Shown: positions 1-46,647 of the stretch, piece after piece | Numbering within the stretch: the first letter of the stretch is position 1 | Layout of the letters: every line of letters starts with the position of its first letter | IMG/VR virus record: IMGVR_UViG_3300036820_000029 | Location: 1 to 46,647 of that record | DNA: 46,647 nt | Reading direction: 5' to 3' (one strand) | From: a virus | Program-made: the position numbers and the translations under genes | Notes under the pieces: generated by a model | The model's input: only the letters and a program-made list of their open reading frames with translations | Told to the model about the DNA's origin: nothing | Databases searched by the model: none

Positions 1-127
1 ATCTTCCGGTAGGCGCCGATCAGCGCGCTGCTGAAGTCATCCTTGACGTCCCACGGCGCACACGCGGTCTCGTATGCTGCACCGTAGCTCACTACCTGCT
101 CGTGTGTCAGTGAACCCGCGTACACCA
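1..127. repeat. terminal direct repeat, left copy (assembly overlap of a circle)
   Basis: Bases 1-127 are identical to 46521-46647. An exact overlap of 127 bases is what a de Bruijn assembler with k=127 leaves at the ends of a circular contig, so this is probably not a biological terminal repeat. Removing one copy gives a 46,520-bp circle. The repeat lies inside the primase-helicase gene, whose reading frame runs unbroken across the junction. Confidence 0.93.
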
Positions 128-800
128 TGGTAGCCAGGTCCCATGTGGCTTCCACCATGGTCTGGTGGCGCTCGCCCTCGGCAGCAGCCAGGATCTCACT
201 GATCTGGAACTGGAGCTTGGCGTCCGACTCGGTATCACGGTGGTACTTGACGCGCCTGATCACGTTGCGGATGTCCAGGAGCGAGCGGAAGTCGTTTGAC
301 TCCGATGACGACGTCGGTATGAACGACGCTGGTATCGTAGTCAGCTCGTCATCTTTGGCGTACGCGTACGGCGTCTTGGTCTCGGGATGGATGGAGGGCG
401 GCACCATGACGTAGCCGTTGTGGCCACGGATGTCGATGCCTTCCCACGGACGGCCGTTGTTTACGACTCCGTGGCCTGCTGGCAGCCGGTACCAGTAGTG
501 GAACCCGCCGCCTTTTCCAGGAGACGTGACGATTCGGCCAGCATCAGGGAGAGACAGCGCGTCCGCTGTGGCCCGGCCGACTGCGCCATCAATATCGAGT
601 ACAACAGAGCCCGCTTCTCCAGGGACAACAGCGATGTTGGCTTTGGGGTGCTTGGTCCACCACTCCCGGATCTGGGTTGGGTCGGTGCTGGCATCGTGGA
701 AGCCTCGCTTGGTCAGGGGCAGCTTCGTGCCCGGCTTGCACGGCAGGACAGGGTAGCCTTCGGACGCGTACCTCAGCGCCGCTTCGAGGAACTCACTCAC
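1..800 (-). CDS. bifunctional DNA primase/polymerase-helicase, N-terminal part (continues at 46520-45521)
   Basis: This is the N-terminal half of a 599-residue protein interrupted by the window ends. It is a prim-pol (AEP superfamily) domain that should make primers at the fork. The LDID motif at about residues 68-71 gives the paired metal-binding Asp residues. TSPGKGGGFHYW at about 92-103 is the glycine-rich/His motif, followed by GIDIRG. The start is GTG at 800; it overlaps the stop of the small gene upstream, so the two are probably translationally coupled. The ATPase half is encoded by 46520-45521. Primase and helicase in one chain are common in actinophages and replication plasmids. The family call is firm; the exact start is likely but not proven. 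Confidence 0.9.
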   Translation of the reverse strand, partial: MSEFLEAALRYASEGYPVLPCKPGTKLPLTKRGFHDASTDPTQIREWWTKHPKANIAVVPGEAGSVVLDIDGAVGRATADALSLPDAGRIVTSPGKGGGFHYWYRLPAGHGVVNNGRPWEGIDIRGHNGYVMVPPSIHPETKTPYAYAKDDELTTIPASFIPTSSSESNDFRSLLDIRNVIRRVKYHRDTESDAKLQFQISEILAAAEGERHQTMVEATWDLATMVYAGSLTHEQVVSYGAAYETACAPWDVKDDFSSALIGAYRK

Positions 801-921
801 TTCGCTTCTTCCACGCTACGTCCAGTAGCCGGTCGTAGTGGTATCCACTCTCGTGTGGGGTTAGGTCGCAGCAGATGTCCACGTCTCCCACCGCGGCCTT
901 AGCCAGGCACAGGTCGTTCAC
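793..921 (-). CDS. small protein of unknown function, 42 aa
   Basis: This 42-residue ORF begins with GTG at 921, overlapping the TGA of the upstream gene as GTGA. Its stop (795-793) overlaps the GTG start of the primase-helicase. The tight overlaps on both sides argue that it is translated and couples the two neighbours. It contains an adjacent cysteine pair (ICCDLT) and a basic C-terminal end (KKRSE). I do not recognise a family. Confidence 0.6.
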   Translation of the reverse strand: MNDLCLAKAAVGDVDICCDLTPHESGYHYDRLLDVAWKKRSE

Positions 922-1082
922 AGTTGAGCCTCCGCGTACTCCTGGAAGTCCGCCCAGGACGATTGCAGCCAGTCCCGGAAGACGGCGGCGTGCTCGTCGT
1001 CGGTGAACGACAGCAGCACCTCGTGGTCCGAGACGTACTGAGTCGGGTGGATGTCAGCGTCTACATCTGTCAGGTTGATCAT
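918..1082 (-). CDS. small acidic protein, 54 aa, from a leaderless promoter
   Basis: The frame is open further upstream, but ATG at 1082 is chosen because it lies exactly 6 nt after a TGG-TATGAT extended -10 box, the arrangement repeated at ten other genes here. The 54-residue product is acidic (MINLTDVDADIH start) with tryptophan and acidic residues near its end. It is first in the leftward unit that leads into the primase-helicase, so its promoter may serve replication genes. Function unknown. Confidence 0.7.
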   Translation of the reverse strand: MINLTDVDADIHPTQYVSDHEVLLSFTDDEHAAVFRDWLQSSWADFQEYAEAQL

Positions 1083-1088
1083 GCGACC

Positions 1089-1097
1089 ATCATACCA
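1089..1097 (-). promoter_or_regulatory. leaderless extended -10 promoter
   Basis: On the minus strand TGG precedes TATGAT (1094-1089), then six bases (GGTCGC), then ATG at 1082. The transcript should begin at or within a base of the ATG. I see no good -35 box 16-18 bp upstream. It is the likely promoter of the leftward primase-helicase unit. Confidence 0.7.
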
Positions 1098-1142
1098 CAG
1101 CACAAGCTCTGACACCACCTCCCGCGACTCCACAGTGTGCAA

Positions 1143-1200
1143 CCTTGTCAACCCTTAACAACAATATACAAAAACGGTAACGGGAACTAGTGTAGAAGCT
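1143..1200 (-). repeat. 58-bp inverted repeat, copy A
   Basis: The reverse complement of 1143-1200 matches 7939-7996 at 55 of 58 positions. The block is AT-rich in its centre (CCGTTTTTGTATATTG) and contains TTGACAAGG at its outer end. It lies between divergent genes: the leftward 918 gene and the rightward 1274 gene. It is not coding. Strict conservation of non-coding DNA suggests a protein-binding site, replication element or recombination site. Confidence 0.9.
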
Positions 1201-1229
1201 TGCTGTTGCTCTCGAGATGCTACATAAGC

Positions 1230-1244
1230 GGAGGGATACCCTCC
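1230..1244. promoter_or_regulatory. GGAGGG-CCCTCC palindrome, copy 1 (possible operator)
   Basis: GGAGGGATACCCTCC is a 6-bp inverted repeat around a 3-base centre. It covers the -35 position of the promoter at 1259-1267, where a regulator dimer would block RNA polymerase. Three more copies lie at 1903-1917, 2036-2050 and 2058-2072. Confidence 0.65.
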
Positions 1245-1258
1245 AGGTTCACCTCAGG

Positions 1259-1267
1259 TGCTATACT
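1259..1267 (+). promoter_or_regulatory. leaderless extended -10 promoter
   Basis: TGC-TATACT is followed by six G residues and then ATG at 1274. No consensus -35 box is present; palindrome copy 1 occupies that position. It would start the rightward early operon with a leaderless mRNA. Confidence 0.75.
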
Positions 1268-1273
1268 GGGGGG

Positions 1274-1624
1274 ATGACGAAGACTTGCAGGCAGTGCGGA
1301 GAGTCCGTGAAGCGTGCCGGGCTGTGTGCACACTGCCGGTCTGAGCGGCGTCGCAAACAGTGGAGGCAAGCATCATCCAAGTACGGCGCTAAGAAGGAGA
1401 TCAGTGTACCCATGTCTACCGCGATCGAGGAAGCTGTCAAGGCAGGGCACGAGGTCAGGCTGATCCCGCCACCTCCCCTGCGAGGCAAGCTCACACCCAA
1501 GGGACCGAACGAAGGTATCTCTACCAGAAACCGTGAACTCCATGCTATACTCGTGGAGAAGGCTCAGCAGGCGGCTGAGCACCCGTGGTGGGAGGAGAAT
1601 CCCGATGTGTTCGACGGACTGTAA
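1274..1624 (+). CDS. zinc-ribbon protein of unknown function, 116 aa
   Basis: The start is ATG 1274, 6 nt after TATACT. The N-terminus has two Cys-x2-Cys knuckles (residues 5-8 and 18-21), a typical zinc ribbon, followed by a strongly basic stretch (RSERRRKQWRQ). The C-terminus is acidic with two tryptophans. A zinc ribbon plus basic patch suggests nucleic-acid or RNA polymerase binding, which would suit the first gene of an early operon, but that is inference. The next gene starts inside its 3' end. Confidence 0.75.
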   Translation: MTKTCRQCGESVKRAGLCAHCRSERRRKQWRQASSKYGAKKEISVPMSTAIEEAVKAGHEVRLIPPPPLRGKLTPKGPNEGISTRNRELHAILVEKAQQAAEHPWWEENPDVFDGL

Positions 1625-1718
1625 GAGCGTGGAGGATGTAGAGTGTCTCGCCACGTTCGACCTCGACTGTGCGACTGACACGGCGTGGGGTGGTAAGTAT
1701 GCCCGAGTTTATCCTTGA
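1605..1718 (+). CDS. small cysteine-rich protein, 37 aa
   Basis: ATG 1605 follows a strong GGAGGAG site at 1591-1597 that lies inside the end of the previous gene. The product has four cysteines (MCSTDCK, ECL, DCAT) and many acidic residues. The next gene starts at 1699 within its end. Unknown function; very short, but ribosome-binding site and packing support translation. Confidence 0.55.
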   Translation: MCSTDCKSVEDVECLATFDLDCATDTAWGGKYARVYP

Positions 1719-1812
1719 GGTTGACGTGGCACGGGAAGAGGACTCAGCGGCGCAAGTGATCAACTACGCGATTACCCTGGCGGTGGATGATGGTGCATAT
1801 CGACTTGGATGA
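1699..1812 (+). CDS. small acidic protein, 37 aa
   Basis: ATG 1699 overlaps the end of the 1605 gene and its stop lies within the next gene. The sequence begins MPEFILEVDVAREED and reads like one beta strand and one helix. No family recognised. Support comes from overlap with neighbours and sensible codon use. Confidence 0.5.
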   Translation: MPEFILEVDVAREEDSAAQVINYAITLAVDDGAYRLG

Positions 1813-1924
1813 AGACTGCGTCAAGATCTGCACGCAGTGGGTACCAATGAGCGAGTACCGCGTGATGGTGAGTCTCGGAGATGTGGTGCGGGAAGCCATA
1901 GCGGAGGGTTACCCTCCATGCTAG
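1790..1924 (+). CDS. small protein, 44 aa, ending over palindrome copy 2
   Basis: ATG 1790 (or ATG 1787) sits inside the previous gene. The C-terminus AEGYPPC is encoded by the palindrome at 1903-1917, and the stop overlaps the ATG of the 1918 gene. The same EGYPP ending recurs in the 1918 gene, so the gene-end/gene-start junction looks duplicated. Function unknown. Confidence 0.5.
   Translation: MVHIDLDEDCVKICTQWVPMSEYRVMVSLGDVVREAIAEGYPPC
1903..1917 (+). promoter_or_regulatory. GGAGGG-CCCTCC palindrome, copy 2, hides the SD of the 1918 gene
   Basis: GGAGGGTTACCCTCC abuts ATG 1918. Its left arm is the Shine-Dalgarno sequence and its right arm resembles the anti-Shine-Dalgarno tail of 16S rRNA, so the RNA can fold into a 6-bp hairpin that masks its own ribosome site. 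Confidence 0.7.
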
Positions 1925-2097
1925 CTATATACCCTACGTATCCGTACGAGGACACTGACATCATGGAGATCCGGCCTAACAGGTTCGTCACCGTGAGCGA
2001 GTACGAATCCATCCTGCTGATCGAGCGTCTTATACGGAGGGTAACCCTCCAGGGGAAGGAGGGTTACCCTCCATGGGATACACTGAATGCAGGATAG
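1918..2097 (+). CDS. small protein of unknown function, 59 aa
   Basis: ATG 1918 follows palindrome copy 2 directly; the frame is open upstream but has no ribosome site there. The protein begins MLAIYPTYPYEDTD and contains a helix-like stretch (YESILLIERLIRR). Palindromes 3 and 4 lie inside the 3' end of the coding sequence, the last giving KEGYPPW. It overlaps the next gene by 25 bp. Unknown function. Confidence 0.6.
   Translation: MLAIYPTYPYEDTDIMEIRPNRFVTVSEYESILLIERLIRRVTLQGKEGYPPWDTLNAG
2036..2072 (+). promoter_or_regulatory. GGAGGG-CCCTCC palindromes, copies 3 and 4
   Basis: GGAGGGTAACCCTCC (2036-2050) and GGAGGGTTACCCTCC (2058-2072) are separated by 7 bases. Copy 4 abuts ATG 2073 exactly as copy 2 abuts ATG 1918. 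As RNA the pair can form two hairpins or one longer stem, since every arm can pair with every other. Confidence 0.7.
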
Positions 2098-2222
2098 CTT
2101 GGGTTGTGAACGAGTGCCTGCGCGTGGCTGGTGACGAGCGGTGGTATGGGTCAGTGTCGCGCTCCGTAACGCTCGCCGAGGAAGAGTATCAAGAATGCAT
2201 TGAGGTTCTAAATGCCGATTGA
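2073..2222 (+). CDS. small protein of unknown function, 49 aa
   Basis: ATG 2073 directly follows palindrome copy 4, which holds its only ribosome-binding site. The product (MGYTECRIAWVVNE start) has two cysteines and an acidic, helical C-terminus (LAEEEYQECIEVLN). The next gene starts at 2212 within its end. No family recognised. Confidence 0.6.
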   Translation: MGYTECRIAWVVNECLRVAGDERWYGSVSRSVTLAEEEYQECIEVLNAD

Positions 2223-2340
2223 ATTCTGCACTGAGTGTACCTACGGCTGCTACTGTGACAACTGGGAGGTCTTGCTAGCCGAGAATAGCGCTAAGTCATG
2301 CCTTAATCTAGGGTTCATAGAAGCCCTGAAAACCCTATAA
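2212..2340 (+). CDS. small cysteine-rich protein, 42 aa
   Basis: ATG 2212 overlaps the end of the 2073 gene by 11 bases. The N-terminus has clustered cysteines (FCTECTYGCYCDNW), a possible small zinc site. It is the last gene before a non-coding purine-rich block. Function unknown. Confidence 0.5.
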   Translation: MPIEFCTECTYGCYCDNWEVLLAENSAKSCLNLGFIEALKTL

Positions 2341-2486
2341 AGCCTATGAAAAAGGGGAAAAAAGGGGAAAAAAGGGGCGAAAGGTGGCACCGCCGCGTTC
2401 GCGCAGCCCGGGGGAAAGGGTGCCGACCGCGCGCAACCGCAAAGTAGCATACGCTGTGACACAGAACAGAGAAGCGAGGAAAGCCT
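2341..2486. other. non-coding purine-rich block with A/G tandem repeat
   Basis: A 10-bp unit (AAAGGGGAAA) is repeated nearly three times at 2348-2377, placing three G4 tracts between A6 runs. A GC-rich stretch with CCCGGGGGAAAGGG follows at about 2407-2420. I see no gene. The G tracts could form a quadruplex in the plus strand. Possible roles are a replication or transcription control site. Confidence 0.5.
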
Positions 2487-2709
2487 GTGACCAGGGAACA
2501 CGTGCTCGCCGTCACAATCGCCGACTGTCGCGTTGACACCTTCCGCTCAGGAGGTCCAGGTGGCCAGCATCAGAACAAGACCAGCTCTGGCGTCCGCATC
2601 GTGCACCCACCTAGCGGCGCTGTGGGCTGAGCACCCACGGTTCAAGCTGTGGCTCAGCTTGGCCGTGCTGGATGAGAGCGTGCTACGTATCCGCTACTAC
2701 CGGCCATGA
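2487..2709 (+). pseudogene. RF-1-like (GGQ) peptide-release factor gene, broken by an internal deletion
   Basis: GTG 2487 follows GAGGA at 2476-2480. The first 47 codons (2487-2630) read as the class I release-factor catalytic domain, with the hallmark [11 protein letters not shown] and then [13 protein letters not shown] before a TGA. In the next frame 2626-2706 reads [10 protein letters not shown] and on to TGA at 2707-2709, which is the expected C-terminal part of the phage version of this protein. The middle, which normally carries an arginine-rich helix, is missing, and the two halves are out of frame. It looks like a recent deletion of roughly 20 codons. The 47-residue fragment keeps GGQ, so residual activity cannot be excluded. 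Confidence 0.75.
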
Positions 2710-2715
2710 TATAAT
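2707..2715 (+). promoter_or_regulatory. leaderless extended -10 promoter
   Basis: TGA-TATAAT is followed by six bases (CGTCTG) and ATG 2722. The TGA is also the stop codon of the release-factor remnant. This is the closest match to consensus among the leaderless promoters in the window. Confidence 0.75.
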
Positions 2716-2721
2716 CGTCTG

Positions 2722-3105
2722 ATGATCACTTACAACGGACGCCACGCACGGGTATACAGGGAGCGTGGGCAAGCGTCCAAGCAGGATTGCGTGTGGTGTG
2801 AGATGCCGGCGGCAGAATGGGCGCAGACTCATAACACCCGTGGACTCTCACCAGATGACTATCAGGCGATGTGCTTCTCATGCCACCGCTTCTACGACGG
2901 TTCCCAGCGTCTCCTAGAGACGTGCAAGTGGGGTCACGACCTGTCTAAGACCCGCGTTAGGCAGGGCAAGCAGTACGTGTGCATCACATGCAAGCTGGCA
3001 CGTACGCGTCTGTACAGGGCTAACAGGCTTGCACGTGGCGGAACCGAGGATAGCTCCACTAAGTTAGCGGCTATCCTCGGTTCCGTGGGTCACATGGTCA
3101 GTTGA
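2722..3105 (+). CDS. HNH-like zinc-binding protein, 127 aa
   Basis: ATG 2722 is leaderless. Cys23-x2-Cys26 and Cys51-x2-Cys54-His55 form a treble-clef-like site of the kind seen in phage HNH proteins. A second module, CKWGHDL (68-74) with CITC (87-90) and a following basic stretch, matches the zinc knuckle common in phage HNH endonucleases. A canonical catalytic HNH triad is not obvious, so nuclease activity is uncertain. Its last 20 codons contain a 16-bp-stem hairpin that probably terminates transcription. The gene is convergent with the leftward operon. Confidence 0.6.
   Translation: MITYNGRHARVYRERGQASKQDCVWCEMPAAEWAQTHNTRGLSPDDYQAMCFSCHRFYDGSQRLLETCKWGHDLSKTRVRQGKQYVCITCKLARTRLYRANRLARGGTEDSSTKLAAILGSVGHMVS
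3039..3085. terminator. bidirectional terminator hairpin inside a gene end
   Basis: A perfect 16-bp stem (3039-3054 with 3070-3085; core GGAACCGAGGATAGC) closes a 15-nt loop. It lies between convergent units, inside the 3' end of the 2722 gene and 12 bp from the end of the leftward 3098 gene. No U tract follows, as is usual for actinobacterial terminators. Confidence 0.75.
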
Positions 3106-3247
3106 AGCGCTGGTAATCCTCCGCTGACTCCATGAACAGGTCACGCTCGTAGTCGCCGAACGGGTCTTCCGAGGCTTCCTCATAACTGTCGTTGTCGTAG
3201 TCCGAGACGCCGTTGGGGTCGTATGAGTCCTGCTCAGTCCAGTTCAT
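3098..3247 (-). CDS. small acidic protein, 49 aa
   Basis: ATG 3247 overlaps the stop of the upstream gene as ATGA. The product is very acidic and rich in Asp, Glu and Tyr (MNWTEQDSYDPNG start). It is the last gene of the leftward early unit and overlaps the 3' end of the convergent 2722 gene by 8 bases. Function unknown. Confidence 0.6.
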   Translation of the reverse strand: MNWTEQDSYDPNGVSDYDNDSYEEASEDPFGDYERDLFMESAEDYQRFN

Positions 3248-3477
3248 GATCCGCAGACCTCCTTGGCGTGACCTATGGCGGTCACAGCGTTGCCGAGAGC
3301 GTTCTCGTAGGCAACCACGTCGCTCGTGTTGCCCCAGTAGGTGACGGCGTTCTCAGCGGCCGTCACAGCGCTGTTAGCTGCCACGCACGCCGGGCTTGGT
3401 GCATGGTGGTGGGTGACCAGAACGATCGCCACCACGATGACGGCTACCAGCGCCACGACCACTGCCGCGACCCTCAT
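3244..3477 (-). CDS. small membrane or secreted protein, 77 aa
   Basis: An N-terminal hydrophobic helix (about residues 3-22, MRVAAVVVALVAVIVVAIVL) is followed by HHHAPSPAC and an alanine-rich helical part ending near a second cysteine. It is probably a single-pass inner-membrane protein with an outer tail that could form a disulfide. ATG 3477 overlaps the upstream stop as ATGA. Function unknown. Confidence 0.7.
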   Translation of the reverse strand: MRVAAVVVALVAVIVVAIVLVTHHHAPSPACVAANSAVTAAENAVTYWGNTSDVVAYENALGNAVTAIGHAKEVCGS

Positions 3478-3596
3478 GATGCGCTCCTGGTGAGCCTGAC
3501 AAGCAGGCCGGGTAGCTGGGACATGGGGACGGTGGCCAGGTCCTTGTCGTGCGTCAGGCTGGCTTCCACGAGCCTCTCCGCGTCGGCGCCGTTCAT
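3474..3596 (-). CDS. small protein, 40 aa
   Basis: ATG 3596 is chosen over a longer upstream frame because it forms an ATGA overlap with the membrane-protein gene upstream. The sequence begins MNGADAERLVEASL and ends in a short hydrophobic, basic stretch. Unknown function. Confidence 0.5.
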   Translation of the reverse strand: MNGADAERLVEASLTHDKDLATVPMSQLPGLLVRLTRSAS

Positions 3597-3739
3597 GCTG
3601 CCAGGCAGACTGCGATGAAGAACACGACGGGGACGAGAATGAAGAACGCCGCTATCGGAAGGTAGATGCCCCACATGGCTGCCTTGACAGCAACGGGTGC
3701 CTTGCGGTAGGTGCGGGCCCTGTAGAACCTTCCCCTCAT
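3593..3739 (-). CDS. small membrane protein, 48 aa
   Basis: ATG 3739 follows a strong GGAGGAAAT site. A basic N-terminus (MRGRFYRARTYRK) is followed by one hydrophobic segment (about residues 24-46). It heads a run of four overlapping genes reading down to 3098, just after the hairpin at 3778-3813. A role at the host membrane is inference only. Confidence 0.65.
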   Translation of the reverse strand: MRGRFYRARTYRKAPVAVKAAMWGIYLPIAAFFILVPVVFFIAVCLAA

Positions 3740-3777
3740 GATTTCCTCCTTGATCGGTACTGCCTACTCACAAAGAT

Positions 3778-3813
3778 ACACCGTGCCAGCCTGGTGTCAA
3801 GCTGGCACGGTGT
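3778..3813 (-). terminator. terminator hairpin
   Basis: A 13-bp perfect stem (ACACCGTGCCAGC, 3778-3790, with 3801-3813) closes a 10-nt loop. It separates the upstream leftward genes from the 3739-3098 group. Confidence 0.75.
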
Positions 3814-3818
3814 GCGGG

Positions 3819-3905
3819 TCACTCCTTGGGTTCCTCTGGCTTCTCCTGTGTCTTAGGGTCCGAGGTCACCATGGACCATGGCTTGCACGTCCCCAGGAAC
3901 CCCAT
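3819..3905 (-). CDS. possible tiny protein, 28 aa
   Basis: ATG 3905 to TGA 3819 encodes MGFLGTCKPW followed by a lysine/glutamate/proline-rich tail. It fills the gap between the 3916 gene and the terminator. There is no clear ribosome-binding site, so this is weakly supported. Confidence 0.35.
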   Translation of the reverse strand: MGFLGTCKPWSMVTSDPKTQEKPEEPKE

Positions 3906-3915
3906 AGGCCGGCGT

Positions 3916-4155
3916 TCAGCGTCCACCCTTGACCAGTCCCTTCAGCTCCGCTTTGATGCGCCTAGCGTCATCACCGCGCCATGACGTGGCGTTGGACAAG
4001 AAGTACAGCACGACGCTGTCACCGTGATCCAGCCCGAAGCTGTCGCTGACCGTGTCGAGCGCGCCCATCGCCTCTAGGTACGGTTCGGCCGCGTAGTTCA
4101 CCTTGGGCCAGGTCTGCCGGATTTCCTTGGCGATGGTCGATAGGGATCGGTTCAC
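3916..4155 (-). CDS. conserved actinophage protein of unknown function, 79 aa
   Basis: GTG 4155 is preferred over ATG 4215 because AAAGGAG stands 5 bases before it, and the stem-loop at 4176-4200 lies between. The sequence has the SLSTIAKEIR start, PYLEAM middle and YFLSNATSWRG end that I associate with a family widespread in actinophages. No function is known to me. It looks soluble and helical. Confidence 0.75.
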   Translation of the reverse strand: MNRSLSTIAKEIRQTWPKVNYAAEPYLEAMGALDTVSDSFGLDHGDSVVLYFLSNATSWRGDDARRIKAELKGLVKGGR

Positions 4156-4175
4156 AGGTGCTCCTTTGAGTTGGT

Positions 4176-4200
4176 GCCCAGCTAGTTGCGCTAGCTGGGC
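4176..4200 (-). terminator. stem-loop between leftward genes
   Basis: GCCCAGCTAG (4176-4185) pairs with CTAGCTGGGC (4191-4200) across a 5-nt loop. It starts 8 bases past the stop of the 4208 gene and just before the ribosome site of the 3916 gene. It could be a partial terminator or an mRNA-stabilising structure. Confidence 0.55.
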
Positions 4201-4207
4201 TATCAGA

Positions 4208-4372
4208 TCAGACATGGGTCTCCAGCATCTCGGCGTACTGCCAGCACTCTTCCACCGTGTCGAACGTGTCCATAGGCACGGGGTAGCTGGGCTGATAGTA
4301 CAGGGTGTAGGCGTCATCCGTCGTGACGTACACCACCTGGTAGGCCGGGTAGCTGGTGTCGGTGTAGTGCAT
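4208..4372 (-). CDS. small tyrosine-rich protein, 54 aa
   Basis: ATG 4372 follows AAAGGAGCGTC. The product is unusually rich in tyrosine (MHYTDTSYPAYQVVYV start) and ends in an acidic helix. It is the first gene downstream of the long structured leader at 4391-4542, so its expression may depend on that RNA. Function unknown. Confidence 0.65.
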   Translation of the reverse strand: MHYTDTSYPAYQVVYVTTDDAYTLYYQPSYPVPMDTFDTVEECWQYAEMLETHV

Positions 4373-4390
4373 GACGCTCCTTTGGTGGGT

Positions 4391-4542
4391 GAGGTACCGG
4401 GCTGACCGCTGGCCCTGTCTTCATGTCGGGTGGTGCTACCCGGTACCTCTAACAGCAGAGCAGGGAGTTTAGGAAGGACTCTACGAGCTTTTGAAAGCCC
4501 ACCCCGGAGGGTGCCTCGCTTCTGGCCTGCTCTGCTGTTGTG
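4391..4542 (-). ncRNA. structured RNA: riboswitch-like leader or small RNA
   Basis: A promoter at 4576-4549 places the start of transcription at about 4542, immediately before a perfect 14-bp long-range stem (4526-4539 with 4451-4464). Inside are a 5-bp hairpin with a UCCG tetraloop (4513-4500) and a further small stem (about 4500-4485). A second domain is closed by an 11-bp stem (4439-4449 with 4391-4401) with a 37-nt loop. The ribosome site of the 4372 gene follows. The UNCG-type loop, C-UCCG-G, exists only on the minus strand, which supports this orientation. No known RNA class is recognised. Confidence 0.6.
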
Positions 4543-4548
4543 ATACTG

Positions 4549-4576
4549 ACTCTACGCCCTTCCCGTGCTTTGTCAA
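4549..4576 (-). promoter_or_regulatory. promoter TTGACA-16-TAGAGT for the structured RNA
   Basis: TTGACA (4576-4571) overlaps the stop codon of the 4573 gene. A 16-bp spacer leads to TAGAGT (4554-4549). The predicted start is about 4542, at the foot of the first RNA stem. Confidence 0.7.
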
Positions 4577-5610
4577 GCGCTGACACCAGTGTTCTGTGTT
4601 CTGTGTTCTGTGTTCTCCGGAATCTGGTACCCACGCACGCCGTTGCTGGTCTGCGTCTCCACGCCGACCTGTCGCAGCAGGCCAGCGATCTCTATGTCAC
4701 CGATCCTGCCAGGCATGAAGTCGAACCCCTGGATACCGGCCGACCGAATCTCATCACTGGTCACACGCATGCCCGGCAGTGCGGCTGTAAGAGCCGTGAG
4801 GAGCATTTCAGCTCGCGAGGGTAGCGGGCTAGCACTCAGACCTGTGAAGATCTCCAGTTCAGCCTCAAGCCACTGATCAGCGAACCCGCCTACGACGGCG
4901 ACCGCGTACATCGGCGCGTACTTGAGCTGGTGCCGAGGGTCACGATCCTTACCTAGCAGCGGAGCGATTACCGGCGTCCGCTTGAGCACCTTCTGAGCGT
5001 CGCCCGACTTGAGCCACTCGCCTACGTCTTTGCCAGCACGCGCCATGGTGGTCTCATGGAGTACCGACACCCACGTGTCTACCGGTAGTGCCTTCTTGAG
5101 CACGATCGTGCACGAACGGTCGGCGAGCGTGTCGTAAGCCCTGCCGATGCCCGCTGTGGCCATGGCGTTGTAGACAGGCATGATGACGGACTTGCCCGAA
5201 CGCGTCGCCATCACGGTGCCGTTCTGTGCGTAGCCAGCATTGAGGATCGCTACTAGCTCAGCACTAGCACCCCTCGCCCTGCCCATCGTCCCGAAGAGCA
5301 AGTCACGCTCGTCAAGCCCGATGATTGAGTTGGGATACTCATCGATCCAGTTCTTGACGCTGCTCTGTGTCGTGTAGGCCACCGTGATGCTTTCCGGGCA
5401 CAGCGCGAGTGTTGATTCCATCGCGACTGTCTTCCCGCAGCCCTTCTCGATGGCTGCCAGGTCGAGGCGCGCGAACGCCGGGTAGTGCTTGAATATGTTG
5501 GTTGCTGCCGCCCACGTAGCCAGCATGATCTGCTGTGAGCGTGAGACAGTGACGAAGTTGCCAAGCAGGTCGTAGGACAGACCTAGCTCGCTAGCTTCGA
5601 TGTCAGACAT
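4573..5610 (-). CDS. DUF3631-like P-loop ATPase, 345 aa
   Basis: A Walker A motif AIEKGCGKT (about 53-61), a Walker B-like IIGLDE (about 96-101) and a later block NGTVMATR ... AGIGRAYDTLADRS (about 131-166) match the DUF3631 group of phage ATPases thought to act as helicases or helicase loaders. It is probably cytoplasmic and DNA-acting. It is separate from the primase-helicase, so the phage may have two DNA-dependent ATPases. The start, ATG 5610, overlaps the upstream gene. The extreme C-terminus is encoded by a 7-bp tandem repeat (4588-4615), so that end may vary between isolates. Confidence 0.8.
   Translation of the reverse strand: MSDIEASELGLSYDLLGNFVTVSRSQQIMLATWAAATNIFKHYPAFARLDLAAIEKGCGKTVAMESTLALCPESITVAYTTQSSVKNWIDEYPNSIIGLDERDLLFGTMGRARGASAELVAILNAGYAQNGTVMATRSGKSVIMPVYNAMATAGIGRAYDTLADRSCTIVLKKALPVDTWVSVLHETTMARAGKDVGEWLKSGDAQKVLKRTPVIAPLLGKDRDPRHQLKYAPMYAVAVVGGFADQWLEAELEIFTGLSASPLPSRAEMLLTALTAALPGMRVTSDEIRSAGIQGFDFMPGRIGDIEIAGLLRQVGVETQTSNGVRGYQIPENTEHRTQNTGVSA
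4588..4615 (-). repeat. heptanucleotide tandem repeat in a coding end
   Basis: About four copies of a 7-bp unit (TGTGTTC on the plus strand) lie at 4588-4615 in the last codons of the DUF3631-like gene. Because 7 is not a multiple of 3, each gain or loss of a unit changes the C-terminal frame. Confidence 0.8.
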
Positions 5611-5728
5611 CGTCTATGTTCCTTCCCGTGTCGCGAACGATGTCCGCGATGTTGTCGAGCGTGTCAGCGTTCCACTCCACCGCGTTCATGATTGCGGTGA
5701 TGTGATCCATGGCTTGCGTGTCGTTCAT
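5603..5728 (-). CDS. small acidic protein, 41 aa
   Basis: ATG 5728 overlaps the end of the 5725 gene, and its stop overlaps the start of the DUF3631-like gene. The product is helical (MNDTQAMDHITAIMNAVEWN start). Its place between two larger genes and both overlaps support translation. Function unknown. Confidence 0.6.
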   Translation of the reverse strand: MNDTQAMDHITAIMNAVEWNADTLDNIADIVRDTGRNIDDV

Positions 5729-6270
5729 GCTGCGAACCTTTCCGAGAGTGCGACGTTCCTGTGAGCCACCCACGTGACCGCTTGCAGCTCTGACACCGGC
5801 CGTCCGATGATCTTCGCAGCTTCAAAGTACGCCGACGCAATCTCCCTGTACAGCTTGGTACCGATCTGGGCAGTTGCGCGGCCCAGAGCGATACCGGCCG
5901 CATGACGGTCGATCGTGACGTGTTCCGTCGTGGTCGGGTTGACGATGCTGTGATAGAAGTGCCAGGTCTTCTTGCCACGCGGCAGCACGGTGTCAGGATC
6001 GGCACCTGTCATGCACTGCCTAGCTTTCCAGATGGCGTTGTACACCTGACCGTGGAAGTGGTCTGCGTAGGCGTCACGAGCTAGCTGAACGTTGCGATCC
6101 CACTGAATCTGCGGTGACAGCGATGCGATCACACCAGCACCCGCGACGTACTCACCAGCCAACTCGTATGCGAGTTCACGAGCGTTGGGATACCACACAG
6201 CGCCTTCTGCCACTTCCCTACCACTCGCCTTGCTGTACGCGGTCAGAATCCGCCGCACCGTGTCTCTCAC
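5725..6270 (-). CDS. conserved phage protein, possible HhH-GPD-like fold (DUF7178-like), 181 aa
   Basis: The start is GTG 6270, overlapping the upstream stop as GTGA. The blocks VIASLSPQIQWDRN, KARQCMTGADPD and TTEHVTIDRHAAGIALG are those I associate with the phage family DUF7178. Their order recalls helix-hairpin-helix DNA glycosylases (a repeated N-W-G/GADP block and a VxxDRH near the catalytic Asp), but that resemblance is an inference. If correct, it would act on modified or damaged bases. Confidence 0.6.
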   Translation of the reverse strand: MRDTVRRILTAYSKASGREVAEGAVWYPNARELAYELAGEYVAGAGVIASLSPQIQWDRNVQLARDAYADHFHGQVYNAIWKARQCMTGADPDTVLPRGKKTWHFYHSIVNPTTTEHVTIDRHAAGIALGRATAQIGTKLYREIASAYFEAAKIIGRPVSELQAVTWVAHRNVALSERFAA

Positions 6271-6731
6271 ACGAACACCATGTCATCACCGATGCGGACG
6301 ATGCCCACCGCTTGCTGCTTGAGTGCTAGACGCACCGACTGTGCGGTTGCACGAACGCGTGACTCGGTTCCGGTCAGCGTCACGATCACACTCGACTCGC
6401 TCCTGCCTTCCCACGCTCCCACGGTGTAGGCGATCGTGTAGCCGACGTGGAACTCGTCAAGCACACGACGCATCTTGCGGTGGTCGATCGTGCCGGTTTC
6501 GTTGTCCGATCCGATGTACAGGTTCCACGTACCGGCGCTGTTGTCAGCCTCGATCTCACCGTTGTGGAGCGCGACCACGTCAGCTTCGATGTCAGCGTCG
6601 TAGTCGCCGTACACCGCGTACACACCGGCCTCGATGTCAGCGTTCCGGTCACGTGTGGTGCGTTCGGCACGGTATAGCTGGTAGTCACGTGCCTGCTGAC
6701 GCCAGCGATCCAGGATTTCCAGGCTGTTCAT
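6267..6731 (-). CDS. conserved hypothetical protein, 154 aa
   Basis: ATG 6731 is preceded by AAGGAGCATC; the longer upstream frame is the shadow of other genes. The N-terminus is helical and basic (MNSLEILDRWRQQARDYQLYR), the middle is acidic with repeated A-D-I-E-A blocks, and the C-terminus looks alpha/beta. I do not recognise a family. It sits in a run of overlapping leftward genes. Confidence 0.65.
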   Translation of the reverse strand: MNSLEILDRWRQQARDYQLYRAERTTRDRNADIEAGVYAVYGDYDADIEADVVALHNGEIEADNSAGTWNLYIGSDNETGTIDHRKMRRVLDEFHVGYTIAYTVGAWEGRSESSVIVTLTGTESRVRATAQSVRLALKQQAVGIVRIGDDMVFV

Positions 6732-6883
6732 ACGATGCTCCTTGCTGAGTCGATCTGCTCTGTGATGATCACGGACTCGATGTGGTGACTGTGCAGCCAC
6801 CTGACGCGGGCTTCCGCTTTCGCGAACGTGCTGAACACTCCTTCCACGGGCTGACTGGTTGAGGTGACCACGTAGATAGTCAT
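6728..6883 (-). CDS. small conserved phage protein, 51 aa
   Basis: ATG 6883 overlaps the stop of the upstream gene as ATGA. The pattern MTIYVVTSTSQP followed by FSTFAKAEARVRWL resembles small beta-alpha proteins common in actinophages. Probably cytoplasmic; function unknown. Confidence 0.65.
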   Translation of the reverse strand: MTIYVVTSTSQPVEGVFSTFAKAEARVRWLHSHHIESVIITEQIDSARSIV

Positions 6884-7080
6884 GACTGGTCTTCCACTGC
6901 CCACAAGCCGCACTGGTCAGAGCAGCTTTCGTCGCATCCGGCGTTGCCACGCAGGTACGTCTCCGTCTGACTCACCAGCTCAGCGACTTGCTCTGAGACT
7001 GCCGATTCGTAGCCAGCCAGGTAGCTGGCCGCTTGCTTGCTCACGGTGCGGTAGTAGGCCGCTCGCTTGTCCGCGTTCAT
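6880..7080 (-). CDS. small protein with cysteine cluster, 66 aa
   Basis: ATG 7080 overlaps the previous stop as ATGA. A helical N-terminal part (MNADKRAAYYRTVSKQAASYLAGYESAV is rich in Ala, Lys and Tyr) is followed by three cysteines in CDESCSDQC near the end, a possible metal or disulfide site. Function unknown. Confidence 0.65.
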   Translation of the reverse strand: MNADKRAAYYRTVSKQAASYLAGYESAVSEQVAELVSQTETYLRGNAGCDESCSDQCGLWAVEDQS

Positions 7081-7283
7081 GATCCGTTCTCCCTGTCACA
7101 GTCGTTCATGTAGATGTTACCGTCCGAGTAGACCTGCTCTGTGCAAGCCATGTTGTGGTAGGACACACGCTCACTGTACACCAGGTGCGCCTTCTGCTTG
7201 CCGCCCGCTTGCCCGACGAACGCAGCTACCGCCATCGCTATGACGACCACTAGCCCTACCAGCAAGACGAGTTTGCCCGACAC
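7077..7283 (-). CDS. single-pass membrane or secreted protein, 68 aa
   Basis: GTG 7283 starts a protein with one hydrophobic helix (about residues 4-24, KLVLLVGLVVVIAMAVAAFV) and a polar outer part with two cysteines (ACTEQ, NDCDRE). Type II membrane anchor or uncleaved signal peptide. A role in superinfection exclusion would fit its early position but is unproven. Confidence 0.65.
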   Translation of the reverse strand: MSGKLVLLVGLVVVIAMAVAAFVGQAGGKQKAHLVYSERVSYHNMACTEQVYSDGNIYMNDCDRENGS

Positions 7284-7297
7284 TGTCTGTCACACTC

Positions 7298-7495
7298 CTA
7301 GTTGATGTTGCCGCAGTGTTCACACACTGCATATCCGTTGTGGTTGATCCACTCAGTGATCTCGCCGTCGCACCATTCACATGCTGTCCACGACGGGGTG
7401 TACATGAGCGCTGAGACTGGCAGTCCTGTGTGGCCGGCACTATCCACGACTCCGGTTGTCTGCCTAACCGCTGTCACGATCTCTATGTGCCTCAC
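7298..7495 (-). CDS. small zinc-ribbon protein, 65 aa, first gene of the leftward early operon
   Basis: GTG 7495 is chosen because GGAGG stands just upstream and a promoter lies at 7516-7543. The C-terminus has two Cys-x2-Cys pairs (CEWC and CEHC) separated by about 18 residues, a zinc ribbon. As the promoter-proximal early gene it could be a regulator. Nothing more specific can be said. Confidence 0.6.
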   Translation of the reverse strand: MRHIEIVTAVRQTTGVVDSAGHTGLPVSALMYTPSWTACEWCDGEITEWINHNGYAVCEHCGNIN

Positions 7496-7515
7496 TGCGC
7501 TCACCTCCACTACCC

Positions 7516-7543
7516 ACACTACGCCGTCTGTCCCAGGTGTCAA
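7516..7543 (-). promoter_or_regulatory. promoter TTGACA-16-TAGTGT of the leftward early operon
   Basis: TTGACA (7543-7538), 16-bp spacer, TAGTGT (7521-7516). GGAGG and the GTG start at 7495 follow. It shares the 16-bp spacer with the promoters at 4576, 20957 and 45254. Confidence 0.7.
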
Positions 7544-8063
7544 ACGCTGCGGCCATCTGTCTCTGTGGCGTGCGTCACACACCTAGCTGACACTGAGCTC
7601 GTCGGCCGCGTTCTTTGACACGCATTCGCCGTCGTGCAACTCGCTCGCATGCACGCGCTGTCACCGGCTGTTCGATGCTCATGGGATGCTACTCTGCCGG
7701 ACAGTAGCACCTGGGGTTGTTCGGTCAGTGGCGCGAGAGGGAACCTTAGGAGTAGCTTGCGGATTGCGCGGCGCCCGGCCTGCTGCTGTTCGCGAGCGGG
7801 CTGTGGGTCACTTTGAGCCCTTTGCATCCCGGAAAATATAGAATCTGGAATCTGCCCCTAAGCACGCGCATGGTCGAGTGTGGGCCACCCCCGGATACTG
7901 ACGCTCCTCGACCGTGACAGAGAGTGACCGGCTTCCCAAGCTCTTACACTAGTTCTCGTTACCGTTTTTGTATATTGTTGTTAAGGGTTGACAAGGAAGT
8001 ACAAGATGGAGTAACGGGAGGGGTGTACGAGCTAGGCAACTCGGTCACCCCTCGTAATCGGGC
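7544..8063. other. non-coding intergenic region between divergent early and late operons
   Basis: About 520 bp without a convincing gene; the open frames here have unlikely composition and no ribosome sites. It holds a hairpin TGCTACT...AGTAGCA (7687-7693 with 7703-7709), a small AT-rich patch with a repeated GAATCTG (7843-7856), a 7-bp stem GGTCGAG/CTCGACC (7872-7878 with 7907-7913) and the 58-bp inverted repeat copy B. It is a candidate for a replication origin or the main transcription control region. Confidence 0.6.
7939..7996 (+). repeat. 58-bp inverted repeat, copy B
   Basis: This block matches the reverse complement of 1143-1200 with three mismatches, all in the first third of the block. 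It ends in GGGTTGACAAGG, so a perfect -35 hexamer (7988-7993) points at the rightward operon, but no good -10 box follows at 15-19 bp. Confidence 0.9.
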
Positions 8064-8092
8064 TTGTGTGTCGTTCGGTGCTGTGGTATAGT
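8064..8092 (+). promoter_or_regulatory. leaderless promoter TTGTGT-17-TATAGT of the rightward operon
   Basis: TTGTGT (8064-8069), a 17-bp spacer ending in TGG, TATAGT (8087-8092), six bases, then ATG 8099. This should open the rightward transcript that leads into the terminase and structural genes. Confidence 0.75.
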
Positions 8093-8098
8093 GGGAGC

Positions 8099-8341
8099 AT
8101 GATGAAACTTCCAGCAGGAACCAGCAAGTCAGCTTGCGGCTGCTCGGGCTGCGGCAGGGTCTTTTCCAGCCTCACCCTGTTCGACCGGCACCAGGACTGG
8201 GACTACGATGCCCCGGCCGCCCTCTCCTGTAAGACCCCAGAGTCCCTGGGACTGGTACTTGGGCCGAACTCTACGTGGTGGACGCCTGAGGGCCTTAAAA
8301 ACTCTAAGGAGCGCACTGCCAGGATGCGGGCCGGACTGTGA
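8099..8341 (+). CDS. FDXHR-type putative zinc-binding protein, 80 aa
   Basis: ATG 8099 (an ATG also at 8102) is leaderless. CGCSGCGRVFSSLTLFDRHQ shows the paired cysteines, the RVF(S) turn and the F-D-x-H signature of this small actinophage/actinobacterial zinc protein family; a further Cys and the WWTPEGL end are also typical. Function of the family is not established. It heads a run of five small overlapping genes. Confidence 0.85.
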   Translation: MMKLPAGTSKSACGCSGCGRVFSSLTLFDRHQDWDYDAPAALSCKTPESLGLVLGPNSTWWTPEGLKNSKERTARMRAGL

Positions 8342-8484
8342 GGAACTTCCGGGTATGCGAGGTATGCGACCAGGAGCACCTGAGGTGGGTGTCATGCCCG
8401 GTTTACCTTGAGCTGAACCACTGTGTCCTGTTCGCGGCCAAAGAGGGCGCAGACGCCCTGAAGTTCCTGGTGAGGGCAGAATGA
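8338..8484 (+). CDS. small cysteine-containing protein, 48 aa
   Basis: GTG 8338 overlaps the previous stop as GTGA, and the stop overlaps the next ATG as ATGA. Cys-x2-Cys near the N-terminus (VCEVCDQEH) and two later cysteines suggest zinc binding. Unknown function. Confidence 0.6.
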   Translation: MRNFRVCEVCDQEHLRWVSCPVYLELNHCVLFAAKEGADALKFLVRAE

Positions 8485-8612
8485 ACGAGTACCCCAGCAA
8501 CGAGTACCCCTGCACCGGCTGCAAGGAGCCTGACTCTGCGGAGTCGTGGGGTTGGTGTGAGGTGTGCTCCATGATCGTGGGAGCCACCACGTACGCGAAA
8601 GGGTCGGCATGA
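8481..8612 (+). CDS. small zinc-ribbon protein, 43 aa
   Basis: ATG 8481 overlaps the preceding stop (ATGA). Two Cys-x2-Cys pairs, CTGC and CEVC, about 16 residues apart, make a minimal zinc ribbon. N-terminal NEYPSNEYP is a short internal repeat. Unknown function. Confidence 0.6.
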   Translation: MNEYPSNEYPCTGCKEPDSAESWGWCEVCSMIVGATTYAKGSA

Positions 8613-8734
8613 TGGAGTGCTGTGGCTGCAATCACCCTATCGAGAGTACTCACCCGTTCTGGTGTGAGACCTGCCTGCCTCTGGTCAACGCCACCTGGCT
8701 GGCCAGGGACGGCTTCGAAACTGGAGGAAACTGA
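8609..8734 (+). CDS. small zinc-ribbon protein, 41 aa
   Basis: ATG 8609 overlaps the previous stop as ATGA. CCGC and CETC pairs resemble the gene just upstream, so the two may have arisen by duplication. The stop shares a base with the next ATG (TGATG). Unknown function. Confidence 0.6.
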   Translation: MMECCGCNHPIESTHPFWCETCLPLVNATWLARDGFETGGN

Positions 8735-8910
8735 TGAGTTACGTGTACAGGGATGAGCATGATGTACCCACACCGTCGAAGAGCTCGTACCGTCCCGACG
8801 CTATGACCGATCGGGTAGTCCGGAAGCAGGAGATCAGGGAGCTGTGCAGGTCAGGGGGCCTGTCGGAGGCTGAGAAGCTGGATCTGCTGCATGAGTACCT
8901 GACCCTGTAA
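8734..8910 (+). CDS. small protein, 58 aa
   Basis: ATG 8734 is joined to the previous gene by TGATG, with GGAGG a few bases upstream. The product is charged, with a C-terminal helix (SEAEKLDLLHEYLTL). It is the last small gene before the tRNA-like region. Unknown function. Confidence 0.6.
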   Translation: MSYVYRDEHDVPTPSKSSYRPDAMTDRVVRKQEIRELCRSGGLSEAEKLDLLHEYLTL

Positions 8911-8930
8911 ACTTGATGAGTGCAGTTTGG

Positions 8931-8951
8931 GAGGGTAGTTTCAGTACCCTC
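8931..8951 (+). other. stem-loop before the tRNA region
   Basis: GAGGGTA (8931-8937) and TACCCTC (8945-8951) form a 7-bp stem with a 7-nt loop, 20 bp after the stop of the 8734 gene. It may be a weak terminator or processing site. The arms resemble those of the early-region palindromes. Confidence 0.45.
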
Positions 8952-9022
8952 GATTATGGGTGGCAGCCAGGGGGTTTGGAGGGCTGCTGTGTCCAGGCGC
9001 AAGCTGGCCTAGCCTGGACCAT

Positions 9023-9083
9023 GGAGACACTGATGGTGGGGACTGCCTGAGGGCGGTGTGGAGTTCGACTCTCCTCTGTCTCC
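9023..9083 (+). tRNA. tRNA-like element, truncated (61 nt)
   Basis: A perfect 7-bp acceptor-like stem (GGAGACA 9023-9029 with TGTCTCC 9077-9083) and a T arm (GGAG, loop TTCGACT, CTCC at 9060-9074) are clear. A stem ACTGC/GCGGT with a 6-nt loop sits where the anticodon arm should be, and there is no room for a normal D arm. It is 61 nt long and lies 4 bases before tRNA-Met. It could be a decayed tRNA or a tRNA-like signal. I cannot assign an anticodon. Confidence 0.4.
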
Positions 9084-9087
9084 CCGT

Positions 9088-9159
9088 TGCGGAGTGGCGC
9101 AGTGGCAGCGCGACGGCCTCATAAGCCGAAGGTCACGGGTTCGAGTCCCGTCTCCGCTA
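9088..9159 (+). tRNA. tRNA-Met (CAT)
   Basis: A cloverleaf can be drawn with acceptor 9088-9094/9152-9158, D stem GCGC, anticodon loop CTCATAA (CAT), variable AGGTC and a perfect T arm ACGGG-TTCGAGT-CCCGT. Position 1:72 is a T-T mismatch and the first anticodon-stem pair is A-A. The anticodon stem lacks the three G-C pairs typical of initiators, so it reads as an elongator despite the open first pair. CCA is not encoded. Confidence 0.85.
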
Positions 9160-9174
9160 CTTGAGAGGGTGATC

Positions 9175-9747
9175 ATGGGACGAGCACGTCTGAAGCTGGA
9201 ACCGAAAGCACCCCAGTGCAAGGCAACCGGCCGCTCCGGCGATCGGTGTAAGAACTTCGCCATCAGGGGCGCTGTGGTCTGCCGGATGCACGGCGGGTCC
9301 ACCAAAGCTGTGAAGGCTAAAGCTGCTGACCGGGTCGAGAAGGCCGTTGCCGAAGCCAAGATCTCGAGGTTTTTGCAGCAGCATCAGGTCGAGCCGGTGG
9401 AGAACCCCCTCGAAGCCCTGAAGGAACTAGCTGGAGAGATCGTCGCGGTCAAGAACTGGCTGCGCGACCAGGTAACGAACCTGTCACATGAGTCATCGGT
9501 ACAGGGTGACCAGATCTCCAGCGTGATGCAGCTCTACTCGAACTTCCTCGACAAGAGTGACCGGACCCTGACGAACATCGCCAAGCTGAACATTGACGAG
9601 CGGCTCAGCCGGATCTCGCAGGTGCAGGCTCAGGTGATGGTTCTCGTGTTCGCTGAGGCACTTCAGAAGGTCATGGGCTCAGACCAGGCCAAGCAGACGC
9701 AGGCGAAGGTCGTTATCGGCGAGCTTCTTCAGCGGTACGATCGATAA
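9175..9747 (+). CDS. terminase small subunit-like protein, 190 aa
   Basis: ATG 9175 follows GAGAGGGTGATC. The N-terminus has Cys-x9-Cys followed by CRMHGG, the zinc-like C...C-x2-HGG motif I associate with small terminase subunits or HGG-motif proteins of actinophages. A long helical C-terminus could drive oligomerisation. It lies directly upstream of the large terminase, with only a leftward small gene between. It would recognise phage DNA for packaging. Confidence 0.7.
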   Translation: MGRARLKLEPKAPQCKATGRSGDRCKNFAIRGAVVCRMHGGSTKAVKAKAADRVEKAVAEAKISRFLQQHQVEPVENPLEALKELAGEIVAVKNWLRDQVTNLSHESSVQGDQISSVMQLYSNFLDKSDRTLTNIAKLNIDERLSRISQVQAQVMVLVFAEALQKVMGSDQAKQTQAKVVIGELLQRYDR

Positions 9748-9847
9748 CCGCCAGCAGCCTGTCCATGTTGCTGATCCGGAGCGCACTCGGAAGCTTTTCA
9801 GCGGTGTCGAGGGTTATTTCCCAGATCCATACTTCAGCAGAGGTCAT
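9713..9847 (-). CDS. small leftward protein, 44 aa, antisense between terminase genes
   Basis: ATG 9847 stands 6 nt after the extended -10 TGC-TACACT (9862-9854), whose first base is the first base of the large-terminase ATG on the other strand. TTGCGA lies 17 bp further up. The product (MTSAEVWIWEITLDTAEKL start) looks like an ordinary small protein. It overlaps the end of the small terminase by 35 bp. Its own promoter against the late direction marks it as a moron-like insertion. Function unknown. Confidence 0.65.
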   Translation of the reverse strand: MTSAEVWIWEITLDTAEKLPSALRISNMDRLLAVIDRTAEEARR

Positions 9848-9853
9848 GATAGG

Positions 9854-9862
9854 AGTGTAGCA
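9854..9862 (-). promoter_or_regulatory. leaderless extended -10 promoter
   Basis: TGC-TACACT, six bases (CCTATC), ATG 9847, on the minus strand. A TTGCGA box lies 17 bp upstream inside the large-terminase gene. Confidence 0.65.
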
Positions 9863-11328
9863 TGCCCAGCGCGTATTCGCAAGCGGGCTCTATGCTCCAG
9901 CCTAAGGGGTACCAGGATCCCGAGAAGTGGATCAAGGAACGCCTCAACGGCGACATCTGGTCCAAGCAGCGCGAGATCATGGAGTCCGTCCGTGACAACC
10001 GTAAGACGGCTGTACGAAGCTGCCATAGTGCGGGCAAGTCCCATATTGCTGCGGCAACGGCCTGCTGGTGGATTGACTCGCACGATCCTGGGGAAGCTTT
10101 TGTTGTCACCACCGCTCCCACCTTCCCGCAGGTAAGGGCGATCCTCTGGCGGTATATGAACCGGATGCACAAGTCGGCCAAGCTGGTCGGGACTATGCAT
10201 CAGACAGAGTGGTCTCTCGGCGGCGAGCTCGTCGCGTTCGGCCGTAAGCCCTCTGACTACAGCGAATCCGCGTTCCAGGGTATCCACGCCCCTAAGGTGC
10301 TGGTCATCCTGGATGAGGCTTGTGGTGTCCCCGAGACGCTGTGGGTCGGTGCGGAAGTCATCACCACGACTCCGGGGTGCCGGATCCTGGCTATCGGGAA
10401 CCCCGACGTTCCCGGTACCCCGTTTGAGCGTGCCTGTGAGAACTGGCACTCCATCAAGATCGATGCCTACAGCACCCCGAACTTCACCGGCGAGGATGTG
10501 CCGCCTAAGGTCGCGGACCAGCTCATCAGCCCTGAATGGGTCGATGAGAAGCGTCTCGACTGGGGTGAGGACAACCCGCTGTTCCAGGCTAAGATCCTGG
10601 CTGAGTTTCCCAGGGATGCCAAAGATGCGGTGGTACGAGGATCAGACGTGGCCCGATGCCAAATCCCTCGAGACCTGGTCTACGGCCCCGGAGAACTACT
10701 GCCTGTCGAACTCGGAGTTGATGTCGGCGGCGGAGGAGATGACACGGTCATACGTGAGCGTCGTGGTCCTGTCGCTGGGCGAGAATGGGTTCTATCTACT
10801 GACCGCCCCGAGCTCATTGCACCTGCCGTAATCCGGGCGATCGAGAAGACGGGCGCCACAGCCTGCAAGATCGACTCCATCGGCGTAGGTGCCGGACTCC
10901 TCGGTGAACTGAGGAACCGTGCGGACGCGAAGGGCTGCCGGATGGTGGGGGTCAAAGCCTCCAACAAGCCGAGCCGCTCCGAGTTTGCCAACACCCGTGC
11001 AGAGTACTGGTGGATGGCCCGGACACTCTCAGAGACCGGTGGCTGGGACCTCAGCCAGATGGAGAACGCTGACAACACGGTGGCCCAGCTCTGCAATCCT
11101 CGGTACTCCCTGAACCTCGCAGGCAAGATCCTGATCGAGAAGAAGGAAGACATCAAGGAGAGGCTCGGGCGATCCCCCGACAACGCCGAAGCCTTGATCC
11201 TCGCATACTTCATACCGGGCCACGACCTGGATGAGTGGTTTGCGGTCAGAAACGGGCGTCAGACTCAGACTTACGGTTCGACGTCTTCAGTCGAGCAGAC
11301 CTTGAGGCCGCACGGGATTCCGGCGTAG
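9862..11328 (+). CDS. terminase large subunit, 488 aa
   Basis: This is the packaging motor and nuclease. Walker A SCHSAGKS (53-60), Walker B VLVILDEA (D151-E152) and motif III GNPDVPGTP (179-187) form the ATPase. The RNase H-like nuclease has GVDVGGGGDD (D287), CKIDSIG (D338) and RSPDNAEAL (D440). ATG 9862 has GGAG 6 bases upstream. Length and motif order are normal. The 3' end overlaps a convergent small gene (11246-11617). Confidence 0.95.
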   Translation: MPSAYSQAGSMLQPKGYQDPEKWIKERLNGDIWSKQREIMESVRDNRKTAVRSCHSAGKSHIAAATACWWIDSHDPGEAFVVTTAPTFPQVRAILWRYMNRMHKSAKLVGTMHQTEWSLGGELVAFGRKPSDYSESAFQGIHAPKVLVILDEACGVPETLWVGAEVITTTPGCRILAIGNPDVPGTPFERACENWHSIKIDAYSTPNFTGEDVPPKVADQLISPEWVDEKRLDWGEDNPLFQAKILAEFPRDAKDAVVRGSDVARCQIPRDLVYGPGELLPVELGVDVGGGGDDTVIRERRGPVAGREWVLSTDRPELIAPAVIRAIEKTGATACKIDSIGVGAGLLGELRNRADAKGCRMVGVKASNKPSRSEFANTRAEYWWMARTLSETGGWDLSQMENADNTVAQLCNPRYSLNLAGKILIEKKEDIKERLGRSPDNAEALILAYFIPGHDLDEWFAVRNGRQTQTYGSTSSVEQTLRPHGIPA

Positions 11329-11617
11329 AGATCACGATGACCGGCCGAGCCAGCTTGTCCACCGGGATCGTGCTGTTGAACTTGTACCACAGCTCGCCGA
11401 TCCGGTTGTAGATGATCCCGTGCGCGTCCTGGACCACAGTGCCCTGAGGATACCGAATCTTCTCGACGCTGGTGATCCGTCCCTGGCTGATGATGGCCTT
11501 GTGCTCGCTGTTCGACTCCTGGATCGTGACGTAGACCGGGCCGATCTGCTCCAGTACACCCTGGAACGTCTGGGTGACCACGACTTCTTGCCCAATGAGG
11601 GCCTCGTTTATTTCCAT
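11246..11617 (-). CDS. leftward protein, 123 aa, antisense to the terminase end
   Basis: ATG 11617 follows TGG-TATCAT by 6 nt. Residues 1 to about 98 read as a beta-rich protein (MEINEALIGQEVVV, VYVTIQES, AIISQGRITSVEKI). The last 25 residues overlap the terminase gene on the other strand and are Ser/Arg/Lys-rich, as if the frame had run on into antisense sequence after losing its original stop. Sm/SH3-like small barrels have this look, but no family is certain. Confidence 0.7.
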   Translation of the reverse strand: MEINEALIGQEVVVTQTFQGVLEQIGPVYVTIQESNSEHKAIISQGRITSVEKIRYPQGTVVQDAHGIIYNRIGELWYKFNSTIPVDKLARPVIVISTPESRAASRSARLKTSNRKSESDARF

Positions 11618-11623
11618 GACTTG

Positions 11624-11632
11624 ATGATACCA
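11624..11632 (-). promoter_or_regulatory. leaderless extended -10 promoter
   Basis: TGG-TATCAT (11629-11624), six bases (CAAGTC), ATG 11617, facing away from the portal gene. No clear -35 box. Confidence 0.65.
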
Positions 11633-11645
11633 CACGGGAGGGTGA

Positions 11646-14114
11646 ATGGGAAGGCTGCCCTTCGGTCGTAAGCCAGCAGGCGCGACCACGATGGTTCCGC
11701 TGGAGCAGGTTCTATCACTGCTTGAGGCCCAGAACAAGGCCAACGCCAGCTTCTCGGGCCAGCATACCCCTGAGGCTATGGAGACTCCTCCGCTGTGGGG
11801 GCAGATCCCCTTTGGCCCCGGGTCCAGGATCAAGCCTGAGGCTATCACGCCGCTGCGCCCGGACACCCACCGTGCCGAAGCCCAGCAGTACGAGTACCCG
11901 GTTGCGTGGAACCTCCAGGTTACCCAGCAGCGGGAGATCCCCTGGCGTACGCTGCGTCAGGCTGCTCAGTCACCTCTCGTGCGCCCGATCATCCGGAAGC
12001 GCCAGCGTGACCTGACCAAGCTGCCGTGGGACATCGCTGTCAAACGCTCGGTGATTGAGGAAGCTGCCAGGCTGTCCGGTGACGGCTCTGCGAACGCGGC
12101 CTCCAAGCTGTCCAAGTCACTGGCCCCCGCCATCTCGGCTGCCCGCACGTTCTGGGAGAACCCTGATCCGGCGAACGGCTACGACTTCTCGGACTGGTAC
12201 ACCCAGCTCATTGAGGACCAGCTAGTCCTCGACGCTGTGGCCGTCTACCCCGAGACCACGTACGGCGGCAAGCTGTACGGCTTCCGTGCTGTGGACGGTT
12301 CGACAATCAAGCCTCTGCTGAACGAGTACGGGCGTCGTCCGCAAGCTCCATACCCCGCGTACCAGCAGATCCTCTATGGATTCCCTCGCGGTGAGTTCAC
12401 TGCCGACGTCGGGATGAACGACCCGGACATCTACACGGCCGACCAGCTCATCTACCGACGCCAGTACGTGCGTAACTTCTCGCCGTACGGTCTGAGCCCT
12501 GTCGAGACTGCTCTGCTCGACATCGACCTGTTCCTGAAGCGTCACGGCTGGATGCGCGCTGAGTACACGGAAGGCACCCTGGCTGAGGCGTACCTCAAGA
12601 CGGTCGGCGAGAGTCAGACCCAGTGGTCTCCGCAGCAGCTATTGGAGTACGAACGTGAGCTCAACGACAGTATGTCCGGGAGCACCGCTGAGCGACACCG
12701 GATGCGCATGCTGCCTCCCGGCTGGGAAGCTCAGGCCAACGGTGACATCGCCGAGCGCTACAAGTCTGACTACGACCTCTACATCATCCAACTGGTCTGT
12801 TCCCACTTCGGAGAACGTGCCGAGCGGATGGGGTTCACTGTCGGCAAGGGAGCCTTGGGCGGTACTGGTGTTGCCAACCAGTCAGATGAGGTAAGCGCCG
12901 AGTCCGGTCTCTTCCCTGACGCCAAGTGGTGGATGCGCCAGTTCACGCACATGTCTCACCGCTACCTGGGTATGCCGAACGAGCTGGAGTTCCGGTTCCT
13001 CGACGTTGAGCAGGAAGACCTCGGTGAGCAGGACGAGATGGCGTCGAACCGTGTCCAGCAGGGCCGGGTGACGTACAACGAGGAGCGTGACCGTCTTGGT
13101 ATGCCTCGTTATTCTGACCCACTGGCTGACATGCCTGTCATTGTCACTCGTAAGGGTGTGCAGCCGCTCACCATGGCTGGTATTGCGCTTGGTGCTGGTG
13201 TTGCTCCTCCTGGGGCTCCTGGTGCTCCGCTCAATCAAGACGGCACGGCAAACACCAACGCTGCCGACGAGAAGTCCACCCAGGACGCCAAGGACGCCGC
13301 CAAGCAGCCCGGAGCTCAGGCATGGGCCAACTCACAGCCCAACGCCGCAGCCAACCAGGCTCACGGTAACGCACCCGGGGTCACTCCCGCACTGTCTACT
13401 AAACCGTCGCGGCAGGGTGAGATAACCACGCCCGAAGAGTCTCCTGCGACTGTGGCCGCTCGTGCACTGGCCAACCACCGTCACGCGCAGAACAAGGATG
13501 TCACACCCGACGTCTCTGAGCTGGCCGGTTCCGAGGTTCGTGCGTACAAGAAGTGGGCTCGCACCGAACACAGCCGCCCGTTCGAGTTCACGTCGGAAGA
13601 GATGCTATGCCGCGCGCTGGCGCCCGAGGAGAACTTCAACAACGCCACCTTCAAGCACGCCGCTGACGCACCGCACCACGCGGTGAGGCACGCGGTGCAC
13701 GCTGAGATGTCGGAGAGTTTCCCCGGGCACGCGATCGAGTGGGTCAAGCACACCGACTGGTCTGGCCCCAAGCATGTCCCTGCTGAGCAGATCGACATGG
13801 CGGACCAGGATAGCTGGTCAGCAAGCCACGACCCGCAGAAGGTCGCGAAGATAGCCAACAAGCTGCGCAAGGGCAAGAAGCCCAAGCCGATGATCCTGGT
13901 CAAGGTGAAGGGCAAGAACCGCATGATCGCGGTAGACGGCCACCACCACCTGCTGGCCGCGATCAAGGCCGGTGTGGTCCCGACAGCTTACGTCGGAGAG
14001 ATCGAGAACGAACACCTCGGCGCAGCTCTAGAGACTCACACTCACCAGTTCCCCAAGAACGACAAGGTGGCGAGTCAGTCCAGGGCATACGCGCTCCAGC
14101 TCGGGGTGATGTAG
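11646..14114 (+). CDS. portal protein with C-terminal ParB-like domain, 822 aa
   Basis: ATG 11646 follows GGGAGGGTGA. Residues of about 90-500 have the features of phage portals that form the packaging ring (WRTLRQAAQSPLVRPII early, YSPYGLSPVE-type block NFSPYGLSPVETAL, SEVSAESGLF, WMRQFTHMSHRYLG). A low-complexity Ala/Pro/Asn linker follows (about 520-590). The last 200 residues include PMILVKVKGKNRMIAVDGHHHLLAAIKAG, here cited in parts: VKGKNRMIAVDG and HHHLLAAIKAG, a ParB/sulfiredoxin-like signature. At 822 residues it is much longer than a plain portal. Confidence 0.85.
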   Translation: MGRLPFGRKPAGATTMVPLEQVLSLLEAQNKANASFSGQHTPEAMETPPLWGQIPFGPGSRIKPEAITPLRPDTHRAEAQQYEYPVAWNLQVTQQREIPWRTLRQAAQSPLVRPIIRKRQRDLTKLPWDIAVKRSVIEEAARLSGDGSANAASKLSKSLAPAISAARTFWENPDPANGYDFSDWYTQLIEDQLVLDAVAVYPETTYGGKLYGFRAVDGSTIKPLLNEYGRRPQAPYPAYQQILYGFPRGEFTADVGMNDPDIYTADQLIYRRQYVRNFSPYGLSPVETALLDIDLFLKRHGWMRAEYTEGTLAEAYLKTVGESQTQWSPQQLLEYERELNDSMSGSTAERHRMRMLPPGWEAQANGDIAERYKSDYDLYIIQLVCSHFGERAERMGFTVGKGALGGTGVANQSDEVSAESGLFPDAKWWMRQFTHMSHRYLGMPNELEFRFLDVEQEDLGEQDEMASNRVQQGRVTYNEERDRLGMPRYSDPLADMPVIVTRKGVQPLTMAGIALGAGVAPPGAPGAPLNQDGTANTNAADEKSTQDAKDAAKQPGAQAWANSQPNAAANQAHGNAPGVTPALSTKPSRQGEITTPEESPATVAARALANHRHAQNKDVTPDVSELAGSEVRAYKKWARTEHSRPFEFTSEEMLCRALAPEENFNNATFKHAADAPHHAVRHAVHAEMSESFPGHAIEWVKHTDWSGPKHVPAEQIDMADQDSWSASHDPQKVAKIANKLRKGKKPKPMILVKVKGKNRMIAVDGHHHLLAAIKAGVVPTAYVGEIENEHLGAALETHTHQFPKNDKVASQSRAYALQLGVM

Positions 14115-14327
14115 ATGAGCCTCTTCGGCCACCGCTGCCTGTTCTGCGGACTCTACATCAAACGGTGGCAGCGAGCTCGTCATGAAACCTGGCACGCTGA
14201 CCAGGTCGAGAGCATCAGGAAGCTGCTCTGTGCGCACTGTCTAGCTGAACACCGCAAGGACCACAAGCCTTGCGGCAAGATGCCGGACTGCCGCTGTGTG
14301 TGCAACGCGTTCGGCGGTGAGGCATAG
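14115..14327 (+). CDS. small zinc-finger-like protein, 70 aa
   Basis: ATG 14115 is directly after the portal stop. CLFC (9-12 region), a CAHC pair in the middle and four further Cys residues in CGKMPDCRCVC indicate metal binding. HETWH resembles a C2H2-like His pair. The stop overlaps the next start (GTG 14327 region). Function unknown. Confidence 0.65.
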   Translation: MSLFGHRCLFCGLYIKRWQRARHETWHADQVESIRKLLCAHCLAEHRKDHKPCGKMPDCRCVCNAFGGEA

Positions 14328-14554
14328 TGCCCATCGACTTCATATACGATCTAGTCGGCATCCTCGCCGGTATGGGAGGCATGCTTGCCGTGCTACGTCG
14401 CAAGAGTGAAGACAAATTCCGCCAGGTGGTTGCACTGGAGCGGAACACAGAGGCCACCGAGCGCCTGAGCACCGTTGTCGAGAAGATGGCGGACAAGATG
14501 GAGACGCAGGACAAGCGCCTCGACAAGATCGAGTACAAGCTATGGGGAGTCTAG
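14327..14554 (+). CDS. small membrane protein with coiled coil, holin-like, 75 aa
   Basis: GTG 14327 begins a protein with a hydrophobic N-terminal helix (FIYDLVGILAGMGGMLAVL) followed by a long charged heptad-like region (ATERLSTVVEKMADKMETQD). This layout is seen in small phage membrane proteins, some called holins. The gene overlaps the next membrane gene; a two-component lysis pair is conceivable although the lysin lies 19 kb away. Confidence 0.6.
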   Translation: MPIDFIYDLVGILAGMGGMLAVLRRKSEDKFRQVVALERNTEATERLSTVVEKMADKMETQDKRLDKIEYKLWGV

Positions 14555-14769
14555 CCTTCCATTACCTGGTCGTGGACTTCTACGATCCGGTGTGGCCGAA
14601 CATAGTCGCTTCCCTGGTCTGCTTCGTGTACCTAACGTTTAAGGTCCGTGTGCTCACCAAGCTGCACACGGACCTTCACACCAAGATTGACTCTCTTACT
14701 CCACCTTCGACACCAGATGATCCATCTTCTTGTCGAGTAGATCCCCCACCGGGTAGTTGTACACCGTAG
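14542..14769 (+). CDS. small membrane protein, 75 aa
   Basis: ATG 14542 overlaps the end of the coiled-coil gene. One hydrophobic segment (NIVASLVCFVYLTFKV) follows a short N-terminus; a Pro/Ser-rich tail runs antisense over the 14696 gene. A 13-bp-stem terminator lies within the coding region at 14641-14676. Likely inner-membrane; possible second holin-like protein. Confidence 0.55.
   Translation: MGSLAFHYLVVDFYDPVWPNIVASLVCFVYLTFKVRVLTKLHTDLHTKIDSLTPPSTPDDPSSCRVDPPPGSCTP
14641..14676. terminator. bidirectional terminator hairpin inside a gene
   Basis: AAGGTCCGTGTGC (14641-14653) pairs perfectly over 13 bp with 14664-14676, closing a 10-nt loop. It lies in the 14542 gene, 20 bp before the end of the convergent 14696 gene. 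No U tract. Confidence 0.7.
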
Positions 14770-14821
14770 TTTCCATGCAGACATCCACGATGTGGGTGAC
14801 GTACAGCTCGAAGTAGCTCAT
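14696..14821 (-). CDS. small leftward protein, 41 aa
   Basis: ATG 14821 overlaps the upstream stop as ATGA. The product (MSYFELYVTHIVDVCMETTV start) is mixed alpha/beta with an acidic, lysine-rich end. It is the last gene of the leftward island at 14.7-15.4 kb and overlaps the tail of the 14542 gene by 74 bp. Function unknown. Confidence 0.6.
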   Translation of the reverse strand: MSYFELYVTHIVDVCMETTVYNYPVGDLLDKKMDHLVSKVE

Positions 14822-15126
14822 GCCGCCGCTGACACCCCGACCTTCACCGTTAGCGTCTCCCGCTGGTCATCTAGCACGACCGCGCCGGAAGTGAGCAGAG
14901 CCACCTCGAACTTCTCGTAGTGGTGCTTGCAGAACCGGAGATCGAAGCCATTCGGCAGTTGTACCAGGACGTACGCACGAGAGGTTGACCCGCAAGACGG
15001 GTGGTCCTCATGGTGCTTGCGTTCGAGCTGGTGCCGCACTCCAGAAGAGTCGCACAGATCGTGCAACGTCAGCTTAGTCTCGGACATCACTGGTCCTGCA
15101 TCCTTAGCTGCTTCGATTGTGGCCAC
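14818..15126 (-). CDS. zinc-finger-like leftward protein, about 102 aa (DUF7455-like)
   Basis: GTG 15126 has GGAGG 7 bases upstream; an alternative ATG 15087 joined to the previous stop by TGATG would give 89 residues. DLCDSSG ... HPSCG ... RFCKHHYEKF presents spaced Cys and a C-x-HH end that resemble the small actinobacterial family DUF7455. It probably binds zinc. It belongs to a leftward island between portal and protease genes. Confidence 0.65.
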   Translation of the reverse strand: MATIEAAKDAGPVMSETKLTLHDLCDSSGVRHQLERKHHEDHPSCGSTSRAYVLVQLPNGFDLRFCKHHYEKFEVALLTSGAVVLDDQRETLTVKVGVSAAA

Positions 15127-15206
15127 GGGTGATCCTCCGTTTCGTGCCGGGTGCTGTTGCAGATCTCACACCATGTGGGATCCGGTTTGAAATCTTCGAG
15201 CTTCAT
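15087..15206 (-). CDS. small cysteine-containing leftward protein, 39 aa
   Basis: ATG 15206 stands 6 nt after TGG-TAAGGT, with TTGCCA 17 bp further up, so this is the promoter-proximal leaderless gene for the 15126 and 14821 genes. It contains a Cys-x2-Cys (CEIC) and an acidic middle. Function unknown. Confidence 0.65.
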   Translation of the reverse strand: MKLEDFKPDPTWCEICNSTRHETEDHPWPQSKQLRMQDQ

Positions 15207-15212
15207 GGTCTT

Positions 15213-15244
15213 ACCTTACCAGATCATGCCGGGCTTGGCAAGCT
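15213..15244 (-). promoter_or_regulatory. leaderless promoter TTGCCA-17-TAAGGT
   Basis: TTGCCA at about 15241-15236, 17-bp spacer ending in TGG, TAAGGT (15218-15213), six bases (AAGACC), ATG 15206. One of the leaderless promoters with a good -35 box. It lies within the end of the upstream 15224 gene. Confidence 0.65.
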
Positions 15245-15412
15245 GCGGATGTAATCTTCATCCGACTCGATTTGGGACCAGATTCCGGGGAACTGGCGCA
15301 TACAACCGCCATCGATCCCGCCTTCTGGCTTGATGAACAGCTTGTCAGGGCACCAACGGCTCATCGTAGTGACAGAGCAGGTGTGGGGCTCAACTAGTCC
15401 GCAGTAACTCAT
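15224..15412 (-). CDS. small cysteine-rich leftward protein, 62 aa
   Basis: ATG 15412 is leaderless after TGG-TATACT. Cysteines in MSYCGL, HTCSV, RWCPD and GGCMR plus several tryptophans suggest a small metal- or disulfide-stabilised fold. It is not preceded by a signal peptide. Function unknown. Confidence 0.65.
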   Translation of the reverse strand: MSYCGLVEPHTCSVTTMSRWCPDKLFIKPEGGIDGGCMRQFPGIWSQIESDEDYIRSLPSPA

Positions 15413-15418
15413 AGACCC

Positions 15419-15427
15419 AGTATACCA
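15419..15427 (-). promoter_or_regulatory. leaderless extended -10 promoter
   Basis: TGG-TATACT (15424-15419), six bases (GGGTCT), ATG 15412. It sits 16 bp before the start of the rightward protease gene, sharing that gene's leader DNA. Confidence 0.7.
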
Positions 15428-15442
15428 CAGGGAGAAGCCACC

Positions 15443-16687
15443 ATGGCCGACCAGATCGATTACGCCTACGCGGGGGACATCGTCAAGTCCGAACGCGACG
15501 AGGCCGGGAACCTGATGGTGTTCGGCAAGGCAACCGGTTCAGACATGGACCTGGACGAGCAGTACGCGGACCCGGAGTGGCTGAAGACCGCCATGCCCGA
15601 GTGGGCCAAGTGGGGCAACCTCCGCGAGATGCACCAGCCCATCGTCGCCGGAATTGGCCGCGAAACTACGTCTGACGAATCGGGCAACTGGTTCCTGAAG
15701 TCGGAGGTTGTGGATGCCGGTACCGCCAAGAAGATCGAGGCCGGTGCGCTCAAGGGTTACTCCATCGGGATCAAGAACGCCCGCGTGGTCAAGGACGCTA
15801 AGGCGCCTGGGGGCCGCATTGTCGGTGGCACCATCGTGGAAGTCTCATACGTGGACCGCCCCTGCAACCCGACCAGCACGATCGGCATCGCCAAGATGGT
15901 CGGCGCCGAGCTCGCCCCCGTCGAGAGTGAAACCCCCGGCACCAGCTTCCTGGCCAACAAGGCCGCGAAGAGCAAGAAGCAGTTCGACCACTTCTCCAAG
16001 GACAAGGCGAACGCGGACGCTGCCGACAAGCCCGCCCCGGACGCTGCGGCGGACTGCCCGCTCTGCGCAGGCAGTGGCAAGTTCTCCGCCAAGAAGAAGA
16101 ACAAGGACGCTGTCGCCGATCTCGTGAAGCGTGTGCAGGCGAACGGCAAGAACATCGACAGCTCGGGCCGGGATGTCTCCAGCCTGGATCCCGGTGACTT
16201 CGCCGGGCCGGACGGGACCTTCCCCATCAAGAACCGCGACGATGTCTCCAACGCCGCGTCACTAGCACACCACGCTGCCAACCCCGCCGCCGTGAAGGCC
16301 AAGATCCGGCGCATCGCAAAGAGGAAGTTCCAGATGAAGGAAAACGAGCTGCCGAAGAGCATCCGCAAGGGCAAGTCTGCCCCCAAGGCTGCTGAGGCCG
16401 ACGTCGCGAAGATGGTCAAGAAGGCCGTCAAGGCGTCCACCGCCGAGCTGACTGCGCGCGCTGAGAAGGCTGAAGCCGACCTCGCCGAGATCAGCAAGAC
16501 CGTCGTCCCCGGTGGCCCGCGTCCGATGGGCTTCCCGCAGAGCCCGACCGACGAGGTCAAGGCCGCGATGCGCGCCAAGATCGAGAAGTTCAAGCGCCTG
16601 GCCGACAACACCGAAGACCGGGATCTCGCTCGCGGGTACTCCGACCTGGTGAAGTCCACCGAGGCGAACCTCTCGAAGCTGGCCTAA
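15443..16687 (+). CDS. capsid maturation protease (XkdF-like) with scaffold-like C-terminus, 414 aa
   Basis: ATG 15443 follows GGGAGAAGCC. The first 160 residues look like a prohead serine protease (VFGKATGSDMDLDEQ, LREMHQPIVAG with a candidate catalytic His, LKGYSIG with a candidate Ser, EVSYVDRPCNPTS). The middle has a CPLCAGSG knuckle and FPIKNRDDVSNAASLA, a small DUF6582-like segment. A long charged helical tail could act as scaffold. It would trim capsid proteins during head maturation. The gene lies directly before the capsid gene, as expected. Confidence 0.85.
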   Translation: MADQIDYAYAGDIVKSERDEAGNLMVFGKATGSDMDLDEQYADPEWLKTAMPEWAKWGNLREMHQPIVAGIGRETTSDESGNWFLKSEVVDAGTAKKIEAGALKGYSIGIKNARVVKDAKAPGGRIVGGTIVEVSYVDRPCNPTSTIGIAKMVGAELAPVESETPGTSFLANKAAKSKKQFDHFSKDKANADAADKPAPDAAADCPLCAGSGKFSAKKKNKDAVADLVKRVQANGKNIDSSGRDVSSLDPGDFAGPDGTFPIKNRDDVSNAASLAHHAANPAAVKAKIRRIAKRKFQMKENELPKSIRKGKSAPKAAEADVAKMVKKAVKASTAELTARAEKAEADLAEISKTVVPGGPRPMGFPQSPTDEVKAAMRAKIEKFKRLADNTEDRDLARGYSDLVKSTEANLSKLA

Positions 16688-16755
16688 CCACTCAAGACCA
16701 CCGTTGAAGGTGCACTAGCACAAAGAACGGTTTGCAGTACCAACGTAAGTTCTAT

Positions 16756-16769
16756 CCCCTTGAAAGGGG
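16756..16769 (+). promoter_or_regulatory. hairpin over the capsid gene ribosome-binding site
   Basis: CCCCT (16756-16760) pairs with AGGGG (16765-16769) across TGAA. The right arm is the Shine-Dalgarno sequence of the major capsid gene (ATG 16778). It could tune or protect the most highly expressed message. Confidence 0.5.
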
Positions 16770-16777
16770 GAACGCAC

Positions 16778-18598
16778 ATGCCTAGTGCACCGAAGCCTAG
16801 CGAACTCTTCTCCGACGCCACGTCGAATGCTGAGCGCGCCGAACGCTTTGAAGCCTATAAGGAGAGTCTCTCCGAGGCTTACAAGTCCGCCACTTCCGGT
16901 GGCATGCGTTACGTCGAAGGTGAGGGGTTCCGCAAGAACACCCGCCGTGACAACTCTGACGCCACCGCCAAGATCGAGCAGCTTCGCGAGCTCTCCAAGG
17001 GTGTTTCTGGTGACGCTGCCGCGTCGATCCAGGCCACGCTGAACGAGATGCAGGCCGACCTGGTCAAGGAAATCGACTCGAACCCGCCGACGCTGGGTAA
17101 CACCGCGCTGGGCCAGACCGCCGGTTTCGTGCCGATCGACCTGGAGTCACCGTCCAAGAAGCTGGTCCCGCGTGAGACGCCTCTGCGTAACATGCTGCCG
17201 CGTAACAACTCCGGTAAGGGTACCGGCGTCAGCTTCCGGCGTGTCCGTGGCTGGAGCAACTCGAACTCTTCGACTGGAGCAGTCGGGGACATGTCGAGCT
17301 TCTTCTCCTCGGAGCAGGAGCAGGCCGCTTACGGAGGGGTTTCCTTCCGTCGTCCCGCGCAGATCAGCTACGCGACCGACGTCAACACCGTCGCGTACGT
17401 GGAGCAGGGCCTGGGGACTAGCGTTTCCTGGCGTACCCAGTACGCGGGTCAGGGCTACGAGGACATCCGTCAGCTCAGCCAGACCGCGCTTCTCTACTCG
17501 ACCATGCAGGCCGAAGAGAAGAACCTGCTGATGGGCCGTGGATCGACTGCTTCCGGGTACACCGGAACCATCAACGGTGGAGTCGGCCCTGCCGGTTCGC
17601 TGTTCACCGCGACCCCGTCCGCCACTGGTGGATCGCTGGCTGCTGGTACCACGTACGCTTTCTACTTCACGTACTCCACCGGTAACGGGGAGACGGCTGT
17701 AGGAGCGGGCATCACTGGTGTCACCACGACCGGGTCTACCTCGAAGATCACGCTGTCTGTCACCTCTGCTGCGACTGTGTTCGCCGCTGGTGCGCAGGGC
17801 ATCAACGTGTACTTCAACAGCACCGCGACCAGCACCACCGCGCAGTACGTCGGCACGCTGGTTCCGAACAGTGCGAGCACGCTCACCGTCACGGTCCTGC
17901 CGTCCGGTGCTGCGACTCCCGCCGCTGCGGACGCCTCGTTCAACGCCTTCGGGTACGACGGGCTGCTGACCATGCTGTCCAACACCGCTTCCGGTACCGG
18001 ACAGCAGACTGGGTACTTCTCCCAGTTCAGTGGTTCCGGCACGACCGGTATCTCCGGTGTCGGTGACGCTCCCTTCCAGACCGCCTTCGAGGTTCTGTAT
18101 GGTGCCAGCACCATGCCGAACTCCTCGAACCTGTACACCGGGACTTACGTCCAGGCTCAGGGTGCGGCGTTCGGGCAGAAGCTCCTGGCGGACCCGGACA
18201 CCATCCTGCTGGATGGTACCATCCGCTCAGCCCTGGGTCAGTACCTCAAGGCCAACGCGTCCACCTCTGCTTACCGCATCATGCTCACCGAGGGTGGCGT
18301 GAACGGCGAGAAGATCGGCGCGGTTGTCAACGGAATCTACAACCAGGTTACCGGCAAGCCGGTCGATCTGGTCGTGGAGCCCTACATGCCTCCGGGCAGC
18401 TCGGTCATCTGGAGCAAGACTCTGCCGGTCCCCGACTCTGAGGTGTCCAACACCTTCGAAGTCCGGAACGTGCAGGACTACATGATGTACGAGTGGGCGC
18501 CGACCGGAATGACGTGGGACGCTTCCACGTACATGTTCGGTTCTCTGATCGGTTACGCTCCCGCGTGGAGTGGCTCGATCACCGGCCTTCTGCCGTAG
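16778..18598 (+). CDS. major capsid protein with Ig-like insertion, 606 aa
   Basis: ATG 16778 follows AGGGGG by 7 bases; an in-frame start at 16760 lies in the hairpin and lacks a ribosome site. The first 120 residues are helical and charged (possible delta domain). An HK97-like core includes LVPRETPLRNMLPR, ISYATDVNTVAYVEQGLG and a C-terminal VVEPYMPPGSSV. Residues of roughly 265-390 form an inserted Gly/Ser/Thr-rich beta-sandwich (TTYAFYFTYSTGNGET, AQGINVYFNST), typical of Ig/FN3-like surface domains. It is followed by a strong terminator. Confidence 0.9.
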   Translation: MPSAPKPSELFSDATSNAERAERFEAYKESLSEAYKSATSGGMRYVEGEGFRKNTRRDNSDATAKIEQLRELSKGVSGDAAASIQATLNEMQADLVKEIDSNPPTLGNTALGQTAGFVPIDLESPSKKLVPRETPLRNMLPRNNSGKGTGVSFRRVRGWSNSNSSTGAVGDMSSFFSSEQEQAAYGGVSFRRPAQISYATDVNTVAYVEQGLGTSVSWRTQYAGQGYEDIRQLSQTALLYSTMQAEEKNLLMGRGSTASGYTGTINGGVGPAGSLFTATPSATGGSLAAGTTYAFYFTYSTGNGETAVGAGITGVTTTGSTSKITLSVTSAATVFAAGAQGINVYFNSTATSTTAQYVGTLVPNSASTLTVTVLPSGAATPAAADASFNAFGYDGLLTMLSNTASGTGQQTGYFSQFSGSGTTGISGVGDAPFQTAFEVLYGASTMPNSSNLYTGTYVQAQGAAFGQKLLADPDTILLDGTIRSALGQYLKANASTSAYRIMLTEGGVNGEKIGAVVNGIYNQVTGKPVDLVVEPYMPPGSSVIWSKTLPVPDSEVSNTFEVRNVQDYMMYEWAPTGMTWDASTYMFGSLIGYAPAWSGSITGLLP

Positions 18599-18605
18599 CA
18601 GTACC

Positions 18606-18631
18606 GGGGATGCTGGGAGACCAGCATCCCC
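18606..18631 (+). terminator. terminator hairpin after the capsid gene
   Basis: GGGGATGCTGG (18606-18616), GAGA tetraloop, CCAGCATCCCC (18621-18631): 11 perfect base pairs with a GNRA loop, 7 bases past the stop codon. The tRNA genes begin 7 bases later. Confidence 0.85.
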
Positions 18632-18637
18632 ACCCCC

Positions 18638-18708
18638 GTCCTACAAACATTGTGGCGATGTTCCAGGTTACCAACCTGGTTAGCGGAGTTCGACTCTCCG
18701 GTGGGGCT
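18638..18708 (+). tRNA. tRNA-like gene with anticodon ACC (Gly)
   Basis: A full 71-nt cloverleaf fits: acceptor GTCCTAC/GTGGGGC (two G-T pairs), D stem ACAT/ATGT, anticodon arm CCAGG-TTACCAA-CCTGG, variable TTAG, T arm CGGAG-TTCGACT-CTCCG. U33 and the T loop are canonical. Position 8 is A rather than T and the D loop lacks A14, so it may be degenerate. ACC (glycine GGU) is a very rare anticodon in bacteria. Confidence 0.55.
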
Positions 18709-18713
18709 CGCTT

Positions 18714-18786
18714 TGGCCACTAGCTCAGTTGGTAGAGCTGCGGACTGTTAATCCGTGCGTCCCTGGTTCGAGCCCAGGGTGGCCAG
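18714..18786 (+). tRNA. tRNA-Asn (GTT)
   Basis: Canonical cloverleaf: acceptor TGGCCAC/GTGGCCA, D arm GCTC-AGTTGGTA-GAGC, anticodon loop CTGTTAA (GTT), T arm CCTGG-TTCGAGC-CCAGG, discriminator G. CCA is not encoded. Five bases separate it from the preceding tRNA-like gene. Confidence 0.95.
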
Positions 18787-18810
18787 CTCGACTAAGAGAT
18801 CAGGTGCAGC

Positions 18811-19158
18811 ATGGAGTACGCAACAATCGCGAAGAACGCTTCGGCCGCCGCACAGATCGGTGGCACGACCAAGTACATCTCGCTCCACACTGCGGATCCA
18901 GCAGGTACCGGCGCCAGTGAAGTGACAGGCGGTTCGTACGCGCGAGTAGCCACCACGTGGGGTGCGGTTGCTGCGGGATCGGTCACCGGATCCGCTGTCA
19001 CCATCAACGTGCCTTCCGGTGTCACGGTCTACGGCTGGGGTGTGTGGGACGCGGCCACGGGCGGCAACTACTGGGAGGGTAACCTCCTGGGAACCCCGTA
19101 CGCGTTCACCCAGAACGGCACGCTCCTGCTCACGCCGACTGTCGGCGCAACAGGCTAA
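18811..19158 (+). CDS. phage tail fibre-like/structural protein, 115 aa
   Basis: ATG 18811 has AGGTG upstream. ISLHTADPAGTGASEVTGGSY and VYGWGVWDAATGG (given in short parts: SLHTADPAGTG, EVTGGSYAR, GWGVWDA) match a family of small phage structural proteins often annotated as tail fibre or head decoration. A beta-rich product is expected. The gene follows the capsid and tRNA block, so a virion decoration role is also possible. Confidence 0.65.
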   Translation: MEYATIAKNASAAAQIGGTTKYISLHTADPAGTGASEVTGGSYARVATTWGAVAAGSVTGSAVTINVPSGVTVYGWGVWDAATGGNYWEGNLLGTPYAFTQNGTLLLTPTVGATG

Positions 19159-19571
19159 TGCCGCAGTACCCGGAGTCGGGGAGCACGACACTCACCCTGA
19201 CGACTTCCGCGACGTACTCGGTGAGGTTCGCGGCAAGCGGTATCGCGACCCTGACTCTGACGGCTGCTGCTGCGGCCATGGCCACCTCGGTAGCTTCGTC
19301 TACGGTGCTGAGCTTGACGGCAGACGCCGACGTCGAGGTGCTCAACCCAGGCTACACTCCGACCTACGTCTACTTCTACACGGGTACGGCTTTGCAGTTC
19401 GAGATCGATGAAGACACACCCAACTCGGTCTTGTACAGCTTCCTGCAAGCGGGGTTCATCATCACTAACGTCACAGTGGCGCAGTTCAGCGTGCCGAATG
19501 ACGTGTACTTGTTCACTTTGCAGCGATACGCACTTCCGCCGTACCAGCCGCCCCTGACTGACCCAATGTAA
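19158..19571 (+). CDS. putative structural protein, 137 aa
   Basis: ATG 19158 starts one base past the previous stop region. The N-terminal half is Ser/Thr/Ala-rich and beta-prone (STTLTLTTSATYSV); the C-terminal half has aromatic residues and YALPPYQPPL. It looks like a virion surface protein. No family recognised. Confidence 0.6.
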   Translation: MPQYPESGSTTLTLTTSATYSVRFAASGIATLTLTAAAAAMATSVASSTVLSLTADADVEVLNPGYTPTYVYFYTGTALQFEIDEDTPNSVLYSFLQAGFIITNVTVAQFSVPNDVYLFTLQRYALPPYQPPLTDPM

Positions 19572-19580
19572 GGAACTGAC

Positions 19581-19868
19581 ATGGCTGCACCGTCAAACAT
19601 CTGCTTCTATGAGGGGACCGTCGCTGACTTCTCGGCGGACTCGGCTTCCGCAACCAGCGCGCTGGGTAACTATTACCCGGCCAGTAGCGGCTACGCGACC
19701 CTTTACGCTGCGGTCCAAGCAGGTGTGGTCCCGTCATCCTGCGTTCCGACAGCGTTCCGTCAGAACGTGCAGACAGCTAACGGCAGCACGGTCAACGGAA
19801 ACAACCTGAAGCTGTCCACCACACAGGCCGGGTACCTGTGGACGCTCTATGCCAACGGGGTCATCTAA
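19581..19868 (+). CDS. putative structural protein, 95 aa
   Basis: ATG 19581 follows AAGGAACTGAC. Small Ser/Ala/Tyr-rich protein (MAAPSNICFYEGTVADF) with two cysteines. Similar composition and position to the previous gene suggests a virion component. Unrecognised. Confidence 0.55.
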   Translation: MAAPSNICFYEGTVADFSADSASATSALGNYYPASSGYATLYAAVQAGVVPSSCVPTAFRQNVQTANGSTVNGNNLKLSTTQAGYLWTLYANGVI

Positions 19869-19869
19869 C

Positions 19870-20127
19870 ATGGAAGTCTTGAGGGGGACTCTTCGTGAAG
19901 TCGTTGCTTTGCTCCCAGACGACGCAGAAATCAAAGTCGCCGTCCCAGTCCGCTACGCTGTGGGCTCGCTTGACGCGATCTACGATGTGGTGGTTGTACT
20001 GCCGCAGCCTAAACCGGAAGAGCTGAAGAGTCCGCAACGTAAGCCGCGCAGTCAAGCGCCTGCTCCCAAGACTCCGCCTGCAAGTGCCACTCAGCGAACT
20101 CCACGTCGCTCTGCATCACCAAAGTAA
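19870..20127 (+). CDS. small protein with Pro/Lys-rich tail, 85 aa
   Basis: ATG 19870 starts just after the previous stop. Residues 1-50 look folded (MEVLRGTLREVVALLPDDAEI); the last 35 are Pro, Lys, Ser and Arg rich and probably disordered. It ends 3 bp before the convergent leftward island. Function unknown. Confidence 0.55.
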   Translation: MEVLRGTLREVVALLPDDAEIKVAVPVRYAVGSLDAIYDVVVVLPQPKPEELKSPQRKPRSQAPAPKTPPASATQRTPRRSASPK

Positions 20128-20130
20128 GCG

Positions 20131-20241
20131 TCATTTCGCCACCAGAGTCGCAAGGTCGAGTGCCCCGTACGGAGCGCCAAGTTCCAGGATCGCCTGGGCC
20201 TGCTCGATGAGCAACTCGCGCTCCAGCTCTTCCAGCGTCAC
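20131..20241 (-). CDS. small leftward protein, 36 aa
   Basis: GTG 20241 overlaps the upstream stop as GTGA, with GGAGG inside the previous gene. Helical and acidic (MTLEELERELLIEQAQAIL). Last gene of the 20.1-20.9 kb leftward island. Function unknown. Confidence 0.55.
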   Translation of the reverse strand: MTLEELERELLIEQAQAILELGAPYGALDLATLVAK

Positions 20242-20411
20242 TGTTCCTCCAGCACGTTCATGATGCGGATGATGTCCTTCACGGTCATCGCCGCGTAACG
20301 GCAGCAAGTCTTGGACAGCTCGTCCTTGCACTTGTCTTCCTTGGCTTCGTATTGGGCCAGCCGCTTCCGCAGCGCATTGCGGAGTGTGGTCCACTTTTCA
20401 AACTCGGTCAT
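20238..20411 (-). CDS. small helical leftward protein, 57 aa
   Basis: ATG 20411 lies inside the end of the membrane-peptide gene upstream. The product is highly charged and helical with three cysteines (DKCKDE, KTCCRY). Function unknown; overlaps on both sides support translation. Confidence 0.6.
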   Translation of the reverse strand: MTEFEKWTTLRNALRKRLAQYEAKEDKCKDELSKTCCRYAAMTVKDIIRIMNVLEEQ

Positions 20412-20472
20412 GATCAATCAGCCACCAGATCGAGAACGCCAGCACGAAGAAGAAGATCAGCACGATGGTCAT
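20398..20472 (-). CDS. single transmembrane peptide, 24 aa
   Basis: ATG 20472 overlaps the upstream stop (ATGA). Almost the whole product is one hydrophobic helix (TIVLIFFFVLAFSIWWLI) with a short charged end. Tiny membrane proteins of this type occur in phage operons. Short, but its overlaps fit the operon. Confidence 0.5.
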   Translation of the reverse strand: MTIVLIFFFVLAFSIWWLIDHDRV

Positions 20473-20732
20473 AGCTTCGCCGCCAGTTCTTCGTGGAGGG
20501 TCTCGCCCGGCTTGGCCAGCCAGTTAGCGTACCTGGCCATAGCCTCAGCAGCCTTCGTGGGTAGGAGTCCGTCCGGGATGTGCAGTGCCTGGGTGCGGAT
20601 GTGATCCACCTTGACCTTCTTGGGTCCTGACCTGATGATGCTTCGGTGGCCGCCGCCAGAGCCGCCCGGGTGGCCGACACCACGGACACAGGGCTTACCG
20701 GACCGCTCGCCGACCACCCCGCAGCGCTGCAT
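20469..20732 (-). CDS. leftward protein with Gly-rich start, 87 aa
   Basis: ATG 20732 is joined to the upstream stop by TGATG. The N-terminus has cysteines and a glycine-rich loop (GHPGGSGGGH); the middle is basic (RSGPKKVKVDHIR). The N-terminal pattern CGV...KPCVRGVGHPGG is like small zinc/HGG-type knuckles. Function unknown. Confidence 0.6.
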   Translation of the reverse strand: MQRCGVVGERSGKPCVRGVGHPGGSGGGHRSIIRSGPKKVKVDHIRTQALHIPDGLLPTKAAEAMARYANWLAKPGETLHEELAAKL

Positions 20733-20902
20733 CAAATCCTCGAGCCGAGGTTCTTGATGGCGCCGATCGAGATGTGCGCGGGGTTGAGGGCCATCTCGTT
20801 GAACTTCATCCCGGCCACGAACAGCGCCGCTTCCTCGGACTCGGCGTCCACGCGGACGTAGCTGGCCATGTTGTCGTCGTAGAACTCGATCTCGTAAACC
20901 AT
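20732..20902 (-). CDS. small leftward protein, 56 aa, first gene of the island
   Basis: ATG 20902 follows GGGAG. The acidic product (MVYEIEFYDDNMASYVRVDA start) looks like a small alpha/beta protein. It heads a five-gene leftward unit from the promoter at 20930-20957. Function unknown. Confidence 0.65.
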   Translation of the reverse strand: MVYEIEFYDDNMASYVRVDAESEEAALFVAGMKFNEMALNPAHISIGAIKNLGSRI

Positions 20903-20929
20903 GTGGACTCCCTTGTTGTTGGTAGCTCC

Positions 20930-20957
20930 ATAGTATCACCCATCCGCCATCTGTCAA
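20930..20957 (-). promoter_or_regulatory. promoter TTGACA-16-TACTAT
   Basis: TTGACA (20957-20952), 16-bp spacer ending in TGA, TACTAT (20935-20930). A short leader with GGGAG leads to ATG 20902. It drives the leftward island at 20.1-20.9 kb. Confidence 0.75.
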
Positions 20958-20969
20958 GAGAGGGATCAG

Positions 20970-21227
20970 ATGAAGGAAGTTATGGCGCCCGCAAAGGCGT
21001 GTCAGCAGGTAGACGGCCTGTCCGGCGTGAGGTATACCGCCAAGGACGGCCGGTACCTGATGTCCGATGGTGACGCAAAAGCCCTGAAAGCGGCAGGCGG
21101 GTTCTACCCGAACGCCATGGGAGCTCCTGTCAAGCGCTCTGTCGGCTTCACCTGCCCAGAGTGCGGTTTCGGCTCGTTCTTCAAGGAGTGCAGCCGGTGC
21201 CGTGCTGGAACTGCGGAGAGCTCGTAA
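20970..21227 (+). CDS. small zinc-ribbon protein, 85 aa
   Basis: ATG 20970 follows GAGAGGGATCAG. The C-terminal part has CPEC and CSRC pairs (FTCPECGFGSFFKECSRC), a zinc ribbon. The N-terminus is helical and basic. Location among head genes, but no structural features. Function unknown. Confidence 0.65.
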   Translation: MKEVMAPAKACQQVDGLSGVRYTAKDGRYLMSDGDAKALKAAGGFYPNAMGAPVKRSVGFTCPECGFGSFFKECSRCRAGTAESS

Positions 21228-21343
21228 CACCCTGGCACGGCACATCGACCTACCAGTGTGAAAGCTGCTGGTGCGCCTGGTTGCGCCGTGACTACCCCTA
21301 CATCGAACCAGTACGTGACCCAGTTGAGAGGAGTCATCCATAA
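21197..21343 (+). CDS. small zinc-ribbon protein, 48 aa
   Basis: GTG 21197 follows AAGGAG. CWNC and CESCWC pairs form a zinc ribbon, followed by a tryptophan/arginine-rich stretch. It overlaps the end of the preceding zinc-ribbon gene and touches the next start. Function unknown. Confidence 0.55.
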   Translation: MPCWNCGELVTPWHGTSTYQCESCWCAWLRRDYPYIEPVRDPVERSHP

Positions 21344-22287
21344 TGACTGGTGGACTCACCAACTACGGGACGATTCAGAATTACAGCGAAGAGCCCTACG
21401 TCTCGGTTGCCAGCTTCCGGGCTGCCCCGACCTGGCTCGACAGCGACGACCTGATCCCTGGAGGCACGTCGAGTAAGCAGGACAACGAGCTCTTCAACGT
21501 GCTGCTTCGTGCAACGTCGTGGGCTGACCTGTACTGTGGTGGCGGAACTGAGTACCCGTATCTCGGTGCCAGCCTCATGACGCAGAACATGCGGACGAGG
21601 TCCAACCGGTTCGGTGAGATCAAGATCCACCCGGCTAAGGTGCCGCTCCAGTATGTGTCGAGCATCTACACCGGTGCTGACCCACTGTCTCTGAGCCCCA
21701 TCCCGAACATCGCTCAGCTCTGGATCGAAGACAACCGGCAGATCGTCATCCCGCTGCTCGGCAACTCGAACTTCACCAACCTGCAGTTCGGTGGCAACGT
21801 CGCGATCAACGGCCCCACGTACGTCGAGCTGAATTACGTGGCCGGTTACTTCAACAGCACGCTCGCCTCAGGCACGTACAACCAGGGCACGACCTCGGTC
21901 ACGATGAACAACGCAATCGGCCTCATCCCCGGTACTGTGTTCCGCATCAACGATCCCGGATCCGAAGAGGTCTGCGCCGTTGGTCCCAGCTACACGCAGG
22001 GTTCAGACACGGTCCCTCTGGCCAGCCCGCTCCTGTACACGCACACTGCTGGTGCTGTCTCGGCACCCGGCAGCTTGATCAACGCGTCCGCACTGCCTAT
22101 GGCTATCCAGCAGGGCATCATCAGCTACGCGGTCGGCCTGCTTCTTCGTGAGGACACCGCTAGCACCACGCCGTTCGCGCAGTCTCCGATGGGGCCACCT
22201 GCCCGCCGCGCCGACTCCGGTGGCAAGGCTGGCGGACTGATCGCCGAAGCGGAAGGCTACCTAAGCTCGTTCAAGCGGGTGAGGTAG
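21343..22287 (+). CDS. head-to-tail connector/adaptor protein, 314 aa
   Basis: ATG 21343 follows GAGAGGAGTC. The N-terminal SVASFRAAPTWLDSDDL and the LLRATSWAD/YC block resemble phage head-tail adaptors, with a beta-rich insertion after residue 130 (YNQGTTSVTMNNAIGLIPG) and a helical end containing a PMGPPARRADSGG stretch. It would sit below the portal. Longer than simple connectors because of the insertion. Confidence 0.65.
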   Translation: MTGGLTNYGTIQNYSEEPYVSVASFRAAPTWLDSDDLIPGGTSSKQDNELFNVLLRATSWADLYCGGGTEYPYLGASLMTQNMRTRSNRFGEIKIHPAKVPLQYVSSIYTGADPLSLSPIPNIAQLWIEDNRQIVIPLLGNSNFTNLQFGGNVAINGPTYVELNYVAGYFNSTLASGTYNQGTTSVTMNNAIGLIPGTVFRINDPGSEEVCAVGPSYTQGSDTVPLASPLLYTHTAGAVSAPGSLINASALPMAIQQGIISYAVGLLLREDTASTTPFAQSPMGPPARRADSGGKAGGLIAEAEGYLSSFKRVR

Positions 22288-22548
22288 ATGCATCCCGCAA
22301 CCTGGGCCGCTTGGTACTGGCCTATCTGGCTCATCACCGCGATCACCGTGTTCCTCATCCCCGAGATCTGGACGCTCGTGTCGGGGCACCCCGAGAACAC
22401 CTTGTCGTGGTGGGTCTGGGACAAGCTGAACATCAGCGGTCACGGCAGCGTGTGGAACTGGACTGCGGGTGACTACCTGACGTTCGGTGTGTGGATCGTG
22501 CTCTTCACGTGGCTGACGTTCCACTTCTTCTTCCGGAGGTTCACCTAA
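22288..22548 (+). CDS. small membrane protein, 86 aa
   Basis: ATG 22288 starts right after the connector stop. Two hydrophobic segments (YWPIWLITAITVFLI and LTFGVWIVLFTWLTFHFFF) and several tryptophans. Membrane proteins of this type (LSWWVW block) occur within head-tail operons of several actinophages. Role unknown; not clearly a holin. Confidence 0.65.
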   Translation: MHPATWAAWYWPIWLITAITVFLIPEIWTLVSGHPENTLSWWVWDKLNISGHGSVWNWTAGDYLTFGVWIVLFTWLTFHFFFRRFT

Positions 22549-23120
22549 TGCCGATCGAGGACAGCAGGTACCAGCTCCGGACGACGATCGCGCAGTTCTT
22601 CGGTGGCACCACACTGATGACGCCAGCCGCGTTGTTCTCACCGTACATCGAGGGTCCGCTGCAAGCCTACGGGCTGTCGGCCGTGTATCCCCGGTTCGGG
22701 AAGCGCGTGCCCGATGAGGCGTTCTTCCAGTTCGGCGCCACACCGCGCGGTATGGGTGGCGTCATGGTGGTGCACCTGCCTAAGGTCCAGGAAAGGCGTC
22801 TGGGCATCGGTGGCAACTCGGGCGGCACCAAGCAGGACAACATCATGGTGATGCTGCACCTCTACCATCTTGCGCAGGTCGATTACGCCGAACAGGCTCA
22901 GGAAGATCTTGAGGCACTGCTCGACAGCGTGTACTACCAGATCGACACCGACAAGACACTGGGAACGACCGGCGAGACTCCGCTCATCACGGCAGCCGGT
23001 GAGTCCAGCTACGGGATCCAGTCAACGATGACCGTTCCCACCTTCACTGCTGCACCGGAGCGTGTCGAGCAGTACGCAACAGTCAGCTTTGAATGCTGGA
23101 CATTCTTCGACCAGTGCTAG
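22548..23120 (+). CDS. tail completion/head-closure-like protein, 190 aa
   Basis: ATG 22548 overlaps the previous stop and has CCGGAGG just upstream. The product is mixed alpha/beta (FFGGTTLMTPAAL, GGVMVVHLPK, HLYHLAQVDYAEQAQED) and resembles phage neck or minor tail proteins that join head and tail. Assignment is by position and general look. Confidence 0.55.
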   Translation: MPIEDSRYQLRTTIAQFFGGTTLMTPAALFSPYIEGPLQAYGLSAVYPRFGKRVPDEAFFQFGATPRGMGGVMVVHLPKVQERRLGIGGNSGGTKQDNIMVMLHLYHLAQVDYAEQAQEDLEALLDSVYYQIDTDKTLGTTGETPLITAAGESSYGIQSTMTVPTFTAAPERVEQYATVSFECWTFFDQC

Positions 23121-23128
23121 GAGGGGTC

Positions 23129-23308
23129 ATGCCCAAGTACAAGTACGTCGGTCCTCCCAACCTGTTCTACATGAACCTCGGGATCTCCCCCAAGCCGGGA
23201 GACATCGTGGAACTGTCAGACATGGACCACCCAAGTTTCATCAAACAGTCAGAGCCGGCAGTTAAGTCGGACCCCAAGCAGGAGGACACCGATGGCGTTC
23301 GCAACTAA
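23129..23308 (+). CDS. small protein, 59 aa
   Basis: ATG 23129 follows GGAGGGGTC. YKYVGPPNLFYMNLGISPKPGD looks like a small beta barrel; the C-terminus is charged and overlaps the tail-tube gene start. Similar short genes often sit between the neck and tail-tube genes. Unknown function. Confidence 0.6.
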   Translation: MPKYKYVGPPNLFYMNLGISPKPGDIVELSDMDHPSFIKQSEPAVKSDPKQEDTDGVRN

Positions 23309-24560
23309 CATCTACCCGAGCTACCTGACCTGGTTCGGTGTCGCCCGGGAACCCGTCGCCGGTACCGGTGTCAACCCGCTAGTGAGCATCCCCACCGACC
23401 AGAGCACCTTCGAGCCTGAGGACAAGCCGGTCTGGCTGGACGACAAGGCGATCCGTGGATCCATGGCGGATCTGTACAACGTCGTGCAGGGTGTCGAGCT
23501 GGCCTCCTGGTCTCTCGGTGGCCCGTTCTACTACGACGTGCACGGCTTCATGCTGGACAACCTGTTCGGCGACAAGCAGGACACTGCCGCGACCACAGCC
23601 ACCTCGACCACGACCACCACTCTGGTCTCCCCGGGCAGCACCTCGGTCACCGTCACCGTGGCCACCGGCTTCACTACCGGCTCGTACGCGCAGCTCGGTA
23701 ACGCCACGATCACCACGGCGCCTGTCGAGATCGTCGGCCCGATCACGGTCGCCGGTTCCGTCATTAGCTGGACCAACCCGGCGCGCTTCACGCACGCCAT
23801 CGGTGCTGCTGCTGCGGGTGTCACCGAATCAGGGACTAACCTGATCACGCACGTGTTCTCCGCGCTCAACATCGGGACCGGACAGCCTCCGACCGACACG
23901 TTCTGCGACTATACCGGGATCACCCCGTCGCATGGTGCCCGCCTGTACGCCGGTTCCTGTGTCGCCACGATGGACCTGACCATCTCCGCTGAGAAGCTCG
24001 TCACCGTCAAGTTCGGCGCTACCTCGGTTGCGTCTGCCGCTGCTGCGACTGCTGTCACCAACGCGCCGACCAGCGTCATCCCTGTCGCCGCGTGGAACGG
24101 TACCGCGATGCTCGGCAACCGTGGAGGCGGCGGCTATGCTTCCGTCACCGACTTCGGCGAGGTCACCTACGCGTTCAAGCGCCCCCTGAAGGCGTACTTC
24201 ACTGAGGACGGCTCGCAGAGTCCCCTGGTGATCGCGCGTGGTCCGCTGTCCGTCACTGGCGGGATCAAGTACGACCCTGCCGTGGACGAGACCGCGCTGA
24301 CCAACATGCTGCTGAACGTGCAGCCGAGCATGAAGTTGACCGTAACCGACTCTACCGCGATCCCTGCGGTGAGCCCCGCGCACAACCTGATCGTCCAGAC
24401 GAGTCAGGCCGCGTTCAAGACGGCCAAGATCAACCGGTCTGCCGTCCTGCTCGGGTATGACGTCACCTTCGAGTGTGTCGCCAACACCGCCGACGCTGGT
24501 GGTTCTGGTGGTCTGTCGCCCGCGAACGTCACGCTGGCGAACTATTTCGCGGCATACTAG
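23292..24560 (+). CDS. major tail (tube) protein, 422 aa
   Basis: ATG 23292 follows GGAGG. The N-terminal YLTWFGVAREPVAGTG and the C-terminal half (LTISAEKLVTVKFG, RPLKAYFTEDGSQSP, KINRSAVLLGYDVTF) match tail tube proteins of siphoviruses. A Thr-rich stretch near residue 100-160 (TTATSTTTTTLVSPGST, FTTGSYAQLGNAT) is probably an inserted surface domain. Position before the chaperones and tape measure supports the call. Confidence 0.8.
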   Translation: MAFATNIYPSYLTWFGVAREPVAGTGVNPLVSIPTDQSTFEPEDKPVWLDDKAIRGSMADLYNVVQGVELASWSLGGPFYYDVHGFMLDNLFGDKQDTAATTATSTTTTTLVSPGSTSVTVTVATGFTTGSYAQLGNATITTAPVEIVGPITVAGSVISWTNPARFTHAIGAAAAGVTESGTNLITHVFSALNIGTGQPPTDTFCDYTGITPSHGARLYAGSCVATMDLTISAEKLVTVKFGATSVASAAAATAVTNAPTSVIPVAAWNGTAMLGNRGGGGYASVTDFGEVTYAFKRPLKAYFTEDGSQSPLVIARGPLSVTGGIKYDPAVDETALTNMLLNVQPSMKLTVTDSTAIPAVSPAHNLIVQTSQAAFKTAKINRSAVLLGYDVTFECVANTADAGGSGGLSPANVTLANYFAAY

Positions 24561-24584
24561 GCCGCATCGAGAGAGGGAAAGAGA

Positions 24585-24902
24585 ATGGCTGATGTAACAC
24601 TGCCTTCGGGCACGCAGGTAACCGTGAAGGACGCTTCTGAGCTGAACGCTGGCGACAAGCTCGCGGTGCACTCGGAGATCGCGCTGGAGCAGGTCAACGG
24701 CAAGACCAAGATCACGCTAGGGATGCTGGAAGAGCTGAAGATCGCGACCGCCGCGCACGTCGTGGAGAAGTGGTCCAAGGAGGAAGCCGTCGATGTCAAC
24801 AGCATCGCACGGCTCGGGATGGCTGACTACGACGCGCTGATGTCGGCGATCAAGGAGCACGTGAAGCTGCTCGGACTGGGCGCCGACAAAAGCGCGAGTT
24901 AG
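24585..24902 (+). CDS. tail assembly chaperone G-like, 105 aa
   Basis: ATG 24585 lies shortly after the tail tube gene. A helical protein that precedes the frameshifted extension and the tape measure gene, the usual site of the gpG/gpGT pair. The frame stops at TAG 24900, after the run AAAA at 24888-24891. Confidence 0.7.
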   Translation: MADVTLPSGTQVTVKDASELNAGDKLAVHSEIALEQVNGKTKITLGMLEELKIATAAHVVEKWSKEEAVDVNSIARLGMADYDALMSAIKEHVKLLGLGADKSAS

Positions 24903-25095
24903 CAGGATCGGGGGAGCCGTTGAGTTCCCCAAAGTCCACTCGCTCAGCAGGGCTGACGGTGACCTGCTGCGGTATGTGGTCTACGCGAAACAGTTCGGGT
25001 GGACGCCGCAGCAGGTTGACCAGCTAACCCTGGAGCAGGACAACTATCTACTTCCCATACTCGATGAGCTTCACCGGATAGAGAGCAAGAAGTAG
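24585..25095 (+). CDS. tail assembly chaperone GT-like, made by probable +1 frameshift, about 169 aa
   Basis: The frame from 24892 to 25095 has no proper start codon before codon 40 or so, yet encodes a convincing protein (GGAVEFPKVHSLSRADGD, VYAKQFGWTPQQVDQL). A +1 slip of Lys-tRNA on AAAA (24888-24891) would join it to residue 102 of the G-like product. A -1 shift gives a frame that stops early and looks non-coding. A -2 shift would reach the same frame. Most siphophages use -1, so this is unusual. Confidence 0.65.
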
Positions 25096-25497
25096 ATGGG
25101 TTTCAGGATCAAGGTGGATGTGTCCGGCGCGGTGTCCGCACTGCGCAGGATGAAGGAACAGCTTCCCGATGCGAACAACCGTGCCGTTGACGAGATGGCC
25201 AAGCACGGCATCCGCCTGATCCAGACCAAGCTGGCCAGCGGTTCACCTCTGCGTGTGCGTAGCGGTGACCTGCTTGGTTCTGTCGAGCAGACATTGACGG
25301 AGCCGGGTGGGCTGGTCTCCCGTGCCCGCATCGCTCCCACTGTGGTCTACTCGCGGATCCAGGAGCTCGGCGGTGTCTCCGGTAAGGGTCACAAGTCCAA
25401 GCTGCCACCACGCCCGTACGTGGCACCCTCGATCGAGGCTGGCATGGATGAATTCCGGGATGATGCAATCAACGCGATGAGGGCGGTGTTCGGATAA
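25096..25497 (+). CDS. HK97 gp10-like tail/neck protein, 133 aa
   Basis: ATG 25096 starts right after the frameshifted stop. The pattern VSALRRMKEQLPDANNRAV, GIRLIQTKLASGSPLR, RSGDLLGSV and YVAPSIEAGMDEF matches HK97 gp10-type proteins that help close the head or terminate tails. It normally lies upstream of the tail tube gene; here it lies between chaperone and tape measure. Confidence 0.7.
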   Translation: MGFRIKVDVSGAVSALRRMKEQLPDANNRAVDEMAKHGIRLIQTKLASGSPLRVRSGDLLGSVEQTLTEPGGLVSRARIAPTVVYSRIQELGGVSGKGHKSKLPPRPYVAPSIEAGMDEFRDDAINAMRAVFG

Positions 25498-27860
25498 TGT
25501 CGGAGTTGCCCCCCGTTGTTGTCGATTTTGAAGGCAACATTGAGGATCTGTCTGGCCAGATAGACGACCTCATCGCCCAGCTCGAATCACTCTCGGACGC
25601 CGCTGACAACCTGTCGGCTAGCTTCGATGGTGCGTCTGCGTCCGTAGACAACTTCCAGGCTTCCCTGGACGGTCTCGACGGCGCCCTGGACGGTGCATCC
25701 GCTAGCGCTGACGACCTCGACGCCTCCCTGGACGGTCTGGACGCTTCCCTGGACGGTGCGGACGCGTCGATGGACGGGTTCCTTGACAGTGCTGCGGCCC
25801 TGAGTGCTGCTGCTGACGAGACCGGCGCCAGCGTTGACGGTCTGACGGCCATGATCGACGGGATGTCTAGCGGGTTCGCCGGAACTGATGTCGCCAGCCA
25901 GTCCCTTGACGACGCCTTGATCGAGCTCGGTATCTCTGCTGACGACGCTGGGGTAAACCTCGACGCGCTCAGTGCGTTCCTGGATGGCCTGTCTGCCAGC
26001 ATGGCACTCACTGCCGGGTCCTCACAGGTACTTGATGCAGCACTGGCTGAGCTAGACCTCGATGAACTGGGTGAGGATGCTGACGCCGCTGGGCTAGATG
26101 CTTCGCTGGTGAGTATCGGTGCGGCTGCTACAGAAGCTTCTGCCGGCGTCGACGCTCTGGACAGCTCACTAGGTGTCGGTGAGGGCATGGTCGGCCTGAT
26201 GGCTGGCGCTATCATGGTGCTGATCCCGATCCTGGCCGGACTGCTCCCTATCGCGGTTGCTGTCGGTGCGGGCCTAGCCGCGTTCGCTGCGCTGGCGTTC
26301 CCTTCTATCGAGAAGGTAGTGGGCGCCCTAGGTGACACCAAGGCCCAGCTCGACAAGCTGCCCGCTCCCCTCCGTACCGCTGTCACGGAGATCGACAAGC
26401 TTAAGTCGAGCTACGAGAAGGCGGCCACCGCGTTCGAGCCTTCCGTGCTCAAGATCTTCAACTCGCTGCTGCAAGCCGCACTACCGCTGCTCAACTCGCT
26501 GGTGACCGTGGCTAACGCTGCTGTGGGTCCGATCAACAAGCTCGCCGAGGGGTTCGCTAAGGCCACTGTGTCTCCGCAGTTCAAGGAGTTCATCTCGTGG
26601 CTGGTGCAGAACATACCCGCGCTGTTCAAGGACTTCGGCGAGATCGTCGGTGCGATCGTCCAGTTTGCTGCTGCCGTGGTCAAGGCAGGCACCGCGATTG
26701 CTCCTATGGTTACGGGTATCCTGGTCGACTTCCTGAACATCATGACGAAGATCGCCAACTTCTTCTCTAGTCACCCCGAGCTCGCTAAGATCGCTGCCAT
26801 CTTCCTGCTGATCGCGGGAGCCGCACTGATCCTGGGTGCTGCTGTGGCGTTGCTGGCTGGTGCGTTCTCTCCGTTGACGCTGATCCTGATAGGTGTAGGC
26901 CTCGCGGTAGCCCTGATAATCACCCACCTCCACGATCTGGCTAATGCGTTCGACCAGGTCAGGCACAACCTGGCAGCAGTGGGCGACGCCTTCAAGAACC
27001 TCGGTGTCATGATCGGTGACGCCTTCAAGAACGCCTTCCAGCTCGTGAACAACTGGCTCAACACGATGTCTGCTGCCGTCACTAACGTCATGCGGAACAT
27101 CGTCAACACCATCCGCACTGAGTGGGAAGCTGCGGTATCCGCGACCCGATCGGTGCTCAGCAGCATCGGTGATGCCGTCACTGCCGGGTTCGATGCGATG
27201 CGCTCCACTGCCACCTCAATGATGAGCAGCATAGCTTCCGCCATCTCTACTGGGTGGGACGCAATCCGCAGTGCTATCACGTCTGCCATCAGCTCGATCA
27301 TATCGGCTGTCACCAGCGGGTTCTCTCAGATGGTGTCGGCTGCTGAGGCCGGTATCAGCCAGGTGGTCGGCGCAGTCGAGCGTCTCCCGGGTGAGATTGT
27401 CTCCGCGCTGTCCTCACTCGCCGGTCTCCTGGAAGGTGTCGGTGAGGCTGCGATGGAGGGCCTGCTCCACGGTATCGAGGCGGGCGCTGGAGGAATCATC
27501 AGCTACGTCGAGGGTATCGCTTCCAAGATCTCCGGTGCGTTCTCCAAGGTGCTGAGCATCTTCTCCCCGTCGCGTGTCTTCTACGCACACGGGCAGAATA
27601 TCCTGCTCGGCCTGCTGGGCGGTATGCAGTCGCTCACGCCCGACGTGCTGAACCACGTCACCGGACTTGCGAATGGCATGAACGCTTCGTTTGCGTCTCG
27701 GGCAGGTTCGGCAACTACCGGGCTCGGAGGTGGTGCCAGCAGCGGGGACCTGGTCGTCAACGTTGACGGTCGCCAGCTCCTGCGTATCCTGGGTCCGCAG
27801 CTCTACAAGTACAACCTGAGGAACTCCGGTCAAGTCACGGGGATCCTGAAGCCAAGCTAG
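25497..27860 (+). CDS. tape measure protein, 787 aa
   Basis: ATG 25497 overlaps the previous stop (TAATG). The N-terminal 120 residues are an Asp/Ala/Ser/Leu/Gly repeat (many DGLDASLDG-like units). Two hydrophobic regions (about 225-265 and 430-475; MVGLMAGAIMVLIPILAG, FLLIAGAALILGAAVALLAG) and a long helical, methionine/serine-rich C-terminal half are typical of tape measures. 787 residues would fit a tail of a little over 100 nm by the usual ratio. Confidence 0.85.
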   Translation: MSELPPVVVDFEGNIEDLSGQIDDLIAQLESLSDAADNLSASFDGASASVDNFQASLDGLDGALDGASASADDLDASLDGLDASLDGADASMDGFLDSAAALSAAADETGASVDGLTAMIDGMSSGFAGTDVASQSLDDALIELGISADDAGVNLDALSAFLDGLSASMALTAGSSQVLDAALAELDLDELGEDADAAGLDASLVSIGAAATEASAGVDALDSSLGVGEGMVGLMAGAIMVLIPILAGLLPIAVAVGAGLAAFAALAFPSIEKVVGALGDTKAQLDKLPAPLRTAVTEIDKLKSSYEKAATAFEPSVLKIFNSLLQAALPLLNSLVTVANAAVGPINKLAEGFAKATVSPQFKEFISWLVQNIPALFKDFGEIVGAIVQFAAAVVKAGTAIAPMVTGILVDFLNIMTKIANFFSSHPELAKIAAIFLLIAGAALILGAAVALLAGAFSPLTLILIGVGLAVALIITHLHDLANAFDQVRHNLAAVGDAFKNLGVMIGDAFKNAFQLVNNWLNTMSAAVTNVMRNIVNTIRTEWEAAVSATRSVLSSIGDAVTAGFDAMRSTATSMMSSIASAISTGWDAIRSAITSAISSIISAVTSGFSQMVSAAEAGISQVVGAVERLPGEIVSALSSLAGLLEGVGEAAMEGLLHGIEAGAGGIISYVEGIASKISGAFSKVLSIFSPSRVFYAHGQNILLGLLGGMQSLTPDVLNHVTGLANGMNASFASRAGSATTGLGGGASSGDLVVNVDGRQLLRILGPQLYKYNLRNSGQVTGILKPS

Positions 27861-27870
27861 GAGGGTAGCC

Positions 27871-30800
27871 ATGGCAGTAGCACTCGTAGGTCAGTCCACA
27901 CCATCCACAATCGGCGGCAACCCGGCTAGCGACGTCTACTCGGCGTACAACGGTGTGCCGTACACGAGTACGTACGGGAACACACTCATCATCGTAGGTG
28001 CGTACAACCTGTCCACGTTCGCGACCGCTGCTCCGATTCCGATGATGACACCGTGCGACTCGGCTGGTAACATATACCAGCCGCTCGGTCAGCTACCGGC
28101 TGGTGCCACCAACGCCAACCAGGCCAGGGTTGCTGCCTGGATCTGCCCGAATGCACGACCGATCACGTGGGCGTCTGTCTCGGCCACCACGATAGTCTCA
28201 GCAGCCACCACCTCCGTGCTGGAGTTCTCCGGTATGCCGCCGTGGGCTCAGCTCAGTATGACCACGGTCTACGCATCAACCGCAGGCACCTCGGTCTCCC
28301 TGTCTGGCCCGACCAACAGTGCGAGCTTCTGCCTGGGTGTAGCGGCTATCGGCACCACGGCCACCACGATCACGGGGCCGGGCGGTTGGACCACCGAGAA
28401 CCTGGGCGCTTCCCCGAGCAGCACCAACGGGCTGACCACGTCGTGCTCGTTCATGACCACCTCCAGCTCCGGGACCGTCACCTATGCGCCCACCATCGGT
28501 GTCTCTGAGGCTTACTCGGCGATGCTGTGTGCCATAACGCTGGCTCCTGTAGCGCCTACGCAGCCGAACAGCAACTACCCTCGGTTCATTACTGAGGTGC
28601 AGTTCGGGCGTAACCTGGGTGACCTGTCTACGGTTCCGTACAGCCCTGGTCCCGCGACCACAGTGCTGTCCATGCCGCTTGCTGCCACACTAACTGCGTC
28701 GGCTAGCTACACAATCGCGTCCACTGGCGGGATTTCCCTACTGGCGACCGTGATCGTGCCCGCTGCTGCCACGATTGACCTGAGCGACACTGCCGGGAAC
28801 GTCTACACCAACGTAGGGTTCGAAACGATCCCCGGTGGCGGGGTTGCATACGCGTACCTGTGCCTGGACCCGGTTTCGGTCACCACCGGGAACGTGTTCA
28901 CCTTCACGCAGTTCACCAGCCAGGCTGCCTTGATAACCGTGATCGCGGTACCTGGCGTGTGGCAGCTCGACCTGGTGTCCCCTCCGAGCACGGGGAGCTC
29001 TGCCTCTCCCACGGCGTCTACTGGCGCGCTCGGATCCCAGATGGACTTTGAGATCGGTCTGGTTGCCACTGACTCGGGTGTGCACCTGACTGGCACACCA
29101 ACCGGCTGGTACTCGATTGGTCAGTACACCGAGGGTACACTCACCTCGGACCTGTACTACCGCACGTCTACTCCCGGTGTGGGCTTCAACGCCAACGGTG
29201 GCGGCGACACGATCAGCGGGACTCTCTCTGCGTCACACGGCTGGGGTGCGGCCATCTTCGCCTTCAAGGTGATTGGCTACACGGACATCTCGCAGTACTG
29301 CATCGCCGGTTCGGAGTCTGAGCAGTTCAACTCTGCGCAGGGTCGTGAGTACGAGCTGTCTCAGCCGGAAGCTGGCGAGCTGAACGTACACCTCGACAAC
29401 CACCTGGGCTACTTCACGCCCACCAACACGTCATCTCCGTTCTTTCCCGGTGTGCTGGTGGAGGCTCCCATCCGCATTACTGCCATCTCTAACGGCAGGC
29501 AGTACGCGGTAGCCTCGGGGTACGTTGACCAGTGGCCGATGTCTTGGCCCGACCTGCCTCAGTGGGGCTTCACCGACGTCACTGCCACGGACACCGTCGA
29601 GTTGCTCACCAACTCGAACCTGCCTTCAGGGCTTCAGTGTGAACTGCGAAACGACTACCCGTACGTATACCTGACTGGTAACGAGAACTACTCGACCACC
29701 TCGATATCTACCAGCTCGTCGGGTGGCCTGTACTCGACCACTATTGCTAACGAGTGTGCCGGTGAGCTGGCTGTCAACGCCTCACTGTACAACCAGCGTA
29801 ACGGCTACTACAGCGACGGAGGGGCTACCGGTCTGTCTACTGGCGCTGGTGGTGCACAGGTGCAGACCGGTCTAGCTATGGCCTACTCTGGCACTCAGGA
29901 CACCGGGTTCGGCAACTCGAACTACAACGTAAACCTTACCGGTAGCGGGTACCTACAGAACTACCGTGGCCCGGGTGTCACATACTTCGACCCGCTCAAC
30001 TTGCCAGGACAGACTGCTGCTGGAGGTAATCTGACGCTGGAGTGGTTCTGCCAGGTGCCTGGTGTGGGCAATGGCACCATCCCTCAGTATGCCAGCGTAA
30101 CGCTGTTTGAGTCGGTGTCTCAGCCGAGTAACTTCCAGCTAATCAACAGCCTTAGCATCTCGGACCTGTACATATACACCGCGAACCTGAGTACCACCCA
30201 GCCCAAGATGCAGTTCTACGTGCAGACTTCAGGGGGTACCACTACCCAGCTCGCGCCGTACGTACCAAACCACACCATCAACAGTAACCAGCTAGCACCT
30301 ATCCTGTACCACTGCGTGATGACGATGGCTAACGTGGGCGCTTCCACCAACTACGCGTTCTGGTTGAACGGAGGAGTAAACGGTGCGCCTAACACCACAG
30401 GCACACTAAGCATGACTGGTAACTGGACTGAGTTCAGGCTAGGAGGTGCCAAAGGCAGGTATGGTGAGCTACCGTGGCTGTACAACTACACCATGGGACA
30501 CTTCGCTCTCTACCCGTACAAGCTACCGGCTCAGCGTATCCAGGCGCACTACCAGATGGGTGCTGGCACAGGTCTGCCGTCTCCTGCGAACGTGGAGAAC
30601 ATCTCGACGTACGACTACATAGCCGCCGCTCTGGCGTACTCTCGTGTGCCCGCTCAGGCTGCCGGTCCCGGCTACAACACACTGCCGGACATCGGGCAGA
30701 TCGGTCCCATGTACTCGATCGACAACAGCTCGACCATGGACACCATCAACACGGCGATCAACTCCGAGGGCGGTACGGTCTACTGCGACAAGCAGAACAA

Positions 30801-31449
30801 CATCGTCATCCTGGGGCGCAACTCGACGTACAACCAGCCCTCGTTCGTCACGTTCGGGGACAACGGCACTACGCAGATCCCGTACCTGCAAGACGGCACC
30901 TTCGGTTACGACGACCAGTTCGTCTACACCATTGCGCAGGTGTCACAGAGTACTGGTAACTCGACTGGAGTGACTGCGCAAGCTGAGAACTTCGGAGGGG
31001 ATTTGCAGGGTCAGGTGGCGTATGGTACACGAGCTGCTCCTAGTGTCACCGCGCAGGTCGTGCAGGCTAACGACGCGTTCGACCAGGTCAACTGGCGTCT
31101 GAACAAGTACAGCCAGGCGCATATCCGGTCCAAGGTAATCACGGTCGATGCTGCTTCACTTGCTGGTGGGGCTATCGACACGTACTACGCTGCGCAGGGC
31201 GGCGTAATCGGTGTACTCATGTCGTGCAACATCGGCACCGTCGTCAGCGTGCAGAAGAACCAGATGGGCGCTCCCGGTCTGTCGGAGCTCGGCATAATCG
31301 AGCACGTGTCCATCAGTGGCGGCCCGAGCATGCTCAAGTTCCAGTTCATCGTAAGTCCGTACGCAACTGAAGGAGACATCCTTCAATGCGACCAGGGTTC
31401 AGGAGCAGGGTCGCCCAGCTTGCTGGGCTCCAGTTCACTAGCGTGGTAG
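27871..31449 (+). CDS. large minor tail protein, baseplate hub/adhesin-like, 1192 aa
   Basis: ATG 27871 follows GGAGGGTAGCC. The N-terminal third is made of repeated Thr/Ser/Gly-rich beta domains (SVTTGNVFTFTQFTSQ). The middle QGREYELSQPEAGELNVHLDN matches the hub-like domain seen in actinophage minor tail proteins. A later part (SLSISDLYIYTANLSTTQ, GNWTEFRLGGAKG) suggests a concanavalin-like lectin domain. It likely contributes to receptor binding at the tail tip. Confidence 0.75.
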   Translation: MAVALVGQSTPSTIGGNPASDVYSAYNGVPYTSTYGNTLIIVGAYNLSTFATAAPIPMMTPCDSAGNIYQPLGQLPAGATNANQARVAAWICPNARPITWASVSATTIVSAATTSVLEFSGMPPWAQLSMTTVYASTAGTSVSLSGPTNSASFCLGVAAIGTTATTITGPGGWTTENLGASPSSTNGLTTSCSFMTTSSSGTVTYAPTIGVSEAYSAMLCAITLAPVAPTQPNSNYPRFITEVQFGRNLGDLSTVPYSPGPATTVLSMPLAATLTASASYTIASTGGISLLATVIVPAAATIDLSDTAGNVYTNVGFETIPGGGVAYAYLCLDPVSVTTGNVFTFTQFTSQAALITVIAVPGVWQLDLVSPPSTGSSASPTASTGALGSQMDFEIGLVATDSGVHLTGTPTGWYSIGQYTEGTLTSDLYYRTSTPGVGFNANGGGDTISGTLSASHGWGAAIFAFKVIGYTDISQYCIAGSESEQFNSAQGREYELSQPEAGELNVHLDNHLGYFTPTNTSSPFFPGVLVEAPIRITAISNGRQYAVASGYVDQWPMSWPDLPQWGFTDVTATDTVELLTNSNLPSGLQCELRNDYPYVYLTGNENYSTTSISTSSSGGLYSTTIANECAGELAVNASLYNQRNGYYSDGGATGLSTGAGGAQVQTGLAMAYSGTQDTGFGNSNYNVNLTGSGYLQNYRGPGVTYFDPLNLPGQTAAGGNLTLEWFCQVPGVGNGTIPQYASVTLFESVSQPSNFQLINSLSISDLYIYTANLSTTQPKMQFYVQTSGGTTTQLAPYVPNHTINSNQLAPILYHCVMTMANVGASTNYAFWLNGGVNGAPNTTGTLSMTGNWTEFRLGGAKGRYGELPWLYNYTMGHFALYPYKLPAQRIQAHYQMGAGTGLPSPANVENISTYDYIAAALAYSRVPAQAAGPGYNTLPDIGQIGPMYSIDNSSTMDTINTAINSEGGTVYCDKQNNIVILGRNSTYNQPSFVTFGDNGTTQIPYLQDGTFGYDDQFVYTIAQVSQSTGNSTGVTAQAENFGGDLQGQVAYGTRAAPSVTAQVVQANDAFDQVNWRLNKYSQAHIRSKVITVDAASLAGGAIDTYYAAQGGVIGVLMSCNIGTVVSVQKNQMGAPGLSELGIIEHVSISGGPSMLKFQFIVSPYATEGDILQCDQGSGAGSPSLLGSSSLAW

Positions 31450-31458
31450 GAGGGTATC

Positions 31459-33417
31459 ATGCCAGCACCACCTAGTCAGTGGGCAACATCCAGCGACTCG
31501 CCAATCTCGGCCGGACGCTTGAACTACGACATGTACACGTACGACAGCAACGAGTTCCACCCGACAGGTGTGTACTACGCCACCTACCGTCCCCTGTTTT
31601 ACGAGATCCTGGCTCCACTAGGTAGTAATACCCTGATCGCAGGCAGCACCTCTACCGGATCCAGGACAACTATCTCGTCCGGCCCCGGTAGCGGTACTGG
31701 ACTCGGTTACGCGCTACCCTTGTACGACACGTCAGGTGCGTGGGGCGCAGGAGCTGACACGTTGCAGGGTACCTACCAGTTCCTGCCGACTGTGCCTGGT
31801 TCAGACGGCAACGGCGGTGTAGGTGGCTACTACGTCATGTGCGGCTTCCTGGAGATGTCGGGCAGTAACGCGGGCAGTCGCATTCTGGGCGCAGACCTGG
31901 AGTACTACAACCAGAGCACTACAGTGCTGACCACAACCGGATCCCACCAGTCGATGGCTACCAACAAGAACAACTGTGCGTTCTACATGGACCTCGTACC
32001 TACCGGTATAGGTGCTTCGTGGGGGCAAGGCTCGTTCGGCTACAACTCGGGATACCCCTACGTCGATGCTGCGTTCATCCAGGACACCTCCCTGGCCACC
32101 TACACGGCGGTAGGCCCTAACGGCATACCTTCCACGGAGATAAGCAACGGCGAAGGTAGCCGTCACTGGGAGTTCTGGGCTGCGGTCAATGCCGGATCCT
32201 GGGGTCACCAGAACACCATCGGCACACCTACAGCTTCTTGGCCGGTTGGTGCCGACATCACCTCGACGGTTATGCAGGACGCACTGGCTGAGCCGCTACA
32301 GTGGCTCGGGTACCCTGTGTCGTTCCGTGCGGCTACGCAGGCTGGTCAGACGGTGAATGGTGCGACGGTGATGGAGTTCCCTCCCGGAACCAGCACCATC
32401 ATTACACCCACCGCGAGCGGGGAGGGTCACTGGAACGCGGCCGATACATACACCATCCCGGTTGCGGGGCTGTACCTGTTCCACGGTGTCGTGTCGATCA
32501 CCTCAGCATCTAACAGCGGGAACTTCAACGCTGGCGCCAACATCAACGGCACCTACTACTGGGGTCCTTCGTACGGAGGTAACGCGAGTACTGCTGGTGT
32601 TATCTCCGCGACCAAGACCCAGATCTTCAGCCTGAAGGCTGGTGACACGGTTCAGCTTATGGGCCGGTCTAGCCTCTCGATCAGCTCCGCAACCGGGTAC
32701 TACTCGCGATTCATGTTGCAGTGGCTCGGCGACAACGGTGCGGCCATAGGGGGACCCAGCAACATCGGCAACCCGGTCACCACGTACAGGGTCCCTGATC
32801 CGACCTTCCGCTGGCAGGCGGGTACTCCTGGTAACGTGCTACAGTACCAGTTCCAGCAGCACCTGGGGAACGACATTGGGTTCCTGTTCAACCGGCCGTA
32901 CTTCATGGGCTATCAGACCAGCTCCACGTCTCTCACCACCAACGGGACCTGGTCTAACGCTGCCGGTACCGGGATGGCGCTGCAAGACCGTACAGGCGCT
33001 GTGTGGGGTGACAACGGTGATCCTTGGGGTGGCTGGGTTTCTGCTGACACCTGGTGGACTGCTCCCGTCAACGGATGGTACCTGGTGGTCAGTGAGCAGA
33101 CGATCGCGACAACAAACGCGCCCACTGGACTGTGCGCAGGTATCGGATGCCCCAAGTCGGGCGGCAAGCTTCCTGCAACCGGCGGGAACGGCCCGACAGC
33201 GTCTCCCGACTGGTACCAGCACATCCTGCTAGCAAGCAGCCCCGCGCTGCCCAATGGTGCGACAGCAGCGGGGCTGTATTACCTGCTCGCTGGTGAGTCG
33301 GTGTTCATCGCTGGTCGGCCGGACGGTCCTGCCTCAGTGAACTTCTCCACCAACGTGGACATGGCGCCTCCAGCGTGGTCAACCACCCACATGGAAGTGG
33401 TCTGGATCGGGGCTTAG
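31459..33417 (+). CDS. minor tail protein with two C1q/jelly-roll-like domains, 652 aa
   Basis: ATG 31459 follows GGAGG. Two C-terminal units share the same plan: ADTYTIPVAGLYLFHG ... GDTVQLMGRSS ... FMLQWLG, and ADTWWTAPVNGWYLVV ... GESVFIAGRP ... HMEVVWIGA. This is the pattern of C1q/TNF-like jelly-roll modules in phage tail proteins, which often form trimers. The N-terminal part is Gly/Ser/Tyr-rich. Probably a receptor-binding tail protein. Confidence 0.7.
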   Translation: MPAPPSQWATSSDSPISAGRLNYDMYTYDSNEFHPTGVYYATYRPLFYEILAPLGSNTLIAGSTSTGSRTTISSGPGSGTGLGYALPLYDTSGAWGAGADTLQGTYQFLPTVPGSDGNGGVGGYYVMCGFLEMSGSNAGSRILGADLEYYNQSTTVLTTTGSHQSMATNKNNCAFYMDLVPTGIGASWGQGSFGYNSGYPYVDAAFIQDTSLATYTAVGPNGIPSTEISNGEGSRHWEFWAAVNAGSWGHQNTIGTPTASWPVGADITSTVMQDALAEPLQWLGYPVSFRAATQAGQTVNGATVMEFPPGTSTIITPTASGEGHWNAADTYTIPVAGLYLFHGVVSITSASNSGNFNAGANINGTYYWGPSYGGNASTAGVISATKTQIFSLKAGDTVQLMGRSSLSISSATGYYSRFMLQWLGDNGAAIGGPSNIGNPVTTYRVPDPTFRWQAGTPGNVLQYQFQQHLGNDIGFLFNRPYFMGYQTSSTSLTTNGTWSNAAGTGMALQDRTGAVWGDNGDPWGGWVSADTWWTAPVNGWYLVVSEQTIATTNAPTGLCAGIGCPKSGGKLPATGGNGPTASPDWYQHILLASSPALPNGATAAGLYYLLAGESVFIAGRPDGPASVNFSTNVDMAPPAWSTTHMEVVWIGA

Positions 33418-33938
33418 GGGTTTAGCAGGAACAGCGAGTAGGCTGAAACCTCATTGTTAATGGTTACGAATGCTGAGCCCTGCACATCATCCAAGGTAGC
33501 GGCGTCCGTAGAGGCTAGACCCGAGCCAGGCCACGAAAGTATGTATCCCTCTGCTCCCATGTATTCCGGCTCGATGTCCTGCCATATGTTCGGGCCGGTT
33601 GCGCACACTCGGAGAACGAGCGGCTCGGCCTGCGTGAACTCCGGTGAAGAGATACAGTAGCCGCTAGGTGAGCCACTCGGGTCGTACTCGAAGGTGTATA
33701 CGCCCGTGGTGCCGGTCGGCAGGGGTAGCCACCCTTCACGACCGTTTGCGGAAGGTTCGGCGATTATGGGAGCGTTCTTCTCTGTCGGACCAGGGACGCC
33801 CATGTAGAGCAGCTTACCTCCATCGTTGAGGATGGTGGTACACGGGAGAGAGCAGGTAGTTGCTGCCTCTGCGTGCACCGCTACCGGGATGAACAGGACA
33901 GAGAGGGCAGCGATCGCCGCTGCGAGTAGTTTCTTCAT
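33414..33938 (-). CDS. secreted protein, possible ricin-type beta-trefoil, 174 aa
   Basis: ATG 33938 is leaderless after TGG-TATACT. A clear signal peptide (MKKLLAAAIAALSVLFIPV, then AVHAEA) should export it. The mature part has pairs of cysteines (TTCSLPC, YCISS, RVCATG) and the stretch EPLVLRVCATGPNIWQDI recalls the Q-x-W repeat of ricin-type lectins. It is transcribed against the late genes, between the tail gene and the endolysin, like a moron. A role in changing the host surface or blocking superinfection is inference. Confidence 0.7.
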   Translation of the reverse strand: MKKLLAAAIAALSVLFIPVAVHAEAATTCSLPCTTILNDGGKLLYMGVPGPTEKNAPIIAEPSANGREGWLPLPTGTTGVYTFEYDPSGSPSGYCISSPEFTQAEPLVLRVCATGPNIWQDIEPEYMGAEGYILSWPGSGLASTDAATLDDVQGSAFVTINNEVSAYSLFLLNP

Positions 33939-33944
33939 AGGAGG

Positions 33945-33953
33945 AGTATACCA
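33945..33953 (-). promoter_or_regulatory. leaderless promoter overlapping the lysin ribosome-binding site
   Basis: TGG-TATACT (33950-33945), six bases CCTCCT, ATG 33938 on the minus strand. On the plus strand the same bases supply AGGAGGAG (33939-33946), the ribosome site for the endolysin gene at 33955. Confidence 0.7.
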
Positions 33954-33954
33954 C

Positions 33955-34743
33955 ATGTCAAGCATCACCATGTACGATAGTGTCAACATCAATGCCCTGC
34001 CCAAGGGTGCGGCTGCTTACGCGGGCTACGTGAATGGGATCTACAACACCTGGGACGCGCTCGTCAGCAAGTTTGAATCTAGCGGCGCGCAGCTCCTGAG
34101 CATCGACGTGTTCGGGAACGGGCCTGTAGCGCACTGCCTCGACGTCGAATCGGGAGACGCCACCAACGCCGACATCCCCGCGTGGGTGAACAAGGTCAAG
34201 GCGGAAGGTGTCAAGGTCCCCGTGATCTACACGTCAGCTTCCAACACGCAGGCCGTCATCAACGTCTGTATGGAGACCCTCAAGCTCACGCGGCAGGAGT
34301 TCCTCGTGTGGAGCGCCCACTACACCGGCACCGCACACATATGCGCACCCGCCATCTGCGGCTACCCTGCTGCGGACGCGACTCAGTGGTCAGACGACAC
34401 ACCTAATGGCTGCGACGCTTCCGAGGTCGCGAGCTACTTCTTCCCGTGGACTCTGGGCACCACTGCGCCAGCTCCCGCCGCCAAGGCACTCCCCGCCCCA
34501 ACCGGCCTCAGCGTCGTTCAGAAGACGGCGAGTTTCGGGTTCGAGTGGAATGCAGTCTCGGGCGCGAAGGGTTACACCGTCCAGCTTATCGAGCTTAACG
34601 GCACCAACGCGCAGACCGTAACCACGCTGACCAACGCCGTGGTGCTGAACAACCTCACGGTGGGCTGGCAGTACAACGTGCACGTGTGGGCGAACGGCGG
34701 GCCAGTTGCGCCACCGCACGCCAGCATCACGATTACGGTGTAG
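33955..34743 (+). CDS. endolysin, GH25-like/DUF1906-like glycosidase with FN3-like domain, 262 aa
   Basis: ATG 33955 follows AGGAGGAG. The N-terminal domain (about 1-170) starts ITMYDSVNINALPKG and has CLDVESGDATNADIP, VPVIYTSASN and LVWSAHYTG, the strands and acidic residues of GH25-like cell-wall hydrolases. A linker APAPAAKALPAP leads to an FN3-like beta domain (about 185-262). It would cleave peptidoglycan at lysis. No signal peptide, so a holin is expected. Confidence 0.85.
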   Translation: MSSITMYDSVNINALPKGAAAYAGYVNGIYNTWDALVSKFESSGAQLLSIDVFGNGPVAHCLDVESGDATNADIPAWVNKVKAEGVKVPVIYTSASNTQAVINVCMETLKLTRQEFLVWSAHYTGTAHICAPAICGYPAADATQWSDDTPNGCDASEVASYFFPWTLGTTAPAPAAKALPAPTGLSVVQKTASFGFEWNAVSGAKGYTVQLIELNGTNAQTVTTLTNAVVLNNLTVGWQYNVHVWANGGPVAPPHASITITV

Positions 34744-34921
34744 TCTCGATGTCGATGAAGTCGAACTCGTCGTTAGCCAGGAACACGTTCGCACATCGGA
34801 GCAGCGTCAGCATCACTGAGATGTCCTCGTTGCTGCACTCCGAGACGTCGTGACCCTCGACCGCTACCAGTACATCCGTTATAGTTTCCGCCAGGTCTTC
34901 CCTGGTGATACGCTCGCCCAT
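34733..34921 (-). CDS. small acidic protein, 62 aa
   Basis: ATG 34921 follows AGGGAGGG. Acidic, helical protein (MGERITREDLAETITDVL) with two cysteines. It is the last gene of the long leftward replication region and overlaps the lysin end by 11 bp. Function unknown. Confidence 0.65.
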   Translation of the reverse strand: MGERITREDLAETITDVLVAVEGHDVSECSNEDISVMLTLLRCANVFLANDEFDFIDIETTP

Positions 34922-34944
34922 GGTCCCTCCCTGTGGGTGAAATG

Positions 34945-34980
34945 AAGCCCCGCACCGAACCCTCTCTCGGTGCGGGGCTT
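34945..34980. terminator. terminator hairpin
   Basis: A 14-bp perfect stem (AAGCCCCGCACCGA, 34945-34958, with 34967-34980) and 8-nt loop. It lies between the 34988 and 34733 genes. Strong and symmetric, so it may stop transcription both ways. Confidence 0.8.
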
Positions 34981-34987
34981 CTGCTGT

Positions 34988-35071
34988 CTAGAAGCCGTGC
35001 AGTGCGCGCCAGCAGGCCAGGAAGACCCAGACGATCTCTTGCAGGAGAAAGTGGCTGATGTGGTGTCGCAT
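34988..35071 (-). CDS. tiny hydrophobic protein, 27 aa
   Basis: ATG 35071 has GAGG upstream. The product is one amphipathic or membrane helix (HFLLQEIVWVFLACW). It sits between a promoter (35159-35187) and the terminator at 34945. Short; moderate support. Confidence 0.45.
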   Translation of the reverse strand: MRHHISHFLLQEIVWVFLACWRALHGF

Positions 35072-35079
35072 GTTGCACC

Positions 35080-35160
35080 TCATTTCTGGTTTATTGACAG
35101 GGTGTAGTTTATGGCTAGGTCGTAGCCGAATGCCTTGATCAGCAGCTCTTCTATGTCCAT
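35080..35160 (-). CDS. possible tiny protein, 26 aa
   Basis: ATG 35160 to TGA 35080 encodes MDIEELLIKAFGYDLAINYT and a short end. The sequence looks like real protein, but its start codon overlaps the -10 box of the promoter at 35159-35187, so that promoter could not express it from this ATG. It would depend on read-through from upstream. Confidence 0.35.
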   Translation of the reverse strand: MDIEELLIKAFGYDLAINYTLSINQK

Positions 35161-35187
35161 GATAGCCCACTGCTCAGACAGTGTCAA
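35159..35187 (-). promoter_or_regulatory. promoter TTGACA-17-TATCAT
   Basis: TTGACA (35187-35182), 17-bp spacer, TATCAT (35164-35159). Good consensus in both boxes. It lies in the end of the 35184 gene and points to the 35071 gene. Confidence 0.6.
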
Positions 35188-35450
35188 CTGTTCCTTCGAT
35201 CCAGGCTGATTGAGCACCGGGGCCTCTCACACTCTTGCAGGGATCCGACTAGCTGCGGGTTGAAGTACTTCCCGCATCCGTGGCAGAGCGCGACCTCGGT
35301 GATGGGCTGCACCCGCGCAGTGAACCAGCGACGGCTAGGGTTGCTCCGGGAGATGAAGTCTTTCGTGGTCATCCCCTCCTTCGCCAGCCGCTCCAGCTCC
35401 TCCTTGTAATCAAGGGGGTCGTAGCGGCGCATCCCTTTCACACCCGACAT
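35184..35450 (-). CDS. zinc-binding protein, 88 aa
   Basis: ATG 35450 has GGAGG five bases upstream; an earlier in-frame ATG at 35486 lacks one. CHGCGKYF and a later C-x4-RC (ECERPRC) form a zinc site. The middle has DFISRSNPSRRWF. It resembles small DNA- or RNA-binding proteins but is not recognised. It ends a run of leftward genes. Confidence 0.6.
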   Translation of the reverse strand: MSGVKGMRRYDPLDYKEELERLAKEGMTTKDFISRSNPSRRWFTARVQPITEVALCHGCGKYFNPQLVGSLQECERPRCSISLDRRNS

Positions 35451-35578
35451 AGCCGCCTCCAATCGCGCATCAAGTACATCAGCCATAGATCCTGGTACGA
35501 CGGGGTGATCATCGCCGCGTACGTGACTGCGGCAACCATGACCGCACCCGCTTCGTCGTACTGGATCATGGCCGCCAT
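35438..35578 (-). CDS. small protein, 46 aa
   Basis: ATG 35578 overlaps the end of the exonuclease gene. It is Ala/Met/Val rich at the N-terminus (MAAMIQYDEAGAVMVAAV) and basic with aromatic residues at the end (YLMRDWRRLCRV). The next gene starts inside its 3' end. Function unknown. Confidence 0.5.
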   Translation of the reverse strand: MAAMIQYDEAGAVMVAAVTYAAMITPSYQDLWLMYLMRDWRRLCRV

Positions 35579-36177
35579 GTCTTCCCCGGGTTGAGGTAGT
35601 TGAGGCGAGAGAGCTCAGCGAAGAGCTCGCGGTGCTGCTTGACGTCTCCCACGACACGGCGCTTGGTCTCACGGATTCCCTGCACAGTGAGCCGGTTCGC
35701 CTGACGCCAGTCAGTTTGCGTCATGTGCTCCTTGTTCCCGAGGTGCTTCTGTGTGTCGAACTGCGTGAGCATGGCGCCCAGAGCTTCCTGCGACTTCGGG
35801 AGCATGAACCGCTTCAGGTCCATCTTGGTGTCAATCGTGGGCTTCGGCTTGAGCATCGGCAGCCCTAGCTCCACGAGGGCTCCGTTGATGTGCGGCAGGT
35901 CGTGCTTGCGGATGAAGTGGCCGGTGACGATGTCGGCCGCGTTGTACAGGGTGACGAACCACTCCAGCAGATCCTCGGAAGCTTCCCGCACGGAGTGGTT
36001 CGTCTCCATGTCCTTGTACGTGAGGATCCGGACGTCCACCTGCTCTTCCCCGACCCAACCGGCAGCTATCGCCGTGATCTCCGGCGTGCACTGACCGTCG
36101 TACCAGTAACTGAGCGGCCGGTTCTCGATGTCGAAGTCGAGGATCTTAGGCCTGGGTGCCCGTACGCCTGTCTTCAC
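35566..36177 (-). CDS. DnaQ-like 3'-5' exonuclease, 203 aa
   Basis: GTG 36177 overlaps the upstream stop (GTGA). ILDFDIENRPLSYW carries the exonuclease I motif (Asp and Glu), VTGHFIRKHDLPHIN the Exo II region, and a later Asp-rich and helical part (FDTQKHLGNK) the Exo III region. It looks like the DEDD exonucleases related to family B polymerase proofreading domains. It may process recombination or replication ends next to the family A polymerase. Confidence 0.75.
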   Translation of the reverse strand: MKTGVRAPRPKILDFDIENRPLSYWYDGQCTPEITAIAAGWVGEEQVDVRILTYKDMETNHSVREASEDLLEWFVTLYNAADIVTGHFIRKHDLPHINGALVELGLPMLKPKPTIDTKMDLKRFMLPKSQEALGAMLTQFDTQKHLGNKEHMTQTDWRQANRLTVQGIRETKRRVVGDVKQHRELFAELSRLNYLNPGKTWRP

Positions 36178-36395
36178 TCGCCATCATCGACTTCATCGAT
36201 CTCGCCCAGCACGTACGCCGTGGTCACTTCGATCTCGCCAACCACGTGCTGGGCGTACAGCCGCCTCTGGAGGGCGGACCCGTGCGTGTACAGCCACCGG
36301 TTCTTGAGCTGCGTGAAGTGCAGGTTGGCGGCGGCGCGAATGGTGGAGTCGATCTCCCCCATAAGCAGTTCTTCGTCATCCTTGGACTTGATCAT
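36174..36395 (-). CDS. acidic helical protein, 73 aa
   Basis: ATG 36395 overlaps the previous stop (ATGA). Helical with acidic ends (MIKSKDDEELLMGEID; LGEIDEVDDGE) and a basic middle (THFTQLKNRW-like). Function unknown. Confidence 0.6.
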   Translation of the reverse strand: MIKSKDDEELLMGEIDSTIRAAANLHFTQLKNRWLYTHGSALQRRLYAQHVVGEIEVTTAYVLGEIDEVDDGE

Positions 36396-36724
36396 AGTGC
36401 TGCTATCCTTTTCTCTGTACGCGTGAGGTTTTTCTTGGTCTCGGATTTAAAGTTTACGATCTTACCTTTGGGGCTGGCCTTGTACTTTGCGTGCGTAGCC
36501 TTACCTTGGGGACTAGCTGCGTACTTTTTGGCCGTAGCCTTACCTAGGGGACTGGCTGCGTACTTTGCTTTCGCAGCCTTACCTGGGGGGCTGACCCCGT
36601 ACTTTGTTACCGCAGCCTTGTGCGCAGCCTTACGTCTGGGGCTTGTATGGATACCCTTATGCCCCTTACCCGCGACGCAGTTCTCCTCAGCGATAGGCAT
36701 CCACTCATTACACAGTTCCTTCAA
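36392..36724 (-). CDS. basic tandem-repeat protein, 110 aa
   Basis: TTG 36724 is used as start because AGGAGG stands 7 bases upstream; no ATG fits as well. After a short N-terminus with two cysteines, the centre is four or five copies of a unit like KYAASPLGKAT (KYGVSPPGKAA, KYAASPLGKAT, KYAASPQGKAT, KYKASPKGKIV). It is strongly basic and may wrap nucleic acid, as in histone-like or HNH-linked repeat proteins. Unusual composition compared with its neighbours. Confidence 0.65.
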   Translation of the reverse strand: MKELCNEWMPIAEENCVAGKGHKGIHTSPRRKAAHKAAVTKYGVSPPGKAAKAKYAASPLGKATAKKYAASPQGKATHAKYKASPKGKIVNFKSETKKNLTRTEKRIAAL

Positions 36725-36848
36725 GGATCTGCCTCCTGGTATTATACCACAGATCTGCCATGTACGGGTCCCACTTCATATCGTCCAGGACGGCGAGGTA
36801 CGCGATGTCGGTCCAGAGCCGCATCTCGCTGTAGCTAGGGTCATTCAT
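36708..36848 (-). CDS. small protein, 46 aa
   Basis: ATG 36848 overlaps the end of the 36845 gene. Rich in Tyr, Trp and acidic residues (MNDPSYSEMRLWTDIAYL). The promoter -10 at 36746-36741 and the start of the next gene both lie inside its 3' end. Function unknown. Confidence 0.6.
   Translation of the reverse strand: MNDPSYSEMRLWTDIAYLAVLDDMKWDPYMADLWYNTRRQILEGTV
36741..36749 (-). promoter_or_regulatory. extended -10 promoter inside a gene
   Basis: TGG-TATAAT (36746-36741) leads to AGGAGG and the TTG start at 36724. It uses the extended -10 form but with a short leader. It lies within the 36708 gene. Confidence 0.55.
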
Positions 36849-37027
36849 TCATCCAGCCCCTCCGTGAGCCGGGTGAATTCCATGTCGAAGTGCTTAGTAA
36901 TCGCAGCATCTGCCATCTTCAGGGCCATGACGATGGCGGCGAACTGCTTGACGGTGATCTCGGTCATTGATACCGTCTTCGTCTCCGGATCAAACTCAGC
37001 CTTCACTCTGGAGAAACTCCTCGACAT
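36845..37027 (-). CDS. small protein, 60 aa
   Basis: ATG 37027 lies inside the end of the 37214 gene. Beta then helix (ETKTVSMTEITVKQFAAIVMAL). Soluble. The stop overlaps the next gene. Function unknown. Confidence 0.65.
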   Translation of the reverse strand: MSRSFSRVKAEFDPETKTVSMTEITVKQFAAIVMALKMADAAITKHFDMEFTRLTEGLDE

Positions 37028-37214
37028 CGTCGGCCATCTGCCCGCCAGTGATCTGGACTGCCGAGCGGTAGGCCAGCACGAACATGCGGCAGTTGGCCAG
37101 GTTCGTGGCCTCTTCCACGCTGTACCCCTCAGCGATGTGCTGCTGGGCGAGGTGGTTGCGTAGCTGGTACGCGATGGTGGCCTCCTCGACGGAGACGGGC
37201 TCTACGGGAGCCAT
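36996..37214 (-). CDS. helical protein, 72 aa
   Basis: ATG 37214 is chosen over the longer frame because it is preceded by GAGGAAGACATC. Helical (SVEEATIAYQLRNHLAQQ) with a repeated SVEEAT motif. Overlaps both neighbours. Function unknown. Confidence 0.6.
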   Translation of the reverse strand: MAPVEPVSVEEATIAYQLRNHLAQQHIAEGYSVEEATNLANCRMFVLAYRSAVQITGGQMADDVEEFLQSEG

Positions 37215-37522
37215 GATGTCTTCCTCTCGTTCTCTGCTTCGTCCCCGATGTACCGCTGGAAGATAGGCTTCCCGCAGATCACCCGGATACCAGGGTAGCC
37301 CATGTGAGCCATCTGGACTCGGATAGAATCGTAGGCGTCCCATCCCCGGGCGGTGAAGATGACCGGAGTCCAGCCTTCAGCGATCACTTCATCCAGCTTG
37401 GCGAAGTTCTTGCGGATCGGCTCCCCGAAGCCATGACGGTCACCTGTCTTCCACACCGATACAAAAAGCGTATCGTCCAGGTCGATGCCGACATAGGGGC
37501 AGTCGGTGTCTTGTGGGATCAT
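37202..37522 (-). CDS. HAD-like hydrolase/phosphatase, 106 aa
   Basis: ATG 37522. VGIDLDDTLFVSV is the haloacid dehalogenase motif I (D-x-D-x-T), followed by a cap-less core with TPVIFTARGWDAYD (motif II Thr) and IRVICGKP near the end. Small phage HADs of this kind may remove phosphates from nucleotides or DNA ends. Motif III/IV acidic residues may be GDEAENE. It overlaps the next gene. Confidence 0.75.
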   Translation of the reverse strand: MIPQDTDCPYVGIDLDDTLFVSVWKTGDRHGFGEPIRKNFAKLDEVIAEGWTPVIFTARGWDAYDSIRVQMAHMGYPGIRVICGKPIFQRYIGDEAENERKTSWLP

Positions 37523-38082
37523 AGCTTGCTCTTTACGTGTTCGGCAGCAGAGATGTTGAAGTCCACGGCCGCTGCATGGTCTTCATCGACCTCACCGTGG
37601 TACCACTGGAGAAAGTGCCGGTACGCGGACGCCCGGAACCTCTCGTACTCCTCGGGGCTGTCAGCCAGCTCCCAGTTACGCTCCCCGTACTTGTCAGCGC
37701 CCCGGGTCATCAACATCGCGACACGGTAAGCCATGGTCTCGTTGTAAGGCTGGCCCACGGGGGTGACCAGGTCGAAACGGGGCTTGCCTTCAGCAGTGTC
37801 CCGGCGCATGCCCGAGGAGAACTCAGCTCGCTTGCCGCTGTCCTTGGTGATCCAGGCTTCCCGGCGAGCCTTCTCCACCCGGGCGTTGTCGGTCTCCAGG
37901 GCGGTAGGGGGTGTGATGTTGACGGCGTCCTTGATCTGCTCTGCGCGGTCAGCACCTTCGCTGGTCCAGGCAGACTCAATGGACTTCCGCCTGGCGTTGT
38001 GCGCGACCTGCTTGCCGAGGTTGTAAGCCTCATCGTGGGCCTCCTGCTCTATCATCTCCGTGATCCTCCGGGTCGCACTCAT
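37519..38082 (-). CDS. dATP/dGTP diphosphohydrolase-like (DUF5664/MazG-like) protein, 187 aa
   Basis: ATG 38082 overlaps the previous stop. The C-terminal 110 residues show [49 protein letters not shown] and AAVDFNISA, the pattern of the phage dATP/dGTP diphosphohydrolase N-terminal family. The ExxH/DEDH cluster would bind magnesium. It would hydrolyse dNTPs, adjusting pools for phage DNA synthesis. The N-terminal 70 residues are a helical extension of unknown role. Confidence 0.75.
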
Positions 38083-38567
38083 CCCTTACCCCTGTCTGGA
38101 AAGTTTAGTGTAGCAAACTCTCCCCATTGTACCACAGCAGCCTGGTCATAGGCAAAGGCTGCCTCTTCTGCTGTACTGAAGGTCCCTAGTCCGTATAGCT
38201 TGCCGTGATACCTGATCCGTGCTCTAAAGCTGGGGCCTACTGGGTAGACACCTCGGAAACCTGACTTGCCTGGTTTCTGGAAGGCGTTGGCGTTGTTCTG
38301 ACTAGCTGTACACTCTCGCAAGTTTGTGCGACGATTGTCAGTACCCACCCTGTTGGCATGGTCAGTTTTCTGGTACCCTGTGAGCATCTTGTGCATCAAA
38401 ACTACCCTACCGCCCCCTCCCCTGCCCGCATACCCATATCGGTTACTGGGACTAGGGACGTAGTAAGACCATCTCTCATGTAGTTCTGAGTTGCTAAGCC
38501 AGTCATCCACGTCCACCAGAGCTGCATATCCTTCTGTTAGCGGGACCTCCACGTAAGCTACAGCCAT
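38079..38567 (-). CDS. HNH homing endonuclease with AP2 DNA-binding domain, 162 aa
   Basis: ATG 38567 follows GAAGGGGTAGAG; upstream ATGs lie within the polymerase end. [20 protein letters not shown] with a later NRRTNLREC is the HNH nuclease core. [37 protein letters not shown] is an AP2 domain. Free-standing HNH-AP2 nucleases are mobile in phages. It lies directly downstream of the DNA polymerase gene, a typical homing spot. AT content is higher than in its neighbours. Confidence 0.85.
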
Positions 38568-38569
38568 CT

Positions 38570-40345
38570 CTACCCCTTCGACCATCGTGACATCAGTTTG
38601 CCTCCGGCTGTAATAGGTACTCCGAGGAACTCTCCTGACATACATGATACCACAGTCTCGAGAGACTCGCGACTCTCACTCTGGAAGATCACCTCATCGT
38701 GGAGGGGTAGGAGTACCTGGATGCCCGCTTTGATGCATTTGAGCATGCCGTCCACGAAAATCTCCCGGGCGGTTGACTGGATCTCGTAGTTCAGGTTGCC
38801 GTAGCGCCTGATCGGGTCAGCCGGGATCCGGCGTCCCCACGGATTGATGACCCAGTCCTGGCTGCCCAGCCTGCGACCCAGCTTCCGGGTCTCTGGGTAA
38901 GCCCTGTCGAAGCCTTGGATGAACTTGGCCATCTCTTCTTCAGGTACGCCGGTCTGGAGCGACAGTGTCTTAGCTCCACCACCAAACATCCGCCCGAAGC
39001 CCGCGATCTTGCCGCTCTGCCGGGCCTCCTTGGCGTCGGGGCTGAGGTTGGCGGGGTCAGAGAAGTCCAGATCGGGATACACGACAGAGGCCGTCATGCA
39101 GTGGAGGTCCCCACCCGACTTGATAACCTCAATCATGGTGGGGTCCTGGCTCAGCCCGGCAGCTACGCAGAACTCGATACGGTCGAGGTCCACAGCTCCG
39201 AGCAGATATCCAGTATCTGGCACGATGCAGCCTCGTACTGCGTCGGGGAGCTGGTGGAAAGGCGGGTTTCCCACTGACTGACGGCCTGTGACAGCTCCGA
39301 TGCTGCGTATGTCAGGGTTGCAGCGCTCGGTGTCCATTTTACTGAGGTAGTCGTTGACAAGCTTGTTCAGCTCCTTGCTCTTGAAGAACGACCTAACCGT
39401 GGCCTCGATTGGGTGGTTTGCGATTGCCAGGTAGAGTCCGTCCTTGGCGAGGCTGGGGGCTCCGGTGCCGGTCTTAGGTACATCCACGCCAGCCTGCTCC
39501 AGCCAGCCAGCCACGGCGAGCTTGTCGTCCTTCTTGGCGATCCCGTTAGCCGGGAACCCCTGTGCCCTGGCCCGAGCGTGCTCGTCGGCTGCTTCGAACA
39601 TCATGTCCACTTCGAGCTTGGCACGGTAGTCCCTGTCGATCTTCATACCACGCCAGGTCATCAGCATGCACTCGACCATCAGCTCGTGTTCGCGGCTGAT
39701 GAGTGGTGAACCACCAAGATACCACAGAGTCTCCAGGAGTCGTACAGTGATGACCGGGTCAAGTCCCGAGTACTCAAGGTAGACAGGATCGTCCAGAGGG
39801 ATTGTGCCCCATGAACATTTCTCAAGGTCGAGCGCTTTGCTGCCACTGTAACGGACTTTGAGTCGCTTATCTGCATCATAGTACGGGTCTACCAGTTGCC
39901 GTACGCGGGCCTTGAGACCATGGAGTGAGTTGAGCCGGTTGTCGGCGCCACGGAGACTATGGCCCATCGGCTCAATCAGTCGGCTGAGTACCAGAGTGTC
40001 GAGAGCTTTGCGTCCGAGGGGTTCGGGTTCAACACCCCATCCTCTAGCAGCAGTGATGCAGTCAGCCGGTGCACTGTGCATGACCAAGACCTGAGCCGAG
40101 CTGAGTGCGGCGCGTATCTGTCGCCCCATGTGTGCCGGTAGGACGTGCGCTTCCTCACCTGAACCAAACTGCGCAAGCCTGGGCGCCCAGCCTTCATCCC
40201 AGACGCTTCCACCCGTAGTTTCAGTGTCAAATCCAACATACGGTGTCCTAGCTATGAAGTCGGCGAACGGCTTGAACGAGTCACCATCCTGGTAGATGTA
40301 GATGGGGATGTCGTCACCAGCGAGCTTGGCAGTGATGGTCTTCAC
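38570..40345 (-). CDS. family A DNA polymerase, 591 aa
   Basis: GTG 40345 is chosen for the GGAGGTG site upstream; it overlaps the previous stop as GTGA. The N-terminal 3'-5' exonuclease has VGFDTETTG (about 39-47) and a later HSLRGAD block. The polymerase has motif [10 protein letters not shown], motif [13 protein letters not shown] and motif [10 protein letters not shown] (HDE at about 549-551). Motif A has DLDRIE where most family A enzymes have DYSQIE. It should be the replicative polymerase. No 5' nuclease domain. Confidence 0.92.
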
Positions 40346-40443
40346 GCCATGCACCTCCAACACTTATCTTGCCCCAGGAGTTTCCACTCACCGCACGGGC
40401 ACTGCTTAGCCTCAGGGTGCGGCGGACGCTTCTTAATTTCCAT
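40342..40443 (-). CDS. tiny zinc-binding protein, 33 aa
   Basis: ATG 40443 overlaps the upstream stop; its own stop overlaps the polymerase start (GTGA). CPCGEW and CWRCM pairs could bind zinc. The GGAGGTG ribosome site of the polymerase lies within its 3' end. Function unknown. Confidence 0.55.
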   Translation of the reverse strand: MEIKKRPPHPEAKQCPCGEWKLLGQDKCWRCMA

Positions 40444-40579
40444 GCAGCTCATCCTCCCACATCTTGATCCGGCGCATCCACCACTCCAGCTCGACGTTAA
40501 GCTCTTCCTGGCACACTTCGGACCAGCAGTTGATCAGCATCACGAGAGGGTCAACAGCTTTCATATCCGGTTCAGCCAT
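40433..40579 (-). CDS. small protein, 48 aa
   Basis: ATG 40579. Acidic and Trp-rich (INCWSEVCQEELNVELEWWM) with two cysteines. Overlaps both neighbours. Function unknown. Confidence 0.55.
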   Translation of the reverse strand: MAEPDMKAVDPLVMLINCWSEVCQEELNVELEWWMRRIKMWEDELHGN

Positions 40580-40689
40580 TCTTCCGCACACCCCGACTCG
40601 TAATCGAAGTCATAGCCGACCGCTGTGTAGATGCAGTAGTCGGTCACGTTCTCCGTGCAGAGCAGGATGGCCCGGTCATCGTCCGTCAT
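40561..40689 (-). CDS. small acidic protein, 42 aa
   Basis: ATG 40689 overlaps the stop of the upstream gene as ATGA. Three cysteines and many acidic and aromatic residues (LLCTENVTDYCIYTAVGYDF). Function unknown. Confidence 0.55.
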   Translation of the reverse strand: MTDDDRAILLCTENVTDYCIYTAVGYDFDYESGCAEEWLNRI

Positions 40690-40865
40690 GCTACCCTCAT
40701 CCAATCCCCGCTGGCAGCCCGGTTAAGGGCTGCCAGCATCACGCTGTCGGGTACGTCCTTGCAGAACGCGTAGATCCCGCCACCATCGTAGTCCCGCTGC
40801 GGGTCACAGATGTCGGCGAGCGCACCCCACTCGTACGCTCCCACGAGACGGTCCAGGTACCACAT
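40686..40865 (-). CDS. small protein, 59 aa
   Basis: ATG 40865 shares its A with the preceding TAA (TAATG). MWYLDRLVGAYEWGALADIC start, acidic middle, helical end. Function unknown. Confidence 0.6.
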   Translation of the reverse strand: MWYLDRLVGAYEWGALADICDPQRDYDGGGIYAFCKDVPDSVMLAALNRAASGDWMRVA

Positions 40866-41164
40866 TAGAGGGGCTTTACACCACGGCGGGTGACGATGAT
40901 AGGAGCTAGGTGCTCGGTCGCAGCAGTGCCAGCCGTGACCAGGGAGGCCCCCAGCTCGATCAGGGCACGTCCGAGGGCGATCTGCTTGGCCGGGCCGTAG
41001 TTGCGGGGATCTCCGGGGTGTCGCTTGGACGATCCGGTGGCGTACACCTTACCAACTCGGCCTCCGTCATCGTACAGGGTGACGGACACCACGGTGGCGT
41101 TGTCGTCTACCAGTACGCTGACTTCGAGGTCTAGCGTGTCGAACGGGTCCTTAGTGGTGATCAC
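40865..41164 (-). CDS. conserved protein, possible DUF1876-like, 99 aa
   Basis: GTG 41164 overlaps the previous stop (GTGA). The pattern of a beta N-terminus, then GKVYATGSSKRHPGDPRNYG and ALGRALIELGASL, recalls the small actinobacterial DUF1876 fold (A-x-G-x-x-R-H-P-x-D). It could bind nucleic acid. Function unknown. Confidence 0.6.
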   Translation of the reverse strand: MITTKDPFDTLDLEVSVLVDDNATVVSVTLYDDGGRVGKVYATGSSKRHPGDPRNYGPAKQIALGRALIELGASLVTAGTAATEHLAPIIVTRRGVKPL

Positions 41165-41226
41165 GGCTTGTCCTTCTTGGTCTCGGCGTGGAGTTCCTTC
41201 TCAAGGCGCTTGGTCCATTTGCTCAT
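41161..41226 (-). CDS. tiny basic protein, 21 aa, leaderless
   Basis: ATG 41226 is 6 nt after TGC-TATCCT, with TTGACA 17 bp further up inside the terminator loop. The 21-residue product is highly charged (MSKWTKRLEKELHAETKKDK). It may be a functional peptide or mainly couple translation of the following genes. Promoter support is strong. Confidence 0.55.
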   Translation of the reverse strand: MSKWTKRLEKELHAETKKDKP

Positions 41227-41232
41227 AGCCTG

Positions 41233-41261
41233 AGGATAGCACAAAGCCCCGAGCTTGTCAA
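41233..41261 (-). promoter_or_regulatory. leaderless promoter TTGACA-17-TATCCT with -35 in a terminator loop
   Basis: TTGACA (41261-41256) straddles the loop of the terminator at 41245-41275; a 17-bp spacer ending in TGC leads to TATCCT (41238-41233), six bases (CAGGCT) and ATG 41226. It should drive the unit containing the DNA polymerase. Confidence 0.75.
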
Positions 41262-41275
41262 ACAAGCTCGGGGCT
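41245..41275 (-). terminator. terminator hairpin overlapping a promoter
   Basis: AGCCCCGAGCTTGT (41245-41258), 3-nt loop CAA, and its perfect complement 41262-41275: 14 bp. Ends transcription from the SSB-like and nuclease genes and carries the next promoter's -35 box. Confidence 0.85.
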
Positions 41276-41359
41276 GAGGCTGGGCGACTGGCCAATCCCG
41301 CTTCAGTAACCAGATCGCTGTGAGGGTCGGAGCAGGCGGGCTAGCTGCTCAATCTTCCC

Positions 41360-41524
41360 TCACGCCAGCAGGGCTCCGACTATCAGGAGCCCCACCGTGG
41401 TCATCATCAGCCCGAACTTGAGGATGGATACCAGCGGAGGGCTGATGTCGTCCTTGGCCAGGCTGATCGCTCCGAGGAAGCTCAGGAAGGCCCAGAACGC
41501 GAAGACGCCCTGTAGTACGACCAT
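41360..41524 (-). CDS. small membrane protein, 54 aa
   Basis: ATG 41524 shares its A with the preceding TAA (TAATG). Two hydrophobic segments (GVFAFWAFLSFLGAI and LKFGLMMTTVGLLIVGALL) separated by a charged turn, a small hairpin-like membrane protein. It is the last gene before the terminator. Function unknown. Confidence 0.6.
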   Translation of the reverse strand: MVVLQGVFAFWAFLSFLGAISLAKDDISPPLVSILKFGLMMTTVGLLIVGALLA

Positions 41525-41925
41525 TACGCGCTCCTGGTGACGACCTTATATTTCTGGAAGTAGTCCTGGCTGTTCTTGCTGCCGGGCTTGGCGTTCTTCT
41601 TCAGCATCTTGCCGAAGTACTTGACCGCGACCAGGTCACCGATCGCGGGATCGGCCTCCTGCATTTCGCGGGCCAGCACGCTGCGGAAGCCAGCGATGCG
41701 GGTGCTCTCGCCGTCCGACGTCTTGACGGTCCACACGATAACAGGGTCATCGTGATAGTCCGACTTGGTGGCGCCGACCTTGGTCAGGGTCCCGGCGATC
41801 GACTCGGGCTCTTCCGGCTGCCACGACGGGGTGGTGTCCTCGTTCTCCACCTCAGCCAGCAGGCTGTCCAGTGGGTTGGCCCCGTCCATCTCGGCCAGTA
41901 GGTCTTCTGCGCTGCTATTCGCCAT
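41524..41925 (-). CDS. SSB-like (OB-fold) DNA-binding protein, 133 aa
   Basis: ATG 41925 follows GGGAGAACAG after a -10 at 41966-41961. An acidic N-terminus (MANSSAEDLLAEMDGANPLD) is followed by a beta-rich part (ESIAGTLTKVG, DPVIVWTVKTSDG, GDLVAVKYFGKM) with basic, lysine-rich loops, as in phage OB-fold SSB-like proteins. It is placed with the RecB-like nuclease and resolvase. Assignment by features and context, not certain. Confidence 0.6.
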   Translation of the reverse strand: MANSSAEDLLAEMDGANPLDSLLAEVENEDTTPSWQPEEPESIAGTLTKVGATKSDYHDDPVIVWTVKTSDGESTRIAGFRSVLAREMQEADPAIGDLVAVKYFGKMLKKNAKPGSKNSQDYFQKYKVVTRSA

Positions 41926-42040
41926 GTGTCTGTTCTCCCTTGTGGGTTGTTTGCTTCACCAGTATATCACACCACTCGGCCATTCGGCTCGCGGCATCCT
42001 GGACAATGTTGTAGTACGAGGGTCTGGTAGCTGCCCTCAT
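41915..42040 (-). CDS. small protein, 41 aa
   Basis: ATG 42040 overlaps the end of the upstream gene. Helical and basic at the start (MRAATRPSYYNIVQDAASRM). The next gene starts within its 3' end, and the promoter -10 at 41961 lies inside it. Function unknown. Confidence 0.5.
   Translation of the reverse strand: MRAATRPSYYNIVQDAASRMAEWCDILVKQTTHKGEQTHGE
41961..41969 (-). promoter_or_regulatory. extended -10 promoter before the SSB-like gene
   Basis: TGA-TATACT (41966-41961) followed by a leader of about 30 nt with GGGAG and ATG 41925. No clear -35. It would raise SSB-like expression inside the operon. Confidence 0.55.
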
Positions 42041-42231
42041 AACCCAGTCCAGACCGGTGCATACATCCAGTTCACAGACGTCCGCGTCCACAGGTTCTCC
42101 TCCCAGCAGGTGTCACACTCGGCGTAGTGGAGTGCCTCATCTAGTTCGTCATGCACGCCCCAGATCCAGCGCAGCTCCCCGCACGGCCACTTGCTCAATT
42201 CCAGATCCTCGATGTCTGCTCGAATTCCCAC
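42037..42231 (-). CDS. small acidic protein, 64 aa
   Basis: GTG 42231. Acidic and Trp-rich (KWPCGELRWIWGVHDELDEAL) with four cysteines in CG, ECDTCW. It overlaps the nuclease gene end by 37 bp. Possible small zinc-binding protein. Confidence 0.6.
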   Translation of the reverse strand: MGIRADIEDLELSKWPCGELRWIWGVHDELDEALHYAECDTCWEENLWTRTSVNWMYAPVWTGL

Positions 42232-42926
42232 ACGATCCTGGTGGCCCGGAAGACCATGTACAACTCCTTCAAGCTCGGCCTGTTGTCCTTGCCGTCTAGG
42301 AAGTGTGTCGAGTAGGACCCTGGGTAGAGCCGAACAGCGAGAGCCACTCGCTTAGAAACTTCTGGAGCTGGTCCGCCGTCCACGAGCTGGTCCCCGTGTG
42401 CGTAAGCGGCGAGCTGGAGTGCCCAGGTGCTGTGAGGTCCGGTTGCTCCGGTTTTCCAGTCGATGACAGCGGGCTCGCCGAAGGTGCCGTAGCAGCGCCC
42501 GAGGACGTCGTACCGGCCTGCCCATCCGTGAGCGACGTTACATACCGCGACTTCCTGATGGTCCACCACCAGCTCGTAGTCTTCCACGAACCGCTGGTAC
42601 CCCTCGAACATGCCACGTTCACGCTGATCCACGAGCTTTGATGTGGCGGCTTCAACGGTCTCCCCATCAAGGTGACGCTCAATTGCCTTGTGAACGCGCG
42701 TACCACGAGCTGCCGAGTTGTCCCGTTTTTCGTTAGCTGCACCAGCTATCATCTCCACTGTCTTGAGCTTGCCGTGCTCCTTGATCATGGCAGGCAGGTC
42801 CAGGTCTATAGCGCGACGGGCTGCTTGAGTTCCGTTCCACTTATAGAGGCTGGGCTTGCTGATCACGTCGAGGACGGTGGTGACCGATACTAGGCTGGTG
42901 TCTTGCGGTCCGTCGTAGAAACGCAC
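42195..42926 (-). CDS. RecB/Cas4-like PD-(D/E)XK nuclease, 243 aa
   Basis: GTG 42926 has GGAG 5 bases upstream. TRVHKAIERHLDGE supplies the early His-containing motif, GWAGRYDVLG an Asp, and AVIDWKTGATGPHSTWALQLAAYA the D-x-K catalytic core and QLAAY motif. This is the RecB-family nuclease type in many phages, probably a recombination or end-processing exonuclease. It pairs functionally with the resolvase and SSB-like protein. Confidence 0.8.
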   Translation of the reverse strand: MRFYDGPQDTSLVSVTTVLDVISKPSLYKWNGTQAARRAIDLDLPAMIKEHGKLKTVEMIAGAANEKRDNSAARGTRVHKAIERHLDGETVEAATSKLVDQRERGMFEGYQRFVEDYELVVDHQEVAVCNVAHGWAGRYDVLGRCYGTFGEPAVIDWKTGATGPHSTWALQLAAYAHGDQLVDGGPAPEVSKRVALAVRLYPGSYSTHFLDGKDNRPSLKELYMVFRATRIVWEFEQTSRIWN

Positions 42927-43102
42927 AGTGGCTCCAATCCCAGCAGGTCCTTCATGGTCTTGTCGTTCTGCTCCCGCACCTTGGCGAAGACAGCGTGTGC
43001 CAGGTTCTTCGAGTAATCGGTGCGGCACAGCTTCCCGCGCCTGGCAAAGATCTCCACGAGGGCGGCTGCCAACTGTCCCTCGGTTACCGTGATGGTTCCC
43101 AT
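42890..43102 (-). CDS. small protein, 70 aa
   Basis: ATG 43102. MGTITVTEGQLAAALVEIF is followed by a basic, helical middle (RGKLCRTDYSKNL) with two cysteines. It overlaps the nuclease start by 37 bp. Function unknown. Confidence 0.6.
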   Translation of the reverse strand: MGTITVTEGQLAAALVEIFARRGKLCRTDYSKNLAHAVFAKVREQNDKTMKDLLGLEPLCVSTTDRKTPA

Positions 43103-43215
43103 AGTTCCTTCTCGTTGAGGATGGTCTCGACCCCGTGTATGGTGAGGAGTTCGGGGATGAAGTTGGTGTGTCCCGGCTTATCCAGCACGTCGTAGTCCCA
43201 CCAGAGCTCTGTCAT
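43084..43215 (-). CDS. small protein, 43 aa
   Basis: ATG 43215 lies in the end of the upstream gene. Trp-rich start (MTELWWDYDVLDKPGH), then a helix. Overlaps both neighbours. Function unknown. Confidence 0.5.
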   Translation of the reverse strand: MTELWWDYDVLDKPGHTNFIPELLTIHGVETILNEKELWEPSR

Positions 43216-43313
43216 GTCACCGCCACCATAACTGCGTCACTGAGCGCGATGGTCCAGTGCTGCCACTTCAGGGCTTCGGCCGCTCGGAACGCCGCGTACA
43301 TCAGTGCACCCAT
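43212..43313 (-). CDS. small protein, 33 aa
   Basis: ATG 43313. Helical, Ala-rich (MGALMYAAFRAAEALKWQ). It overlaps the next start as ATGA and lies in the end of the upstream gene. Function unknown. Confidence 0.45.
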   Translation of the reverse strand: MGALMYAAFRAAEALKWQHWTIALSDAVMVAVT

Positions 43314-43489
43314 GCGTACCCGATCAGGATTCCCGCAGCCACACCCGCAGTAAATCCCATAATCGTCCGTCTCCATACCAGCACCTCCACACAGTGCTCT
43401 ATGAGGCCCGAGATGTGCGTGTCGTTCATGGCCTCGATGAACCGGTAGCCGCTCTGCTCCGGTAGTGGTCCCTTAATGTGCAGTCCCAC
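43301..43489 (-). CDS. small membrane protein, 62 aa
   Basis: GTG or ATG start at 43489. The C-terminus has a hydrophobic helix (RRTIMGFTAGVAAGILIGYAW). N-terminal part is soluble. Function unknown. Confidence 0.55.
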   Translation of the reverse strand: MGLHIKGPLPEQSGYRFIEAMNDTHISGLIEHCVEVLVWRRTIMGFTAGVAAGILIGYAWVH

Positions 43490-43727
43490 GACGCCACCTC
43501 TGTCCCCGGCTCAAGCGTGTACCCTCATACTTCTCCAGGTACTTGATCACCATCGCCAGGTCGCCGAGCATCTTGATCCGCTCGTCCGTCGTGTGGCACT
43601 GATCGCTGTGCTGGTACTCCCACGTCTGCGGGTACGTACGGATCGTGTCGTAGGCCGTCTTAGAACGGGACAGGACCGTCCGCAGCTCCGTCAGCTCCCT
43701 CGACACCTGGTCCTTGTAGCTGTCCAC
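43473..43727 (-). CDS. helical protein, 84 aa
   Basis: Start at 43727 (MDSYKDQVSRELTELRTVL) overlaps the resolvase end by 68 bp. Charged helical protein with one cysteine and a basic end (RLSRGQRWRRG). Function unknown. Confidence 0.6.
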   Translation of the reverse strand: MDSYKDQVSRELTELRTVLSRSKTAYDTIRTYPQTWEYQHSDQCHTTDERIKMLGDLAMVIKYLEKYEGTRLSRGQRWRRGTAH

Positions 43728-44205
43728 CGATCCTCCACTTCCCCTGATCCATCAGGTAGGTGATGATGAGCCCTGTCGCGTCGGCTTCGTCGTTGTTCTT
43801 CGGCTTGGGCCAGAACTTCCGGATAGCGAAGTTGGCTACCGCATCCTGCACTTCCTGCTTGCTGGCTCGGCCGTTGCCGGTGACCACCTTCTTGAGGTGG
43901 CTCGGCGTGATCTCCACCACGTCAAAGCCGAGGGTGTGGCGACTGTGGTCACGGATGAGCCACCGCAGCGCCCCTAGCTCCTCGTAGCCCTTACCACGGA
44001 TAGCTCCGAGGGCACCTGCCTCGATGAGGACGATGTCGGGCTTGGTGGTGATCGACTTCACCGCAGCGCTGGCCTGGGCACGCACAGCATCCTGGAGGTC
44101 GCAGTCCTTGAGGGTGGTCTTGTGGGTGTGCAACGACAAGAGCCCCGCCTGCAAGTGTGCGACACCTGTAGAGCGAAGGCTCAAGTCAAAGGCGTATATG
44201 TTCAT
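43660..44205 (-). CDS. RuvC-like Holliday junction resolvase, 181 aa
   Basis: ATG 44205. IYAFDLSLRSTGVA gives the first catalytic Asp, DIVLIEAGALGA the second acidic residue, EITPSHLKKVVTGNG the typical basic helix, and NNDEADATGLI the last two. This is a phage RuvC-like endonuclease that resolves branched DNA before packaging. The C-terminus runs about 20 residues beyond the usual end, overlapping the next gene. A weak leaderless-like promoter (AGG-TAAACT, six bases) precedes ATG. Confidence 0.85.
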   Translation of the reverse strand: MNIYAFDLSLRSTGVAHLQAGLLSLHTHKTTLKDCDLQDAVRAQASAAVKSITTKPDIVLIEAGALGAIRGKGYEELGALRWLIRDHSRHTLGFDVVEITPSHLKKVVTGNGRASKQEVQDAVANFAIRKFWPKPKNNDEADATGLIITYLMDQGKWRIGGQLQGPGVEGADGAADGPVPF

Positions 44206-44214
44206 ACACCCAGT

Positions 44215-44334
44215 TTACCTATCCAGCAGTCGTTTCCCCACGGCGTCGGCAGCGGTGTACCAGGCTAGCTTCTTGCCGACCTTCACACCGACGAAGAAGC
44301 CGACCAGGATCAGGATGATCATCAGAGCGGCCAT
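44215..44334 (-). CDS. small membrane protein, 39 aa
   Basis: ATG 44334. Hydrophobic N-terminal helix (AALMIILILVGFFVGVKVG) and basic end. It lies just before the resolvase gene. Function unknown. Confidence 0.55.
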   Translation of the reverse strand: MAALMIILILVGFFVGVKVGKKLAWYTAADAVGKRLLDR

Positions 44335-44468
44335 ACCTTCACTCCCATCCCTCGCACGCCGTAGTACATGATGCTAGCGTACTCCAGCCCCTTGGCGTGC
44401 TGCTCGGCCGGGTAGTACGTGTCGTACTCGGCCTCCACGCCGGGAGCGAGCACGACCCACTTACCCAT
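44322..44468 (-). CDS. small protein, 48 aa
   Basis: ATG 44468 overlaps the upstream gene end. Beta then tyrosine-rich (MGKWVVLAPGVEAEYDTYYP). The next gene starts inside its 3' end. Function unknown. Confidence 0.55.
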   Translation of the reverse strand: MGKWVVLAPGVEAEYDTYYPAEQHAKGLEYASIMYYGVRGMGVKVWPL

Positions 44469-44598
44469 TCTTCTTCAGGTTCTGGTGGAACTTCTTCCAG
44501 AGCTGCTTGGCCTGCTTGGAGGTGAGACCCAGCTCGGCCGCTCGACGGTTCTCGAAGTTCTTCTTAGCATAATTCTCGAGGCGCTGTTCGTTGTTCAT
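44461..44598 (-). CDS. small basic protein, 45 aa, leaderless
   Basis: ATG 44598 is 6 nt after TGC-TATACT; the longer frame upstream runs through the terminator and is not used. The product is basic and helical (MNNEQRLENYAKKNFENRRA, KQAKQLWKKF). It could bind nucleic acid. It heads the leftward unit that includes the resolvase, nuclease and SSB-like genes. Confidence 0.65.
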   Translation of the reverse strand: MNNEQRLENYAKKNFENRRAAELGLTSKQAKQLWKKFHQNLKKNG

Positions 44599-44604
44599 GA
44601 CCCC

Positions 44605-44633
44605 AGTATAGCAGAAGCTCCAGCCTCGCGCAA
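44605..44633 (-). promoter_or_regulatory. leaderless promoter TTGCGC-17-TATACT with -35 in a terminator loop
   Basis: TTGCGC (44633-44628) is in the loop of the terminator at 44612-44650; 17 bp on, TGC-TATACT (44610-44605), six bases (GGGGTC), ATG 44598. Confidence 0.75.
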
Positions 44634-44650
44634 CAAGGCTGGAGCTTCTG
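44612..44650 (-). terminator. terminator hairpin overlapping a promoter
   Basis: CAGAAGCTCCAGCCT (44612-44626) pairs perfectly over 15 bp with 44636-44650 across a 9-nt loop. It ends the 45187-44690 unit and carries the next promoter's -35 box in its loop. Confidence 0.85.
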
Positions 44651-44669
44651 TGCACCTGTTGGAGGTGCA
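44651..44669 (-). other. second hairpin next to the terminator
   Basis: TGCACCT (44651-44657), loop GTTGG, AGGTGCA (44663-44669): a 7-bp stem directly adjacent to the terminator, reached first by leftward transcription. It may help termination. Confidence 0.6.
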
Positions 44670-44689
44670 GTCAGCAGATCGTGGGATCG

Positions 44690-45187
44690 TTAGCTGACAG
44701 TTCCGGTGACCGCGAGTCCGGCGAGCTCGAACTTCTTCAGGTCGGCGTTGGTGAGCGTGTAGAACTGCTCAGGGGTCCGGCCGGTGAAGGTGTCGTACGC
44801 GTCGAGGATGGTCTCGAAGAGCGACAGGAGCCGCTGGTCGGGGGTCTGCTGGTCACGATTCGGGTCGGCGGCGGACGCCTTGGCCCACTCGACACCAGCC
44901 TTGGCCATGGCGAGCGCGAGCTCCTTGCGCTGCGCAGCGTCGGCGGGCGGGGTGGTCCCGAACAGGCGGCCGATGGCGGGCACCATGGTGTAGCGGGCCT
45001 CGTTGGAGCTCATCATGTCGAACACGCGGCGGGACAGGTGGCCCAGCACGGGGTGCGTGCAGGCCGGGGAGTCCGAGAAGCTTTCACCGGCGAGCACGGA
45101 GACGTACTCCATGATACACGCCTGGCCAGAGCCTTCCGGGTGCGAGCCTTTGTCGAGCGACGGCAGGCCGAAGGGTACTTCAGTCAT
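44690..45187 (-). CDS. conserved actinobacterial/phage protein of unknown function, 165 aa
   Basis: ATG 45187 follows AGGAGGTAAGT. The block GSHPEGSGQACIMEYVSVLAG, then ESFSDSPACTHPVLGHL (short parts: EGSGQACIMEY, SPACTHPVL), belongs to a family I recall from many actinobacterial and phage genomes, with no known function. It is the only gene between its own strong promoter and a terminator, so it is made as a separate, probably abundant transcript. Confidence 0.75.
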   Translation of the reverse strand: MTEVPFGLPSLDKGSHPEGSGQACIMEYVSVLAGESFSDSPACTHPVLGHLSRRVFDMMSSNEARYTMVPAIGRLFGTTPPADAAQRKELALAMAKAGVEWAKASAADPNRDQQTPDQRLLSLFETILDAYDTFTGRTPEQFYTLTNADLKKFELAGLAVTGTVS

Positions 45188-45226
45188 ACTTACCTCCTGG
45201 GTAGGGACCTTTTGGTGGTCGGTTCC

Positions 45227-45254
45227 ATTATATCAGATCACACGCCGTTGTCAA
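45227..45254 (-). promoter_or_regulatory. strong promoter TTGACA-16-TATAAT
   Basis: TTGACA (45254-45249), 16-bp spacer ending in TGA, TATAAT (45232-45227). Both boxes are perfect consensus, the strongest promoter in the window. A short leader leads to AGGAGG and ATG 45187. It overlaps the end of the 45238 gene. Confidence 0.85.
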
Positions 45255-45384
45255 GCAGGATCTGAAGTTCAGCCTCAGCCAGTTCGAGATCGATGGTGTG
45301 CACGATGTTGAAGTGTGCCACGACCACGACGAACTCCATCACCAGCTCAGACAGCTCGTTGCTATCGAAGCTACGGTCGATCAC
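45238..45384 (-). CDS. small acidic protein, 48 aa
   Basis: GTG 45384 overlaps the previous stop as GTGA. Acidic; a hydrophobic middle (LVMEFVVVVAHFNIV) then an acidic end (LELAEAELQILLDNG). The strong promoter of the next unit lies in its 3' end. Function unknown. Confidence 0.6.
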   Translation of the reverse strand: MIDRSFDSNELSELVMEFVVVVAHFNIVHTIDLELAEAELQILLDNGV

Positions 45385-45524
45385 TTGGCCGCGTCCACAG
45401 CGAAGTCGATCGACTTGTACCACCCCCTCATCATGACGTCGAAGCTGCTGCGCCACGCCTTGCTGACGCAGATGTCCAGTGAGATGCACGCCGTCAGGTC
45501 GTCCGGGTTCTTGATCGCGGTCAC
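45381..45524 (-). CDS. small protein, 47 aa
   Basis: GTG 45524 overlaps the primase-helicase stop as GTGA and follows GGAGTCTGCC. Mixed helical, with two cysteines (LTACISLDICVSKAW). Function unknown; coupled to the primase-helicase. Confidence 0.6.
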   Translation of the reverse strand: MTAIKNPDDLTACISLDICVSKAWRSSFDVMMRGWYKSIDFAVDAAK

Positions 45525-46647
45525 GGCAGACTCCAGAAGTACGGGCCTTGGTAGCCATCCCTCTTGGATGCTACCTTCAGTATATCACGGGCTGTCTTCA
45601 ATCCCCTAACGGAGATCCCCGCTGCCTTGGCGCCGGACTGCACTTCATCCGCCTGAACCGGACCCGAACCCAGCAGGGTAGCCAGCCAGTCGATGGCGTC
45701 TTCGTGGGTCTGCTTGGTCTTGTTCTTGGTGGTGATCTCCTCCATGGTCTCCGCGACCACGTTCATCCAGTTCACCTTAACCGCCGTGATGTCCTGTCCG
45801 ATGGTTCCGGCCTCAAGCTGGTAGAGCTCGGTGAGCTGGTTGCTCGGCCCGGAGTTGGACTTGATCACGCTCAGGGCGTAGTTGTCATCGTCGTACTGAG
45901 CAGCGAAGAGCACAGATCGTGCAGCAGCGGTGAACGCCTGCGATCCCATGACAGATGAGAGTGGATCACCTCCGCCCTTGTTGACATGGATGACACCGAG
46001 GACAGAGATGCCAGTCTTGCGAGCAAATCCACCAAGTGGTTCAAGTCCGCGTCGTACATCAGAGTCCTTGTGGGTGTCGATGTTGTGGCTGAGCCGGGAG
46101 GTGATCGGGTCGAAGATGAGGATGCCAGCGTCAACCTGCTCGCACAGATCCTCGATCTCGGCCAGGTCATCAGGGAGGGTGACGTCAGTAAACCAGTCAT
46201 CACCACGGCTGGTCACGTAGCCGATCCTCGACAGGTCCGCTCCCGAGTAGATGATGCTCGGCAGGATCTTCTCTTCCCACGAGTCTTCAGTGGCCACGAT
46301 CACGGCACCACGCGGCTTACCACGCAGATCGCCGTCGAGCTCGCCTCTCGAGAGTTTTGCTATGGTGTCGAACACGACCGTGCTCTTGCCGATCCCCTGG
46401 CGACCGGCGATCAGGCTGAACACGCCGAGCGGGACCTTCTCGTGCCAGAGCCAGTTGGCCTTCCTCGGCTCACTGGCGTCCGCGAGCTGGAGGTAAAGCT
46501 TGGAATCCTCGGGAGCTGGCATCTTCCGGTAGGCGCCGATCAGCGCGCTGCTGAAGTCATCCTTGACGTCCCACGGCGCACACGCGGTCTCGTATGCTGC
46601 ACCGTAGCTCACTACCTGCTCGTGTGTCAGTGAACCCGCGTACACCA
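45521..46647 (-). CDS. bifunctional DNA primase/polymerase-helicase, C-terminal part (begins at 800)
   Basis: This is the C-terminal half of the 599-residue protein that starts at 800; the last 127 bases here repeat the window start. Walker A GRQGIGKST (about 306-314), Walker B DAGILIFDPI and GVIHVNKGGGDPLSSVMGSQ (short parts: VIHVNKGGGD, SSVMGSQAFT) identify a RepA/AAA_25-type ring helicase domain. The end reads as a winged helix (DEVQSGAKAAGISVRGLKTA). It should unwind DNA at the fork. Its stop overlaps the next gene as GTGA. Confidence 0.9.
   Translation of the reverse strand, partial: VYAGSLTHEQVVSYGAAYETACAPWDVKDDFSSALIGAYRKMPAPEDSKLYLQLADASEPRKANWLWHEKVPLGVFSLIAGRQGIGKSTVVFDTIAKLSRGELDGDLRGKPRGAVIVATEDSWEEKILPSIIYSGADLSRIGYVTSRGDDWFTDVTLPDDLAEIEDLCEQVDAGILIFDPITSRLSHNIDTHKDSDVRRGLEPLGGFARKTGISVLGVIHVNKGGGDPLSSVMGSQAFTAAARSVLFAAQYDDDNYALSVIKSNSGPSNQLTELYQLEAGTIGQDITAVKVNWMNVVAETMEEITTKNKTKQTHEDAIDWLATLLGSGPVQADEVQSGAKAAGISVRGLKTARDILKVASKRDGYQGPYFWSLP
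46521..46647. repeat. terminal direct repeat, right copy
   Basis: Identical to 1-127; see the left copy. It marks where the circular sequence was cut for linear display. Confidence 0.93.

Follow-up and report, generated by a model that had tools for sequence, protein, structure and literature searches.

A probable structured leader RNA behind a Pleft-like promoter in an uncultivated actinobacterial phage

Results

Genomic setting

The window, by which we mean the whole stretch of DNA analysed here, is a record of 46,647 bases from IMG/VR in which structural genes run rightward and DNA-metabolism genes leftward. Its terminase is actinobacteriophage-like (34-41% to phages of Arthrobacter, Streptomyces and others), and the source is an uncultivated actinobacterial phage. 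The record is probably incomplete, because the family match of a helicase-like open reading frame (ORF) at the right end is confined to the C-terminal part.

The leader, apparently non-coding, occupies the gap between a 345-aa ORF upstream and a 54-aa gene downstream (Table 1). The 345-aa protein carries a GCGKT-type motif without a Pfam or PHROG match, a search for its relatives returned none, and judged by eye only it resembles a DUF3631-type helicase-like protein. The 7-mer GTGTTCT occurs in four exact copies in the 3' end of its gene (4589-4616), just 5' of the promoter. Relatives of the 54-aa gene were sought in IMG/VR, phages and bacterial genomes, and none was found; the 79-aa gene that follows belongs to a family common in actinobacteriophages, including the right arms of Cluster A. 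A strong terminator would close the unit, making it a self-contained operon with a length of only about 765 nt.

That terminator includes the -35 box of the next promoter. Composite terminator-promoter elements of this kind occur on the minus strand at 3813-3773, 41280-41240 and 44650-44590, each combining a strong hairpin, whose loop or 3' arm contains the -35 box, with a -10 box directly after the T-run. At minus-strand position 41261, a start codon stands about 6 nt past the -10 box, suggesting a leaderless gene. Clear promoters of this phage other than that of the leader RNA lead into short leaders, or directly to start codons.

Table 1 Features of the leader and its operon
Feature	Position	Strand	Details
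345-aa ORF	5610-4573	minus	stop codon overlaps -35 box
-35 hexamer TTGACA	4571..4576	minus	overlapped by stop codon of 345-aa ORF
-10 hexamer TAGAGT	4549..4554	minus	16-nt spacer from -35
Pleft-like block TAGAGTCAGTATCACAACAGCA	4533..4554	minus	-10 box and initially transcribed bases
Domain 1	4451..4539	minus	perfect 14-bp stem (4526-4539 / 4451-4464) around ~60 nt
UCCG-loop hairpin ACCC-UCCG-GGGU	4501..4512	minus	within domain 1; pair probability only ~0.45
Small hairpin GGGCUU-UCAA-AAGCUC	4485..4500	minus	within domain 1; rival pairing 4500-4476
Domain 2	4391..4449	minus	perfect 11-bp stem (4439-4449 / 4391-4401); inner pairs extend stem
Ribosome site AAAGGAG of 54-aa gene	4377..4383	minus	mostly unpaired
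54-aa gene	4208..4372	minus	first of operon; tyrosine-rich (9/54)
79-aa gene	3916..4155	minus	second of operon; phrog_13953
Intrinsic terminator	3778..3813	minus	16 bp, 4-nt loop, T-run

Two adjacent perfect stems

The two domains fill almost all of the 170-nt space ahead of the ribosome site of the 54-aa gene. Their closing stems, with the lengths of 14 and 11 bp described in an initial annotation of this DNA, have 100% matched arms and are separated by 1 base, and chance is an improbable source of two such stems side by side. Apart from the 14-bp stem, the 46.6-kb window has no perfect inverted repeat of at least 14 bp spaced by 20-90 nt; among 2,000 dinucleotide-shuffled versions of the leader, 5 contained a repeat of at least 11 bp and 2 contained one of at least 14 bp.

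The shuffling comparison that the initial annotation had proposed for the RNA 4542-4370 came out clearly in favour of structure: -72.5 kcal/mol against -54.7 +/- 3.9 (z = -4.56), with none of 200 shuffles as stable. For the first 155 nt, z was about -5.5. Closing stems of both domains have pair probabilities of 0.8-1.0. The UCCG hairpin and small stem that had been placed inside the 14-bp stem are indeed predicted, but the interior of domain 1 is unsettled: the UCCG hairpin (4512-4501) and the adjacent one have a pair probability of ~0.45 and face competing pairings. Domain 2 is followed, as had been noted, by the ribosome site of the tyrosine-rich small gene, where only G4380 and G4379 pair, in a weak 2-bp contact, and the start codon is unpaired. 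When distinct places in the window are ordered by how anomalous their fold is, the leader comes 9th, and several of the more anomalous ones are single terminator-type hairpins. The opposite strand is at least as stable (-80.8), so the strand was assigned by the promoter and not by fold stability.

A Pleft-class promoter and predicted start

The promoter proposed in the initial annotation, TTGACA-16-TAGAGT on the minus strand (4576-4549), agrees with consensus at 10 of 12 positions. Transcription is predicted from sequence to start near 4544-4541; stem 1 opens 2-5 nt past this start, which fits the earlier placement of the start at the foot of the 14-bp stem. The -10 region AAGGGCGTAGAGTC (4561-4548, minus) recurs inside domain 1 as AAGCTCGTAGAGTC (4490-4477; 12/14), a copy that has no -35 box.

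A word-7 BLAST search with the leader as query gave one telling match among the comparison loci, newly recognised here, between TAGAGTCAGTATCACAACAGCA and TAGAGTGAGAATCACAACAGCA of Cluster A phages, where the latter sits at the beginning of the right-end leftward transcript. The block is identical to the Cluster A Pleft start at 20 of 22 positions (IronMan/Pukovnik-type), lies in exact register with the -10 box and has no close competitor across the window (the runner-up scores 16); of the 16 bases past the -10 box, 14 are those of the Cluster A2 form. The site as a whole, CAGTATCAC, has the make-up by which we define a Pleft-type promoter, namely TTGACA, 16-18 nt, TAGAGT and then G(A/T)GAATCAC. 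In D29, the L5-type genome used for sequence comparison, one of the tandem promoters at the right end carries the shorter form GTAGAGTGAGAATCAC.

When 2.9 million viral contigs of IMG/VR were scanned, the exact pattern TAGAGTNNGNATCACAACAGCA occurred in 9 contigs, all of 50-54 kb, and the looser pattern TTGACA-N-TAGAGTNNNNATCACA in 25, comprising 21 contigs of 48-54 kb with Pleft-like starts and 4 AT-rich chance matches. From their size, layout and sequence, we infer that the 48-54-kb contigs all belong to Cluster A. Four of the comparison genomes (L107-L110) carry the block at both of two tandem promoters, an arrangement that identifies it as a promoter-start module. Past the common start, the bodies of the Pleft-like contigs fall into several unrelated sequences, so it is no surprise that the body in the window is unlike those of Cluster A.

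Searches for homologues

Searches of phages, plasmids, IMG/VR and GTDB/bacterial genomes gave no homologue of the leader RNA. Rfam cmscan at curated scores reported only two tRNAs in the window and no family at the leader, and weak Rfam matches close to the leader fell far under their cut-offs; a T-box or known riboswitch identity was rejected on this basis. Neither ARAGORN nor cmscan detected a tRNA signal in 4100-4700. Earlier statements that the element is not a tRNA and has no matching class thus both stand.

Several candidates were considered and set aside. The only close terminase relative (83%) is on a 4-kb contig that ends short of the leader, and bacterial genomes held no close terminase relatives. 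The pattern of the 14-bp arms had one match (L017), which is coding and was judged to be chance. Model R1, a search model built on the single leader sequence, matched a tandem GC-rich repeat in L077 and L079, which was rejected, and gave weak matches in the phage genomes W05, W06 and W02 and in L113, none at Pleft and all <19 bits, which we take as chance. A 29-nt match in M. abscessus prophages (E 0.7) is a ribosome-site coincidence ahead of a tail gene. Two loci that share the 79-aa and DUF7178 genes with the window (L138, L139) have no such leader.

Comparison with known phage RNAs

In L5, D29 and StarStuff, the region from Pleft to gene 89 yields the most abundant phage RNA, a stable species of ~500 nt (PMC5712189). 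Its start has been mapped, and it is processed to smaller species, several of 100-500 nt having been seen (PMC5712189). About 90% of L5 Pleft transcripts stop ahead of gene 89 without a canonical terminator, the cloned Pleft region is toxic to M. smegmatis, and the distal half of the L5 region resisted deletion (PMC5712189).

The window locus resembles Cluster A Pleft in its TTGACA-N-TAGAGT promoter and near-identical first bases (D29 having the shorter GTAGAGTNAGNATCAC), in the placing of a non-coding leader ahead of a leftward small-gene operon, in a leader end without a canonical terminator and, for many Cluster A phages, in the presence of a phrog_13953 gene farther downstream in that arm. 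It differs in its RNA body, which is unrelated in sequence and measures ~150 nt rather than 300-500; BLAST against Cluster A Pleft leaders returned only the 22-nt start block, and R1 returned nothing. The -35 region of the window reads CTTGACAAAGCAC, and the L5-type repressor operator CTTGACAGCCACC is absent there. Whereas the window leader is strongly folded (z about -5), Cluster A leaders tested against shuffles mostly gave z between -1.8 and +1.6, with values down to -3.0 confined to L107 and L108, downstream of the first of their two tandem promoters. The strong fold is therefore a feature of the window phage itself.

Cluster A Pleft leaders (D29, L020, L106, L111 and L112) contain a tRNA-like acceptor stem and T-arm, which in D29 reads GGGTAGC...CCAGGTTCGATTCCTGGCTACCC. 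The piece scores 19.8 bits against an Rfam tRNA cut-off of 29, and ARAGORN reports no tRNA. Placed by D29 distances, it appears to lie within the undeletable half of the L5 region (PMC5712189). Matches to the Cluster A leader occur in 126 phage records, and almost every listed record leaves the leader unannotated. This tRNA-like 3' part is absent from the window leader.

The Cluster M-type Mycobacterium abscessus prophage prophiGD54-2 also has a folded non-coding stretch before a phrog_13953 gene (z = -7.3). There, very strong hairpins stand before small genes (1810-2300 of the locus) and are repeated 5' of the phrog_13953 gene and of the next gene. In contrast to this repeated long hairpin with conserved flanks, the window has a promoter-linked two-domain structure, and the two share no sequence similarity. 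Parallels also exist in Cluster A prophages with parABS, which have RNA-based replication origins (PMC7157519). Those origins involve a promoter-driven phage non-coding RNA, as we propose for the window, but adjoin parABS, which is absent from the window as far as the record goes.

Discussion

The fold statistics, the sequence and the Pleft promoter and start match together give good support to a structured RNA, either a leader or a small RNA, made from a promoter of its own. We favour, with moderate confidence, the reading that a short leftward operon under a Pleft-class early promoter opens with a structured, non-coding 5' leader RNA. Initiation by host RNA polymerase would occur at ~4542, and the RNA would enter the 14-bp stem of domain 1 within a few bases; 1 base beyond it, the 11-bp stem would close domain 2. 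Almost the entire leader would then be folded, with the ribosome site of the 54-aa gene left mostly accessible. The result would most likely be a 5' segment that resists nucleases and keeps the early transcript abundant, and the leader may persist as a separate small RNA, like the Pleft RNA in L5 and D29. The 22-nt match is short, and could mean that the promoter alone is shared and the leaders are unrelated.

The possibility of a separate RNA could be taken further, with the folded part of ~150 nt as the product itself, freed by processing or termination to act in trans on host or phage RNAs while the downstream small genes are read at a lower level. Release of this kind has a precedent in the L5 Pleft RNA, ~90% of which stops before gene 89 (PMC5712189), and the window leader, like that of L5, lacks a canonical terminator, having instead a compact two-domain fold of its own. 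We nevertheless consider a trans-acting product unlikely: there is no 3' end signal past domain 2, a good ribosome site and a gene follow within 20 nt, and the body has no sequence relation to Cluster A RNA bodies. At the DNA level, the inverted repeats could instead be a site for protein binding or replication, such as an RNA-primed origin of the type in parABS Cluster A prophages (PMC7157519). The arms are perfectly Watson-Crick without G-U pairs, and the opposite strand folds equally well. However, the known origins adjoin parABS, and the possibly incomplete record shows no ParA-type (PF13614) or integrase/resolvase family, which makes an origin less likely; the promoter register, too, favours RNA. 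A DNA element is accordingly improbable in our view.

Function could also be lacking altogether, the promoter being real and the folded leader a neutral spacer. The leader is an orphan with no homologue found, and other places in the window are equally folded, though several of these are terminators. Against this, stems of such length and perfection would hardly arise next to each other by chance, and arms that served no function would hardly have stayed perfect; we regard a neutral spacer as very improbable. Least probable of all is a cis-regulatory switch, either a riboswitch or an attenuator with a leader peptide. A 17-codon frame (4502-4449, VGFQKLVESFLNSLLCC) has Cys as its last two codons, which lie in the 3' arm of stem 1, and stops exactly at the end of that stem, where a ribosome would block domain 2. 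Its ribosome site is poor, however, and frames of at least 17 codons occurred in 794 of 2,000 leader shuffles, so its length is not above chance. Nor does the leader hold an Rfam riboswitch, a T-box or a terminator hairpin; no stable stem locks away the ribosome site ahead of the 54-aa gene, and because this site is mostly open, on/off control of translation is not evident. Of the initial description as a riboswitch-like leader or small regulatory RNA, the structured leader or small RNA is upheld, whereas the riboswitch-like part is unsupported, there being no aptamer family, no terminator hairpin in the leader and no sequestered ribosome site.

Cluster A phages keep the promoter start but differ in their RNA bodies. 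Retention of the Pleft start in a distant phage with a different, much shorter and much more strongly folded leader suggests that it is the promoter and start block that are kept, not the RNA sequence. It is rather unlikely, though of wider consequence, that the window encodes an orphan two-domain RNA of ~150 nt, driven by a Pleft-class promoter outside Cluster A and acting in trans early in infection. If the trans-acting reading were true, the Pleft promoter module would be a portable launcher for unrelated, fast-evolving phage RNAs of regulation or host takeover. The leader of the window phage offers a compact comparison system for the roles of early leader RNAs such as those from Pleft in L5 and D29.
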